46,864 nucleotides of DNA from an uncultured Clostridia bacterium. GTDB lineage: Bacteria; Bacillota; Clostridia; Christensenellales; Borkfalkiaceae. The position numbers and the translations under genes are program-made. Shown here piece by piece: positions 1 to 46,864 of the stretch; the first letter of the stretch is position 1, and every line of letters starts with the position of its first letter. Location of the stretch: positions 1 to 46,864 of the forward strand of contig CANRKK010000014.1 of assembly GCA_947631195.1 (NCBI GenBank), given 5' to 3'. The notes beneath the pieces were generated by a model that was not told the origin of the DNA, did no database searches, and saw only the letters and a list, made by a program, of their open reading frames with translations.

Positions 1-1
1 C

Positions 2-805
2 GATACCACCGACCGCAACCGCACGTCGCCCTTTGCCTTCACGGGCAATAAATTCGAGTTCAGGATGCTTGGCTCGCAGGCCAACGTGTCGGACGCAAAC
101 ATCTGCCTCAACACCATAGTCGCCGACGCATTCCAGCAAATCGCAGACGAGCTCGAAAGGGCCTCCGATTTGGAAAAGGCGGCAAACGAGCTCATAGAGA
201 GGGAGCTCAAGGCGCACTACCGCATAATTTTCAATCTCGACGGCTACGGGCCCGAGTGGGAGCCCGAGGCCGAAAAACGCGGGCTCTTGAACAAAAAGAA
301 CACCGCCGACGCCGTGCCCGTGCTGTATGAAGAAAAAAATATTTCCGTATTCGTAAGGCAGGGTGTATTCACCCGCGAGGAGGCGATAGCCCGCGCCGAC
401 ATACGGCTTGAAAACTACACTAAAATCATCAACATAGAGGCGCTGACCATGCTCGAAATGGCCAAGCGCGACATAATCCCCGCCGTATCTGACTTTGTCG
501 GCTGTCTCTGCCAGAACGTCGCGGCAAAACAGGCGGTGTGCCCCGATATCCCCTACGCCACCGAAAAGGAGCTGATAGGCCGCCTTTCGGGGCTGAACGA
601 CGAGGCGAGCGCCGCCGTCCGCAAGTTGGAGAGCGACCTTGCCGCCATAGACAAGGATGAATTTCACGCGGCCTCGCAGGCGATGGCGCACGTGATAATC
701 CCCGACATGGAGGCGCTCAGAAAGGCGGTGGACGAGATGGAAACGCTCACTTCCTCGGAATATTGGCCCTATCCGTCCTACTTCGATCTCCTCTATTCGG
801 TTTAA
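2..805 (+). CDS. glnN: Type III glutamine synthetase, C-terminal part
   Basis: The frame is open from the left edge, so the N-terminal part lies outside the window; about 267 codons remain of a family usually near 700 residues. The enzyme makes glutamine from glutamate, ammonia and ATP in the cytoplasm. The visible N-terminal stretch TSPFAFTGNKFEFRMLGS is the characteristic end of the GSIII catalytic core, followed by SDANICLNTIVADAF and a long, charged, helical C-terminal region ending in YPSYFDLLYS. This helical tail separates GSIII from GlnA-type enzymes. No strong terminator follows, and purA has its own promoter 24 bp after the stop. The family call is firm; the start and regulation cannot be seen. 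Confidence 0.93.
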   Translation, partial: DTTDRNRTSPFAFTGNKFEFRMLGSQANVSDANICLNTIVADAFQQIADELERASDLEKAANELIERELKAHYRIIFNLDGYGPEWEPEAEKRGLLNKKNTADAVPVLYEEKNISVFVRQGVFTREEAIARADIRLENYTKIINIEALTMLEMAKRDIIPAVSDFVGCLCQNVAAKQAVCPDIPYATEKELIGRLSGLNDEASAAVRKLESDLAAIDKDEFHAASQAMAHVIIPDMEALRKAVDEMETLTSSEYWPYPSYFDLLYSV

Positions 806-828
806 CGGGCGCAAAACAAACTTTTAGC

Positions 829-857
829 TTGACTAAAAGGCACATATAATTTATAAT
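829..857 (+). promoter_or_regulatory. Sigma-A promoter of purA
   Basis: TTGACT at 829-834 and TATAAT at 852-857 are separated by 17 bp. The start codon of purA is 45 bp downstream of the -10 box, behind a ribosome binding site (AAGGAAGG) near 888-895. I see no purine riboswitch or PurR-like operator in the short leader. Confidence 0.8.
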
Positions 858-902
858 GTTGTTGGCCTCAAAGGCAAACAACCTTAAAAGGAAGGCGGAA
901 AA

Positions 903-2183
903 ATGTTAACGAGTATCTGTGGAATAAATTGGGGGGACGAAGGAAAGGGCCGCATGGTTGACCTTCTGTCCGAAAAATTCGACATAGTCTGCCGCTATCA
1001 GGGCGGCAACAACGCGGGCCATACCGTAATAAACGAAAAGGGCAGGTTTATTTTAAATTTGCTCCCCTCGGGGATATTGCGCGAAAACGTGATCAATATA
1101 ATGGGCTGCGGAATGGTTATAGATATCAAACACCTCTGCGGCGAAATCCAAAAATTGAGGGCGGCGGGCATAAAGATCACCCCCGAAAACCTCAAAATCA
1201 GCGACAAGGCCGTTATAACCATGCCCTACAACGTATTGCAGGACGTGATGGAGGAGGACAGACTCACCAAGGCCACGGGCAAGCCCTACGGCTCCACCCG
1301 CCGCGGCATCGCCCCCATATATGCCGACAAATACATGAAAAAGGCCTTCCGCATGGGCGAACTTTTAAATCCCCAACTTCTATATAAACGTCTGCCCGAC
1401 ATCGTCGCGTGGAAAAATATGACCATCAGGGCGTACGGCTTCACGCCCGTAAAGGTGGACGACATGATAGAGTACTTCGAGGAATACGGCAAGCCCCTCG
1501 CGCAGTATATCACCGACACGGGCGTATATCTCAACAATGCCCACAAAGAGGGCAAAAACATCATGTTCGAAGCCCAGCTCGGCGCCCTGCGCGACATCGA
1601 CTTCGGCATCGTGCCCTACACGTCGTCGTCCTCGACGATAGCGGCCTACGCACCCATCGGCGCGGGCGTGCCCAACTTAAAACTCACAAATTCCATAGGC
1701 ATAATGAAGGCCTATTCAAGCTGCGTCGGCGCGGGCCCTTTCACCTGCGAATACTTCGGTCCCAAGGCCGACAAACTGCGCGAACTCGGCGGCGAATACG
1801 GCGCGGCGACGGGCAGACCGAGGAGAGTGGGCCCCTTCGACGTGGTTGCCTCGCGCTACGGCATACGCTGTCAGGGCGCGGACGAAATCGCCCTCACAAA
1901 GCTCGACGTTTTGGACGGCTACGACGAGATAGAGATCTGCACGCACTACAAGCTGCACGGCAAAATCATCGACGAATTCCCCTTCACCGACGTTCTGGAC
2001 GAGTGCGAACCCGTGTTCGAAAAGGTCAGGGGCTGGCGCTGCGACATCACCGGGTGCCGCAAAAAGGAGGACCTGCCCCAAGAGGCGCTGGACTACATCG
2101 CGCTTTTGGAACGCCTCTGCGAGTGCAAAATCAAGTATGTTTCGGTGGGGGCTGAGCGCGAGGCGTGCATCGTCATGTACTGA
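903..2183 (+). CDS. purA: Adenylosuccinate synthase
   Basis: This enzyme joins IMP and aspartate with GTP to make adenylosuccinate, the first committed step from IMP to AMP, in the cytoplasm. The 426-residue length is normal for bacteria. The GTP-binding signature INWGDEGKGR is at residues 8-17 and GGNNAGHT at about 34-41. Further landmarks are the STRRGIAP stretch near residue 132 and the C-terminal PRRVGPFD/TKLDVLDG region typical of the family. The ATG lies 8 bp after a purine-rich ribosome binding site. It appears monocistronic: its own promoter lies upstream and a repeat-filled non-coding stretch follows. Confidence 0.97.
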   Translation: MLTSICGINWGDEGKGRMVDLLSEKFDIVCRYQGGNNAGHTVINEKGRFILNLLPSGILRENVINIMGCGMVIDIKHLCGEIQKLRAAGIKITPENLKISDKAVITMPYNVLQDVMEEDRLTKATGKPYGSTRRGIAPIYADKYMKKAFRMGELLNPQLLYKRLPDIVAWKNMTIRAYGFTPVKVDDMIEYFEEYGKPLAQYITDTGVYLNNAHKEGKNIMFEAQLGALRDIDFGIVPYTSSSSTIAAYAPIGAGVPNLKLTNSIGIMKAYSSCVGAGPFTCEYFGPKADKLRELGGEYGAATGRPRRVGPFDVVASRYGIRCQGADEIALTKLDVLDGYDEIEICTHYKLHGKIIDEFPFTDVLDECEPVFEKVRGWRCDITGCRKKEDLPQEALDYIALLERLCECKIKYVSVGAEREACIVMY

Positions 2184-2185
2184 TG

Positions 2186-2328
2186 GCTCCCGAAAGCGGA
2201 TTATAAGCGGCGCATAACTTTGTTGCCTTTGCGTTTTTGCTCAGTCACGTACGTTTATGTACGCTCCTGTCGCAAAAGCCGCAGGCGCCTCGTTCTGCTT
2301 GCTTCTAACCGCTTGCTAACTTCGTAAC
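2186..2328. repeat. Intergenic repeat family A, copy 1
   Basis: This ~143-bp stretch, starting CTCCCGAAAGCGGATTATAA and ending CGCTTGCTAACTTCGTAA, recurs almost unchanged at 30107-30249. Its centre carries the inverted repeat CGTAC-GTTTAT-GTACG. It begins two bases after the purA stop, and the second copy directly follows the araD terminator, so both copies lie at the 3' end of a plus-strand gene. The function is unknown. Confidence 0.85.
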
Positions 2329-2370
2329 TTCAGCTCCCGCAATTTTAAATAATAGCCACGCAACTTACTC

Positions 2371-2425
2371 CGTGTCATTCCGAGCGTGAGCGTAGCGGTA
2401 AGCGAGGTAATCCCCCCGTGGGCTG
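2371..2425. repeat. Intergenic repeat family B, copy 1
   Basis: GTGTCATTCCGAGCGTGAGC followed by GTAGCGGTAAGCGAG and AATCCCCCCGTGGGCTG. A closely related copy lies at 11488-11557, and looser relatives at 2620-2709, 30436-30520, 41416-41470 and 41795-41870. The common frame is GTCATTYCGA, a short variable hairpin, then GAGAATCC or GATAATCC and CCCCGTGG. Confidence 0.8.
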
Positions 2426-2452
2426 GTCGAGGTTGGATAACACGCACCTCCT

Positions 2453-2513
2453 CGTGGCTCCCCGTAGTAGGGGGAGCTGTCACCGACAGGTGACTGAGGG
2501 GATTGTTAAATAA
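2453..2513. repeat. Intergenic repeat family C, copy 1 (double hairpin)
   Basis: GGCTCCCCGTAGTAGGGGGA followed by GCTG, the hairpin TCACC-GACA-GGTGA, and CTGAGGGGATTGTTAAATAA. Two adjacent hairpins can form. Copies at 11600-11660, 30365-30430 and 41567-41620 keep the frame but change the stem sequences, mostly with compensating changes. Confidence 0.82.
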
Positions 2514-2551
2514 TACCACCGCATATTCGCGCGAGCGCAGCGACCCCCCTC

Positions 2552-2614
2552 CCTGTCATTCTGAGGAGGGCGCAGCCCGACGAAGAATCTGTCGCGCAGC
2601 GACCCTTAAAATAA
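2552..2614. repeat. Intergenic repeat family D, copy 1
   Basis: CTGTCATTCTGAGGAGGGCG then CAGCCCGACGAAGAATCTG and TCGCGCAGCGACC, ending TTAAAATAAT. It carries two small hairpins with GCA loops (GGGC-GCA-GCCC and TCGC-GCA-GCGA). Other copies are at 11696-11812 (interrupted), 41332-41396, 41718-41778 and 46729-46794. Confidence 0.85.
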
Positions 2615-2619
2615 TTATC

Positions 2620-2709
2620 CCGCAACTTACTCCGTGTCATTTCGAACGATATGAGCCCCACGTAGTGGGCGATTGAGTGAGAGAATCCCACGGTGGTTGC
2701 TCTTGGCTG
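2620..2709. repeat. Intergenic repeat family B, long variant, copy 1
   Basis: CGCAACTTACTCCGTGTCAT, then TTCGAACGATATGAG, the hairpin CCCAC-GTA-GTGGG, then CGATTGAGTGAGAGAATCCC and GGTTGCTCTTGGCTG. The stretch at 30436-30520 is nearly identical, with CCCAC-GCA-GTGGG as its hairpin. Confidence 0.82.
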
Positions 2710-2728
2710 TTTGGAACGTCAACCCAAA

Positions 2729-2785
2729 CCTTGCCCTCTTCCGTGTCAACGGGGGAGGGTGTCACGAAGTGACGGGTGGGAGAAG
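2729..2785. repeat. Intergenic repeat family E, copy 1
   Basis: CCTTGCCCTCTTCCGTGT then AACGGGGGAGGGT, the hairpin GTCAC-GAA-GTGAC and GGGTGGGAG. Copies at 41489-41545 and 42059-42117 carry GCCCT-GAA-AGGGC at the same place: all five stem pairs are preserved with a different sequence. Confidence 0.82.
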
Positions 2786-2824
2786 TACATTTATTCCGGA
2801 CTAATCAATCGGTACACCCTGTCA

Positions 2825-2856
2825 ATCGTTAGCCATACATTCCGCTGAGCGCTACA
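2825..2856. repeat. Intergenic repeat family F, fragment
   Basis: ATCGTTAGCCATACATTCCG followed by CTGAGCGCTACA. The core recurs inside longer elements at 11360-11463 and 41136-41243 and, degenerate, at 28585-28655. This copy lacks the GC-rich hairpin that ends the two long copies. Confidence 0.75.
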
Positions 2857-2897
2857 TTTCCGCCCGCCCATACTCAACTGCGGTCAAAACAATAATT

Positions 2898-2945
2898 ATA
2901 TAAAACCCGTGCGGGAGGCAACTGCCTCCCGCACGGGTTTTATAT
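2898..2945. terminator. Bidirectional terminator, perfect 23-bp stem
   Basis: The arms at 2898-2920 and 2923-2945 are exact reverse complements with only AC between them. The GC-rich core (CCCGTGCGGGAGGCA) is flanked by A/T runs, so it has a U tract in both directions. It lies 17 bp past the stop of the minus-strand VWA gene and closes the repeat stretch after purA on the plus strand. Confidence 0.92.
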
Positions 2946-2961
2946 TGCAGAAGATTATATA

Positions 2962-4500
2962 TCATTCCTTAACGTAAATCTCGCTTGCCTTGCCTGCAAG
3001 GCTGACAAACTCCGCGCGGTAAGGGTCGGCGGCAACGTACTCCGAAAGCCCTTCCAACCTCTCCAAAACTGCATACAGGTCTGCATTTTTCGCATATTCC
3101 GACTGTCTCAGCACCAGCCCGAACTCCGCCACGCAGGCGATAAAGGACAGGTCGTCGGAGGAGGGAGAGTCTGCAAACACTTCGCTTTTCACGCTCTCGT
3201 TCCTCTCCGTTGCCCCGGTGACGTCCTTATATTTCACTTCAACCGTCGCAAGTTTGCCCTCAGCGTTTTCTGCAAGCTCCACTTCGTACAGCGCGGCAAC
3301 GCACAGGTTGCTCCCTATCTCGCCCGTGTCCGTGGTGTCGTCGTCAAACTCGTCCTTGGAAATAAGTTTGGTGTCGTATCCTATAAGGCGGTATTTCAAA
3401 ACGTTTTCCTCAAATGTCACGCCCGCCTTGGCGTCCTTGGCAACGGTCATCAGCGTTCCGTTCAGCTCGTGGCACAGCACCTTTTCGGCTTCGGTCATGT
3501 TGTCGAGGTAGGCGTAGTTGCCGTTCCCGCTCTTTGCAAGCGTTTCCAAGATATCGTCCCGCATGTTGCCCATGCCCACGCCCAAAACGGAGAGGTACAC
3601 GCTCTTTTCTGCAACCGTCCTTGCGGAAATCATCTCCTGCAAGGTGTTTTTGTCGTAAATTCCCACGTTAAAATCGCCGTCGGAAATTATAATCACGCGG
3701 TTGTTTCCGCCCGTAATATAGTGTTTGTCCGCAAGCTCATAGGCCTTTTGCAGACCGCCGCTGCCGTTCGTGCTGCCGCCCGCCTTCAGTTGGTCTATCG
3801 CCGCTTTCACGGCCGCCTTGCCGCTATTTGAACATTCCCCGCCGTCGAGGACGGTTGCAACCCCGCTCGCGTAGGTGACGATGGAAATCACGTCCCCGTC
3901 GCCCAAATTGTCGGCAAGTAGTTTAAGTCCCTTTTTGGCGAGCCCCAGTCTGCTGTCACCCGACATAGACCCCGACACGTCCACCAAAAACACGTAGTTT
4001 CCGTTTACCGAATCTATAGCTCTTTCGGCAGTTTTTATCCCCGCCAGCATCAGTTTGTGCCCGGGATTCCACGGGCAGTCCGAAAGGTACGTGCTCACCG
4101 CAACCGCGCCGTTCTCGGGCGCAGGGAAATCATAATCGAAGTAATTTATAAGCTCCTCGATCCTCACGGAGTCCGCATAAACTTCCCGGCCGTTCTCTAT
4201 CTGGTTTCTCATCTGCGAATAGCCCGCCGTGTTGCGGTCGAGCGAGAAGTAGGAGGCGGGCTCTTCGGCAACGTCCGAAAATCCGTTTTCCACAATGGAG
4301 TCGTGCACAAATCCGCCGCCCTCTTCAAATCCGCCGCCAGTCTCGCCGCCCGTCTCGGGCTGTCCCGAGGGCGCCGTGCTCCCCGACCAATTGTCTGCGC
4401 CGTTGCCGTAACCGCCGTTGGGGGCTGCGCCGCACGCCGCAAGGGAAACAACCGAAACCGCCGCAAAAAGTGCCGCCATAGCCGTTATAATTTTTTTCAT
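2962..4500 (-). CDS. VWA-domain lipoprotein (YfbK-like)
   Basis: This is a predicted lipoprotein of 512 residues. The ATG at 4500 is chosen because GAGGAG (4508-4513) precedes it and a lipoprotein signal follows directly: MKKIITAM, a hydrophobic stretch, then the lipobox LAAC with Cys23. A Gly/Ser/Glu-rich linker follows, then a YfbK-type N-terminal segment (LINYFDYDFPAP), a von Willebrand A domain with the metal site DVSGSMS (Asp174), and a C-terminal beta-rich region of the kind found after VWA in the YfbK family. VWA domains bind protein ligands through a metal ion; the ligand here is unknown. It is the last gene of the sigma/anti-sigma operon, which suggests a role on the outer face of the membrane controlled by that sigma factor. 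Confidence 0.88.
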   Translation of the reverse strand: MKKIITAMAALFAAVSVVSLAACGAAPNGGYGNGADNWSGSTAPSGQPETGGETGGGFEEGGGFVHDSIVENGFSDVAEEPASYFSLDRNTAGYSQMRNQIENGREVYADSVRIEELINYFDYDFPAPENGAVAVSTYLSDCPWNPGHKLMLAGIKTAERAIDSVNGNYVFLVDVSGSMSGDSRLGLAKKGLKLLADNLGDGDVISIVTYASGVATVLDGGECSNSGKAAVKAAIDQLKAGGSTNGSGGLQKAYELADKHYITGGNNRVIIISDGDFNVGIYDKNTLQEMISARTVAEKSVYLSVLGVGMGNMRDDILETLAKSGNGNYAYLDNMTEAEKVLCHELNGTLMTVAKDAKAGVTFEENVLKYRLIGYDTKLISKDEFDDDTTDTGEIGSNLCVAALYEVELAENAEGKLATVEVKYKDVTGATERNESVKSEVFADSPSSDDLSFIACVAEFGLVLRQSEYAKNADLYAVLERLEGLSEYVAADPYRAEFVSLAGKASEIYVKE

Positions 4501-4578
4501 TACCGTTCTCCTCAAATGGTTTTGTCGCAAATAAAACGGCTCAACCCGCGCGTTTGTCCCGCCTTTTTAAAAATTTTT

Positions 4579-5319
4579 TCAAAAATATTTTTCCAGCAAC
4601 TGCAAATACAGCAAATATCCGTCGCTCTCCGACGTCTCGACGGACAGATAATACTTGATTCCGCCCGCCGCGATATAAATTTTATAAATCTCCTCGCCCC
4701 CGTCGTAGTCCGCCGTCACGTTGTATCTTTGCCCGCGGAAGTACCTCTCCGCGCCGTAAGTGTAGTCGATAAAGTCCCCAAGCTGCATATTTCCGTCGGA
4801 GTATTCGGCATAGATCACCGCGTCGTGCCTGTATTGCCCGTTGACGAGCGAGATATCCGCCCGCGCAACTCTTATCTTTCCGTCCCCGTAGTACGCCGTA
4901 AGCTCCACCGCCGCGTTGGAGGCCAAAGCCAGCGTCTTGGCAAATCCCATTCCCGCCAAAGAGGAGGAATAGGGGTTTTCGCGGCTCGCTTCAAGCTCCG
5001 CGAGGGAATAGAAAGGGTTGTCGCCCTCTCCCGGGCCCTCGCCGGGATTGCTCTCGCCCGCGCCGCCCGCGCTCTGGTTTCCGCCGGGGGCCGCGCCCGA
5101 CATATTTCCCCCTGCCGAAAAACTCGGGAAAAACATCGCTGCGGCGGCAATCACCAAGGCAATCGCAACGGCAACGGGGGCAAGCCTTAAAAACCATTTA
5201 AGGCCCGCTCTGTTTTTGCGCGGCTTCACCTGCGCTTTTGCGTCGGCGGTCAAATTTTGGGGCAGCTCTACGCCCTCAAAATATTCGTCGAATTCAGTTT
5301 GCAATCTCTTATCGTCCAT
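4579..5319 (-). CDS. Probable membrane anti-sigma factor
   Basis: I recognise no specific family; the call rests on architecture and position. The 246-residue protein has a short charged cytoplasmic segment (residues 1-40), one membrane helix (about 42-64, WFLRLAPVAVAIALVIAAAA), a Gly/Ser/Pro-rich linker and a C-terminal domain outside the membrane rich in Tyr and Asp. There is no zinc-binding HxxxCxxC motif, so it is not a ZAS-type anti-sigma. Its start is 8 bp after the stop of the ECF sigma gene, and the VWA lipoprotein gene follows 78 bp later. By analogy with ECF operons the N-terminus would hold the sigma factor and the outer domain would sense the signal. That role is inferred. Confidence 0.62.
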   Translation of the reverse strand: MDDKRLQTEFDEYFEGVELPQNLTADAKAQVKPRKNRAGLKWFLRLAPVAVAIALVIAAAAMFFPSFSAGGNMSGAAPGGNQSAGGAGESNPGEGPGEGDNPFYSLAELEASRENPYSSSLAGMGFAKTLALASNAAVELTAYYGDGKIRVARADISLVNGQYRHDAVIYAEYSDGNMQLGDFIDYTYGAERYFRGQRYNVTADYDGGEEIYKIYIAAGGIKYYLSVETSESDGYLLYLQLLEKYF

Positions 5320-5327
5320 TTTTATCT

Positions 5328-5882
5328 TTAAAACGTTTCGGGAGCGTCGTTTGTCCCGCCCAAATATTTTTTGATTTTGTTTTCCGCCTGTTCCTGCGCC
5401 CGTTGCACGGCCGACTTGCTCATTTTCAGTTGCGCGGCCGTCTCCCGCACGGTTAGGTCAAGGTAATACCTGCAATAGATTATCTTGCGCTGCACCCCGT
5501 CCAAAGTATTCAACGCCCGCTCGAAGTTCATCGCGCTCTCGCATTTTTCGTGGGAGTAGTCCAAGGAGGCCACGGAGTAAAATCCGTCAACGTCAACTTC
5601 CCGTTTCCGCTTTCTTGCCTCGTCTAACGCCGTGTTGCGCACTATCGTCATAATCCAGGCGAGGGCGGAGGTCCCCTTTTTGTACTTGTGCGCGTTTTTG
5701 GCAATTTTAATAAGGCTGTCGTGCACTGCGTCCTCGGCAAGGGCCCTGTCTTTCAATATTCCCAAAGCCACGGCAAACATCCGTCCGCCCGCCGCCGCGT
5801 ATATCCCGTCCAGGCAGTTTGCGTTGCCGTCCGCAACGGCGGCAACAAGGGTATTCAGTTGTTCCCGCCTGTCGATGGGCAT
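5328..5882 (-). CDS. ECF-type RNA polymerase sigma factor
   Basis: The 184-residue protein has the two-domain layout of ECF sigma factors. Region 2 spans about residues 25-95 (AEDAVHDSLIKIAKNAHKY, then SALAWIMTIVRNTALDEARK, the region contacting the -10 element). Region 4 spans about 125-175 (LDGVQRKIIYCRYYLDLTVR, then the helix-turn-helix ETAAQLKMSKSAVQRAQEQA, which reads the -35). The start is supported by GGAGGTG at 5887-5893. It leads an operon with a membrane partner and a VWA lipoprotein, the usual arrangement for an envelope-responsive sigma factor. The target promoters are unknown. Confidence 0.92.
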   Translation of the reverse strand: MPIDRREQLNTLVAAVADGNANCLDGIYAAAGGRMFAVALGILKDRALAEDAVHDSLIKIAKNAHKYKKGTSALAWIMTIVRNTALDEARKRKREVDVDGFYSVASLDYSHEKCESAMNFERALNTLDGVQRKIIYCRYYLDLTVRETAAQLKMSKSAVQRAQEQAENKIKKYLGGTNDAPETF

Positions 5883-5915
5883 AACACACCTCCGGCCGAT
5901 TCGCCGTATAAATAT

Positions 5916-5944
5916 ATTGTTACCCCGAAAAATTCATTTGTCAA
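5916..5944 (-). promoter_or_regulatory. Possible promoter of the ECF sigma operon
   Basis: On the minus strand TTGACA (5939-5944) is followed after 17 bp by AACAAT (5916-5921), a moderate sigma-A match. The stretch GGGGTAAC just upstream of AACAAT resembles the AAC-type -35 of some ECF promoters, so self-regulation is possible but unproven. It lies back to back with the dapF promoter. Confidence 0.5.
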
Positions 5945-5969
5945 GTATTTTTTATTTGCCGCGTTTCAT

Positions 5970-5999
5970 TTGCCAACGGGCGCCTTTTTATTGTATAAT
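5970..5999 (+). promoter_or_regulatory. Sigma-A promoter of dapF
   Basis: TTGCCA (5970-5975), 18 bp, TATAAT (5994-5999). A ~75-bp leader with the ribosome binding site GAGG at 6064-6067 precedes dapF. It is divergent from the sigma operon promoter, with about 25 bp between the two -35 boxes. Confidence 0.6.
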
Positions 6000-6074
6000 G
6001 CTTATAATATTTACGGCGCAAGCACGGCTTGCCGAGATTTTTGTGAATTTAACTATATGTTTTGAGGTAACCGC

Positions 6075-6911
6075 ATGAAATTTTACAAGATGCACGGCAT
6101 CGGCAACGATTATATCTATTTTGACTGTATGCACGGCGGCATAAAAGACCCCGGCGAACTTTCCGTGCGCCTGTCCGACAGGCACCGTTCCATAGGCGGG
6201 GACGGCGTGATACTTCTCTGCCCGTCCGAAGTGGCCGACGTAAAGATGAGGATGTTCAACGCAGACGGGTCGGAGGGCAAAATGTGCGGCAACGGCATAC
6301 GCTGCGTAGGCAAACTTGCGCACGATTTGGGCTACGTCAAGGGCGAAACCTGCACGGTTGAAACCCTTTCGGGCATAAAGACTCTTCAACTCGAAGTGTC
6401 CGCGGGCGGCATAGTTACGGCGGCCCGCGTGGATATGGGCGCGCCCGTGCTGCAGGCGGACAAAATCCCCTCTACGTTTACGGGCGACAGCGTAATCGGC
6501 GCGCCGCTCGAAGTAAACGGCGTAACCTATAAAGTGACCCTCGTCTCAATGGGCAATCCCCACTGCGTAGTCTTTTACGACGACATAATAGGGCTGGATA
6601 TCCAAAAGATAGGCAGGCCGTTCGAAACGCACCCCGCCTTCCCCGAGCGCATAAACACCGAATTTATAAGGGTGATAGGCAAAAACCGCATCAAGATGCG
6701 CGTGTGGGAGAGGGGCACGGGCGAAACCCTCGCCTGCGGCACGGGCGCGTGCGCTTCTGCCGTGGCGGCCGTTTTAAACGGAGTTTGCGACAGGGGGGAG
6801 GAGATAACCGTCAGCCTGCTGGGCGGCGATTTAAAGATCCTCTGGACGGACGAAACGGTGTATATGTACGGCGCGGCTACCCTCGCGTATATCGGCGAAG
6901 TTGAAATCTGA
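6075..6911 (+). CDS. dapF: Diaminopimelate epimerase
   Basis: Converts LL-diaminopimelate to meso-diaminopimelate for peptidoglycan and lysine synthesis, without a cofactor, using two active-site cysteines. The 278-residue length is normal. The N-terminal MKFYKMHGIGNDYIYFD is the family hallmark. The catalytic cysteines are Cys71 in MCGNGIRC and Cys221 in ACGTGACASA. The ATG follows GAGG with 7 bp spacing. dapL, which makes the LL-DAP substrate, lies two genes downstream, so this stretch carries the end of the diaminopimelate aminotransferase route. Confidence 0.97.
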   Translation: MKFYKMHGIGNDYIYFDCMHGGIKDPGELSVRLSDRHRSIGGDGVILLCPSEVADVKMRMFNADGSEGKMCGNGIRCVGKLAHDLGYVKGETCTVETLSGIKTLQLEVSAGGIVTAARVDMGAPVLQADKIPSTFTGDSVIGAPLEVNGVTYKVTLVSMGNPHCVVFYDDIIGLDIQKIGRPFETHPAFPERINTEFIRVIGKNRIKMRVWERGTGETLACGTGACASAVAAVLNGVCDRGEEITVSLLGGDLKILWTDETVYMYGAATLAYIGEVEI

Positions 6912-6952
6912 CCACGAATCTCCAAATTGCGCTATTTTGGTTCTTCCAACGG

Positions 6953-6981
6953 TTGCAAGGGCCGTTATTTTATGCTAAAAT
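6953..6981 (+). promoter_or_regulatory. Sigma-A promoter of pyrG
   Basis: TTGCAA (6953-6958), 17 bp, TAAAAT (6976-6981). About 38 bp separate it from the pyrG ATG, with GGAG at 7011-7014. The initially transcribed bases after the -10 (GACGCATATA) do not show the C run used for reiterative CTP control in Bacillus pyrG. Confidence 0.68.
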
Positions 6982-7019
6982 AGACGCATATATCTAAAAT
7001 TAATTCACACGGAGTAATT

Positions 7020-8618
7020 ATGACAAAGTACATCTTCGTAACGGGAGGAGTTGTGTCGGGTCTCGGCAAGGGCATCACGGCGGCTTCCCTCGGCAGGCTT
7101 TTAAAGTGCCGCGGCTATAAAGTTGCTTCCCAAAAGCTCGATCCCTACATAAATATCGATCCGGGCACGATGAGCCCCTACCAGCACGGCGAAGTGTTCG
7201 TAACCGACGACGGGGCCGAAACCGACCTCGATTTGGGCCACTACGAGCGGTTTATAGATGAAAATTTAAACAAATACTCCAACCTCACGACGGGCAAGGT
7301 GTACTGGAACGTCCTCAACAAGGAGCGCAACGGCGAATATCTCGGCCAGACCGTGCAGGTAATTCCGCACATAACCAACGAGATAAAATCATTTATATAT
7401 AACGTGGGCAAAACCACTTCCGCCGACGTCGTAATAACCGAAATCGGCGGCACCATAGGCGACATAGAGAGCCAGCCCTTCATCGAGGCGATAAGGCAGG
7501 TCGCGCGGGAAGTCGGCAGGGAAAATTGTTGCTTTATCCACGTGACTTTGGTGCCCTATATCTCGGGTTCGGAAGAATTCAAGTCCAAACCCACCCAGCA
7601 CTCCGTAAAGGAACTTCAGGGCATGGGCATCAATCCCGACATAATAATGGCGCGGGTGGACGCCCCGATGCCCGCGGACGTGCGCGCAAAAATCGCCATG
7701 TTCTGCAACGTGGAGCCCGAGTGCTGCATAGAAAATTTAACCCTTCCCGTGCTGTACCAATGCCCCATCATGCTCGAGGAGAGCAACTTTTCCACTATAG
7801 TGTGCAAAAAGCTCAATCTCGACCCGCGCGTCATCGACCTCTCCGAGTGGAACAAGATGCTCCAGCGAATAGACGCCCGCGACAAGACGGTCAGGATAGC
7901 CCTCTGCGGCAAGTACGTCCAGCTTCACGACGCCTATCTCTCGGTTGCGGAGGCCCTCGCGCATGCCGGCTATGAAAATTCTGCAAAAATAGACATAAAG
8001 TGGGTGAACACCGAAACGCTCACCCCCGAAAACATAACCGAAATCCTTTCGGACTGCAACGGCATTTTGGTTCCGGGCGGCTTTGGCGGCAGGGGGATAG
8101 AGGGCATGGTGCTCTGCGCCGAATACGCGCGCGTCAACAACGTTCCCTATCTCGGCATATGCCTCGGCATGCAGACGGCGGTGATAGAGTTCGCCCGCAA
8201 CGTTTTGGGATACAAGGACGCCAATTCTTCGGAATTCGCTCCCCATTCAAGCCACTGCGTGATAGATTTGATGCCCGACCAGCACGGCGTAAAACTTGGC
8301 GGCACTATGCGCCTCGGCGCCTATCCCTGCCTTGTATTGGGGGACATAATGAAGGAGGCTTACAAGACCGACAAAATCTCCGAGCGCCACCGCCACAGAT
8401 ACGAGTTCAACAACGACTTCCGCGCGGAAATCGAGGAGGCGGGTATGAAGATTGCGGGCACCTCCCCCGACGGACTGTTGGTGGAGGCGGTGGAAATCCC
8501 CGCAAACGACTTCTATATCGGCGTGCAGTTCCACCCCGAATTCAAGTCCCGTCCGCAGGCTGCCCATCCCGTTTTCCGTGAGTTTATAAAACATGCAGTG
8601 AGGCATAATAAATTATAA
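7020..8618 (+). CDS. pyrG: CTP synthase
   Basis: Aminates UTP to CTP with ATP, using ammonia from glutamine. The 532-residue length is standard. The N-terminal synthase domain begins [20 protein letters not shown] with its P-loop-like motif and carries [20 protein letters not shown] shortly after. The C-terminal class I glutamine amidotransferase domain (from about residue 290) has the nucleophile in YLGICLGMQ and the His/Glu pair in VQFHPEFKS. dapL starts only 3 bp after its stop, so the two are co-transcribed. Confidence 0.98.
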
Positions 8619-8621
8619 AGT

Positions 8622-9806
8622 ATGAATTTTAATCTTAATTTCAACAACCTTCAACAAAACTACCTCTTTGCCGAAGTTGCAATGCGCACCTCGGCATATA
8701 TCAAGGCCAATCCCCGGAAAAAAGTCGTCAAACTCGGCGTGGGCGACGTAACTCTGCCCCTCGCGCCCGCAGTTATCGAGGCCCTTCACGCGGCCGTGGA
8801 CGACATGTCGAAAAAGGAGACCTTTCAGGGCTACGGCCCCTACGAGGGCTACGAATTTTTGCGCGAGAGCATAAGGGGATACTACAGGTCCGTCGGCGTG
8901 GAGCTTGACCTTTCGGAAATTTTTGTCTCCGACGGCGCCAAGAGCGATTTGGGCAACATTCTCGACATCTTCTCGAAGGACAACACGGTGCTCATTCCCG
9001 ACCCCGTCTATCCCGTGTATGTGGATACGAACGTAATGGCGGGCAGGAACATAATTTTCGCCGACGCCACCGAGCAAAACGGCTTTTTGCCCATGCCCCC
9101 CGAAGGAGTGCACGCCGACATAATCTACATTTGCTCGCCCAACAACCCCACGGGCGCGGCGTACACCAAAGCTCAGCTCAAAGAATGGGTCGACTATGCC
9201 AACAGGGAGGGCGCCGTAATTTTGTACGACGCCGCCTACGAGTGCTTCGTTTCCGACGGTTCCCTTGCCCGCTCGATCTTTCAGATAGAGGGGGCCCGTA
9301 CCTGCGCGATCGAGTTTTGCTCGCTCTCAAAAATGGCGGGATTCACGGGCACGCGTTGCGGCTACACCGTAGTCCCCGCCGAACTCAAAAAGGACGGAGC
9401 GGAAGCCAACAAGCTGTGGCTCCGCCGCCAGAGCACCAAGTTCAACGGCGTTCCCTACATAGTCCAGCGCGGCGCGGCGGCGGTATTTACCGAACGCGGA
9501 CAAAGGGAGATAGCCGAAAATCTGCAGGTGTATAAGAGCAACGCGCAGCTCATCGCGGCCGCGATGGATTCCCTCGGTATATGGTACACGGGCGGCAAAA
9601 ATTCCCCCTATATCTGGCTCAAATGCCCCCGCGGCATGGGCAGCTGGGAATTCTTCGACTACCTTTTAAACAACGCTCAGGTGGTCGGCACCCCGGGCGC
9701 GGGCTTCGGCAAAAACGGCGAAGGTTTCTTCCGCTTAACGGCGTTCGGCAGCGAACAGACCACGGCCGAGGCGGTTGAAAGACTCAAAAATTTGTTGAAA
9801 AACTAA
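8622..9806 (+). CDS. dapL: LL-diaminopimelate aminotransferase
   Basis: PLP enzyme converting tetrahydrodipicolinate directly to LL-diaminopimelate with glutamate as amino donor, bypassing the succinylase and acetylase branches. The 394-residue protein shows the DapL layout: LGVGDVTLPLAPAV near residue 40, FQGYGPYEGYEFLRE near 68, SPNNPTGA near 170, and the PLP lysine Lys237 in SLSKMAGFTGTR. The ATG is 3 bp after pyrG and has almost no Shine-Dalgarno sequence, so translation is probably coupled to pyrG. With dapF it completes the route to meso-DAP. Confidence 0.94.
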   Translation: MNFNLNFNNLQQNYLFAEVAMRTSAYIKANPRKKVVKLGVGDVTLPLAPAVIEALHAAVDDMSKKETFQGYGPYEGYEFLRESIRGYYRSVGVELDLSEIFVSDGAKSDLGNILDIFSKDNTVLIPDPVYPVYVDTNVMAGRNIIFADATEQNGFLPMPPEGVHADIIYICSPNNPTGAAYTKAQLKEWVDYANREGAVILYDAAYECFVSDGSLARSIFQIEGARTCAIEFCSLSKMAGFTGTRCGYTVVPAELKKDGAEANKLWLRRQSTKFNGVPYIVQRGAAAVFTERGQREIAENLQVYKSNAQLIAAAMDSLGIWYTGGKNSPYIWLKCPRGMGSWEFFDYLLNNAQVVGTPGAGFGKNGEGFFRLTAFGSEQTTAEAVERLKNLLKN

Positions 9807-9850
9807 ACATATATCCACATTTTCTTAATTTTACATCCAACGGTAATCTT

Positions 9851-11353
9851 ATGATAAACAACATTGAACGCGGTGCAGGAATACTCTGCCACATATCGTC
9901 GCTCCCCGGGAAGTACGGCATAGGCACGCTCGGCAAAGAGGCCTACGAGTTTGCCGATTTTTTAAAGAAATGTCACGTCAAATATTGGCAGATCCTGCCG
10001 CTCGTGCAGACGGGCTTCGGCGACAGCCCCTACCAGTCCGTGTGCTGCAATTCGGGCAACCCCTATTTTATCGACCTTGAGGCCCTCCGCGACGAGGGAC
10101 TTCTGGACGACGAGGAGCTTAAAAGCTGCGAGATGCCCGCGGGCGACGTCGACTACGGCGCGCTCTATCAGACGCGCTACAGCGTTCTGCGCCTCGCGTA
10201 TGCCCGTTTCAATATAAAGGACGGGGACTTCCGCAACTTTATCGAAAGCGGCGAATACGGGGACTACGCGCTGTTCATGTCCCTCAAATCCCGCTTCGGC
10301 GAAGCCTTTTGTAACTTCCCCGACGCCTACAAATACACCGAACACCTTGCCATCGAGGATTTCCGCGCGGCGAACTACAAGAGCGACTACTGTTTTTGGC
10401 AATTCTTGCAATACACCTTCAAAAAGCAGTGGCAAAAGTTAAAAGCGTACGTAAATTCCCTCGGCATAAAAATAATCGGCGATATCCCCCTGTACGTCGC
10501 TTACGATTCCTCCGACGTCTGGGGCCATCCCGAACTTTTCAAACTCGACGGCGAACTCAAACCCACGAGCGTCGCAGGCGTTCCGCCCGACTACTTTTCA
10601 AAGACGGGCCAGCTCTGGGGCAACCCCCTGTATAATTGGGAGGTGCTGGCCGCCGACGGCTACGGCTGGTGGATAAACCGCATAAAAAAGGCCTTGGAGC
10701 TGTACGACGTATTGCGCATAGACCATTTCCGCGGGCTCGACAGATACTATTCGATACCTGCGGGAGCCGACACGGCCGAGGCGGGCGAGTGGCTGGACGG
10801 CCCCAAGGAAAAACTTTTCGAAAAGATAAAACAGAGCCTCGGCGATATTCCGATCATAGCTGAGGACCTCGGCGTGCTCGACAGCGGAGTGATAAAACTG
10901 CGCCTCAAAACGGGTCTGCCGGGAATGAAAATTTTGCTGTTCGCCTTCGACGGCAAGCAGTCAAATTCCTATCTGCCCGCCAACATGGAGGAAAATTCCA
11001 TAGTCTACACGGGCACGCACGACAACAACACGGCGGCGGGCTATCTCAACACGCTGACCGAAGCGCAGTTCGCCCTGTTCAAAAAACGCCTGCGCGCCGC
11101 GCTCGAAACGGAGGGAGTGGTATATCCCTTTGCAACAAGGCAGCAGACGGCCCGCGCCATGTGCGTGTGCGCCGTGGCCTCGCCCGCGCGGGTTGCCATA
11201 ATCCCCATACAGGACCTGCTCTGCCTCAACGACGACTGCCGCATGAACACCCCGTCGGTGCCGCAGGGCAACTGGAAGTTCAGGCTGAAGGAGCAGCCGT
11301 CCCGCTTCCACGCCGCAATCATGCGCAAACTCGTAACCCATTTTAAAAGATAG
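9851..11353 (+). CDS. malQ: 4-alpha-glucanotransferase (amylomaltase, GH77)
   Basis: Transfers alpha-1,4-glucan segments between maltodextrins and releases glucose; it works in the cytoplasm in glycogen or maltodextrin use. The 500-residue length is normal. Family markers are RGAGILCHISSLPGKYGIGT at the N-terminus, DSPYQS near residue 58, DVWGHPELF near 219 and GNPLYNW near 257. The catalytic residues are Asp291 in LRIDHFRG (nucleophile), Glu338 in IIAEDLG (acid/base) and Asp391 in GTHDNNT. It is 44 bp after dapL with a weak ribosome binding site (GGTAA). No other glycogen gene is in the window. Confidence 0.95.
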   Translation: MINNIERGAGILCHISSLPGKYGIGTLGKEAYEFADFLKKCHVKYWQILPLVQTGFGDSPYQSVCCNSGNPYFIDLEALRDEGLLDDEELKSCEMPAGDVDYGALYQTRYSVLRLAYARFNIKDGDFRNFIESGEYGDYALFMSLKSRFGEAFCNFPDAYKYTEHLAIEDFRAANYKSDYCFWQFLQYTFKKQWQKLKAYVNSLGIKIIGDIPLYVAYDSSDVWGHPELFKLDGELKPTSVAGVPPDYFSKTGQLWGNPLYNWEVLAADGYGWWINRIKKALELYDVLRIDHFRGLDRYYSIPAGADTAEAGEWLDGPKEKLFEKIKQSLGDIPIIAEDLGVLDSGVIKLRLKTGLPGMKILLFAFDGKQSNSYLPANMEENSIVYTGTHDNNTAAGYLNTLTEAQFALFKKRLRAALETEGVVYPFATRQQTARAMCVCAVASPARVAIIPIQDLLCLNDDCRMNTPSVPQGNWKFRLKEQPSRFHAAIMRKLVTHFKR

Positions 11354-11359
11354 TTTTTT

Positions 11360-11463
11360 TGGGCGAAACGGGCGTTACAACCTCAACTTGCGTTAGCCAT
11401 ACATTCCGCTGAGCGCTACAAAATATTTTCAAACTACAAGCGGCGGGCCATTCGGCCCGCCGC
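11360..11463 (+). repeat. Intergenic repeat family F, long copy with terminator hairpin
   Basis: It begins six bases after the malQ stop: TTGGGCGAAACGGGCGTTAC, then the CGTTAGCCATACATTCCGCT core, then the hairpin at 11440-11463. The same composite of ~105 bp recurs at 41136-41243 behind the 2230-aa protein gene, so this unit appears to be a transposable or copied 3'-end cassette. Confidence 0.8.
11440..11463. terminator. GC-rich hairpin downstream of malQ
   Basis: GCGGCGGGCC-ATTC-GGCCCGCCGC is a perfect 10-bp stem followed by AAAATTG. It lacks a proper U run on the plus strand, so termination strength is uncertain. An identical hairpin lies at 41220-41243. Confidence 0.6.
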
Positions 11464-11487
11464 AAAATTGTGCAATGTTAATTAAAC

Positions 11488-11598
11488 CTTGTCATTCCGA
11501 GCGTGAGCGTAGCGGTAAGCGAGAGAATCCCCCCGTGGGCTGCTCTTGGCTGGATAGGACGGCCCCCCGTGGCTGCTCTTGGCTGGATAGGACGGCCC
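11488..11598. repeat. Repeat family B copy with a 34-bp tandem duplication
   Basis: The family B core (GTCATTCCGAGCGTGAGC at 11491) runs into CCCCGTGGGCTGCTCTTGGC. The last ~34 bp, ending TGGATAGGACGGCC, are then repeated directly at 11565-11598 with a one-base difference, showing local tandem expansion. Confidence 0.8.
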
Positions 11599-11599
11599 C

Positions 11600-11660
11600 C
11601 TTGGCTCCCCGTAGTAGGGGGAGCTGTCTGCGAAGCAGACTGAGGGGATTGTCAAATAAT
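11600..11660. repeat. Intergenic repeat family C, copy 2
   Basis: GGCTCCCCGTAGTAGGGGGA then GCTG, the variable hairpin TCTGC-GAA-GCAGA and CTGAGGGGATTGTCAAATAA. Compared with copy 1 the inner hairpin has changed sequence on both arms while staying fully paired. Confidence 0.82.
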
Positions 11661-11695
11661 AACCCCGCCCGTTAAGCCGTGTCATTCCTTCCCTC

Positions 11696-11812
11696 TCTGT
11701 CATTCTGCGCGAGGGCTTTGCCCGACGCTCTGCCGAGGGTTCCCTTTGGGAAACGGCAGATGAGGACGCAGCCCGACGAAGAATCTGTCGCGTAGCGACC
11801 TTTAAAATAATA
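11696..11812. repeat. Repeat family D interrupted by family G
   Basis: The family D start (CTGTCATTCTG) is followed by GCGCGAGGGCTTTGCCCGAC, GCTCTGCCGAGGG and TTCCCTTTGGGAAACGGCAG; the D body then resumes at GACGCAGCCCGACGAAGAAT. The inserted stretch recurs at the right edge of the window (46822-46864). Confidence 0.7.
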
Positions 11813-11824
11813 GCCCGCCCTTTT

Positions 11825-14089
11825 TTACCCGTTTTCAAACAGCCGCGTGCATACCACCGTCATATCGTCGGAGGGCGTGTGCCCCGACAGGTCGAGAGCC
11901 TTTGCCAAAATTTTGTCGGCAAGGTTCTGCGGGTTCAGCGGTTTAAGTTCCTGCAAAAATTCATACAGTTCGGTCGCCGAAGAAAAGCAGGAGCTCACGC
12001 CGTCGCTCATAAACGTGATAATATCGCCGCTTTTCAGCATTTCGCTCATACACGTCGGTTTTAAATTGTCAAGTATTCCCAGCGGCAGAGAGGCGCTCTC
12101 CAGCACCTTGATTTCCCCCTCGCGCATGATAATTCCCGCGGGCGACCCTATCTTGATGAAGTCCGCCCGTCCCGAATCGAGATTGACTGCCGCTATGTCT
12201 ATGCAGGTGAATCTTTCGTCGCGGTTAAAGGACAGCAGCTTGTTTATCGTTTTCAGCACGGTGTCCTCGGGCATCTCCGCGCGGTAAAAGGCCTCTATAA
12301 GCGATATTGCCGCCTCGCTCACCTTCCTTGCGTATTCCCCGCTGCCCATTCCGTCGGAGAGCGCCATCAAGAACGCGTGCTCGTTGATTTTTATGACCGA
12401 GTGCGTGTCGCCCGAAACTTTCTGTCCCTGTTTTACGGCGTACGCCACGCCGAACGCCGCGTCGAGCTTGGGCGGGGCGGTAAACATAAGGCAGGTATTC
12501 ACGCCGTCAAAAGCCAATTTTTCCTTCAACACGTATTTCCGCCCCAAACTCTCGTAAATCACCCCGCAGATATTGTTCACGTTGAAATTTCCGCACACTG
12601 TCAAAAGTATTTCCCCGTACAATTCGTCAATCTGCACTTCGGGGCAGGCGAAGCCGTGCGTTGCCAAAGCCTCTTTCAGCAGTCTTTCGGCGGCCGCGTT
12701 TTGCGTTGTGCGCGAAAGTTCCAGCGCGCAGTCCTTCATTACGTCGGCCACGCCGTGCGCCTGGTCGGCAAGCAATCTCCTGCCCGAGCGCGCGTTTTCG
12801 CTCTCCAAAGCGCACCGCCTGTATTCGGTGAGTATGCCGTTCAGCTGCAGCATAACTTCAGAGGGCCGCACGCATGCCGAGGTGATTTCCGAGGGCAGGT
12901 CGATAAGGTTGACTTTTCCCTTCAGGCACCCCGCGGCGATCAGCCTCTCAAATCCCGTATAAATCCCGCTCTTTTGGCACCGCTTCGCCCGTTCGCACAC
13001 GGTGCAGCACCTGTCTTTCAGCTGTATCAACATTCTTTCGCGGGTGGCTTTTTCGTCCACGCCGTCGTCAAGGGCCATAAAGGCGCACTCTATTTCCCTG
13101 AACAGTTCGGATATTCTGTACAGCCTTTCGCCCGTCCGCCTGCGCGAACGCTCCGCCGCCGTCCCGTCCAGAACGGTTTCGCACTGCAGGCGCAGTTTTA
13201 TCTCCCGCAGTTTTTTCGCTCCGGGGATAGAGGGCAGGGCGCAGGCTATAAACAGCAGCGCGGCATACACCACAATCAGCCCCACGGCACATTCAAAGCA
13301 CTTTTCAAAATACATATACGCCGCCGTCAGCGCGCCGCAAGTCACGGGCGGCCCTAACCTTCCCGCGTTCAGAAACAGGAGGGCCGCCGCCGCGATTATC
13401 ACGTACGCGGTGAGGGGGGAGGGGTCCACCTCGGCTAAAGCGTGCGGAACGGCCAGCACGAGGGCGGCAACCAAAGTCACGGGCGAGCGCGACAGCCGCG
13501 TAAAAAATGCGACGGCCGCCGCCGAACATATCAGATAAAACGCTTCCCCCGCCACGGAAAAAAGCCCGAAGCCCGCCACGGCAAACAGCACGGCAAGGCA
13601 CACGTATTCGTCCTCGCGCAGCCTGCAGCGGTAAAGTTTGAATATCAGCGCATACACGCTCCTGAAACAAAAAAAGGTAAAAATCCCCGTCACTGCGGCG
13701 GCGATTGTCTTTATTATGTATAAGTTCAGCCCGCTCGCCGCCCCGAACCCCCGCCAGGGCGAAAAAATGACGTAGGGGGCAAGCGCAATAACAAAATAAA
13801 TTATCGCTTCGGCGCGCATCTTTTTGAAGTATCTTCTGTACAAAAAGATAATCACGCCCAAAAATATGCCTTCGAACGCCGCGAGCGCGCTGCTCACCAA
13901 ATTCAGGCTCACCGCCGAGGCGGCTATATATGCCAGCGGAACTATTACTATGTTTGTCCCGCACAGCAGCATGGCGAACATCAGCCCGAGCGAAAGCGGC
14001 GCGTCGGGCAGCGCAAAGTTTATAAACACTACGGCCGCAGCGTATGCGGCGTACATCAAAACTGTTTTAAAATTAATTTTGAGCGGCAT
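11825..14089 (-). CDS. spoIIE: Stage II sporulation protein E (PP2C phosphatase)
   Basis: Membrane-bound serine phosphatase that dephosphorylates SpoIIAA and so activates sigma-F in the forespore; it also helps place the polar septum. The 754-residue protein is slightly shorter than the ~827-residue Bacillus form. Residues 1-290 hold about ten hydrophobic segments, a cytoplasmic linker follows (Cys-rich CCTVCERAKRC near 355), and a PP2C domain occupies about 535-750 with the metal motif ALSDGMGSGEYA near 576, the PLGILDN stretch and MSDGVSS near 697. It is 63 bp downstream of mnmG on the same strand. GGAG sits only one base before the ATG, unusually close, so the start may be wrong by a few codons. 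It is the main evidence for sporulation capacity or ancestry. Confidence 0.93.
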   Translation of the reverse strand: MPLKINFKTVLMYAAYAAAVVFINFALPDAPLSLGLMFAMLLCGTNIVIVPLAYIAASAVSLNLVSSALAAFEGIFLGVIIFLYRRYFKKMRAEAIIYFVIALAPYVIFSPWRGFGAASGLNLYIIKTIAAAVTGIFTFFCFRSVYALIFKLYRCRLREDEYVCLAVLFAVAGFGLFSVAGEAFYLICSAAAVAFFTRLSRSPVTLVAALVLAVPHALAEVDPSPLTAYVIIAAAALLFLNAGRLGPPVTCGALTAAYMYFEKCFECAVGLIVVYAALLFIACALPSIPGAKKLREIKLRLQCETVLDGTAAERSRRRTGERLYRISELFREIECAFMALDDGVDEKATRERMLIQLKDRCCTVCERAKRCQKSGIYTGFERLIAAGCLKGKVNLIDLPSEITSACVRPSEVMLQLNGILTEYRRCALESENARSGRRLLADQAHGVADVMKDCALELSRTTQNAAAERLLKEALATHGFACPEVQIDELYGEILLTVCGNFNVNNICGVIYESLGRKYVLKEKLAFDGVNTCLMFTAPPKLDAAFGVAYAVKQGQKVSGDTHSVIKINEHAFLMALSDGMGSGEYARKVSEAAISLIEAFYRAEMPEDTVLKTINKLLSFNRDERFTCIDIAAVNLDSGRADFIKIGSPAGIIMREGEIKVLESASLPLGILDNLKPTCMSEMLKSGDIITFMSDGVSSCFSSATELYEFLQELKPLNPQNLADKILAKALDLSGHTPSDDMTVVCTRLFENG

Positions 14090-14152
14090 ACTCCAATGGT
14101 AATGCCGCCCGAAACAAAAATTCTGTCTTAAAATGTAATATAATATGTTATT

Positions 14153-16009
14153 TTATTTATTCGTCGCCAGCCAAACCATCAGCACGGTGACGTCCGCAGG
14201 GTTTACCCCGGGGATCCTTCCCGCCTGCCCTAGAGTGAGGGGGCGCACCCGTCCGAGTTTTTCCCGCGCCTCGAGCCTCAGCCCGCCGATTGCGCCGTAG
14301 TCCATGTCGGGCGGCAGTTTCTTTTCTTCAAGTTTTTTTGCCCGCTCTATCTGTTGCAGGCACTTTTTTATATATCCGTCATACTTCGCCGTCGTCTCGG
14401 CCGTCTTTATAACATCTGCGCCGTATCCCTCCAAAATGCCGAAAAACTCACACAGGTCAACAATTTTCGCCCCGCGCCGTATAAGGTCTGCGTACGTTGC
14501 GCCCGTTCCGCCCTGCAGCCCGTATTTTGCCGAAAATTCCGCCAAAAGCCCGCTTTCGGGTCGGCCGTCCAAAATCCGTTTGGCTTCGGCGCAAGCTCTC
14601 TGCCGTTCTTCAAAAATTTTGCGCCTTTCATCGGAGATAAGCGGCGTATCTATAACTTTCGGGGTCAGCCGCAAGTCGGCCGTGTCCTGCCTCAGCTGTA
14701 TGGAGTACTCCGCCCGCGAGGTCATCATTCTGTACGGCTCGTCCGCGCCCTTGGTCACAAGGTCGTCAATCATAACGCCGATATACGCCTCGTCCCTGCC
14801 GAGGATGAGCGGTTCCCTGCCGAGCAGTCCGAAAGCTGCGTTTATCCCCGCAACCAGTCCCTGCGCCGCGGCCTCCTCATAGCCCGAAGTCCCGTTTATC
14901 TGCCCCGCCGTGTACAGTCCCGCAACTTTTTTGAATTCAAGGGTGGGATATATATCCAGCGTGTCCACGCAGTCGTACTCTATCGCATAGGCGTATCTCA
15001 TTATGTCCGAGTGTTCCAGCCCTTCCACCGAGCGGTACATTTCAATCTGTATGTCGTGCGGCATCGAGGTGGACATTCCCTGCACGTACACCTCGTTCGT
15101 GTCCGCGCCCTCGGGCTCCAAAAATATCTGGTGCCTCTCCTTGTCCTTAAAGCGCACAACCTTCGTCTCCACCGAGGGGCAATAGCGGGGGCCCGTACTG
15201 TTGATTTCCCCGTTATACAGGGGCGCGCGGGAGAGGTTGTCGAGGATTATTTTGTGGGTGGAGGAGTTGGTATAGGTTATATAGCAGGGGAGTTTGTTTT
15301 GCGGCGGCGCGGAATGTATAAATGAAAAGGCAGGCACGTTCCCGCCGTCCTGTTTCTGGCACTTGCCGAAGTCCACCGTCCGCCCGTCGAGGCGCGCGGG
15401 GGTGCCCGTCTTAAACCTGCGCACTTTAAAGCCGAGTTTTACAAGGCTCTCAGTCAGTTTGTTAGCGGGCGCAAAGCCCGAAGGCCCGCTCTTTTTTCTT
15501 ATTTCCCCCGTTATGGTTTCGGCGTTCAGATAAACGCCCGTGGCCACTATAACGGCGCGGCACTCTATGATGCCGCCGTAGTCGGTCAAAACGCCGCACA
15601 CCCTGCCGTTTTCCGTCAAAATTTCCGTCGCTTCGCCCTGGATTATCCGCAAATTTTCGCAGTTTTCAAGGGTGCGTTTCATCTCGCGGTGATATGCGTT
15701 TTTGTCGCACTGCGCCCTCAGGCACTGCACGGCCTCGCCCTTGCCTTCGTTCAGCATGCGCGTCTGCAGCGCGGTATTGTCGGCATTTATGGCCATTTGC
15801 CCGCCCAACGCGTCTATTTCCCGCACGAGGTGCCCCTTGGCAGTGCCCCCGACAGAGGGGTTGCACGCCATAAAAGCTATGCTGTCGAGGTTTAAAGTCA
15901 GCATAACCGTCTTAAGGCCCAACCTCGCCGAAGCAAGCGCCGCCTCGCAGCCCGCGTGCCCCGCGCCGATGACGGCGATATCAAATTTTCCCTCCGAAAA
16001 ACTCAACAT
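14153..16009 (-). CDS. mnmG: tRNA U34 carboxymethylaminomethyl synthesis enzyme
   Basis: FAD protein that, with MnmE, installs the carboxymethylaminomethyl group on U34 of tRNAs. The 618-residue length is normal. The N-terminal dinucleotide-binding motif is VIGAGHAGCEAALASARLGL at about residue 13. Family signatures follow: NPSVGGTAKGHLVREIDALG near 50, RFKTGTPARLDGR near 196 and GQINGTSGYEEAAAQGL near 367. It lies 52 bp after dnaA on the same strand. mnmG is commonly near the replication origin in Bacillota, but its usual neighbours mnmE, rsmG and parAB are not here. Confidence 0.97.
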   Translation of the reverse strand: MLSFSEGKFDIAVIGAGHAGCEAALASARLGLKTVMLTLNLDSIAFMACNPSVGGTAKGHLVREIDALGGQMAINADNTALQTRMLNEGKGEAVQCLRAQCDKNAYHREMKRTLENCENLRIIQGEATEILTENGRVCGVLTDYGGIIECRAVIVATGVYLNAETITGEIRKKSGPSGFAPANKLTESLVKLGFKVRRFKTGTPARLDGRTVDFGKCQKQDGGNVPAFSFIHSAPPQNKLPCYITYTNSSTHKIILDNLSRAPLYNGEINSTGPRYCPSVETKVVRFKDKERHQIFLEPEGADTNEVYVQGMSTSMPHDIQIEMYRSVEGLEHSDIMRYAYAIEYDCVDTLDIYPTLEFKKVAGLYTAGQINGTSGYEEAAAQGLVAGINAAFGLLGREPLILGRDEAYIGVMIDDLVTKGADEPYRMMTSRAEYSIQLRQDTADLRLTPKVIDTPLISDERRKIFEERQRACAEAKRILDGRPESGLLAEFSAKYGLQGGTGATYADLIRRGAKIVDLCEFFGILEGYGADVIKTAETTAKYDGYIKKCLQQIERAKKLEEKKLPPDMDYGAIGGLRLEAREKLGRVRPLTLGQAGRIPGVNPADVTVLMVWLATNK

Positions 16010-16061
16010 ATATCAACAAAACCGCAAAATTATTATTGCCCGCACGCAACGGGCAATAACT

Positions 16062-17411
16062 CTATTTTTTCAAAATTATATTTTTAATGTCGTCCACGTC
16101 CTTGGCGATTTTATCGTTGACCCTCGTCATTTCTTCTATCTTGTCGCGGGAGTGGATAATGGTCGTGTGGTCGCGCCCGCCGAGTATCTTTCCTATGGAA
16201 ATTAAGGGGAGGGACAGCAAATCGCACATAAGATAGCAACAGATCTGCCTCGGTATAACTATCTCTTTCTTTTTGCTCTTGCCCGTAAGGTCGGCTTTGG
16301 AAATTCTGTAATATGCCGCCACGGCGGAGATGATGTTGTCGGGCGTTATCTCTTCGTTGCCCTCCGAAACGGCCTCCGACAGCGCGCTCTTTGCCAAATC
16401 GGCGGTTATCGCCACTTCGTGCAGTTTGGCGGCAAATATAACTTTTGAAAGCCTGCCCTCGAGCGTTCTCACGTCGTCGCCCGAATCCTGCGCCAAAAAT
16501 TCCAGCACTTCCTCGGGCACGAGGCACTTCTTTTCAAATGCCTTGCGCTTCAGAATGGCTATCTTGTCCTCGTAGGTCGGCGGAAGCACGTCGTACGTCA
16601 GCCCCGCCTGGAACCTCGTCCTCAACCTGTCCTCGAGGGCCTCGAGCTCCTTGGGGTGTCGGTCGGAGGAGATAACTATCTGCTTGCCTTTGGAAATGAG
16701 TTCGTTAAAGGTATGGAAAAATTCCTCCTGCACGGCCTTTTTATTCGCAATAAACTGTATGTCGTCTATAATCAGCACGTCCGCGCTGCGGTAGTGGTGG
16801 CGGAGCTTGCTGCCCCTGTCGCGCGCGTCGGGTCCGCGGCTCGTAAACATCGTGTCGATAATTTCGTTTACGAACTGTTCGCAGGTGACGTATATCACTT
16901 TAAGGTTGGGTTTATCCGCCAAAATCTTGTTTGCAATCGCCTGCAGCAGGTGGGTCTTGCCGAGGCCCGTCCCGCCGTAGATAAACAGGGGATTATAAAT
17001 TCCCGCAGGTTCGTTGGCGACGGCCAAAGCGGCGGCGTGCACTATCTCGTTGTTTTTGCACACAACGTAGCTGTCAAACGTGTACCGCTTGTCAATATTT
17101 GCGGGCGCGGCGATTTCGTCGTCCTCGTCGGGCGAATTGTATGCAAATCCCTCGCTGCCCTCAACCCTCAGCCTGAAGTCCGAAAGTCCCACGTCGGCCT
17201 TGATTATTGCCTCGCGCATCTTTTCGGCAAGCGTATTGGTTATGTATTTTGCAAAACTTTCGGTGGGCGTTTCCAACACTATATATCTGCCGTCTATATC
17301 CACCGGCGTAAGTTTTTCTATGTAGGTGGTGTAGCTTATGTGCGACACGAGCTCCTGCATTTTTTCCTTTATGGGGTTGTAAATAAAGTCAAAGTTTCCC
17401 TTTTCTGCCAT
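16062..17411 (-). CDS. dnaA: Chromosomal replication initiator DnaA
   Basis: Binds DnaA boxes and melts the origin. The 449-residue protein has all four domains: domain I (1-85), a short acidic linker, the AAA+ domain with Walker A GGTGLGKT near 145 and Walker B VLIIDDIQF near 209, and the domain IV helix-turn-helix with the DnaA signature GGRDHTTIIHSRDKI near 418. It is transcribed away from recF, with 115 bp between them. The classical Bacillota order dnaA-dnaN-recF is broken: dnaN is absent. I found no cluster of TTATCCACA boxes nearby, so the origin is probably not in this gap. Confidence 0.97.
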   Translation of the reverse strand: MAEKGNFDFIYNPIKEKMQELVSHISYTTYIEKLTPVDIDGRYIVLETPTESFAKYITNTLAEKMREAIIKADVGLSDFRLRVEGSEGFAYNSPDEDDEIAAPANIDKRYTFDSYVVCKNNEIVHAAALAVANEPAGIYNPLFIYGGTGLGKTHLLQAIANKILADKPNLKVIYVTCEQFVNEIIDTMFTSRGPDARDRGSKLRHHYRSADVLIIDDIQFIANKKAVQEEFFHTFNELISKGKQIVISSDRHPKELEALEDRLRTRFQAGLTYDVLPPTYEDKIAILKRKAFEKKCLVPEEVLEFLAQDSGDDVRTLEGRLSKVIFAAKLHEVAITADLAKSALSEAVSEGNEEITPDNIISAVAAYYRISKADLTGKSKKKEIVIPRQICCYLMCDLLSLPLISIGKILGGRDHTTIIHSRDKIEEMTRVNDKIAKDVDDIKNIILKK

Positions 17412-17427
17412 AACGGGTCAAATATCC

Positions 17428-17490
17428 TTTGAATTTTTGATTTTTTTTGATATAATAGTGTTTACCAGAATGCCTGATATCAATTATAAT
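17428..17490 (+). promoter_or_regulatory. Two tandem sigma-A promoter candidates for recF
   Basis: First, TTTGAA (17428-17433), 17 bp, TATAAT (17451-17456). Second, TTACCA (17462-17467), 17 bp, TATAAT (17485-17490). recF starts at 17527. The divergent dnaA promoter must lie in the same 115 bp, but I see no convincing pair of boxes for it on the minus strand. Confidence 0.55.
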
Positions 17491-17526
17491 ACAAAAAACG
17501 TTTAAAATAAAGTATTTTCACGAAAA

Positions 17527-18612
17527 ATGCGCATAAAAAATTTGAATTTAAAAAATTTCAGAAATTATTTCTCGGAAACGATAATTTTCGGCAGCGGGCT
17601 CAACGTGCTCTACGGCAAAAACGCGCAGGGCAAAACCAACTGCGCCGAAGCCGTCTACTATCTCTGCACGGGCACTTCGCCGCGCGCCAAGCGCGACAAG
17701 CAGCTTATAAGGCGGGGCGAGGAATACGCGGAAATTTCCGCCGAGGCCGAGGGCAGATACGGCGGCGTGGAGATATATGCGAAAATCACCGAGAACGGCA
17801 GGGAAATCAGGGTCAACGGCAACAAAATCACCCGCAACGCCGACATTTTGGGCAACCTTTTCGCCGTGTTTTTCTCCCCGCACGAACTCCGCCTCATACA
17901 GGACGGTCCCGACGAGAGGAGGCGGTTTTTAAACGTCTCCATCTCCCAGCTGTCCCGCCCGTACTACATCGCGCTCGTCCGCTACAACCGCATTTTGGAG
18001 CAGCGCAACAACCTCCTCAAAGAGAAAAATCTCAATACAGTCTACGATTTATTGCCCGTGTGGGACGAAGAACTCTGCAAATATGCCGCCACGATAGCCC
18101 GCCAACGCGCCGACTTCATCACCCGCCTCGCACCCGTCGCGGCGGAATTCCACTCAAAGCTCACCGACGGCGCGGAAAATCTCAAAGTCTCCCCCGAAAA
18201 AAAATATGCGGGCGACGAGGAGGAGCTTAAAAAGCGGCTCTTCAACGAGCTTTCAAACAACTACGACCGCGACATAAGGCTGGGCTACACCGCCTCGGGG
18301 CCCCACCGCGACGACATCGACATCGAGATAGACGGCGCCGACGCCAAACTGTATGCCTCGCAGGGGCAGACGCGCACGGCCGCCCTCGCCATAAAACTTG
18401 CCGAAGTTGAAATTTTTAAGGAGCTTTCGGGCGAATATCCCGTCCTTGTGCTTGACGACGTCATGAGCGAACTCGATCTGCCCCGCCGCAAAAAAATCGC
18501 GCAGCTTTCGGGCGACCGCCAGACGATAATAACCTGCACGCACGCCGAAAGGGCGCTGTACGGGTTGGAAACAACGAAGATAAAGATAGAGGGAGGCAAA
18601 GTAAAGAGATGA
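17527..18612 (+). CDS. recF: DNA replication and repair protein RecF
   Basis: SMC-like ATPase that loads RecA onto gapped DNA at stalled forks. The 361-residue length is normal. It begins MRIKNLNLKNFRNY, with Walker A GKNAQGKTN near residue 30, the family segment SPHELRLIQDGPDERRRFLN near 117, the signature YASQGQTRTAALAI near 278 and Walker B PVLVLDDVMSELD near 303. Its stop overlaps the start of the PHP gene (ATGA), so the two are translationally coupled. Confidence 0.96.
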   Translation: MRIKNLNLKNFRNYFSETIIFGSGLNVLYGKNAQGKTNCAEAVYYLCTGTSPRAKRDKQLIRRGEEYAEISAEAEGRYGGVEIYAKITENGREIRVNGNKITRNADILGNLFAVFFSPHELRLIQDGPDERRRFLNVSISQLSRPYYIALVRYNRILEQRNNLLKEKNLNTVYDLLPVWDEELCKYAATIARQRADFITRLAPVAAEFHSKLTDGAENLKVSPEKKYAGDEEELKKRLFNELSNNYDRDIRLGYTASGPHRDDIDIEIDGADAKLYASQGQTRTAALAIKLAEVEIFKELSGEYPVLVLDDVMSELDLPRRKKIAQLSGDRQTIITCTHAERALYGLETTKIKIEGGKVKR

Positions 18613-19439
18613 CCGCCGATATGCACGTCCACACCTTGGCTTCGGACGGACTTTTCACCCTCGGAGAGGTGGCGGCTCTGGCAAAGGCGGCAGGGCTTTC
18701 AATGGTTGTCGTAACCGACCACGATACTGCCGCAAACAGCGAAAAAGTCAACACGGTCTGCCAAAACAGCGGCCTTAAGACGGTCAACGGCATTGAAATT
18801 TCCGCCTACGTCGGCGACGTGAAGATTCACACCCTCGGCTATGGTTTCGACCCTTCGAACGCAGATTTCGCCGGCCTTTTGGCGGCCTTGCGTGAGGGCT
18901 CTTTCCGCCGCACGGAGGACATAATCCGCAAGCTCAACGGAATGGGCTTTAAGATCGCGTTCGGGGACGCGGCCGCGGAGAGGGCGGACGACAGGACCCC
19001 GATACACGCCATGCACATTGCCCGCGCGGCGGTAAGGAAGGGATATTCGAACGACCCCATCGCCTTTTATATGGAAAACATGATGTACGGCAGGGAGGGG
19101 TTTTCCAATATTTGCCGTCCCACGCCCGAGCAGGCCATAGAAGTCATAAATTCCGCGGGCGGGCTGGCGGTGATAGCCCATCCGGGGCGCATCGACCTTT
19201 CTTCCGCCGACAGATACAAACTGATTTCCCGCCTCGTTCCGGCAGGGCTCGGCGGCATAGAAGCCGTGTATTCTGCGCATACTGATGAACAAACGGCATA
19301 CTTTAGGGAGATTGCAAAAGAATTCGGACTTTTTGTTACGGGCGGCTCCGACACGCACTTCGCGGGGGGCAACAGAAGCATAGGCTCGCCCGTTTTCCAA
19401 CCGTCCGACGGGCTCTTGCAAAGGTTAAAAATTTGTTAA
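18609..19439 (+). CDS. PHP-domain phosphoesterase (RnaAM/YciV-like)
   Basis: A PHP metallo-phosphoesterase of 276 residues resembling enzymes that act on short 5'-phosphorylated RNA and nucleoside 3',5'-bisphosphates. Metal-binding motifs are in the family order: DMHVHTLASDG near residue 4, VVTDHDT near 35, NGIEIS near 60, VIAHPGRIDL near 190 and GSDTHF near 244. The ATG overlaps the recF stop by four bases, and its own stop overlaps the TTG start of the VanW gene. The substrate cannot be read from the sequence. Confidence 0.88.
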   Translation: MTADMHVHTLASDGLFTLGEVAALAKAAGLSMVVVTDHDTAANSEKVNTVCQNSGLKTVNGIEISAYVGDVKIHTLGYGFDPSNADFAGLLAALREGSFRRTEDIIRKLNGMGFKIAFGDAAAERADDRTPIHAMHIARAAVRKGYSNDPIAFYMENMMYGREGFSNICRPTPEQAIEVINSAGGLAVIAHPGRIDLSSADRYKLISRLVPAGLGGIEAVYSAHTDEQTAYFREIAKEFGLFVTGGSDTHFAGGNRSIGSPVFQPSDGLLQRLKIC

Positions 19440-20746
19440 ATTTTATTAAAAAACTCAATACGTTCCTACTTTTGTCCGCCGTTTCGGCGGGCTTTATTTT
19501 TTGTTTTTGCGGCTTCGCCAAAGCAGTGCCCGGGGGCGTAAAAGTTAACGGAGCCGAAGTCGGCGGCCTTAGCTACGGCGCGGCGGTTGAACTGCTGCGC
19601 AAGGACGTGGAGGACGGCCTAAAGGGCAAAACGCTCATTATAAACGGCGCAAAAGGGCAATACGTATTCACTTATCCCGAAATTTCATACAAGGACGACT
19701 TCAGGCGCGTGCTCGGCTCGGCAAAGAAAAACGGGGACTACACCGCAGACGTCAGATATTATCTCTGCGGCGTTGACGAAATCATAGCCTCCATCTGCGG
19801 GCAGGAGAGGGTGGAGCGCGCGGAGCCGTACGCAAAATTCAACGCCTCGGGCGAACCGTTCACATACTTTGCGGGCAACGACGGCAAACAGGTCAACGCC
19901 TCCGCGTTAAAAGCCGACATACTCGCCTCCCTCAAGGGCGGTTTTGAGGCCGTGAACGTAAAATATCTCACGGCTTTCCGCCGAACGACATTGCAATCTG
20001 TGCGCCTCTGCACAACTCTTTTGGGGGCTTACACCACCCGCTTCGACCCCTCAAACACAAACCGCGCAAGCAACATCCGCCTTGCCGCCGCCCTGCTGAA
20101 CGGCGTGGTTCTGGATGGCGGAAAAACGCTTTCGTTCAATGATACTGTGGGGGCAAGGCTGCCCGAACGCGGTTTCCGCAAGGCAAAAATAATCGAAAAC
20201 GGAGAGTATGTCGAGGGCGTGGGAGGGGGAGTCTGTCAGGTCAGTACGACCCTGTATAACGCCGCCCTTCTGTCGGGCATGACGGTCACGGAATATCACC
20301 CCCATTCCCTCGCGGTGGGCTACGTCGGACCCTCGCGCGACGCGATGGTGAGCGGCAGCTCCTGCGACTTAAAATTCAAAAATCCCTCGTCCACCCCCGT
20401 GTATATCCGCGCCCGCACGGGCGACGGTTCCGTCACTTTCGAGCTGTACGGCAAGAGCGACGGCGCAAAATATTCCCTGCAAAGCGTTGTTACGGGCTCT
20501 ATTCCTGCGGAAGAGGAGCTGTGCGACGACCCCGCGCAGGTGCGGGAGGGCAAGGACGGGATAATAAGCGAGGGATATCTTTTGATCTCCCGCTCGGGCT
20601 ACGTAAAAAAAATCAAGCTCCGCACCGACCGCTACGCCCCGCAAAAGAGGGTTGCGCTCGCCGAAAATTTATCCCCGCCGCAGGAAAATCTCCCTGCCTT
20701 TGCGCGCGCGAACGATTATAAAAAATTGATTTTCAATATCCAATAA
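19433..20746 (+). CDS. VanW-family protein with signal anchor
   Basis: 437 residues starting at TTG (19433-19435); no ATG is available and AAAGG lies 8 bp upstream. A short basic N-terminus and hydrophobic stretch (about residues 10-30) make a signal peptide or anchor. A repeat-like segment follows (NGAEVGGLSYGAAVELL), matching the putative peptidoglycan-binding domain often fused to VanW. The VanW domain covers about 200-350: TLSFNDTVG, VEGVGGGVCQVSTTLYNAAL and EYHPHS. VanW is named from vancomycin clusters but is common in Clostridia outside them, and no resistance role is implied. A G5-like C-terminal segment follows (KIKLRTDRYAPQ). Confidence 0.9.
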   Translation: MLNFIKKLNTFLLLSAVSAGFIFCFCGFAKAVPGGVKVNGAEVGGLSYGAAVELLRKDVEDGLKGKTLIINGAKGQYVFTYPEISYKDDFRRVLGSAKKNGDYTADVRYYLCGVDEIIASICGQERVERAEPYAKFNASGEPFTYFAGNDGKQVNASALKADILASLKGGFEAVNVKYLTAFRRTTLQSVRLCTTLLGAYTTRFDPSNTNRASNIRLAAALLNGVVLDGGKTLSFNDTVGARLPERGFRKAKIIENGEYVEGVGGGVCQVSTTLYNAALLSGMTVTEYHPHSLAVGYVGPSRDAMVSGSSCDLKFKNPSSTPVYIRARTGDGSVTFELYGKSDGAKYSLQSVVTGSIPAEEELCDDPAQVREGKDGIISEGYLLISRSGYVKKIKLRTDRYAPQKRVALAENLSPPQENLPAFARANDYKKLIFNIQ

Positions 20747-20747
20747 C

Positions 20748-20776
20748 TTGTTTTTTGCAATCGGGTGTGGTATAAT
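20748..20776 (+). promoter_or_regulatory. Sigma-A promoter of the plsX operon
   Basis: TTGTTT (20748-20753), 17 bp, TATAAT (20771-20776). plsX starts 32 bp later behind CGGAG at 20797-20801. There is no clear FapR-type operator. Confidence 0.68.
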
Positions 20777-20808
20777 CTCTTAGTATCAATTAATTTCGGA
20801 GATTATTT

Positions 20809-21846
20809 ATGATTAAAATTCTGCTCGACGCCATGGGCGGCGACAACTCCGTTTCGGTAACGGTAAGCGGCGCGTGCACTGCCTTGAATTCGGACAAGGA
20901 GCTATATTTGATTCTGACAGGCAGAAAGGCCGACATCGAGGCCGAACTTGCCAAATATAAATACGACAAATCCCGTCTTGAAATAGTGGATTGCCCCGAC
21001 GTGATAGATATGAACGATATCCCCACCGAGGCGATCAAGAAAAAGGAATCCTCGCTCGTAACGGCGTACTGGAAGCTCAAAAAGGAGGACGACATCTGCG
21101 CGCTGGTCACGGCGGGCTCAACGGGCGCAACCATAGTGGGCGGCCAGCTCATTTTGGGCAGGATACGCGGCATTAAGCGGCCCGCTCTCTGCCCCGCGAT
21201 ACCCAATTCCCGCGGCGGGTTCACCCTGCTTTGCGACTGCGGAGCCAACGCCGAGTGCAAGCCCGTCATGCTCTGCCAGTTCGCGGTCATGGCCTCCGCC
21301 TACGCGCAGGTCGGTTTCGGCATAAAAAATCCCAAGGTGGGTCTGCTCAACAACGGCACCGAGGAGCACAAGGGCGACCCTCTCCATCAGGAAACCTATA
21401 AATACCTCTCCAAAATGCAAGGTATAAACTTTATAGGCAACGTCGAGGGGCGGGACATAATGATGGGCGACTGCGACGTGGTGGTGTCCGACGGTTTTTC
21501 GGGCAACATAGCCTTGAAGTCCATGGAGGGCTGCGGCAAGCTCGTCATAGACGTCATGAAAAAGGAATTCACCCGCAACCTCGGCTCCAAGCTCGGCTAT
21601 CTCGGCGCAAGGGGAGTGGTTAAGCGGATGCGCGGCCAGCTCGATTTCAACCGTTTCGGCGGCGCGCTGCTGCTCGGCCTCAAAAAGGTGGTGGTAAAGA
21701 GCCACGGCTCCTCCAAGCCCGAAACGATAGCCGCGTCTATTGCAAACGCCGCCCAAATCTACCGCAACGGCCTCGTTCCCGCGGTTGAGGCGCTTCTCGG
21801 GCAAGTGGATCTCGGCTCCCTCATTCCAGCAGAGGAAAACCAATGA
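20809..21846 (+). CDS. plsX: Phosphate acyltransferase PlsX
   Basis: Makes acyl-phosphate from acyl-ACP for phospholipid synthesis, acting at the inner membrane face. The 345-residue length is normal. The N-terminal MIKILLDAMGGDN is diagnostic, with LVTAGSTGATIVGG near residue 103, GLLNNGTEEHKGD near 180 and VSDGFSGNIALK near 228. In many Bacillota, fabD/fabG/acpP separate plsX from rnc; here rnc starts inside the plsX stop (ATGA overlap). Confidence 0.97.
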   Translation: MIKILLDAMGGDNSVSVTVSGACTALNSDKELYLILTGRKADIEAELAKYKYDKSRLEIVDCPDVIDMNDIPTEAIKKKESSLVTAYWKLKKEDDICALVTAGSTGATIVGGQLILGRIRGIKRPALCPAIPNSRGGFTLLCDCGANAECKPVMLCQFAVMASAYAQVGFGIKNPKVGLLNNGTEEHKGDPLHQETYKYLSKMQGINFIGNVEGRDIMMGDCDVVVSDGFSGNIALKSMEGCGKLVIDVMKKEFTRNLGSKLGYLGARGVVKRMRGQLDFNRFGGALLLGLKKVVVKSHGSSKPETIAASIANAAQIYRNGLVPAVEALLGQVDLGSLIPAEENQ

Positions 21847-22469
21847 ATTTTGCGACAGTAGAGGAGAGGCTGGGCTATGCGTTCAAGGATAAACTTCTCC
21901 TGCAGCGCGCTTTGACCCTGCCCTCCGCCAACCGTGAATACAACAACCAGACTTTGGAATTTTTCGGGGACGCCATTTTGGAATTTTTGGTTTCCGAACG
22001 CCTGTATTGCGGCGACAAGAGCGAGGGCGAACTCACCGAACTTCGCAAACTGTACGTCTCAGACAGCGCTCTCGCTCCCGTCTCCGAGGCCCTCGGCCTG
22101 CCCGGATTTTTTATAAAGAGCAAGGGGGACACGGTGCTTAAAAAGTCCGTTCCCTCGGCGTACGAGGCGGTGCTTGCCGCAATCTATCTCGACGGCGGCA
22201 TGGACGCGGCGCGTTCCTTCGTGGACCGCACGCTCGGAATGACGCCCCCCGCCGACCAAAAAAATTACAAGGGCGAATTGCAGGAACTCGTGCAGAGCGG
22301 AGGCGAGCCCCTCCCCGTATATGTGCGGGAAGATATAGGCACCCCCCAAAAGCCGATGTTCCGTTCGTCCGTTACAATTTGCGGACAAGTTTTTACGGGA
22401 GAGGCGCAAAGCGTAAAGCAGGCCGACATGCTCGCCGCCGAAGCCGCCCTCAAATTTTTGAAAAAATAG
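21843..22469 (+). CDS. rnc: Ribonuclease III with altered catalytic motif
   Basis: Double-stranded RNA endonuclease for rRNA and mRNA processing; 208 residues, slightly short. The catalytic domain (1-135) has the signature region LEFFGDAILE with Glu39 and Asp43, and EGELTELR with Glu61. A double-stranded RNA-binding domain follows (NYKGELQELVQSGG to the end). Two usually conserved positions differ: the Glu before LEF (E. coli Glu38) is Gln36, and the Asp of the DxxEA motif (E. coli Asp114) is Ser105 in PSAYEAVLAAIYLD; Glu108 remains. Its position between plsX and smc is the usual one. Activity may be weakened or adapted. Confidence 0.92.
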   Translation: MNFATVEERLGYAFKDKLLLQRALTLPSANREYNNQTLEFFGDAILEFLVSERLYCGDKSEGELTELRKLYVSDSALAPVSEALGLPGFFIKSKGDTVLKKSVPSAYEAVLAAIYLDGGMDAARSFVDRTLGMTPPADQKNYKGELQELVQSGGEPLPVYVREDIGTPQKPMFRSSVTICGQVFTGEAQSVKQADMLAAEAALKFLKK

Positions 22470-22493
22470 TTTTAACAGATTACGGAGTAACTT

Positions 22494-25400
22494 ATGCTCA
22501 CATTCAAACAGATACAACTCGTAGGTTTCAAATCCTTTGCCGATAAAACGGTGATACCGCTCGGCGAGGGCGTAACCTGTATAGTCGGGCCCAACGGGTG
22601 CGGCAAATCTAACGTTGCCGACGCAATCCGCTGGGTTCTCGGCGAACAGTCGGCAAAGATGATGCGCGGCTCGCAGATGATGGACGTCATATTCGGCGGC
22701 ACCGAAAAGAGGCGCATGATGTCCTTTTGCGAGGTCACGCTGACTTTCGACAACACAAACCGCATCTTCGATATCGACTGCGACGAAGTTGAAATGACCC
22801 GCCGGCTCTACCGCGACGGCACCAGCGAATACATACTCAACAAGGAAGTGTCCCGCATGAAAGTTTTAACGGGACTGTTGCACGGCGCGGGCGCGGCCAA
22901 AGAGGGCTATTCGATTATAGGTCAGGGCAGGATAGAGCAGATTATGAACGCCAAGCCCGAGGACAGGCGCTCCATCTTCGAGGAAGCCACGGGCATAGTC
23001 GTTTTCAAGGACAGAAAGGCCGAGGCGGAGCGCAAACTTTCCGCCGCAAAGGACAACCTGTTTGTGTTCAACCAAAGGTTGCAGGAAGTGGAAAGGATAT
23101 TGCCCTCGCAAAAGAAGGCCGCCGAAAACGCGCTCAAATACCGCGACTTATACTCCCAGCTCCGCACGCAGGAGATGAACTTGTACATAGTCCGCCACGA
23201 CAGCGCCGCGGGCGAAAAGGAGATGCTCGCCTCCCAGAGCGCGGCCATAGCCGAGGGATTAAACGCCATCGAGGAGCGCGCGGCCTCCCTCTTGCGCGAA
23301 TATCAGGATTGCCGCGACAAGGTAACGCAGGCCGACATTGACCTGCAGGATCTCAACGACAGAATACGACTCTACGAAGTAAATATAGAGCACAGGAGCG
23401 GCCAGTCGCAGCTCTACACCGAAAAGGCCCGCTCGGTTAAAACGCAGCTTGCCGCCGCTCAGGATGAACTCAGCTATTCGGCAAAGCGCATAGACGAAAT
23501 AGACAAAGAGATCAAGCGTGCCGAGGCCGTCGGCGACCGCACCGCCGAAAGGATAGCGGGCATACAGCAGAGTTGCGAAGCTCTCCGCACGCAGATAAAC
23601 GATCTTACCAAAACCATAGCCGAATACGAATACATGACTGGCGAGCACCGCAAAAAGGTTATGGACGCCTTTAAGGACCTCTCTGAAATACGCCAGAACA
23701 TGGGCTCGCTTTCGGCGCAAAAGGAATTGCTTGCCGAACGTCTTGCCGAGATAGAGGGCGACATGGAAAAAATCCGCGCCCGCAGGGACTCCGCAAGGGA
23801 GGAGTACGCAAACTGCCTGCAAAAGAGCAACGCGCTTTCGGATTTTCTCGGCAACGAGGACGCTCTTTTGGAGGAGGCGCAGGGCAAGGTCGCCGAGGCC
23901 TCGTCGCGCGTGCAGCTTCTTATAAAGCAGGTGTACGACGCCGAAGCGCAGATTTCCTCTATAAATTCCAATCTCGAAACGTACAGGGCCCTGCGCGATA
24001 AATTCGAGGGCTACGTGTATTCGGTTCAAAGGCTGATGGCAAAAAGCCTCACGGATATCGATTTGTCCTCCCGCATAGAGGGGCTTATAGCCGACGTCGT
24101 CTCCTGCGAAAAGGAATACGAAGTCGCCATCGAAACGGCGTTCGGCAATTCCATGCAGAACATAATCACCCGCACCCGCGACGATGCAAAATATCTCATA
24201 GAATATCTCAGGAACACCCGAGGCGGTCAGGTCACTTTCCTGCCGATAGAGGCCATGCGTCCCCACTACGAAAACGACCAGATAAAATCGGCCGCCCGCG
24301 ACAGGGGAGCTATCGGCTATGCCATAAATTTGGTAAAATACGATAAAAAATTCGAAAACGTAATACATAATCTCCTCGGCAACACCCTCGTGGTGGACAA
24401 CATCCAAAACGCCACGCTGATTGCCGCAAGATATCCCCGCGCCTTCAAAATCGTCACTCTCAACGGCGATGTTATAGCGGTTAGCGGCTCCATGTCGGGC
24501 GGCTCCCGCCGCGAAAATTCGGGCAACCTTCTGGCAAACGAAAGGCGGATAAAGGAGCTGGAGGAGAGCCTTGAAATAAAACAGAACTTCCTTGCCCGCT
24601 CCGACGGCAGGCGCGCGGAACTGGAGGCGGCCAAGGAAGAGGCCGACAAAGAGCTTGAAATGCTCAACGCCCGTCTCCAGAACGCAAGGGTGGAGCTGGC
24701 GCAGCTCACCGAAAAGCAGTCCGCGCTGATGCAGGCCCAAACCTCGGCGGAAAGCGAATACGCCGCATACGGCCAGTCCGTCGCCGCCCTCCGCGAAAGG
24801 CTTTCGGGGTTGGACAGCGAGTATTCGGGCGTTAGCCGCGGCGCAAGCGACTTGACCGCCCAGTCCAGCGAGGCCACCGAAAAGATGGACGACATGAGCG
24901 CCCGCTACGACAAGATGATTGCCGAGCGCAACGCGGCGAGCGAAAAGCTCAATTCCTATCTCGTGCAGATAGCTTCGCTCGAGAGCAACGTTAAGGCGGG
25001 GGCCGACAACGTCGCCCGTTTAAACGGCGAGCGCAACTCTCTCACCGATAAAATAAAGCAGATAAACGCAAATATCCCCGCCATACAGGAGGAGATAGAC
25101 GAACTCAACCGTCAGGCCGAGCGCACCGCCCTCACCGCCGAAGAACAGGCGGTGGTAAACGATTTGCGCGCGCGCATAAAGCAGACGGCCGAGGCCAAGT
25201 CCTCCTACAACGAGCGCATCAAGCAGATAGACAGCGAGCGGCTCGACTGCGCCACGCAGCGCGACAAAATGCAGGACAGGCAGCACGCGGTCGAAATGGC
25301 GGTGCTCAAGATAGACAGCGACCTTGAAAATTTGGAGCAGCGCATAAGAGAAGAATACAACGCCGACTACGAGGCCTGCCTCGAATACAAGGTGGAAGAC

Positions 25401-26093
25401 TTCGAAGCCTCCACGGCCAACTCCAAAATCGCAACCCTGCGCCGCCAGCTCGGCGCGATAGGGGGCTATAACGAGGAGGCGATTGCCGAGTACGAGGAGA
25501 CGGTTGCCCGCCACGAAAAGATGCTTGTGGACAAGGAGGACCTTGAAAAGGCCATAGGCGACCTCACCACCGCCCTCGACGATATCCGCGCGGAAATGCT
25601 CAAAATTTTCAACGAGGGGTTCGAGACCATAAGCGAAAACTTCAAGCGCACGTTCAAGGAACTGTTCGGAGGCGGCAAGGCCGAACTCCAGCTGGACTAC
25701 ACCGACTGCGACGATCCGCTGAACGCGGGCGTGGAAATAATAGCCTGCCCCCCGGGCAAAAAGCTCACCAAAATTTCCCTGCTTTCGGGCGGCGAGCGCG
25801 CCCTCACGGCAATAGCCATTCTGTTTGCCATAATAGGCATGCGGCCCATGCCCTTCTGCGTTCTGGACGAGATAGAGGCCGCTCTTGACGAGGCCAACGT
25901 CGCAAGATATGCAAAGTATCTCAAAAAGTTTGCGCAAAACACGCAGTTTATTGTTATAACCCACCGTAAGCCCACGATGGAAAACGCCGATATCCTCTTC
26001 GGCGTAACCATGGAAGAAAAGGGCGTTTCAAAGATAGTTTCCGTCAAACTCTCCGAAGTAGAAGAGAGGCTGGGCGGCGACACGATCATGTAA
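22494..26093 (+). CDS. smc: Chromosome segregation ATPase SMC
   Basis: Core subunit of the SMC-ScpAB condensin. 1199 residues, the usual length. Walker A is GPNGCGKSNV at residue 32, followed by the first long coiled coil (about 165-500). The hinge lies about 505-680 (RIEGLIADVVSCEKEYEVAI onward), then the second coiled coil (680-1030). The C-terminal head has the signature LSGGERALTAIAILFAI near 1097 and Walker B CVLDEIEAALDEANV near 1121. The ATG is 24 bp after rnc with GGAG spaced correctly; ftsY follows 20 bp later, so it is one operon. Confidence 0.98.
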   Translation: MLTFKQIQLVGFKSFADKTVIPLGEGVTCIVGPNGCGKSNVADAIRWVLGEQSAKMMRGSQMMDVIFGGTEKRRMMSFCEVTLTFDNTNRIFDIDCDEVEMTRRLYRDGTSEYILNKEVSRMKVLTGLLHGAGAAKEGYSIIGQGRIEQIMNAKPEDRRSIFEEATGIVVFKDRKAEAERKLSAAKDNLFVFNQRLQEVERILPSQKKAAENALKYRDLYSQLRTQEMNLYIVRHDSAAGEKEMLASQSAAIAEGLNAIEERAASLLREYQDCRDKVTQADIDLQDLNDRIRLYEVNIEHRSGQSQLYTEKARSVKTQLAAAQDELSYSAKRIDEIDKEIKRAEAVGDRTAERIAGIQQSCEALRTQINDLTKTIAEYEYMTGEHRKKVMDAFKDLSEIRQNMGSLSAQKELLAERLAEIEGDMEKIRARRDSAREEYANCLQKSNALSDFLGNEDALLEEAQGKVAEASSRVQLLIKQVYDAEAQISSINSNLETYRALRDKFEGYVYSVQRLMAKSLTDIDLSSRIEGLIADVVSCEKEYEVAIETAFGNSMQNIITRTRDDAKYLIEYLRNTRGGQVTFLPIEAMRPHYENDQIKSAARDRGAIGYAINLVKYDKKFENVIHNLLGNTLVVDNIQNATLIAARYPRAFKIVTLNGDVIAVSGSMSGGSRRENSGNLLANERRIKELEESLEIKQNFLARSDGRRAELEAAKEEADKELEMLNARLQNARVELAQLTEKQSALMQAQTSAESEYAAYGQSVAALRERLSGLDSEYSGVSRGASDLTAQSSEATEKMDDMSARYDKMIAERNAASEKLNSYLVQIASLESNVKAGADNVARLNGERNSLTDKIKQINANIPAIQEEIDELNRQAERTALTAEEQAVVNDLRARIKQTAEAKSSYNERIKQIDSERLDCATQRDKMQDRQHAVEMAVLKIDSDLENLEQRIREEYNADYEACLEYKVEDFEASTANSKIATLRRQLGAIGGYNEEAIAEYEETVARHEKMLVDKEDLEKAIGDLTTALDDIRAEMLKIFNEGFETISENFKRTFKELFGGGKAELQLDYTDCDDPLNAGVEIIACPPGKKLTKISLLSGGERALTAIAILFAIIGMRPMPFCVLDEIEAALDEANVARYAKYLKKFAQNTQFIVITHRKPTMENADILFGVTMEEKGVSKIVSVKLSEVEERLGGDTIM

Positions 26094-26113
26094 ATATATA
26101 TTGCAGGTACTTT

Positions 26114-27010
26114 ATGGGATTCTTTTCCAAAATCAAAGACGCGCTCAAAAAAACCAAGGACAACCTCTCGTCGGCCCTCTCGAATCTCTTTTCGAAAAAT
26201 AAGATAGGGGACGAGTTTTACGACGGGCTGGAAGAAATCCTCATCGGCGCCGACATCTCCGTAACCACCGCCGAAGAAGTGGTGGAGGAGCTCCGCGCCG
26301 AGGCCAAGCACGAAAAGCTCAGAGACAGGGAATTTGTAACCGACCTATTAAAGGACATTCTCGAAGAAAAGCTCACCGAGGCCGAAATTCCCCAAATTTC
26401 CTATCCCGCGGTTATCATGCTCGTGGGGGTAAACGGCGTGGGCAAAACCACCACCGTCGGCAAGCTCGCAAATTATTTTTTAAAGCAGCATAAAACGGTT
26501 ACCGTTGCCGCCGCCGACACGTTCCGCGCGGCCGCCGCCGACCAGCTCACCGTCTGGGCGGAGCGCGCCAAAGTCAGGATAGTCAAGCACGAGGAGGGCA
26601 GCGACCCCTCCGCGGTTGTATTCGACGCGGTTTCCTCCGCAAAGGCGAGGGGCACCGACGTCGTAATAATAGACACGGCGGGCAGGCTTCACGTAAAGGC
26701 GCACCTTATGGAAGAGCTCAAAAAGATGTCCCGCGTGGTGGAGAGGGAGATGCCCTCGGCCAACTTCTATAAACTGCTCGTTCTCGACGCCACCACGGGC
26801 AACAACGCCGTAAACCAGGCTGAAATTTTCGACGGCGCGGTCGACCTCGACGGCATCGTCTTAACAAAGCTTGACAGCTCGGCAAAGGGCGGCTTCGTCA
26901 TATCCCTCTGCAGCGAGCTGCAGATCCCCGTGCTGTTCACGGGCGTGGGCGAAAAGATAGACGATATGGAGCTGTTCGATCCCGAAGAATTTATCGACGG
27001 CATACTGTAA
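26114..27010 (+). CDS. ftsY: Signal recognition particle receptor FtsY
   Basis: GTPase that docks SRP-ribosome complexes at the membrane. 298 residues with a short basic N-terminus (MGFFSKIKDALKKTKDN), the helical N domain (to about 95) and the GTPase domain: G1 GVNGVGKTTT near 104, DTFRAAAADQL near 133, G3 DTAGRLHVKAHL near 187 and G4 TKLDSSAKGG near 253. There is no long acidic A domain, as usual in Gram-positives. ffh/ylxM, a frequent neighbour, is missing; a sugar acetyltransferase gene follows after 8 bp. Confidence 0.98.
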   Translation: MGFFSKIKDALKKTKDNLSSALSNLFSKNKIGDEFYDGLEEILIGADISVTTAEEVVEELRAEAKHEKLRDREFVTDLLKDILEEKLTEAEIPQISYPAVIMLVGVNGVGKTTTVGKLANYFLKQHKTVTVAAADTFRAAAADQLTVWAERAKVRIVKHEEGSDPSAVVFDAVSSAKARGTDVVIIDTAGRLHVKAHLMEELKKMSRVVEREMPSANFYKLLVLDATTGNNAVNQAEIFDGAVDLDGIVLTKLDSSAKGGFVISLCSELQIPVLFTGVGEKIDDMELFDPEEFIDGIL

Positions 27011-27018
27011 GGAGATTT

Positions 27019-27564
27019 ATGCAAAGCAACAGGCAAAAAATGCTCGCGGGTGAACTGTATATCTGCGACGAAGAGTTGAAGGAGGAGGGCGAGCGCGCGC
27101 ATAAGTTATGCCGCGAACTCTACACCGACATCTCCGGAGAACGCCGCGCGCAGATAGCAAAGGAACTATTGGGCAAGAGCGGGAAGGACCCGTATCTTGC
27201 GCAGGGGTTTTACTGCGACTACGGCTCCAACATAGAGGTGGGCGACAATTTTTATTGCAACTACGGCGTATGTATTTTAGACGTCTGCAAGGTTAAAATA
27301 GGCAACAACTGTTTCATCGCGCCGCAGGTCGGCATATACGCCGCCACGCACCCTTTGGACCGCGCAACCCGCGTTTCGGGGCTGGAGTACGGCAAGCCGA
27401 TAACTATAGGCGACGACTGCTGGATAGGCGGCGGCGCAATAATAAATCCGGGCGTAACCCTCGGCGACAACGTCGTCGTCGGCAGCGGCTCGGTGGTGAC
27501 AAAATCCTTCCCCTCCAACGTGGTTATAGCGGGCAATCCCGCAAGGATAATAAAGCGCCTCTGA
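27019..27564 (+). CDS. Sugar O-acetyltransferase (hexapeptide repeat)
   Basis: Maltose/galactoside O-acetyltransferase-like enzyme of 181 residues that would transfer acetyl from acetyl-CoA to a sugar hydroxyl. An N-terminal helical cap (KMLAGELYICDEELKEE) is followed by a left-handed beta-helix with hexapeptide repeats (IGNNCFIAPQVGI, ITIGDDCWIGGGAIINPGVT, LGDNVVVGSGSVVTKSF) and the closing NPARIIKRL. The catalytic His is His111 in ATHPLD. It is the last gene of the plsX-ftsY run, 8 bp after ftsY with GGAG before the ATG. The natural substrate is unknown. Confidence 0.92.
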   Translation: MQSNRQKMLAGELYICDEELKEEGERAHKLCRELYTDISGERRAQIAKELLGKSGKDPYLAQGFYCDYGSNIEVGDNFYCNYGVCILDVCKVKIGNNCFIAPQVGIYAATHPLDRATRVSGLEYGKPITIGDDCWIGGGAIINPGVTLGDNVVVGSGSVVTKSFPSNVVIAGNPARIIKRL

Positions 27565-27610
27565 CGCGTTCGACAGGGCATATCAGGGGGGCAATTATAA
27601 AAAAAGGAAA

Positions 27611-27642
27611 GGCGGCGGACGAAAATTTTTTCGTCCGCCGCC
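27611..27642. terminator. Terminator after the plsX-ftsY operon
   Basis: The inverted repeat GGCGGCGGACGAAAA / TTTTCGTCCGCCGCC has a 15-bp perfect stem with TT between the arms. It lies 46 bp past the acetyltransferase stop. The T run sits inside the 3' arm rather than after it, so it may work mainly as a transcript-end hairpin. It also lies 89 bp beyond the end of the convergent small gene at 27731. Confidence 0.75.
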
Positions 27643-27730
27643 CCCTTGTGCCTGAAAATATCAGTCCGATACGCGCGGCAAAATTTCAGCGATAAGCCGC
27701 TATGCAAATTCTGCCGCAGGCAAGTCGGCC

Positions 27731-27917
27731 CTATAAATCGTCGGCGTCCTGCACGGGTTTTCCTCCGTCCAGCGGGCAACCCGTATAGCTGCCGTTAGGG
27801 TCGTAGCTGTCTTTAAACTTATTTGCAGTTTTTCGAACTCTTGTTGCCACAGCCGCCCTTGCCGCTGCAATCCTTATTCTTAGAGGACTGCTTGTTGTTT
27901 TCGTTTGTTTTTCTCAT
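27731..27917 (-). pseudogene. Small Clostridia protein split by a +1 frame change
   Basis: The ATG at 27917 overlaps the rubrerythrin stop (ATGA) and has a strong ribosome binding site (AAGGAG). The first frame gives 32 residues, MRKTNENNKQ, then a Ser/Lys/Cys/Gly-rich stretch, ending KNCK with TAA at 27819-27821. The next frame, offset by one base, continues with FKDSYDPNGSYTG, then CPLDGGKPVQDADDL and TAG at 27731. The DPxGSYTG...PVQDADDL ending matches, from memory, a widespread family of ~60-residue proteins of unknown function in Clostridia, whose N-termini are similarly Asn/Lys-rich. Together the two parts make a normal 61-residue member. A sequencing indel, a real lesion or +1 frameshifting at AAA-TAA-G could all explain it. 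Confidence 0.7.
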
Positions 27918-28510
27918 ATTTTCTCCTTCTCAAACGGAATATGCAACTCCACTTCGCCTTGGCTTGCATTGCAAAGCGGGCACCTGTCCCAGGCTTTTGT
28001 GGAGGTATGCATATAGCCGCACTCGCCGCACACGTAGAGGATGGGCGATTCGTTACTGTACAGTACGCCCTTTTTAAAGGCCTCGTACAGGTAATTGAAC
28101 ACCATTTCGTGTCTTTCTTCCACCCGTGCAACCAGCCTGAAAAGGTTAGCAATATCCTTAAAGCCCTCGGCCTCCGCGTCGGCGGCAAAGGCGGGATAGA
28201 CCTCCGCATGTTCTTTGTGTTCGTCGTCGGCGGCAAACTTCAAGCCCTGTTCAATATCGCCGCCGTGGTAGGGATATCCTGCCTCTAACTCGATATTGTC
28301 CAGCTTTTCGCCCCGCTTGTTGAGTTCCTCAAAAAATCTCCTCGCGTGCACCGTTTCGTTTTTTGCAATGGTTTTAACGGTATCGGCAAGGGTAATATAG
28401 CCCTGCTGCGTAGCCTGGCGCGCAATCAGCTGGTATCTCATTCCCGCCTGGCTCTCGCCCGCAAAACTTCTTGCAAGATTTCTGTAAGTTTTAGTTTGGT
28501 CGAATTGCAT
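27914..28510 (-). CDS. rbr: Rubrerythrin
   Basis: Cytoplasmic peroxide-reducing diiron protein for oxidative stress defence in anaerobes. The ATG at 28510 is chosen because GGAGG (28516-28520) precedes it; a GTG at 28525 is in frame but would place that site inside the gene. The 198-residue protein has the ferritin-like four-helix domain with the diiron ligands (ESQAGMRYQ, ETVHARRFFEEL, HAEVYPAFAADAEAEGF, VARVEERHEM) and a C-terminal rubredoxin-like Fe(Cys)4 domain (YVCGECGYMH, DRCPLCNAS). A small protein gene is coupled to its stop. Ferritin lies divergently next door, so both may serve iron and peroxide handling. Confidence 0.96.
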   Translation of the reverse strand: MQFDQTKTYRNLARSFAGESQAGMRYQLIARQATQQGYITLADTVKTIAKNETVHARRFFEELNKRGEKLDNIELEAGYPYHGGDIEQGLKFAADDEHKEHAEVYPAFAADAEAEGFKDIANLFRLVARVEERHEMVFNYLYEAFKKGVLYSNESPILYVCGECGYMHTSTKAWDRCPLCNASQGEVELHIPFEKEKI

Positions 28511-28584
28511 AACTTCCTCCGTCACAAGTTATTTTGCCACGGCGGGGCGGCAATATTCGGCAACCGCGCTGGCATATTTTGTTA

Positions 28585-28655
28585 TTTTGGGCGGCACAAG
28601 CCGTTCTCCCTCAACTGGCGTCGGCCATACATTCCGCTTGCGCTACAATTCCGTT
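28585..28655. repeat. Degenerate repeat family F copy
   Basis: TTGGGCGGCACAAGC, then TCAACTGGCGTCGGCCATAC and ATTCCGCTTGCGCTACAATT match the family F frame loosely, without the terminal hairpin. It fills most of the 250-bp gap between the divergent rubrerythrin and ferritin genes. Confidence 0.6.
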
Positions 28656-28694
28656 CCAACACGCAAATTTTTCAAAAAAATTCCCCCGTAACGG

Positions 28695-28723
28695 TTGCTT
28701 TTAAAATAACGGGGTTATATAAT
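28695..28723 (+). promoter_or_regulatory. Sigma-A promoter of the ferritin gene
   Basis: TTGCTT (28695-28700), 17 bp, TATAAT (28718-28723). The ATG is 37 bp downstream after AAAAGGAG. The A/T-rich bases around the -10 could host a Fur or PerR site, but I do not see a convincing palindrome. Confidence 0.65.
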
Positions 28724-28760
28724 TATCGTAACTGAAATTTTTTTAAAAGGAGAAAAATTT

Positions 28761-29273
28761 ATGCTTGAAAAAAATATTGCCGAACTTCTCAACGACCAGA
28801 TAAACAAGGAGCTGTACTCGGCCTATCTCTATCTCGACTTTGCCAACTATTTCGAGGACGAGGGCCTCGACGGCTTTGCGCACTGGTACGAGATTCAGGC
28901 GCAGGAAGAGCGCGACCACGCGTTTATGATCAGAAGATATCTCATCGACAGCGGCTACAGGGTAACCTTCGGCGCGATAGACAAGCCCGACAAGGTATTC
29001 AAGTCCCACCTCGATCCCCTCACGGCAGGCCTTGAACACGAACAGTACGTAACTTCCCTCATAACAAATATCTACGCCGCCGCTTTCGCCGCCAAGGACT
29101 TCAAAACCATGCAGTTTTTGGATTGGTTCGTAAAGGAGCAGGGCGAGGAGGAAAAGAACGCCGAAGATCTCATAAAAAAGATGAAGCTGTTCGGCAGCGA
29201 GCCCAAGGGCCTGTACATGCTGAATCAAGAGCTGTCCGCAAGGGTATATTCCCCCGCAACGGCAAACGAATAA
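28761..29273 (+). CDS. ftn: Ferritin
   Basis: Non-haem iron-storage ferritin forming a 24-subunit shell with ferroxidase centres. The 170-residue protein has FtnA-type residues: INKELYSAYLYLDFANYF (ligand Glu at about 17), WYEIQAQEERDHAFM (Glu and His near 50-53), EHEQYVTSLI (Glu near 94) and FVKEQGEEEKNAEDLI near 130. It has its own promoter and terminator, so it is monocistronic. Confidence 0.96.
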   Translation: MLEKNIAELLNDQINKELYSAYLYLDFANYFEDEGLDGFAHWYEIQAQEERDHAFMIRRYLIDSGYRVTFGAIDKPDKVFKSHLDPLTAGLEHEQYVTSLITNIYAAAFAAKDFKTMQFLDWFVKEQGEEEKNAEDLIKKMKLFGSEPKGLYMLNQELSARVYSPATANE

Positions 29274-29282
29274 CCTGTATTG

Positions 29283-29317
29283 CGGCGGAGCGGCAAAACC
29301 GTTCCGCCGTTTTTTTT
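29283..29317 (+). terminator. Rho-independent terminator of ferritin gene
   Basis: The stem CGGCGGAGCGG (29283-29293) and CCGTTCCGCCG (29299-29309) has one G-T pair and the loop CAAAA, and is followed by eight T. It is a classical intrinsic terminator 9 bp after the stop. Confidence 0.93.
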
Positions 29318-29338
29318 CGCGTAAGCCCGGATTGACCG

Positions 29339-29367
29339 TTGACAGCGCGCGTTTTATATAGTATAAT
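29339..29367 (+). promoter_or_regulatory. Consensus sigma-A promoter of araD
   Basis: TTGACA (29339-29344), 17 bp, TATAAT (29362-29367), a perfect match to consensus. araD begins 36 bp later. I see no clear AraR-type or other operator around it, which is surprising for a sugar-inducible gene. Confidence 0.85.
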
Positions 29368-29403
29368 AGCCAATGATAAAAACCCGAGGTTCAGGATAAA
29401 ATT

Positions 29404-30072
29404 ATGTTGGAAAGTTTAAAACAAGCTGTATATGAGCAAAACGTGGCGCTTATGGAGCGCGGGCTTGTAAAGCTCACGTGGGGGAATGTTTCGGCAATCG
29501 ACCGCGGCGCGGGCATGATAATAATAAAGCCGAGCGGCGTGGACTATAGCATCATGCGGCCCGAAGATATGGTTGTAGTAAATCTCAACGGAGAGGTGGT
29601 GGAGGGCACCCTGCCCCCCTCGTGCGATACGCCCACCCATCTCGAGCTGTACAGACAGTTTGCCGATATCGGCGCGATAGTTCACACCCATTCGACCTAT
29701 GCCACGGCATGGGCGCAGGCGGGCAGGTTCATTCCCGTCTACGGCACCACCCACGCCGACGTGTTCAGCGGCCCCGTCCCCTGCACGCGCGAGCTTAAAA
29801 AGAAGGAAGTGGAAAACAACTACGAGCTCAACACGGGCAAGGTCATAGCGGCCGCGTTCAAGGGCATAAACCACACCAATATCCCCGCCGTACTCGTCAA
29901 AAATCACGGCGCGTTCATCTGGGGGGCCTCCCCCGAGGAGGCGCTCAAAAACGCCGTCACGCTCGAGGAGGCGGCAAAGCTCGCCTGCCTCACCGAAAGC
30001 CTCATCAAATCCCCCGAGGCTCCTCCAGTATATCTCGTAAAAAAGCATTTCGGCCGGAAACACGGCTGCTGA
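29404..30072 (+). CDS. araD: L-ribulose-5-phosphate 4-epimerase
   Basis: Class II aldolase-family epimerase converting L-ribulose 5-phosphate to D-xylulose 5-phosphate. The 222-residue length is right. Motifs match AraD more closely than fuculose-phosphate aldolase: LTWGNVSAIDR near residue 24, IKPSGVDY near 42, SCDTPTHLELY near 73, the zinc pair in VHTHSTYATAWAQAG near 93, GTTHADVFSG near 113, NYELNTGKV and the third zinc His in VKNHGAFIWG. It stands alone between its promoter and terminator; the isomerase and kinase for the same route lie 12 kb downstream beyond the surface-protein genes. Ascorbate-pathway UlaF is a possible alternative. Confidence 0.9.
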   Translation: MLESLKQAVYEQNVALMERGLVKLTWGNVSAIDRGAGMIIIKPSGVDYSIMRPEDMVVVNLNGEVVEGTLPPSCDTPTHLELYRQFADIGAIVHTHSTYATAWAQAGRFIPVYGTTHADVFSGPVPCTRELKKKEVENNYELNTGKVIAAAFKGINHTNIPAVLVKNHGAFIWGASPEEALKNAVTLEEAAKLACLTESLIKSPEAPPVYLVKKHFGRKHGC

Positions 30073-30106
30073 AAAAAAAGAGGCATCTCCCGATGCCTCT
30101 TTTTTT
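30073..30106 (+). terminator. Rho-independent terminator of araD
   Basis: The arms A(6-7)GAGGCATC (to 30087) and GATGCCTCTTTTTTT (30092-30106) form a 15-bp stem with the loop TCCC, beginning right after the stop codon. The A/U flanks make it potentially active in both directions. Confidence 0.93.
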
Positions 30107-30366
30107 GCTCCCGAAAGCGGATTATAAGCGTCGCATAACTTTGTTGCCTTTGCGTTTTTGCTAAGTCACGTACGTCTATGTACGCTCCTGTCGCAAAATC
30201 CGCAGGCGCCTCGTTCTGCTCGCTTCTAACCGCTTGTTTACTTCGTAAATACATTTTGTGCTCCTTGTCTTGCTCGTTTCTGACCCGTTGCTAACTTCGT
30301 AAATACATTTCGCGCGCCTTGCATAACTCGCTTCTACCCACCGCCCACTCCGTAAATACAGCTTTT
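30107..30366. repeat. Repeat family A, copy 2, with 54-bp tandem array
   Basis: 30107-30249 matches 2186-2328. Its last part has expanded into a tandem array: units 30211-30264 and 30265-30318 (54 bp each) and 30319-30366 (48 bp, degenerate), all built on GCTCGCTTCTAACCGCTTG...CGTAAATACATTTTG. An open frame runs through the array on the minus strand because 54 is a multiple of three, but nothing else supports it as a gene. Confidence 0.82.
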
Positions 30367-30430
30367 CCCCCGTGGCTCCCTTTAGTAAGGGGAGCTGGCT
30401 GCGAAGCAGCCTGAGGGGATTGTCAAATAA
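30365..30430. repeat. Intergenic repeat family C, copy 3
   Basis: The first hairpin is GCTCCCTT-TAGT-AAGGGGAGC and the second is GCTGC-GAA-GCAGC, then CTGAGGGGATTGTCAAATAA. Relative to copy 1 both arms of both hairpins have changed together. Confidence 0.82.
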
Positions 30431-30435
30431 TTGCA

Positions 30436-30520
30436 ACGCAACTTACTCCGTGTCATTTCGAACGATATGAGACCCACGCAGTGGGCGATTGAGTGAGAGA
30501 ATCCCCCCGTGGGTTGCTCG
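30436..30520. repeat. Repeat family B, long variant, copy 2
   Basis: This matches 2620-2709 closely, including CGATTGAGTGAGAGAATCCC. It follows family C directly, as family E and D follow B and C near 2.4-2.8 kb, so the families tend to travel together. Confidence 0.8.
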
Positions 30521-30584
30521 GGGCTGGATAAAACGCCGTACGTCCCCTTCCAAAATTTGTTTTTTAACAAATTGCGTTAATTTA

Positions 30585-30613
30585 TTGCAAAAATCAGTTT
30601 ATTATGGTATAGT
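30585..30613 (+). promoter_or_regulatory. Sigma-A promoter of the 1167-aa surface protein
   Basis: TTGCAA (30585-30590), 17 bp, TATAGT (30608-30613). The ATG is at 30643, with only a weak ribosome binding site (TCGGG). Translation reading upstream to 30613 would run into the -10 box, which argues for the 30643 start. Confidence 0.65.
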
Positions 30614-30642
30614 TGCTTTGTAATTTCTTTCGGGATATCATT

Positions 30643-33600
30643 ATGAAAAAAATATTTGCCCTGATTTTAGCGGCGGCGGGGGCGGTTTCGCCCGTTCTCG
30701 CACAAAACCAAGCTGCAATGGCGGATAGTTACAATCTCGACTATTCCGCAACGGGCAGCAACTATATAACCCTGCAGAGCGACGCGCTGCTCGGTGAAAA
30801 TCTCGGTCTTTCGCTCTATTTGGGCGAAAGCGAATACCTTGTCTCCAATTTCGGCGGAATCAGATACAACATACCTTCCTCAAAATATGTAACCGCCGAA
30901 AAGGACGGAAGCGGCAGCACGTACGCCGTCTCCGCAGGCAACTACGAATACACCGCAATGAACGGCCAAAGCGTACTGTGGGTCCCCAAAACGGCGGACG
31001 GGGTCGCCTTGTCGGACGGGGCGGCGCGGGTTGAGGACGGCGGCGGGGACTACATATCCGTCGGCTACGAGGCCAAACTTAGCCTGCCGCAGGACTACGT
31101 AAACGAGGCCATGTCGGCATATCCCTCGATAGTCCTCCAAAACCACCTGATGCTCGAACAAAAGGCCGCCGAATACAGCGCGGCGTACGATAAGTATCGG
31201 GACGACGTCGCAAAATACAACGCCTATACCGAAGAGTGCCAAAAGTACGAGCAGGATTTTGCCGAATACCAAAAATATGTTACGGAATTCACCATATGGA
31301 AAAGCCGCAAGGAATTATACGACAAATATCTTGCCGATCTGGCAGAATATGAAAAGCAGTCGGCGGCATACAAAAAATATCTCGAATTGGACGAACAATA
31401 TCGGCAAAAACTTCCGCGCTACCAACAATATCTTCAGGATTTAGCGGACTACGAAAAGGCGCTTGCGGAATACAACGATGCTCTCAGCGATCCCAGAATC
31501 GAACTGTACAAACACCATATTGACATAGTAAACTTTCTCCAAACGCCCGTATACCTCAACGATTCCCCGCGCACGCTGTATTCGGCCATAATGGGCGACT
31601 CCGTGTCCACGGTCCTCTCCAATCTCGGGCAAATTGACAAAAACACTCTGAGTATGGCGCATGTACAAAAAGATGCGATAGATCGTGCCGCTGATGCAAC
31701 CCGCAGCCTGCGCGGCCTGTTGCCCGGTCTTCTCGATCGCAAGACCGACGAAGATAAATACGTCTTTTACGAAAAGCTTTACGAAGTGCGCGAAAACTTA
31801 GTTACGCTGTTGCAGACCCTCAACTATCTATATAAAAACAATATTGTCTATGGGCAAATTCAAAACCAAGGCAAGGTTCCCCAGTTTAAAATCCTTCTCG
31901 CGCAGCTCTATTTTATATGCAACGCGCTCTATGACGGGGCAAAATTATACGGCAACGTCATTCCGAGTTATTACAAGCAGTACAGGTCCTACGATAAATA
32001 TGAAACAGATCAATTTTACAATTTTGACTCTTCATACAGGATCGATGGTCAAACTCCCGCGCAAATTCTCGGGGGCGTAACGCTGGCCGACCTCAACGCG
32101 GCGGCGCCGCTGACGGACTTTAATATCAATTTGCCGCAAAAGCCCACCCCTCCCGAAACGGTCGAGGAACCCGAAAAGCCCGATCCCGTTAAGTTACCTG
32201 TTCAGCCCGACGCAGTAGACGATCCGGGGGATGCGCCCACGCCGGTTGCAGAACCCAAGGAGCTCACGCCGGTTGCAGAACCCAAGGAGCCTAAGCCATA
32301 CACGCCCACCGAAAGGGAGGGGCAGCTCGAACAGGCCTACAAAAAAAGCGACGGAATGTACACGCGCGAATCTTATAGAGCACCCGTAGAGATAACTATA
32401 ACCGCCGAAGTCAAAAAATACATCAGAAATTTCATCGAAACCACCGTCACGTTTTTTCTCAACAAAGAAGATGATAAGCCCGTTTGGGAACAGACGGTGA
32501 CCTCGGGCGAGTATGCCGAATACGTCGGCCAAGAACCCGAAATGACAAAAAGGGGCTATACGTGTGAGTTTATCGGCTGGCAGACGGACGTCGGCGAACC
32601 CGTCGACCTGCACGATCTTCCCCGCACAGACTACCTCAAATTATATCCGCGATTTAAAGAAACTCCCAATATGTATACTGTTTTTTGGGACGTGGAGGGG
32701 GTAAAGACCCCCTGCGAAGTGCCCTACGGGTCCACGCCGAATCCCGATGACGTATTCAGGACAAAACCCACCAAACAGGACGGAGCTGACGGCCGCAAAT
32801 ACCGTTTTTCGGGCTGGGACAGGGAAATAGCCCCCATGTCGGACGAAGAAGTCACCTACTATGCGCAGTTCGAAGAATCTTGTCTTGTAACCTTTATCAT
32901 TGAAAAAGACAGGTACGTGTATCCTTTTTTCAAGGGGGATATGCCCTCTTGCGACGTCCTTCCGCAAAAGCCCGACGACTCGCAAAAGACCTACACTTTT
33001 TCGGGCTGGGATCCGGTTTTAACCGAGGCCCGCGGCGACTGCACGTACAGGGCGCAGTTCAGCGGGGAATACATAATGCCTTTGGGCGGTTCGGGTGCAA
33101 CCGTGACTTTCGACGGCGCCTATTGCGTGGCCGATTGCCGCAAGCACGCCTCCGCCGAATACGATATTTCTTCTATTTTGGCGTATGCCGCAGGCAAAAA
33201 TCTCGGCCTTAAACTCCGGCTCAGCGCCGCGCACGTCACTTTCACCGCCGACCGCACGGCCGACCTTGTCGGCAGCGGCACTAGCCGTTTCGTGCTCCGC
33301 ACCGCACAGACGGGCGCCACCTCAAAGGGCTATGCCTCATACAGATTTTCCTCCGAGTTTACGGGCGACGACCCCTCCGTGCCCACGTACGGCGGCGCGT
33401 TTTCCATAGGCTTTTCCGCAAATGTCGATGCCCGCTATTCGGTCATGATGTGCAACGACGGCAGCGGCGAACTGCGCGAAGTTCCCTATACATATTCTGA
33501 TTTTAACCTTGAATTCACGATGACGGCTGGCTACGTGTACGACATTTACCCCGTGTACAGGGTTTCGTGCAGCGGTTCCGACGAAGTTTCCCTCTCTGCC

Positions 33601-34146
33601 GACGCCCAAACGGCTCTCGGCGGCCAAAAAATAACGCTTGCGGTAGGCGAACCGCCCATGGGCAGGCGGATACAAAAGGTATTCTACACCGACGACGAGG
33701 GCAACGAAACGATAGTGGAGGGCAACTCCTTTAAAATGCCCGATTCCCCCGTCGTGGTGGGCGTCGTTTGCGTATATATCGAATATACCGTAACTTTTAT
33801 TGCCGACGGCGAAACGATAAGCGTAAAAACCTATCACTACGGCGACGAGGTGCAGGCCCCCGCCAATCCAGTAAAATCGCCCGACGACGAGTACTTCTAC
33901 ACTTTTGCGGGGTGGGATAAAGAGCTGACAAAAGTTACCGAAGACAAAACATATACCGCGCTTTTTACGTCCGCGCCCATCCCCGTCGTGGAAGCGCCGC
34001 CCCTCACGGGCAAAACGGCAGTCCTTGTGTGGATACTCAACAACATAATTTGGCTGGCAGTAGTGGCCGCCGTGCTCATAATAGGCGCTACCGTGACGGT
34101 AATTTTGCTTATCCGCCGCAGAATTAAGAACAAAAAGCGACAATAA
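30643..34146 (+). CDS. Large cell-surface protein with coiled coil and InlB-type repeats
   Basis: 1167 residues. A signal peptide (MKKIFALILAAAGAVSP, cleavage probably after VLA) is followed by a beta-rich N-terminal domain. A Tyr/Glu/Lys-rich coiled coil (about 180-285) has repeated YxxY spacing, reminiscent of the alanine-rich stalk of streptococcal antigen I/II. A helical domain follows, then a Pro/Glu-rich linker (about 500-555) containing a duplicated 9-residue unit (27-bp repeats at 32239 and 32266). Three Listeria-Bacteroides (InlB B-type) repeats ending in FSGWD-like motifs (about 597-812) and a fourth (1048-1113) precede a membrane helix (about 1130-1157) and a basic tail RRRIKNKKRQ. 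There is no LPXTG motif. Adhesion is plausible but the ligand is unknown. Confidence 0.8.
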   Translation: MKKIFALILAAAGAVSPVLAQNQAAMADSYNLDYSATGSNYITLQSDALLGENLGLSLYLGESEYLVSNFGGIRYNIPSSKYVTAEKDGSGSTYAVSAGNYEYTAMNGQSVLWVPKTADGVALSDGAARVEDGGGDYISVGYEAKLSLPQDYVNEAMSAYPSIVLQNHLMLEQKAAEYSAAYDKYRDDVAKYNAYTEECQKYEQDFAEYQKYVTEFTIWKSRKELYDKYLADLAEYEKQSAAYKKYLELDEQYRQKLPRYQQYLQDLADYEKALAEYNDALSDPRIELYKHHIDIVNFLQTPVYLNDSPRTLYSAIMGDSVSTVLSNLGQIDKNTLSMAHVQKDAIDRAADATRSLRGLLPGLLDRKTDEDKYVFYEKLYEVRENLVTLLQTLNYLYKNNIVYGQIQNQGKVPQFKILLAQLYFICNALYDGAKLYGNVIPSYYKQYRSYDKYETDQFYNFDSSYRIDGQTPAQILGGVTLADLNAAAPLTDFNINLPQKPTPPETVEEPEKPDPVKLPVQPDAVDDPGDAPTPVAEPKELTPVAEPKEPKPYTPTEREGQLEQAYKKSDGMYTRESYRAPVEITITAEVKKYIRNFIETTVTFFLNKEDDKPVWEQTVTSGEYAEYVGQEPEMTKRGYTCEFIGWQTDVGEPVDLHDLPRTDYLKLYPRFKETPNMYTVFWDVEGVKTPCEVPYGSTPNPDDVFRTKPTKQDGADGRKYRFSGWDREIAPMSDEEVTYYAQFEESCLVTFIIEKDRYVYPFFKGDMPSCDVLPQKPDDSQKTYTFSGWDPVLTEARGDCTYRAQFSGEYIMPLGGSGATVTFDGAYCVADCRKHASAEYDISSILAYAAGKNLGLKLRLSAAHVTFTADRTADLVGSGTSRFVLRTAQTGATSKGYASYRFSSEFTGDDPSVPTYGGAFSIGFSANVDARYSVMMCNDGSGELREVPYTYSDFNLEFTMTAGYVYDIYPVYRVSCSGSDEVSLSADAQTALGGQKITLAVGEPPMGRRIQKVFYTDDEGNETIVEGNSFKMPDSPVVVGVVCVYIEYTVTFIADGETISVKTYHYGDEVQAPANPVKSPDDEYFYTFAGWDKELTKVTEDKTYTALFTSAPIPVVEAPPLTGKTAVLVWILNNIIWLAVVAAVLIIGATVTVILLIRRRIKNKKRQ

Positions 34147-34200
34147 TTCACTTTTTTACGTTTTTTTTGCGGCCGCGTTATAAAAATGACGCAATTTCTA

Positions 34201-34229
34201 TTGACAAATTAATGCGGCACACATATAAT
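34201..34229 (+). promoter_or_regulatory. Consensus sigma-A promoter of the 2230-aa protein
   Basis: TTGACA (34201-34206), 17 bp, TATAAT (34224-34229), a perfect consensus that points to strong expression. A ~90-nt leader follows before the ATG at 34324. Confidence 0.85.
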
Positions 34230-34263
34230 ATTGTCACACGACTATGATTAAATTAGGGTAATT

Positions 34264-34297
34264 ATAGCGTGTGGGTGGGCCCCGCTCACCCGGCTAT
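34264..34297 (+). promoter_or_regulatory. Stem-loop in the 5' leader of the 2230-aa protein gene
   Basis: Nested pairing of ATAGC (34264-34268) with GCTAT (34293-34297) and GGGTG (34273-34277) with CACCC (34287-34291) would make a 34-nt hairpin 13 bp upstream of the ribosome binding site AGGAGA (34311-34316). It may stabilise the transcript or tune translation. It matches no riboswitch I know. Confidence 0.45.
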
Positions 34298-34323
34298 CGT
34301 TATATTTTGCAGGAGATCATTTT

Positions 34324-37300
34324 ATGAAAACTAACAAACTAAGTGCTAAGCTTTCACTGTTGGTTGTGCTTTTGGTTTCGTTCGTGATTATGTTCAGCAC
34401 GGGCATCGCTATGCTTGTCCGCGCCGATTCGAACACGCCCGAACAGACCGAAACGGTTACAACCACCACCTACACGGACGACTGGTACGAGATTTCCGTA
34501 AATAAAAACTCGCTGACTATCTTGCTCGACGGCAGCATAGGCAGCTACAGAAGTCTCTCCCGCGACGACATCGGCAATATCAAAAATGCCCTTCTTTCCG
34601 CCGTGCAGGAAATCATTGTAAACCCGATTTTCGAATCTTCGCAAGGACAGGGCGAGCAGAGCGGGCAGGATCCGCAGGCTTATCGCGCCGTTGCCATGAC
34701 AATAGATTCGGAGTACGGCCACGAAGGCGACTTGGAACTTGACGTAGATTCTCTGCTTGCCAAGTATGAGGACTATCTCAAACAACATCTGTCTAAGGTT
34801 GACGAAGAAACAAACCAGCCCGTCGAACTCCAAAAATTCCTCAACGGCGAATACGACTCCTTGGTAAAGTATGCCGTATCGCAGTACGTAGAAAAGCACC
34901 CCGAGCAGAATGTTGAGGAGCTGGTGCAAAGCGTTCAAGAGCAGGTTCAAGGTATCGTTGACGAGGTTATCGATAACCTTCCCTCAGACGTAGTTGAATC
35001 TACCGGTAAGTCAAAAGAGGATTTAAAGGGAGAAGTTCAGGAAAAGGTAGAAACAGTAGGCTCCGAAATCCAGGAATCCGGCGGCAAATACACGCTTAGC
35101 TTAGCCGATATACTTCAGGCTTTAAAGGGAGTGAATGTCGGCGGCTATCAGATTTATTCGGGCAGCAAATTTGTGCTCGGAGAGATAAGGCAGTTGCTTT
35201 CCACATTGCCCCGCCCCGCGGAAATCGCAGAAATGGATAAGCTGCAGCTTACCTACAAAATCGTAATCGAAACAACTTTCGGTTCGTCCTCGTTCAACCT
35301 CACCGTGGGCCTCAAGGGCAACGTTGAGATATTCAAAAAGGCCGCCGCGTTTATAGCAAGCCACGTAAACGCTTACGTTGACGACGGCGTGTACACCCTC
35401 GATATAACCGTACCCGACGAGTTCACGTCCCTCGTTCTCAAACTTGCAAACACTACGAGAATACCCGACAAGTTGAAGCACGCGGTATTCGGTCTGTTCG
35501 ACAAAACGGGCGACGAAATAGTGGATAAGGCCACGTCCTACTCGCTTGACGAAATACTCGAGTACATACAGGGCCACGACTTCCACAAGATATTCTCCGC
35601 GCTTTTGGACGCGCAGAAACTCAACGACTTCTTCGGCAGATACGGCGTTGACCTCAGCAAGGTTACGCAGGCCCGCATCGACAGGTTGCTCAACCTCGTT
35701 GTGGACTATGCCGAAAAGGTTGCAAACAAAAAGACCGTCGAAGGTATCGAGGCGCTTTTGCAGGAATACGGAGTACCCGGAATCCCCGCCCAGCTCGAAG
35801 AGGCGGTGCAGAGGTTCCTCAACCTTCTCAACAAAATCGACTATAAATATTGGGATGCCGAAACCATAAAAGAGTTTGTAAACAATGCAGACAGGTTCAA
35901 TTCCAAAGTTAACGCGGCTATCAGCAGGGTTGCAAACAGCGCCACTGCCGAAAAGATTTACAACAAGTTTGTCGACTACGCCGTACGCGTGTTCAACAAA
36001 CTTCCTTCCAAGCTGCACAACGGCACGCTGCTCGGCCTGTACGACGGCGACAGCCACCTGTCCTTTGCGGGCAATTTTGACTACGACGTAAGGGCGCTCC
36101 TCAAAAGAGTTCTCGATAAAGTCCTTCCCTATGTCGAAAAGCTCGGCTCCGAAACGCTCGACAACTACGCGCAACATATCGAGGACATAATCGACGAATA
36201 TTTCACGGGCGATATGTCTTTCAACTTCGACCTTGCGCTCAACGTATCCACGGTTGACATCTACAGGGTTGACTACATGGTAGGCGACCAAACCGTTTCG
36301 TCGGGACTTCTTCCCGTCGGCGCAGACGTTGGGTTCTTCGCAAATATGACCGAAGTTAACGGCTACAAAATTGTCGGCTGGGCAGAGGGCGACGCAAGCT
36401 ACACCGAAATGCCCGGTCACGACGCAGTGCTTCAGGCTGTCACCGAATTTGACGCCGAACTCCAATACAACGGCGAAGTTGCGCCCGCTAAAATCGAACA
36501 GTATTTTGGTGACCCCATAGAGCTCAACGCCGTTGTCACCCATCCTTTTATCACCGATCCCGAAGCATTTAATTATATATGGTATAAGGACGGCGAGGTT
36601 TATGACGCGCCGGATTCCGCAACTCTCACCCTCCAACAAGTAGAAGACAGCGGTACATACTATTGCCACGTTGTCTATGCTGTAGGCGACCTGAAGGTTG
36701 AAGTTGACACCGAACCGGTTGAAGTTATAATCAACAAGGTTCCGGCAATCGATCTCACAGACGCATATTGGCAGTTGGATGATTTACCCCAAGGCGAAAA
36801 TACTGTAACGTTTGACGGCAAGCCTCACACAGTTCATATCATACTTTCTTCAAAGTATAATGACGAGGAGATGTTGGAAACCTATCAGGCGGCTGTCTTG
36901 GGTGCTTGTGTCGGTGATCGTGAAAAGACCGATGCCGACAAATATACAATCACGCCCGATTTTGGAGACCACATCGAAGACTTAGAGGTTCTCAATGGTG
37001 AAAGTTTTCCGGCCTTTGATTGGGAGATTCTACCCGCTGTAGCCGATTTCACCGGCGCAGAATGGCAGATTTATGCTAACGATGAACTTGTTGCAAAAGA
37101 AGATTGGGGCAATCTTACCTATCAGGAAGGTGTAACTTATACAATTGTATTGAATACTGACAGTGCAAAGTCTTTACACTTTGTAAATAAGCAGTATTAT
37201 ATTAAACTTACAGGCGAAACTATCGAAACCGATGCTAATGAAGAGGGCAAAACATACAAGGTATATGTTACAATTATGTTTAAGCCCGAAGATGGCGAAG

Positions 37301-40300
37301 AAGTAGAAACTAACAACTATACTATTACAAATTTGACCGACAACCCGTTTGTGTGGACTATTAATAAATATGTAATAGACCTCAGCAATATTTCTTGGCA
37401 GTTGGACGGTGAAGATGTAACATCTGAAGTACCTTCTGTAACGTTTGACGGCAAGCCTCATACCGTTGCGCTTAAATTCGCTGAAGGGTACGAACAATAT
37501 GAGGATTTGGTTGATATTACCTATGGCGGTGATGCCAAAACCCAAACAAATGCCAACACCTACACGGCTACGGCAACGTTTGTGTTAAAGGATAAAGACA
37601 ACTACAAACTTGTAGGTGGCGATACCATTGAGCTTAATTGGGAAATAACCAAATATGTCGTAAGCCTTGTAGGACTTAAGTGGACTTCCGAGACGACGTT
37701 CACGTACAAGAAGGGCACTACGTACTCCGTAGCTCTCACGGAAGAAAGTCTGGCGTCAATCATAGACTATGTTGACGTAGCATATGAAGGAGAGAGCGCA
37801 GAGGCTGCAGGCACGTATCATGCAAAGGTAACGATTACTTTAAAAGAAGAGTACAGCGACGGCAACTACGAGCTAAAAGGCGAGGGGCCTGCTCAACTTG
37901 AATGGACAATTATCAAAGCCACCGTAAGCCTTAAAGGACTTGAGTGGACTTCCGAGAAGACGTTCACATACGAGAAGGGCACCACGTACTCCGTAGCGCT
38001 CACCGAAGAAAGCTTGGCGTCAATCAAAGACTATGTTGACGTAGCATATGAAGGAGAGAGTGCAGAGGCTGCAGGCACGTATCATGCAAAGGTAACGATT
38101 ACTTTAAAAGATAAAGACAACTACCAGTTTGACGGCGACCAGCCTGCTCAGCTTGAATGGAAAATTGAAAAAGCAACCGTAAGCCTTAAAGGACTTAAGT
38201 GGACTTCCGAGAAGACGTTCACATACGAGAAGGGCACCACGTACTCCGTAGCGCTCACCGAAGAAAGCTTGGCGTCAATCAAAGACTATGTTGACGTAGC
38301 ATATGAAGGAGAGAGTGCAGAGGCTGCAGGCACGTATCATGCAAAGGTAACGATTACTTTAAAAGATAAAGACAACTACCAGTTTGACGGCGACCAGCCT
38401 GCTCAGCTTGAATGGAAAATTGAAAAAGCAACCGTAAGCCTTAAAGGACTTAAGTGGACTTCCGAGAAGACGTTCACATACGAGAAGGGCACTACGTACT
38501 CCGTAGCGCTCACCGAAGAAAGCTTGGCAACAATCAAAGACTATGTTGACGTAGCATATGAAGGAGAGAGCGCAGAGGCTGCAGGCACGTATCATGCAAA
38601 GGTAACGATTACTTTAAAAGATAAAGACAATTACCAGTTTGACGGCGACCAGCCTGCTCAGCTTGAATGGAAAATTAACAAAGCCCCTGTAAACATTGAA
38701 GGTATCGACTGGGCATGGGACTACGACGATGTAAAACATATCGAGTTTGACGGCAATCCTCACTCCGTAACATTAACCGACGCATGCTGGTCTGCCGTTG
38801 CTGAATATGTAAAAGTTAACTACAGCGGTGACAAAGCCAAAACCGAAGTTGGCAACTATTCGACAACAGCAACTGTTTCGTTAAAGGATGTAGACAACTA
38901 CGAACTTAAAGGCGCACAGCCCGATAAACTTGATTGGCAGATTGATCCCGCTAACATTGACTTCGCAGGTGCAACCTGGAGCGGTACCGATTTCACCTAT
39001 GACGGTAATCTTCACGAAGTTACTTTGAACAACGTTCCCGAAATGCACCTTGCAAGCGGTTATGCCTATAAACTCTTGGGTACAAAGTCCGAAACCGAAG
39101 CAGGCACATACGAAGTTACCGCCGCAATCGTAACGGTGGCAGACGAAAAAGTAACGGACAACTATGCGATTATTAACTTGACCGTTAACCCGCTTTCTTG
39201 GACCATTTCACCCAAGGCGATTGATATCACAGGCCTCAAATGGGGTGAAACTTCTATCTATGGTTTTACCGGCGATACAATCACAATAAAGCTTGATCCC
39301 AGCGAGGAAAGCATTGAAGACCGTGACAAAATTGACATCGGCTATTCGGGCAACGCACAATCCATAGTCGGCGTATATAACGCTGTAGCAACGGTTACGG
39401 TAAAGCCGGAGTACAGTGATAACTACGTTCTTGACGGCGAAACCGAGTTGACTAAGGAGTGGGCAATAGTTCCCGTTCAAATCAACGGCTGGCTGATCAC
39501 GTGGGACTACACCGAACCTTTCGAGTACGATGGCAATGATCACACGGTTCAAATAATCAACCCGTACGAAAAGTATAAAACTCTCTATGGTGTTCAGTTT
39601 GAGGTAACCTATACCAACAACACCGGTAAAGAGATCGGCAAATACACCGCAACTGCAAAGATTGCAGTCCTGAACAATGACGACGGCAACTATGAAATAA
39701 TTAACGATATTGCAGATTGCGAATGGGAGATCGTTGCAAAGACAGAGCCTCCCGTAACCGACCTCAACAAGACTTTGGACGACGGCACGACGGTTGACGT
39801 AGCCGCACAGGGCGGCGCGCTTCCCGCAGGTTCACAGCTCAATTCGGCTGTATCCCAAAACGAGTACACCCCCGACCAGTTCAAGCCTTTCGTAAAGAGC
39901 GGCTACAAGCCCGGCAGCATCGTAAAGGTTTACAGCATCGACATATCCGGTTTGGGTAGCTATGCGGGATCCTTCGCGGTATCCATTCAAAATCCCGACT
40001 TCCTCGGCAAAGATCTGATAGTTGTTCACGTTCCTCTCGATGCAGACGGCAAACCCGTCGACGCAGAGCAGTGGATGAACGCACAGGCAACCCTCAGCGA
40101 AGACGCTCTCACCTTCAACACGGATCATTTCTCCGACTTCGTTGTTATAGAGCAAGTTCCTCAGGAAGTTGACAACCTGTGGTGGGTATGGTTGCTTGTT
40201 GCAATAATAATCATCCTTCTCACAATCATAATCATTCTCATAATCGTGCTTATACGCTCCAACAAGAATTCGGGCGAACCCGACGACAACCGCGTGATAA

Positions 40301-41016
40301 TCATCAACACCGAAGAAGTTGCCGAAGAGCCCAAGGAGGAGCCGCAAACCGAGCCCGTCGTTGAGGAAGAACCCGTAGTAGAGCCCGAGGAACCCGCCGT
40401 TGAGGAAGTTCCCGCCGAGCCCGAACAGCCCGACGAAACGGCCGTTGCCGAAGAAGCTCCCGCGGAAATTGCCGCACCCGAAACAACGCCCGTAGTCCTC
40501 GCGCCCCTCGGCGCAGGCGAGCGCTATGTGATGGATAAGAGCTTCACCGCCCGCTTATCGCAGGCCGACGACAGCGTAAAGCAAAACTATTCCGAATTGA
40601 AGAACTACATACTTTCCTACAAGGGCGTAAGGTCGCGCATCAGCTGGCATTTTGACTCCTTCAACAAGGGCAGAAACAAGTGCCTCAAGTTGCAAATCCG
40701 CGGCAAGTCGATGTACATGTACATCGCGCTCAACCCTGCCGAAGTCGAAGAAAAGTACCACGCAAAGGACGTTTCCGACAAGACAAGGTACGCCGACGTG
40801 CCCACGATGCTCAAAATCCGCAAGCCTCGTTCGCTGAAGTATGCAAAGCAGCTCGTTGACAAACTCATGGCAAGCCTTGAAGTTCCGCAGGGCGACATCC
40901 CCAACACGGATTATAAACCCGTCCGCCAGTCCAACGAAGCGTTCCTTCAGCTCGGCTATATCAAAATCAAAGTTACAAAGCGCAATTTCCACAACATAGG
41001 GAATGAGAAGAAGTAA
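34324..41016 (+). CDS. Giant membrane surface protein with repeats and cytoplasmic domain
   Basis: 2230 residues. A signal or anchor helix (about 9-33) is followed by a long, mostly helical region (40-640), a beta-rich InlB-like segment (about 640-700) and an Ig-like domain (about 700-800) with VEDSGTYYCHV. An array of MBG-like beta modules (about 803-1805) follows, each with a TFDGKPHTV-type strand and a closing NxxLxW(T/E)I strand; four consecutive modules (1112-1454) are near copies. A further domain precedes a membrane helix (about 1950-1978). A Glu/Pro-rich linker (1985-2055) leads to a basic, folded-looking cytoplasmic domain (2066-2230) containing SRISWHFDSFNKGRNKCLKL. That domain resembles, from memory, an uncharacterised domain common in Clostridia. 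There is no sortase motif. It is likely a surface structure linked to the cell interior. Confidence 0.82.
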   Translation: MKTNKLSAKLSLLVVLLVSFVIMFSTGIAMLVRADSNTPEQTETVTTTTYTDDWYEISVNKNSLTILLDGSIGSYRSLSRDDIGNIKNALLSAVQEIIVNPIFESSQGQGEQSGQDPQAYRAVAMTIDSEYGHEGDLELDVDSLLAKYEDYLKQHLSKVDEETNQPVELQKFLNGEYDSLVKYAVSQYVEKHPEQNVEELVQSVQEQVQGIVDEVIDNLPSDVVESTGKSKEDLKGEVQEKVETVGSEIQESGGKYTLSLADILQALKGVNVGGYQIYSGSKFVLGEIRQLLSTLPRPAEIAEMDKLQLTYKIVIETTFGSSSFNLTVGLKGNVEIFKKAAAFIASHVNAYVDDGVYTLDITVPDEFTSLVLKLANTTRIPDKLKHAVFGLFDKTGDEIVDKATSYSLDEILEYIQGHDFHKIFSALLDAQKLNDFFGRYGVDLSKVTQARIDRLLNLVVDYAEKVANKKTVEGIEALLQEYGVPGIPAQLEEAVQRFLNLLNKIDYKYWDAETIKEFVNNADRFNSKVNAAISRVANSATAEKIYNKFVDYAVRVFNKLPSKLHNGTLLGLYDGDSHLSFAGNFDYDVRALLKRVLDKVLPYVEKLGSETLDNYAQHIEDIIDEYFTGDMSFNFDLALNVSTVDIYRVDYMVGDQTVSSGLLPVGADVGFFANMTEVNGYKIVGWAEGDASYTEMPGHDAVLQAVTEFDAELQYNGEVAPAKIEQYFGDPIELNAVVTHPFITDPEAFNYIWYKDGEVYDAPDSATLTLQQVEDSGTYYCHVVYAVGDLKVEVDTEPVEVIINKVPAIDLTDAYWQLDDLPQGENTVTFDGKPHTVHIILSSKYNDEEMLETYQAAVLGACVGDREKTDADKYTITPDFGDHIEDLEVLNGESFPAFDWEILPAVADFTGAEWQIYANDELVAKEDWGNLTYQEGVTYTIVLNTDSAKSLHFVNKQYYIKLTGETIETDANEEGKTYKVYVTIMFKPEDGEEVETNNYTITNLTDNPFVWTINKYVIDLSNISWQLDGEDVTSEVPSVTFDGKPHTVALKFAEGYEQYEDLVDITYGGDAKTQTNANTYTATATFVLKDKDNYKLVGGDTIELNWEITKYVVSLVGLKWTSETTFTYKKGTTYSVALTEESLASIIDYVDVAYEGESAEAAGTYHAKVTITLKEEYSDGNYELKGEGPAQLEWTIIKATVSLKGLEWTSEKTFTYEKGTTYSVALTEESLASIKDYVDVAYEGESAEAAGTYHAKVTITLKDKDNYQFDGDQPAQLEWKIEKATVSLKGLKWTSEKTFTYEKGTTYSVALTEESLASIKDYVDVAYEGESAEAAGTYHAKVTITLKDKDNYQFDGDQPAQLEWKIEKATVSLKGLKWTSEKTFTYEKGTTYSVALTEESLATIKDYVDVAYEGESAEAAGTYHAKVTITLKDKDNYQFDGDQPAQLEWKINKAPVNIEGIDWAWDYDDVKHIEFDGNPHSVTLTDACWSAVAEYVKVNYSGDKAKTEVGNYSTTATVSLKDVDNYELKGAQPDKLDWQIDPANIDFAGATWSGTDFTYDGNLHEVTLNNVPEMHLASGYAYKLLGTKSETEAGTYEVTAAIVTVADEKVTDNYAIINLTVNPLSWTISPKAIDITGLKWGETSIYGFTGDTITIKLDPSEESIEDRDKIDIGYSGNAQSIVGVYNAVATVTVKPEYSDNYVLDGETELTKEWAIVPVQINGWLITWDYTEPFEYDGNDHTVQIINPYEKYKTLYGVQFEVTYTNNTGKEIGKYTATAKIAVLNNDDGNYEIINDIADCEWEIVAKTEPPVTDLNKTLDDGTTVDVAAQGGALPAGSQLNSAVSQNEYTPDQFKPFVKSGYKPGSIVKVYSIDISGLGSYAGSFAVSIQNPDFLGKDLIVVHVPLDADGKPVDAEQWMNAQATLSEDALTFNTDHFSDFVVIEQVPQEVDNLWWVWLLVAIIIILLTIIIILIIVLIRSNKNSGEPDDNRVIIINTEEVAEEPKEEPQTEPVVEEEPVVEPEEPAVEEVPAEPEQPDETAVAEEAPAEIAAPETTPVVLAPLGAGERYVMDKSFTARLSQADDSVKQNYSELKNYILSYKGVRSRISWHFDSFNKGRNKCLKLQIRGKSMYMYIALNPAEVEEKYHAKDVSDKTRYADVPTMLKIRKPRSLKYAKQLVDKLMASLEVPQGDIPNTDYKPVRQSNEAFLQLGYIKIKVTKRNFHNIGNEKK
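37657..38685 (+). repeat. In-gene tandem array, 255-bp units
   Basis: Units at 37657-37920 (264 bp, diverged), 37921-38175, 38176-38430 and 38431-38685 (255 bp each). The last three differ at only a handful of bases, including synonymous sites (GGCACC/GGCACT, AGTGCA/AGCGCA), which shows recent duplication. Each encodes an 85-residue module beginning at VSLKGL and ending near QLEWKIEKAT. Copy number may vary between strains and the array may collapse in assemblies. Confidence 0.95.
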
Positions 41017-41031
41017 CAAAAACAACCTTAG

Positions 41032-41055
41032 CGGGGCGCACATCCGTGCGCCCCG
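41032..41055 (+). terminator. Terminator after the 2230-aa protein gene
   Basis: CGGGGCGCA (41032-41040), loop CATCCG, TGCGCCCCG (41047-41055), then TTATCATATC. The 9-bp stem is GC-rich and lies 15 bp past the stop; the U run is short. Confidence 0.75.
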
Positions 41056-41135
41056 TTATCATATCTGATTGCACAAATTTTTTCACAAAAGTCAATCTCT
41101 ATCGCAACAAAGATACTTGGCTGAATGTAACTTTT

Positions 41136-41243
41136 CTTTTGGGCGAAACGAGCGCTGCAACTTCAACTTTCGTTAGCCATTCATTCCGCTGAGCGCTACA
41201 ATACCGTTTCAACTTACAGGCGGCGGGCCATTCGGCCCGCCGC
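41136..41243 (+). repeat. Repeat family F, long copy 2, with terminator hairpin
   Basis: The same composite as 11360-11463: TTGGGCGAAACGAGCGCTGC, the CGTTAGCCATTCATTCCGCT core, then GCGGCGGGCC-ATTC-GGCCCGCCGC at 41220-41243. As with malQ, it lies downstream of a plus-strand gene and in the same orientation. Confidence 0.82.
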
Positions 41244-41274
41244 TAAAAGCCGCAACGCAAGTTAAACCGTGTCA

Positions 41275-41396
41275 TTTTGCGCGCCCGCGACACATCCTCC
41301 CTGTTATTATGTGCGCGCCCGCGACACACCCTTCCTGTCATTCTGAGTCGGGCGCAGCCCGACGAAGAATCTGTCGCGCAGCGACTTTTTAAAACA
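41275..41396. repeat. Short tandem repeats leading into family D
   Basis: Two ~38-bp units of GCGCGCCCGCGACACACCC plus TTCCTGTCATTCTG-like spacer (41276-41335) run into a family D copy at 41332-41396 (GAGTCGGGCGCAGCCCGACG). The arrangement is repeated at 41644-41778, so the block has been duplicated. Confidence 0.78.
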
Positions 41397-41415
41397 ATAG
41401 CCCCGCCCGTTAAGC

Positions 41416-41545
41416 CTTGTCATTTCGAGGGCGGAGCCCGAGATAATCCCCCCGTGGCTGCTCTTGGCCGTTTGAAACGCCAACCCCAACCTTGCCCTCT
41501 TCCGTGTAAACGGGGGAGGGTGCCCTGAAAGGGCAGGTGGGAGTA
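41416..41545. repeat. Composite of families B and E, copy 1
   Basis: A family B end (CTTGTCATTTCGAGGGCGGA, then CCCCGTGGCTGCTCTTGGC) is joined to family E (CCTTGCCCTCTTCCGTGTAA, hairpin GCCCT-GAA-AGGGC, GGTGGGAG). From about 41451 onward it is almost identical over ~94 bp to 42023-42116. Confidence 0.8.
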
Positions 41546-41566
41546 TCAGTCGCCTACCACCACACC

Positions 41567-41620
41567 TTGGCTGCCCCCACGTTGTGGGGGGAGCTGGACG
41601 CGCAGCGGACTGAGGGGGAC
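41567..41620. repeat. Intergenic repeat family C, copy 4
   Basis: The outer hairpin is CCCCCAC-GTT-GTGGGGG; the inner region GACGCGCAGCGGA keeps only a 3-bp stem. The outer stem differs from the other copies at both arms yet is perfectly paired. Confidence 0.75.
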
Positions 41621-41643
41621 AGTCGTTCCGCTTGAGCTAAGCC

Positions 41644-41870
41644 CTTCCTGTCATTCTGCGCGCGCCAGCGACACACCCTCCCTGTCATTCTGTGCGCGCC
41701 AGCGACACACCCTTCCTGTCATTCTGAGTCGGGCGCAGCCCGACGAAGAATCTGTCGCGCAGCGACCTTTTAAAACAATTACAACAAACATTAAAGCGTG
41801 TCATTTCGAGTCGAAGGGAGACCCGCTGAAAGCGGGCGACCGAGCGAGATTTCTCACACGGCGTAAGGGC
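41644..41870. repeat. Family D block copy 2 followed by a family B copy
   Basis: GCGCGCCAGCGACACACCC units at 41658-41710 precede family D (41718-41778). A family B-type element (41795-41870) with the hairpin CCCGCT-GAA-AGCGGG follows. Bases 41871-41965 are then unique sequence in which I see no gene. Confidence 0.75.
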
Positions 41871-42022
41871 AACGTCGTGTTCGGGCACCGTTCGCGCGGG
41901 ACGTATGCGCTCACTCATCTCGCGCGGCACGCACAGCGCACTGTGCTGTGCTATGAAATGCCGCGCTCGTCCCCCGTGGCTACTCTTGGCTGTTTGAAAC
42001 GCACACACAAATCCGCACTCGT

Positions 42023-42117
42023 CCCCCGTGGCTGCTCTTGGCTGTTTGAAACGCCAACCCCAACCTTGCCCTCTTCCGTGTAACGGGGGAGGGTGCCCTG
42101 AAAGGGCAGGTGGGAGC
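42023..42117. repeat. Composite of families B and E, copy 2
   Basis: CCCCCGTGGCTGCTCTTGGC, TGTTTGAAACGCCAACCCCA, then family E with GCCCT-GAA-AGGGC. A shorter duplicate of the first part (CCCCCGTGGCTACTCTTGGC) lies at 41970-42000. The cluster ends about 70 bp before the isomerase promoter. Confidence 0.78.
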
Positions 42118-42188
42118 ATCATTCCCTGTCATTCTGCGCGCGCCCGCACCAAAAATAGTCAATTCAAATAATTTCAACGGTCAAAGCA

Positions 42189-42217
42189 TTGCAAATAACG
42201 CCGCGGGATTGTATAAT
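42189..42217 (+). promoter_or_regulatory. Sigma-A promoter of the isomerase-kinase operon
   Basis: TTGCAA (42189-42194), 17 bp, TATAAT (42212-42217). The ATG at 42243 follows AAGGAG (42231-42236). A longer in-frame start would begin inside the -35 box and is rejected. Confidence 0.8.
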
Positions 42218-42242
42218 TATATCAAACGGTAAGGAGAAAAAT

Positions 42243-43730
42243 ATGAACAACATACCTCAAATCAAAATAGGAATAGTGGCGGTCTCGCGGGACTGCTTCC
42301 CCGAAAGCCTGTCCGTCAACAGGCGCAAGGCCCTTGTCGCCGCATACAAAAGTAAATACGGCGGCGGCGACATTTACGAGTGTCCCGTGTGCATAGTCGA
42401 AAGCGAATTACACATGCAGCAGGCGCTGGACGACGTTTTAAAACACGGCTGCAACGCGCTGTGCGTATATTTGGGCAACTTCGGCCCCGAAATTGCGGAG
42501 ACAATGCTCGCCCAAAACTTTGCAAGAATGACGGGCAACCCCGTAATGTTCTGTGCCGCCGCCGAGGAAAATATCGGCGTGCTCTCGTCGGACAGGGGCG
42601 ACGCGTTCTGCGGCATGCTCAACGCCTCGTATAACTTAAAACTCCGCGGCGTGAAGGCGTATATACCCGAATATCCCGTGGGCAACGCCGAATACTGCGC
42701 CGAACTCATTCACGGCTTTGTGCCAATTGCCCGCGCGTTGGTGGGTATTAAAAATTTGAAAATTATCTCTTTCGGACCCCGTCCGCAAAACTTTTTCGCC
42801 TGCAACGCGCCCATTCAGCAGCTGTATAACTTGGGCGTGGAGGTGGAGGAGAACTCCGAGTTGGACCTCTTCGAGAGCTTCAAAAACCACGCGGGCGACA
42901 AGCGCATAGAAGAAGTCGCCGCCGACATGGCGCGCGAGCTCGGCGCAGGCAACAAAAAACCCGAAATCCTTGCAAAACTCGCCCAATACGAGTTGACTCT
43001 TTTGGATTGGATAGAGGCGCACAGGGGCAGCAAAAAGTACGTCGCAATCGCGGGCAAGTGCTGGCCCGCCTTCCAAACTCAGTTCGGGTTTGTGCCCTGC
43101 TACGTAAATTCCCGCCTCACGGGCCGCGGCATCCCCGTCAGCTGTGAAGTGGATATCTACGGCGCGCTCTCTGAGTACATGGGCACGTGCGTGACGGGCG
43201 AAAGCGTAACTCTCCTCGATATCAACAACACAGTGCCGCAGGAAATGTACAAAAATGACATAGAGGGCAAGTTCCCCTACAAATTCACCGATACCTTCAT
43301 GGGCTTCCACTGCGGCAACACCTGCTCACAACGGCTCTGCAACCCCGAAATGAAGTATCAAAAAATAATGGCGCGCTCGCTCCCGCAGGAAGTTACAAAC
43401 GGCACATTGGAAGGCGACATAAAGGCGGGCGATATAACTTTCTACCGTCTGCAATCCACGGCGGACAATCACCTGTATTCCTACGTTGCCGAGGGCGAAG
43501 TCTTGCCCGTCGCCACCCGCAGTTTCGGCAGTATCGGCGTGTTCGCCATACCCGAAATGGGCCGCTTTTACAGACATGTATTGATAGAAAACGGCTTCCC
43601 GCACCACGGCGCGGTTGCGTTCGGGCACTGCGGAAAGAGTATGTTTGAAGTGTTCAAATATTTGGGTGCCGAAAAAATCGGCTACAACCAACGTGAAAAA
43701 TATCCCACGGAGAACCCCTTTGATGATTAA
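42243..43730 (+). CDS. L-fucose/L-arabinose isomerase-family sugar isomerase
   Basis: Predicted metal-dependent aldose-ketose isomerase of 495 residues, about the size of AraA and shorter than E. coli FucI (~590), but with FucI-type sequence. An N-terminal Rossmann-like half (GIVAVSRDCFPESLS, then ALCVYLGNFGPEIAETMLA) is followed by the catalytic C-terminal half with GKCWPAFQTQFGFVPCY, then PVSCEVDIYGALSEYMG carrying the likely Glu and Asp metal ligands, and FMGFHCGNTC with a candidate His. The kinase gene overlaps its stop by 8 bp, and araD elsewhere in the window supplies the third step. That makes L-arabinose to L-ribulose the most economical reading; L-fucose or D-arabinose cannot be excluded. 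Confidence 0.82.
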   Translation: MNNIPQIKIGIVAVSRDCFPESLSVNRRKALVAAYKSKYGGGDIYECPVCIVESELHMQQALDDVLKHGCNALCVYLGNFGPEIAETMLAQNFARMTGNPVMFCAAAEENIGVLSSDRGDAFCGMLNASYNLKLRGVKAYIPEYPVGNAEYCAELIHGFVPIARALVGIKNLKIISFGPRPQNFFACNAPIQQLYNLGVEVEENSELDLFESFKNHAGDKRIEEVAADMARELGAGNKKPEILAKLAQYELTLLDWIEAHRGSKKYVAIAGKCWPAFQTQFGFVPCYVNSRLTGRGIPVSCEVDIYGALSEYMGTCVTGESVTLLDINNTVPQEMYKNDIEGKFPYKFTDTFMGFHCGNTCSQRLCNPEMKYQKIMARSLPQEVTNGTLEGDIKAGDITFYRLQSTADNHLYSYVAEGEVLPVATRSFGSIGVFAIPEMGRFYRHVLIENGFPHHGAVAFGHCGKSMFEVFKYLGAEKIGYNQREKYPTENPFDD

Positions 43731-45243
43731 GCTCGTATTGGGAGTGGAGCTCGGCTCCACGCGCATAAAATCCGTACTCATCGACGAACGCGGCGCAACG
43801 CTTGCAAGCGGGTCGTTTGAGTGGGAAAACGAGTACGTCGGCGGGCATTGGTCCTATTCCCTGCAAAAGGTAAAGGAGGGCCTGCAGGCGAGCTATGCGG
43901 GGCTTGTAAAAAACTTCGGCAGGCCCATAGAGAGGCTGGACGCAATCGGCATATCTGGCATGATGCACGGCTATCTCGCGTTCGACAAGGATTGGAACCT
44001 TTTGGAGCCCTTCCGCACTTGGCGGGACACAACCACCTCGCAGGCGGCCGAAATACTCTCCCAAAAGCTACAATTCAACATGCCGCAACGTTGGTCTGCA
44101 ACGCACTATTACCAAGCGGTATTGAATAAAGAAAAAACGGTTGAAAAGGTTGCCCATCTGCAGACCCTTTCGGGCTACGTGCACTTTTTGCTGACGGGCC
44201 AAAACGTAGTCGGCGCAAACGACGCAAGCGGCATGTTTCCCATAAAGGACGGCGGTTGGGATAGCGCCCGCGCCGAAATTTACAATAAATTCGTTCCTGC
44301 GGACATACAAAGTCTGTTGCCCAAAGTTTTGCTTGCGGGACAGTTCGCGGGCCTTCTCACGGAGGAGGGCGCAAGATATTTAGACCCCACGGGCACGCTC
44401 AAAAGCGGCGCGCCCCTCTGCCCGCCCGAGGGGGATATGGGCACGGGCATGATCTGCACCAACGCAGTGCGGCCGACTTCCGCGCAGGTCTCCTGCGGCA
44501 CAAGCGCAAACATGTCGGTCGTTTTGGAAAGGCCCCTCAAAAACTACTACAGCCAAATCGACATAATCTCCACCCCGGACGGTTTTCCCGCCGCGCTCAT
44601 TCATACCAACAACTGCACGTCGGAAATTAACGAATGGGTCAACCTTTTCTCGGAAGTCGCCGCCCTCTGCGGCGCGAAGATCCCCCGCGAAAAACTAATC
44701 GAAAAGCTGTTTTTGGCCTCGGAGGCCAGCGATAAAGAGGTGGGCAAACTTACGGGCTACAACTTTCTCGCGGGCGAGCCGCTTGCAAAAACGGCAAAGG
44801 GCGCGCCCCTCGTTTTGCGGGACTGCGACGGCAAACTCAACCTCGCAAACTTCATGCAGATGCAAATTTACTCCGCGCTCGCCGCGCTCTCCCTCGGCAC
44901 GGACATACTGCAGGGCGAGGGAGTAAAAATCACTTCCGTAACGGCCCACGGCGGCTTTTACAAGACGGACAAAATCGGCCAGATTGCCACCGCCGCGGCG
45001 CTGAACGCGCCCGTCACCGTAAAGACGACGGCGGGAGAGGGAGGGGCCTACGGGATAGCCCTTCTCGCGGCGTACATGCTTAAAAAGGACGTGCCGCTAA
45101 GGGAATTTTTGGATGAAATTTTCAAAGGCGACGGCGGCACAACGCTTACTGCCGACCCCGCCGTGCGCGAAAAATACAACACATTCTTCAAAAATTACAA
45201 AAAATATCTGGCAACGGAGCAACTCGCCGCGCGCGCAGACTAA
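43723..45243 (+). CDS. FGGY-family carbohydrate kinase (probable ribulokinase type)
   Basis: 506 residues. The ATG at 43723 has GGAG at 43709-43712 and overlaps the isomerase stop. The N-terminal actin-like domain begins VLGVELGSTRIKSVLID, the phosphate-binding loop of FGGY kinases, followed by GISGMMHGYLAFD near residue 83. The C-terminal domain has VSCGTSANMSV near 255, VTAHGGFYKT near 407 and the ATP-site glycine run GEGGAYGIALLAAY near 437. FGGY specificity is hard to read: with an isomerase in front and AraD in the region, L-ribulose is the best guess, then xylulose or fuculose. Confidence 0.85.
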   Translation: MIKLVLGVELGSTRIKSVLIDERGATLASGSFEWENEYVGGHWSYSLQKVKEGLQASYAGLVKNFGRPIERLDAIGISGMMHGYLAFDKDWNLLEPFRTWRDTTTSQAAEILSQKLQFNMPQRWSATHYYQAVLNKEKTVEKVAHLQTLSGYVHFLLTGQNVVGANDASGMFPIKDGGWDSARAEIYNKFVPADIQSLLPKVLLAGQFAGLLTEEGARYLDPTGTLKSGAPLCPPEGDMGTGMICTNAVRPTSAQVSCGTSANMSVVLERPLKNYYSQIDIISTPDGFPAALIHTNNCTSEINEWVNLFSEVAALCGAKIPREKLIEKLFLASEASDKEVGKLTGYNFLAGEPLAKTAKGAPLVLRDCDGKLNLANFMQMQIYSALAALSLGTDILQGEGVKITSVTAHGGFYKTDKIGQIATAAALNAPVTVKTTAGEGGAYGIALLAAYMLKKDVPLREFLDEIFKGDGGTTLTADPAVREKYNTFFKNYKKYLATEQLAARAD

Positions 45244-45281
45244 AGGCGACGCAAATTTGCAAATTTTTTTGGCGCAAACTA

Positions 45282-45310
45282 TTGACTTGTAACACTATTT
45301 ATTCTATAAT
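45282..45310 (+). promoter_or_regulatory. Sigma-A promoter of the Cys-repeat peptide
   Basis: TTGACT (45282-45287), 17 bp, TATAAT (45305-45310). The peptide ATG is 31 bp downstream with GGAGGT at 45330-45335, spaced 5 bp. The close match to consensus predicts good expression of the peptide. Confidence 0.82.
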
Positions 45311-45340
45311 TATAATATCTAATCGTAACGGAGGTAGTCT

Positions 45341-45517
45341 ATGTTTGTATTGAACGACAGAGAAGCGGCTTTGCTCGATAGCCTCATGGTTGACTGCAAC
45401 GACTTATATCTTGAAGAGAGCGTAAAGTACAAGAAGGACTGCGGCAGCAGTTGTTCCGGCAAGTGCGGCGAAAGCTGCCAGGCACTTTGCAAATCTACCT
45501 GCTCGGCATTGTTCTAA
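45341..45517 (+). CDS. CXXX-repeat peptide, probable RiPP precursor
   Basis: 58 residues behind a strong promoter and an ideal ribosome binding site. The N-terminal part (1-33) looks like a leader: MFVLNDREAALLDSLMVDCN, then an acidic/aromatic stretch ending KYKKD. The C-terminal part has Cys34, 38, 42, 46, 50 and 54, a perfect CX3 repeat (CGSS CSGK CGES CQAL CKST CSAL) ending in Phe58; one more Cys is at 19. A radical SAM/SPASM gene follows 59 bp later. This fits precursors of thioether-bridged peptides (ranthipeptide-like). SCIFF peptides share CQxxCKxxC elements, but their spacing is less regular. The mature structure and role are unknown. Confidence 0.85.
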   Translation: MFVLNDREAALLDSLMVDCNDLYLEESVKYKKDCGSSCSGKCGESCQALCKSTCSALF

Positions 45518-45537
45518 ACCAAAATAAAAAACCGATC

Positions 45538-45563
45538 GGGCCATGTGCTTAGGTATATGGCCC
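45538..45563 (+). promoter_or_regulatory. Hairpin between precursor and radical SAM gene
   Basis: GGGCCAT (45538-45544) pairs with ATGGCCC (45557-45563) around a 12-nt loop, followed by ATTTTGTCTT. It is a weak terminator-like structure that could let only part of transcription reach the enzyme gene, giving more peptide than enzyme. It ends 13 bp before the enzyme's ATG. Confidence 0.65.
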
Positions 45564-45576
45564 ATTTTGTCTTATT

Positions 45577-46674
45577 ATGTTAAAAAGAAAAATCATCACG
45601 TTAACCCTTACCCAATCCTGCAACCTTCACTGTTCATACTGTTTCGAGGGCCACAAATCGGGCAGCCACATGGATATGCCCATGATAAAGCGCATCCTCG
45701 ACGATATGCTCAACGACGACAAGTTTGACGAGTTTGAAATCGACCTTTTCGGCGGCGAACCCTTTTTGGAGTTTGACCTAATAAAGCAAACTTTCGACTA
45801 TGTAAAGGATACCTATCCCACAAAGCCGCTCGTATTCTGCGCCACCACAAACGGCACTTTGGTACACGGTGAAATTCAGGAATGGCTGAAAAAGCGCGCC
45901 GAAGTGTTCGTGTGCGCGCTCAGCCTCGACGGCACCAAGCGCATGCACGATATCAACCGCTGCAACAGCTTCGATTCAATAGACATAGATTTCTTTGCCA
46001 AAACGTGGCCCAAGCAGCCCATGAAGATGACCGTCTCCGCCGAATCCCTCAAATATCTTGCGGAGGGCATAATCTTCATGCACGAAAACCACTACGCTTT
46101 CACCTCTAACCTCGCCTTTGACATAGACTGGTCGGACGAAGCCAACACCAAGGCCATAGAAACGCAGCTGAAAATTTTGATAGATTACTATCTTGCCCAC
46201 CCCGACGTGGAGCCCTGCCAGTTTTTAAACGTGCCCATATTTATGGTTGCGGCCACCAAAAACGAGGAAACTTTCCGCCAGTGCGGCGCGGGCGTGGAGA
46301 TGTTCACCTTTGACGTGGACGGGCACGGCTATCCCTGCCAGTTCTTTATGCCGCTCACCCTCGGCGCCGAAAAGGCCGAAGAGGCCAAATCGCTCTACTT
46401 CCCCGAGGAAATCTCCCGCAGCGACTTTGTCGGCGAATGCAGGGACTGCATGGCCTTAAGAATTTGCCACACCTGCTACGGGTCCAACTACGCGTCCACG
46501 GGCAACATCTACCAAAAGGACATGAATTGGTGCAAGTTGCAAAAAATCACGTTCAAGGCAAACGCCTATTTCCGCCTAAAGCAGCTCGAAAACAACACTT
46601 TCCACTGCGACGAAGAGGAAGAGTATCCCTTCTGGATAAAGAGCATCAAAATGCTTCTGACCGAATTCAACTGA
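45577..46674 (+). CDS. Radical SAM/SPASM peptide maturase
   Basis: 365 residues. The radical SAM cluster motif CX3CX2C is at Cys15, Cys19 and Cys22 (CNLHCSYC), almost at the N-terminus, so there is no N-terminal peptide-binding RRE domain. DLFGGEPFLE near residue 57 is the usual SAM-binding GGEP motif. The SPASM domain has Cys236-X12-G-X4-Cys254, then Cys288-X2-Cys291-X5-Cys297-X2-Cys300 and Cys319, enough for two auxiliary iron-sulfur clusters. It most likely crosslinks the peptide encoded just upstream. The ATG lacks a Shine-Dalgarno sequence and follows a hairpin. The best comparison from memory is the CXXX-repeat peptide maturase group; sulfatase maturases share the fold. Confidence 0.87.
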   Translation: MLKRKIITLTLTQSCNLHCSYCFEGHKSGSHMDMPMIKRILDDMLNDDKFDEFEIDLFGGEPFLEFDLIKQTFDYVKDTYPTKPLVFCATTNGTLVHGEIQEWLKKRAEVFVCALSLDGTKRMHDINRCNSFDSIDIDFFAKTWPKQPMKMTVSAESLKYLAEGIIFMHENHYAFTSNLAFDIDWSDEANTKAIETQLKILIDYYLAHPDVEPCQFLNVPIFMVAATKNEETFRQCGAGVEMFTFDVDGHGYPCQFFMPLTLGAEKAEEAKSLYFPEEISRSDFVGECRDCMALRICHTCYGSNYASTGNIYQKDMNWCKLQKITFKANAYFRLKQLENNTFHCDEEEEYPFWIKSIKMLLTEFN

Positions 46675-46728
46675 TTTTCTTTGGCTTATAGCAGCTTAAT
46701 TTAACCAAAATCTCCCGCACGCCTTTCT

Positions 46729-46864
46729 CCTGTCATTCTGAGGAGGGCGCAGCCCGACGAAGAATCTGTCGCGCAGCGACCTTTAAAATAATCACAACAA
46801 ACATTAAAGCGTGTCATTTCGCGCGAGGGCTTTGCCCGCTGCTCTGCCGAGGGCTCCCTTTGGG
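46729..46864. repeat. Family D copy followed by family G at the window edge
   Basis: CTGTCATTCTGAGGAGGGCG and the rest of family D end at about 46794. ACAACAAACATTAAAGCGTG follows, as after the D copy at 41718. A family G piece then runs off the edge (GCGCGAGGGCTTTGCCCG, CCGAGGGCTCCCTTTGGG), matching the insertion at 11708-11750. No gene is visible after 46674. Confidence 0.8.

Follow-up and report, generated by a model that had tools for sequence, protein, structure and literature searches.

What does a short cysteine-rich peptide become when a radical SAM enzyme is encoded directly behind it, and does such a pair belong to any of the systems already named? The question is raised by a locus in the window, i.e. 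the whole stretch of 46,864 nucleotides from an uncultured Clostridia bacterium that was analysed here, where the gene for a six-cysteine peptide is followed, after a gap of 59 bases, by the gene for a SPASM enzyme (Table 1). We consider it reasonably probable that the two genes form a cassette in which the six-cysteine precursor is likely cross-linked via its sulfurs by the adjacent RRE-less radical SAM/SPASM enzyme. This enzyme is predicted to act like a ranthipeptide or sactipeptide maturase.

Table 1. Features of the peptide-enzyme locus, in window coordinates
Feature	Position	Strand	Basis or remark
Sigma-70-like promoter, TTGACT-17-TATAAT	45282..45310	+	11 of 12 consensus bases
GGAGG ribosome-binding site, 6 nt ahead of peptide start	45330..45334	+	Read in sequence
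Precursor peptide, 58 aa	45341..45517	+	ORF list; profile relatives; weak TIGR04117 match
Leader, residues 1-33	45341..45439	+	Putative boundary; stretch ahead of first CX3 cysteine
Core, residues 34-58, CX3CX3CX3CX3CX3C-SALF	45440..45514	+	ORF translation; cysteine-interval count; subclade motif
Stem-loop, 11 pairs, loop of 4, T-rich tail	45538..45573	+	Fold z -3.80; possible attenuator
Radical SAM/SPASM maturase, 365 aa, without N-terminal RRE	45577..46674	+	ORF list

The open reading frame of the peptide confirms the earlier note on this DNA, which had placed six cysteines at i, i+4 spacing within the last 25 of 58 residues. These cysteines are found at positions 34, 38, 42, 46, 50 and 54, whereas a seventh, residue 19, lies inside the leader, whose MFxL start is common to the close relatives. 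F58 is the sole aromatic residue of the core, histidine is absent from it, and no Asp or Glu was found in the ORF translation at i+4 from any core cysteine; the residues beside the cysteines are Ser, Thr or Gly, not Asp. A profile built from six family peptides found 29 database relatives at E<=0.1, including the window's own entry P0124. In the NCBIfam search that had been recommended, CX3 repeats proved to be a named kind of peptide but the target model TIGR04117 stayed below its cut-off (18.2 bits against 50). Neither the Pfam SCIFF model nor the Pfam metallothionein model matched the window peptide at E<=1, and the peptide of a relative, L033, reached the SCIFF model at E 0.28 only.

The spacing had been called perfect, which holds for the window and for its nearest relative L038 but not for L033 and L039, which start with CX4C, nor for the second copy in the same genome (L002), which starts with CX2C. 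Among 33 peptides preselected for a loose cysteine pattern, 179 of the 219 cysteine-cysteine intervals were observed to be exactly 4, with 23 of 3 and 6 of 5, and the number of cysteines per peptide ranged from 4 to 16 (the latter in L068). Some family peptides have CX2CX3CX3CX3C. The exact four-residue spacing is thus a family tendency and no fixed rule. In the same preselected peptides, glycine occupies the +2 position in 97 of the 179 intervals of 4, and the +3 position is Ser, Thr or Asn in 91, Gly in 36 and Asp or Glu in 14 of them. This variation of the acceptor residues across relatives weighs against the cross-link reading.

The radical SAM/SPASM enzyme reported to adjoin the peptide was likewise confirmed, with ten conserved Fe-S cysteines. 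Three of these form the CX3CX2C motif (C15, C19 and C22) and seven belong to the SPASM domain (C236, C254, C288, C291, C297, C300 and C319). None of the ten varies in two alignments, of 36 and 83 relatives, and in a profile alignment with 5wgg (E 3.3e-39) they line up with those of the SCIFF maturase CteB. An AlphaFold2 model of the enzyme alone begins at the first barrel strand (residues 4-12), and its residues 1..337 match CteB 90..450 in the fold comparison, where CteB was the top match and anSME and the cyclophane synthase ChlB came next. As the enzymes start at the radical SAM core, they have no N-terminal RRE. No clear Shine-Dalgarno sequence was seen on inspection at the start codon of the window enzyme. 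The best NCBIfam score was that of NF047865 (PapB), at 140.4 bits against a cut-off of 340, while TIGR04115 gave 128 bits (cut-off 350) and TIGR03974, the SCIFF maturase model, gave 89 (cut-off 425).

Each of the 36 family enzymes has matches at E<=1e-10 to maturases that differ in chemistry. This, together with the anSME and ChlB folds, means that the scaffold does not fix the chemistry. It is conceivable, if unlikely, that the modification is free of sulfur, for example C-alpha epimerisation or C-C (cyclophane) bonding, and that the free cysteines act later; what argues against this is that the fixed cysteine spacing is the feature kept across relatives, that F58 is the only aromatic residue available in the core and that the seven-cysteine SPASM domain aligns to CteB. 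ChlB itself, for which the PDB titles (9gm3, 9gmc) and the title of a reference in PMC12636437 give C-C chemistry, is 16% identical to the window enzyme.

The cross-link reading presupposes that peptide and enzyme belong together, and the two genes were found side by side well beyond the window. A scan of the collection with six enzymes returned at least 80 loci, of which a close set of 35 (L038-L072, with 33-83% enzyme identity, among the matches listed) was compared. Under a strict test, i.e. a CX3CX3CX3C ORF of 30-200 aa on the same strand and at most 1 kb from the enzyme, a peptide was observed in 24 of these 35 loci and in 21 of 30 clusters at 70% enzyme identity, both counts being among the matches listed. 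Exact dinucleotide shuffles of the flanks gave no locus with a strict ORF in 100 rounds, a less exact shuffle gave a mean of 0.02 loci, and of 1703 other ORFs in the close loci only one passed, beside a second enzyme copy in L052. When a loose cysteine pattern within 2.5 kb was allowed, a short cysteine-rich ORF was present in 26 of the 35 close loci. Eight of the nine remaining loci (L048, L049, L050, L051, L055, L058, L062 and L065) have a short cysteine-bearing ORF picked by eye, and in the ninth, L053, the enzyme lies at a contig edge. The refuting condition set beforehand, that homologues of the enzyme consistently lack the peptide, failed, with the strict ORF in 24 loci and by-eye candidates in eight more.

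Within the window's taxonomic family, 5 of 151 genomes carry the short enzyme (G009, G011, G084, G150 and the window's own genome G000, which has two copies), and all six enzymes of these genomes are located beside a cysteine-ladder peptide. Weaker enzyme matches, checked in the window's own genome, were ScfB next to SCIFF, and among the further 45 loci of the collection scan (L073-L117) 36 have a SACKTSCT SCIFF peptide, among the matches listed. At E<=1e-45 the short enzyme was found in 2 of 93 genomes of the genus and in 3 of 341 of the class, the window's own genome being counted in both. The distribution is sporadic, and the two genes are found together in microbes that are distantly related. 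A database search with the enzyme found at least 1532 relatives at E<=1e-3, a count that takes in more distant maturases.

Clustering of ORFs of at least 70 aa from 40 loci showed no third gene common across the family, and only the enzyme and the peptides recur widely. This bears out the earlier observation that no transporter, protease or immunity gene stands beside the pair. Genes that recur locally in the 40 loci encode ABC-type ATPases of mixed kinds (7 loci), GNAT-like proteins (5), helix-turn-helix proteins (4) and Ser/Thr kinases (4), and no sulfatase was found among the gene families recurring in at least 3 of these loci. A Peptidase_C39 match is absent from the window's own genome (0 of 1), whereas 8 of 14 control genomes have one. 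Given the absence of a C39 peptidase from the genome and of a linked exporter, the product probably stays in the cell.

The same absence of export and leader-peptidase genes nearby, and of C39 in the genome, fits a protein that stays inside as it is, and the regular cysteine ladder could belong to a metallothionein-like thiol scaffold that binds metal or a cluster, with the enzyme only trimming or activating the peptide. We regard this as quite unlikely, as the presence of a SPASM maturase gene beside the peptide in 24 of 35 loci (among the matches listed) points to modification, the core has no histidine and no Pfam metallothionein match was obtained at E<=1.

Several neighbouring genes were noticed in individual loci. 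In two Clostridia loci (L067:2036-4162 and L069:5132-7261), the gene that directly follows the enzyme encodes a UvrA-like ABC ATPase; Pfam led us to reject these ATPases as peptide exporters. In four loci (L035:6148-6879, L036, L042 and L044), a protein of about 240 aa is found downstream of the peptide, and the two of these proteins that were searched had neither a Pfam match above cut-off nor one in NCBIfam. L048, L050, L051, L053, L055 and L058 form a subclade with L049 (support 96); downstream in four of its loci lies a Ser/Thr kinase-like gene, which was checked by Pfam in two. In L048, L050, L055 and L058 a two-cysteine peptide ending in GCx4CxAWD takes the place of the cysteine ladder.

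With sulfur cross-linking as the preferred reading, the pair can be compared with the systems that it resembles. One of these is the CXXX-repeat system (TIGR04115/TIGR04119, with the targets TIGR04114, TIGR04117 and TIGR04118), which likewise sets a SPASM enzyme beside a short CX3CX3CX3C peptide; the window peptide, with CX3 five times, is such an adjacent Cys-X-X-X-repeat target. The models TIGR04114-TIGR04119, TIGR04116 included, make up the Haft series of CXXX-repeat targets and maturases. TIGR04115 matches 36 of 36 family enzymes (best E 1.6e-45), but a true member of the system reaches 487 bits and 4.3e-146 on this model, with a fused TIGR04119 domain at 278.8 bits, where the window enzyme has 128. 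In the window's own genome, TIGR04119 (CXXX_matur) gave three weak matches, none above its cut-off of 150 bits and all inside radical SAM proteins, and TIGR04115 was over its cut-off in none of 348 genomes of the phylum. An example of a CXXX-repeat maturase is WP_012797095.1 from the Anaerococcus prevotii plasmid pAPRE01. In one stretch of this conjugative plasmid (L234, NC_013164.1), a TIGR04115-TIGR04119 fusion is accompanied by a CX3 peptide, a LanKC gene and ABC transporters.

In quick trees with SH-aLRT support only, a midpoint root and long-branch warnings, the 41 short enzymes form one clade (SH-aLRT 100), and in the wider tree their sister group comprises a TIGR04115 maturase and relatives from phage contigs (support 90, not starred). 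The TIGR04115 enzyme in this group is P0151, and the peptide upstream of it has CX3CX3CX3C. The contrast that the earlier note had drawn with known systems is weakened in this respect, as CX3 repeats beside a SPASM enzyme are already named (TIGR04114-TIGR04119) and belong to the sister group. The relatives from IMG/VR contigs (L154, L158, L160, L167, L168, L169, L171, L173, L176 and L177) are about 26-34% identical to the enzyme, and their loci encode long Cys-repeat proteins, for example L167:2244-2996 (250 aa) and L158:5558-5950, which has a YVGVNG-type tail. Of five such proteins, three match phrog_6085, a family of unknown function, and two match TIGR04114; they may be phage proteins that undergo maturation by a radical SAM enzyme.

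The SCIFF/ScfB system (CteA/CteB, Tte1186; TIGR03974) shares the seven-cysteine SPASM domain with the window enzyme, as in CteB by the alignment with 5wgg, but the window pair has no N-terminal RRE, has another leader and belongs to a separate clade. The SCIFF precursor reads CX2CX3CX3CX3CX6C, whereas the window peptide has CX3 five times, without the distal cysteine of the final CX6C. The window's own genome has two short-enzyme cassettes plus a separate, standard SCIFF/ScfB pair (L003, G000:C29), which lies next to ORFs identified by eye as SecDF- and YajC-like. The missing RRE upholds the distinction from SCIFF made earlier, which was nevertheless too sharp, because the C-terminal motif of the window subclade, CG[GES][ST]CQAxCKS[ST]C[ST]xLF, present in 15 of 15 peptides, resembles the SCIFF core CxxSCQSACKTSCTVxN in its non-cysteine columns (p=0.004 by column shuffling, related rows, uncorrected). 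For single peptides, with the rows again related and uncorrected, p was 0.054 for the window,.073 for L038,.044 for P0134,.019 for L033,.015 for P0129,.006 for P0131 and.002 for P0135. Seven distant family peptides showed no likeness (p 0.35 to 0.87), and a descent of all CX3 peptides from SCIFF was not upheld on these values. Only the window's own subclade appears to show the likeness, and kinship of the cores is suggestive only, since p is 0.054 for the window peptide by itself and the distant peptides show no resemblance. Despite this motif, CteB as the nearest fold and the CX2CX3CX3CX3C of some family peptides, an ordinary SCIFF system minus its RRE, with the same Cys-Thr C-gamma link and the same SCIFF role, is very unlikely in a genome that already has a SCIFF/ScfB pair, for short enzymes that form their own clade and score 89 against 425 on TIGR03974, and for peptides whose invariant i+2 residue is Ser, not Thr.

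The PapB/freyrasin system (NF047865) is likewise a thioether-forming radical SAM/SPASM family with three-residue spacing. Freyrasin has its cysteines linked to Asp in CX3D, according to passages of PMC9413430, whereas the window core has no Asp acceptor, as had been stated before. PapB was rejected as the nearest relative because ScfB-like proteins score about 285-300 bits on the PapB model against 140 for the window enzyme. By the curated models the window pair falls outside SCIFF/ScfB, PapB and TIGR04115, as each has a tested feature that the pair lacks. From these comparisons, it is best filed as a putative new RRE-less branch beside the CXXX-repeat maturases. We found no paper that names the short-enzyme family, in a search that covered few subscription journals, so that an earlier mention is possible.

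For the cross-linking that we favour, the following course is proposed. The enzyme body, having no RRE, would bind the short MFxL-type leader, and an auxiliary [4Fe-4S] cluster would hold a substrate cysteine thiolate at its open site, in line with the proposal made for CteB in passages of PMC8326336 and PMC8172795. The 5'-deoxyadenosyl radical would then abstract a hydrogen from a nearby residue and the sulfur would close the thioether, a step that would be repeated along the CX3 ladder. In the SCIFF sequence CKTSCT, the same passages (PMC8326336, PMC8172795) give the fourth cysteine, Cys32, as linked to Thr37 in vitro and to Thr34 on co-expression, with the Thr34 link of CteA running through C-gamma. 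By analogy we infer that S55 and S52 of the window peptide may be the equivalents of Thr37 and Thr34, and the likeliest link would run from C50 (CKSTCS) to S52 or S55. Serine has no gamma carbon, and a link at S52 or S55 would therefore be at C-alpha or C-beta, unlike that of CteA.

A broader reading can be put forward tentatively, and we hold it to be on the doubtful side. RRE-less SPASM enzymes would make up a widespread family, as yet without a name, which would read a short helical leader directly, walk a CX3 ladder of 5 to 16 cysteines and close chained small thioether rings onto the alpha or beta carbons of Ser, Gly or Asn, giving a ladder-like poly-thioether peptide kept in the cell; the sister branch on phage-like contigs would do likewise to long Cys-repeat proteins. 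To our knowledge, the acceptors linked so far are Asp, Glu, Thr or Asn. If the cross-link assignment is right, Ser, Thr and Gly neighbours in place of Asp would widen the known acceptor chemistry, and the locus would be a clean two-gene test bed for RRE-free substrate recognition by a radical SAM maturase and for finding out if a single enzyme forms many thioethers along a strictly periodic cysteine ladder. A family of at least 1532 database relatives (E<=1e-3, including more distant maturases) would then be named and delimited as well.

The arrangement of the two genes suggests how the partners might be balanced. Position 45282, from which the earlier note had the locus start, is the first base of the promoter-like site, and TTGACA-17-TATCAT, -TATAGT and -TATAAT were seen by eye at the corresponding position in L038, L033 and L039. 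At the matching intergenic site, these three relatives each have a different stem with a T-run, with z of -3.59 in L038, -2.42 in L033 and -0.84, which is not significant, in L039. Terminator-like matches were not in excess across the scanned region (3 found against 2.5 expected). The intergenic stem-loop is likely an attenuator that would give much precursor and little enzyme; an excess of precursor is suggested by the strong promoter-like site together with the stem-loop and its T-run between the genes.

The contig (G000:C14) ends 190 bases past the enzyme, and the source genome is an 81-contig assembly with an estimated contamination of 4.34%, figures that make mis-binning of the window contig possible. 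Repeats of the type TGTCATTCTG were noticed upstream at window positions 41270-41342 and 41642-41726, and again at 46723-46766, just past the enzyme at the contig end. Further upstream, at 34324-41016, lies an ORF of 2230 aa with a signal-like start, within which a 255-bp tandem repeat occurs four times at 37659-38684.
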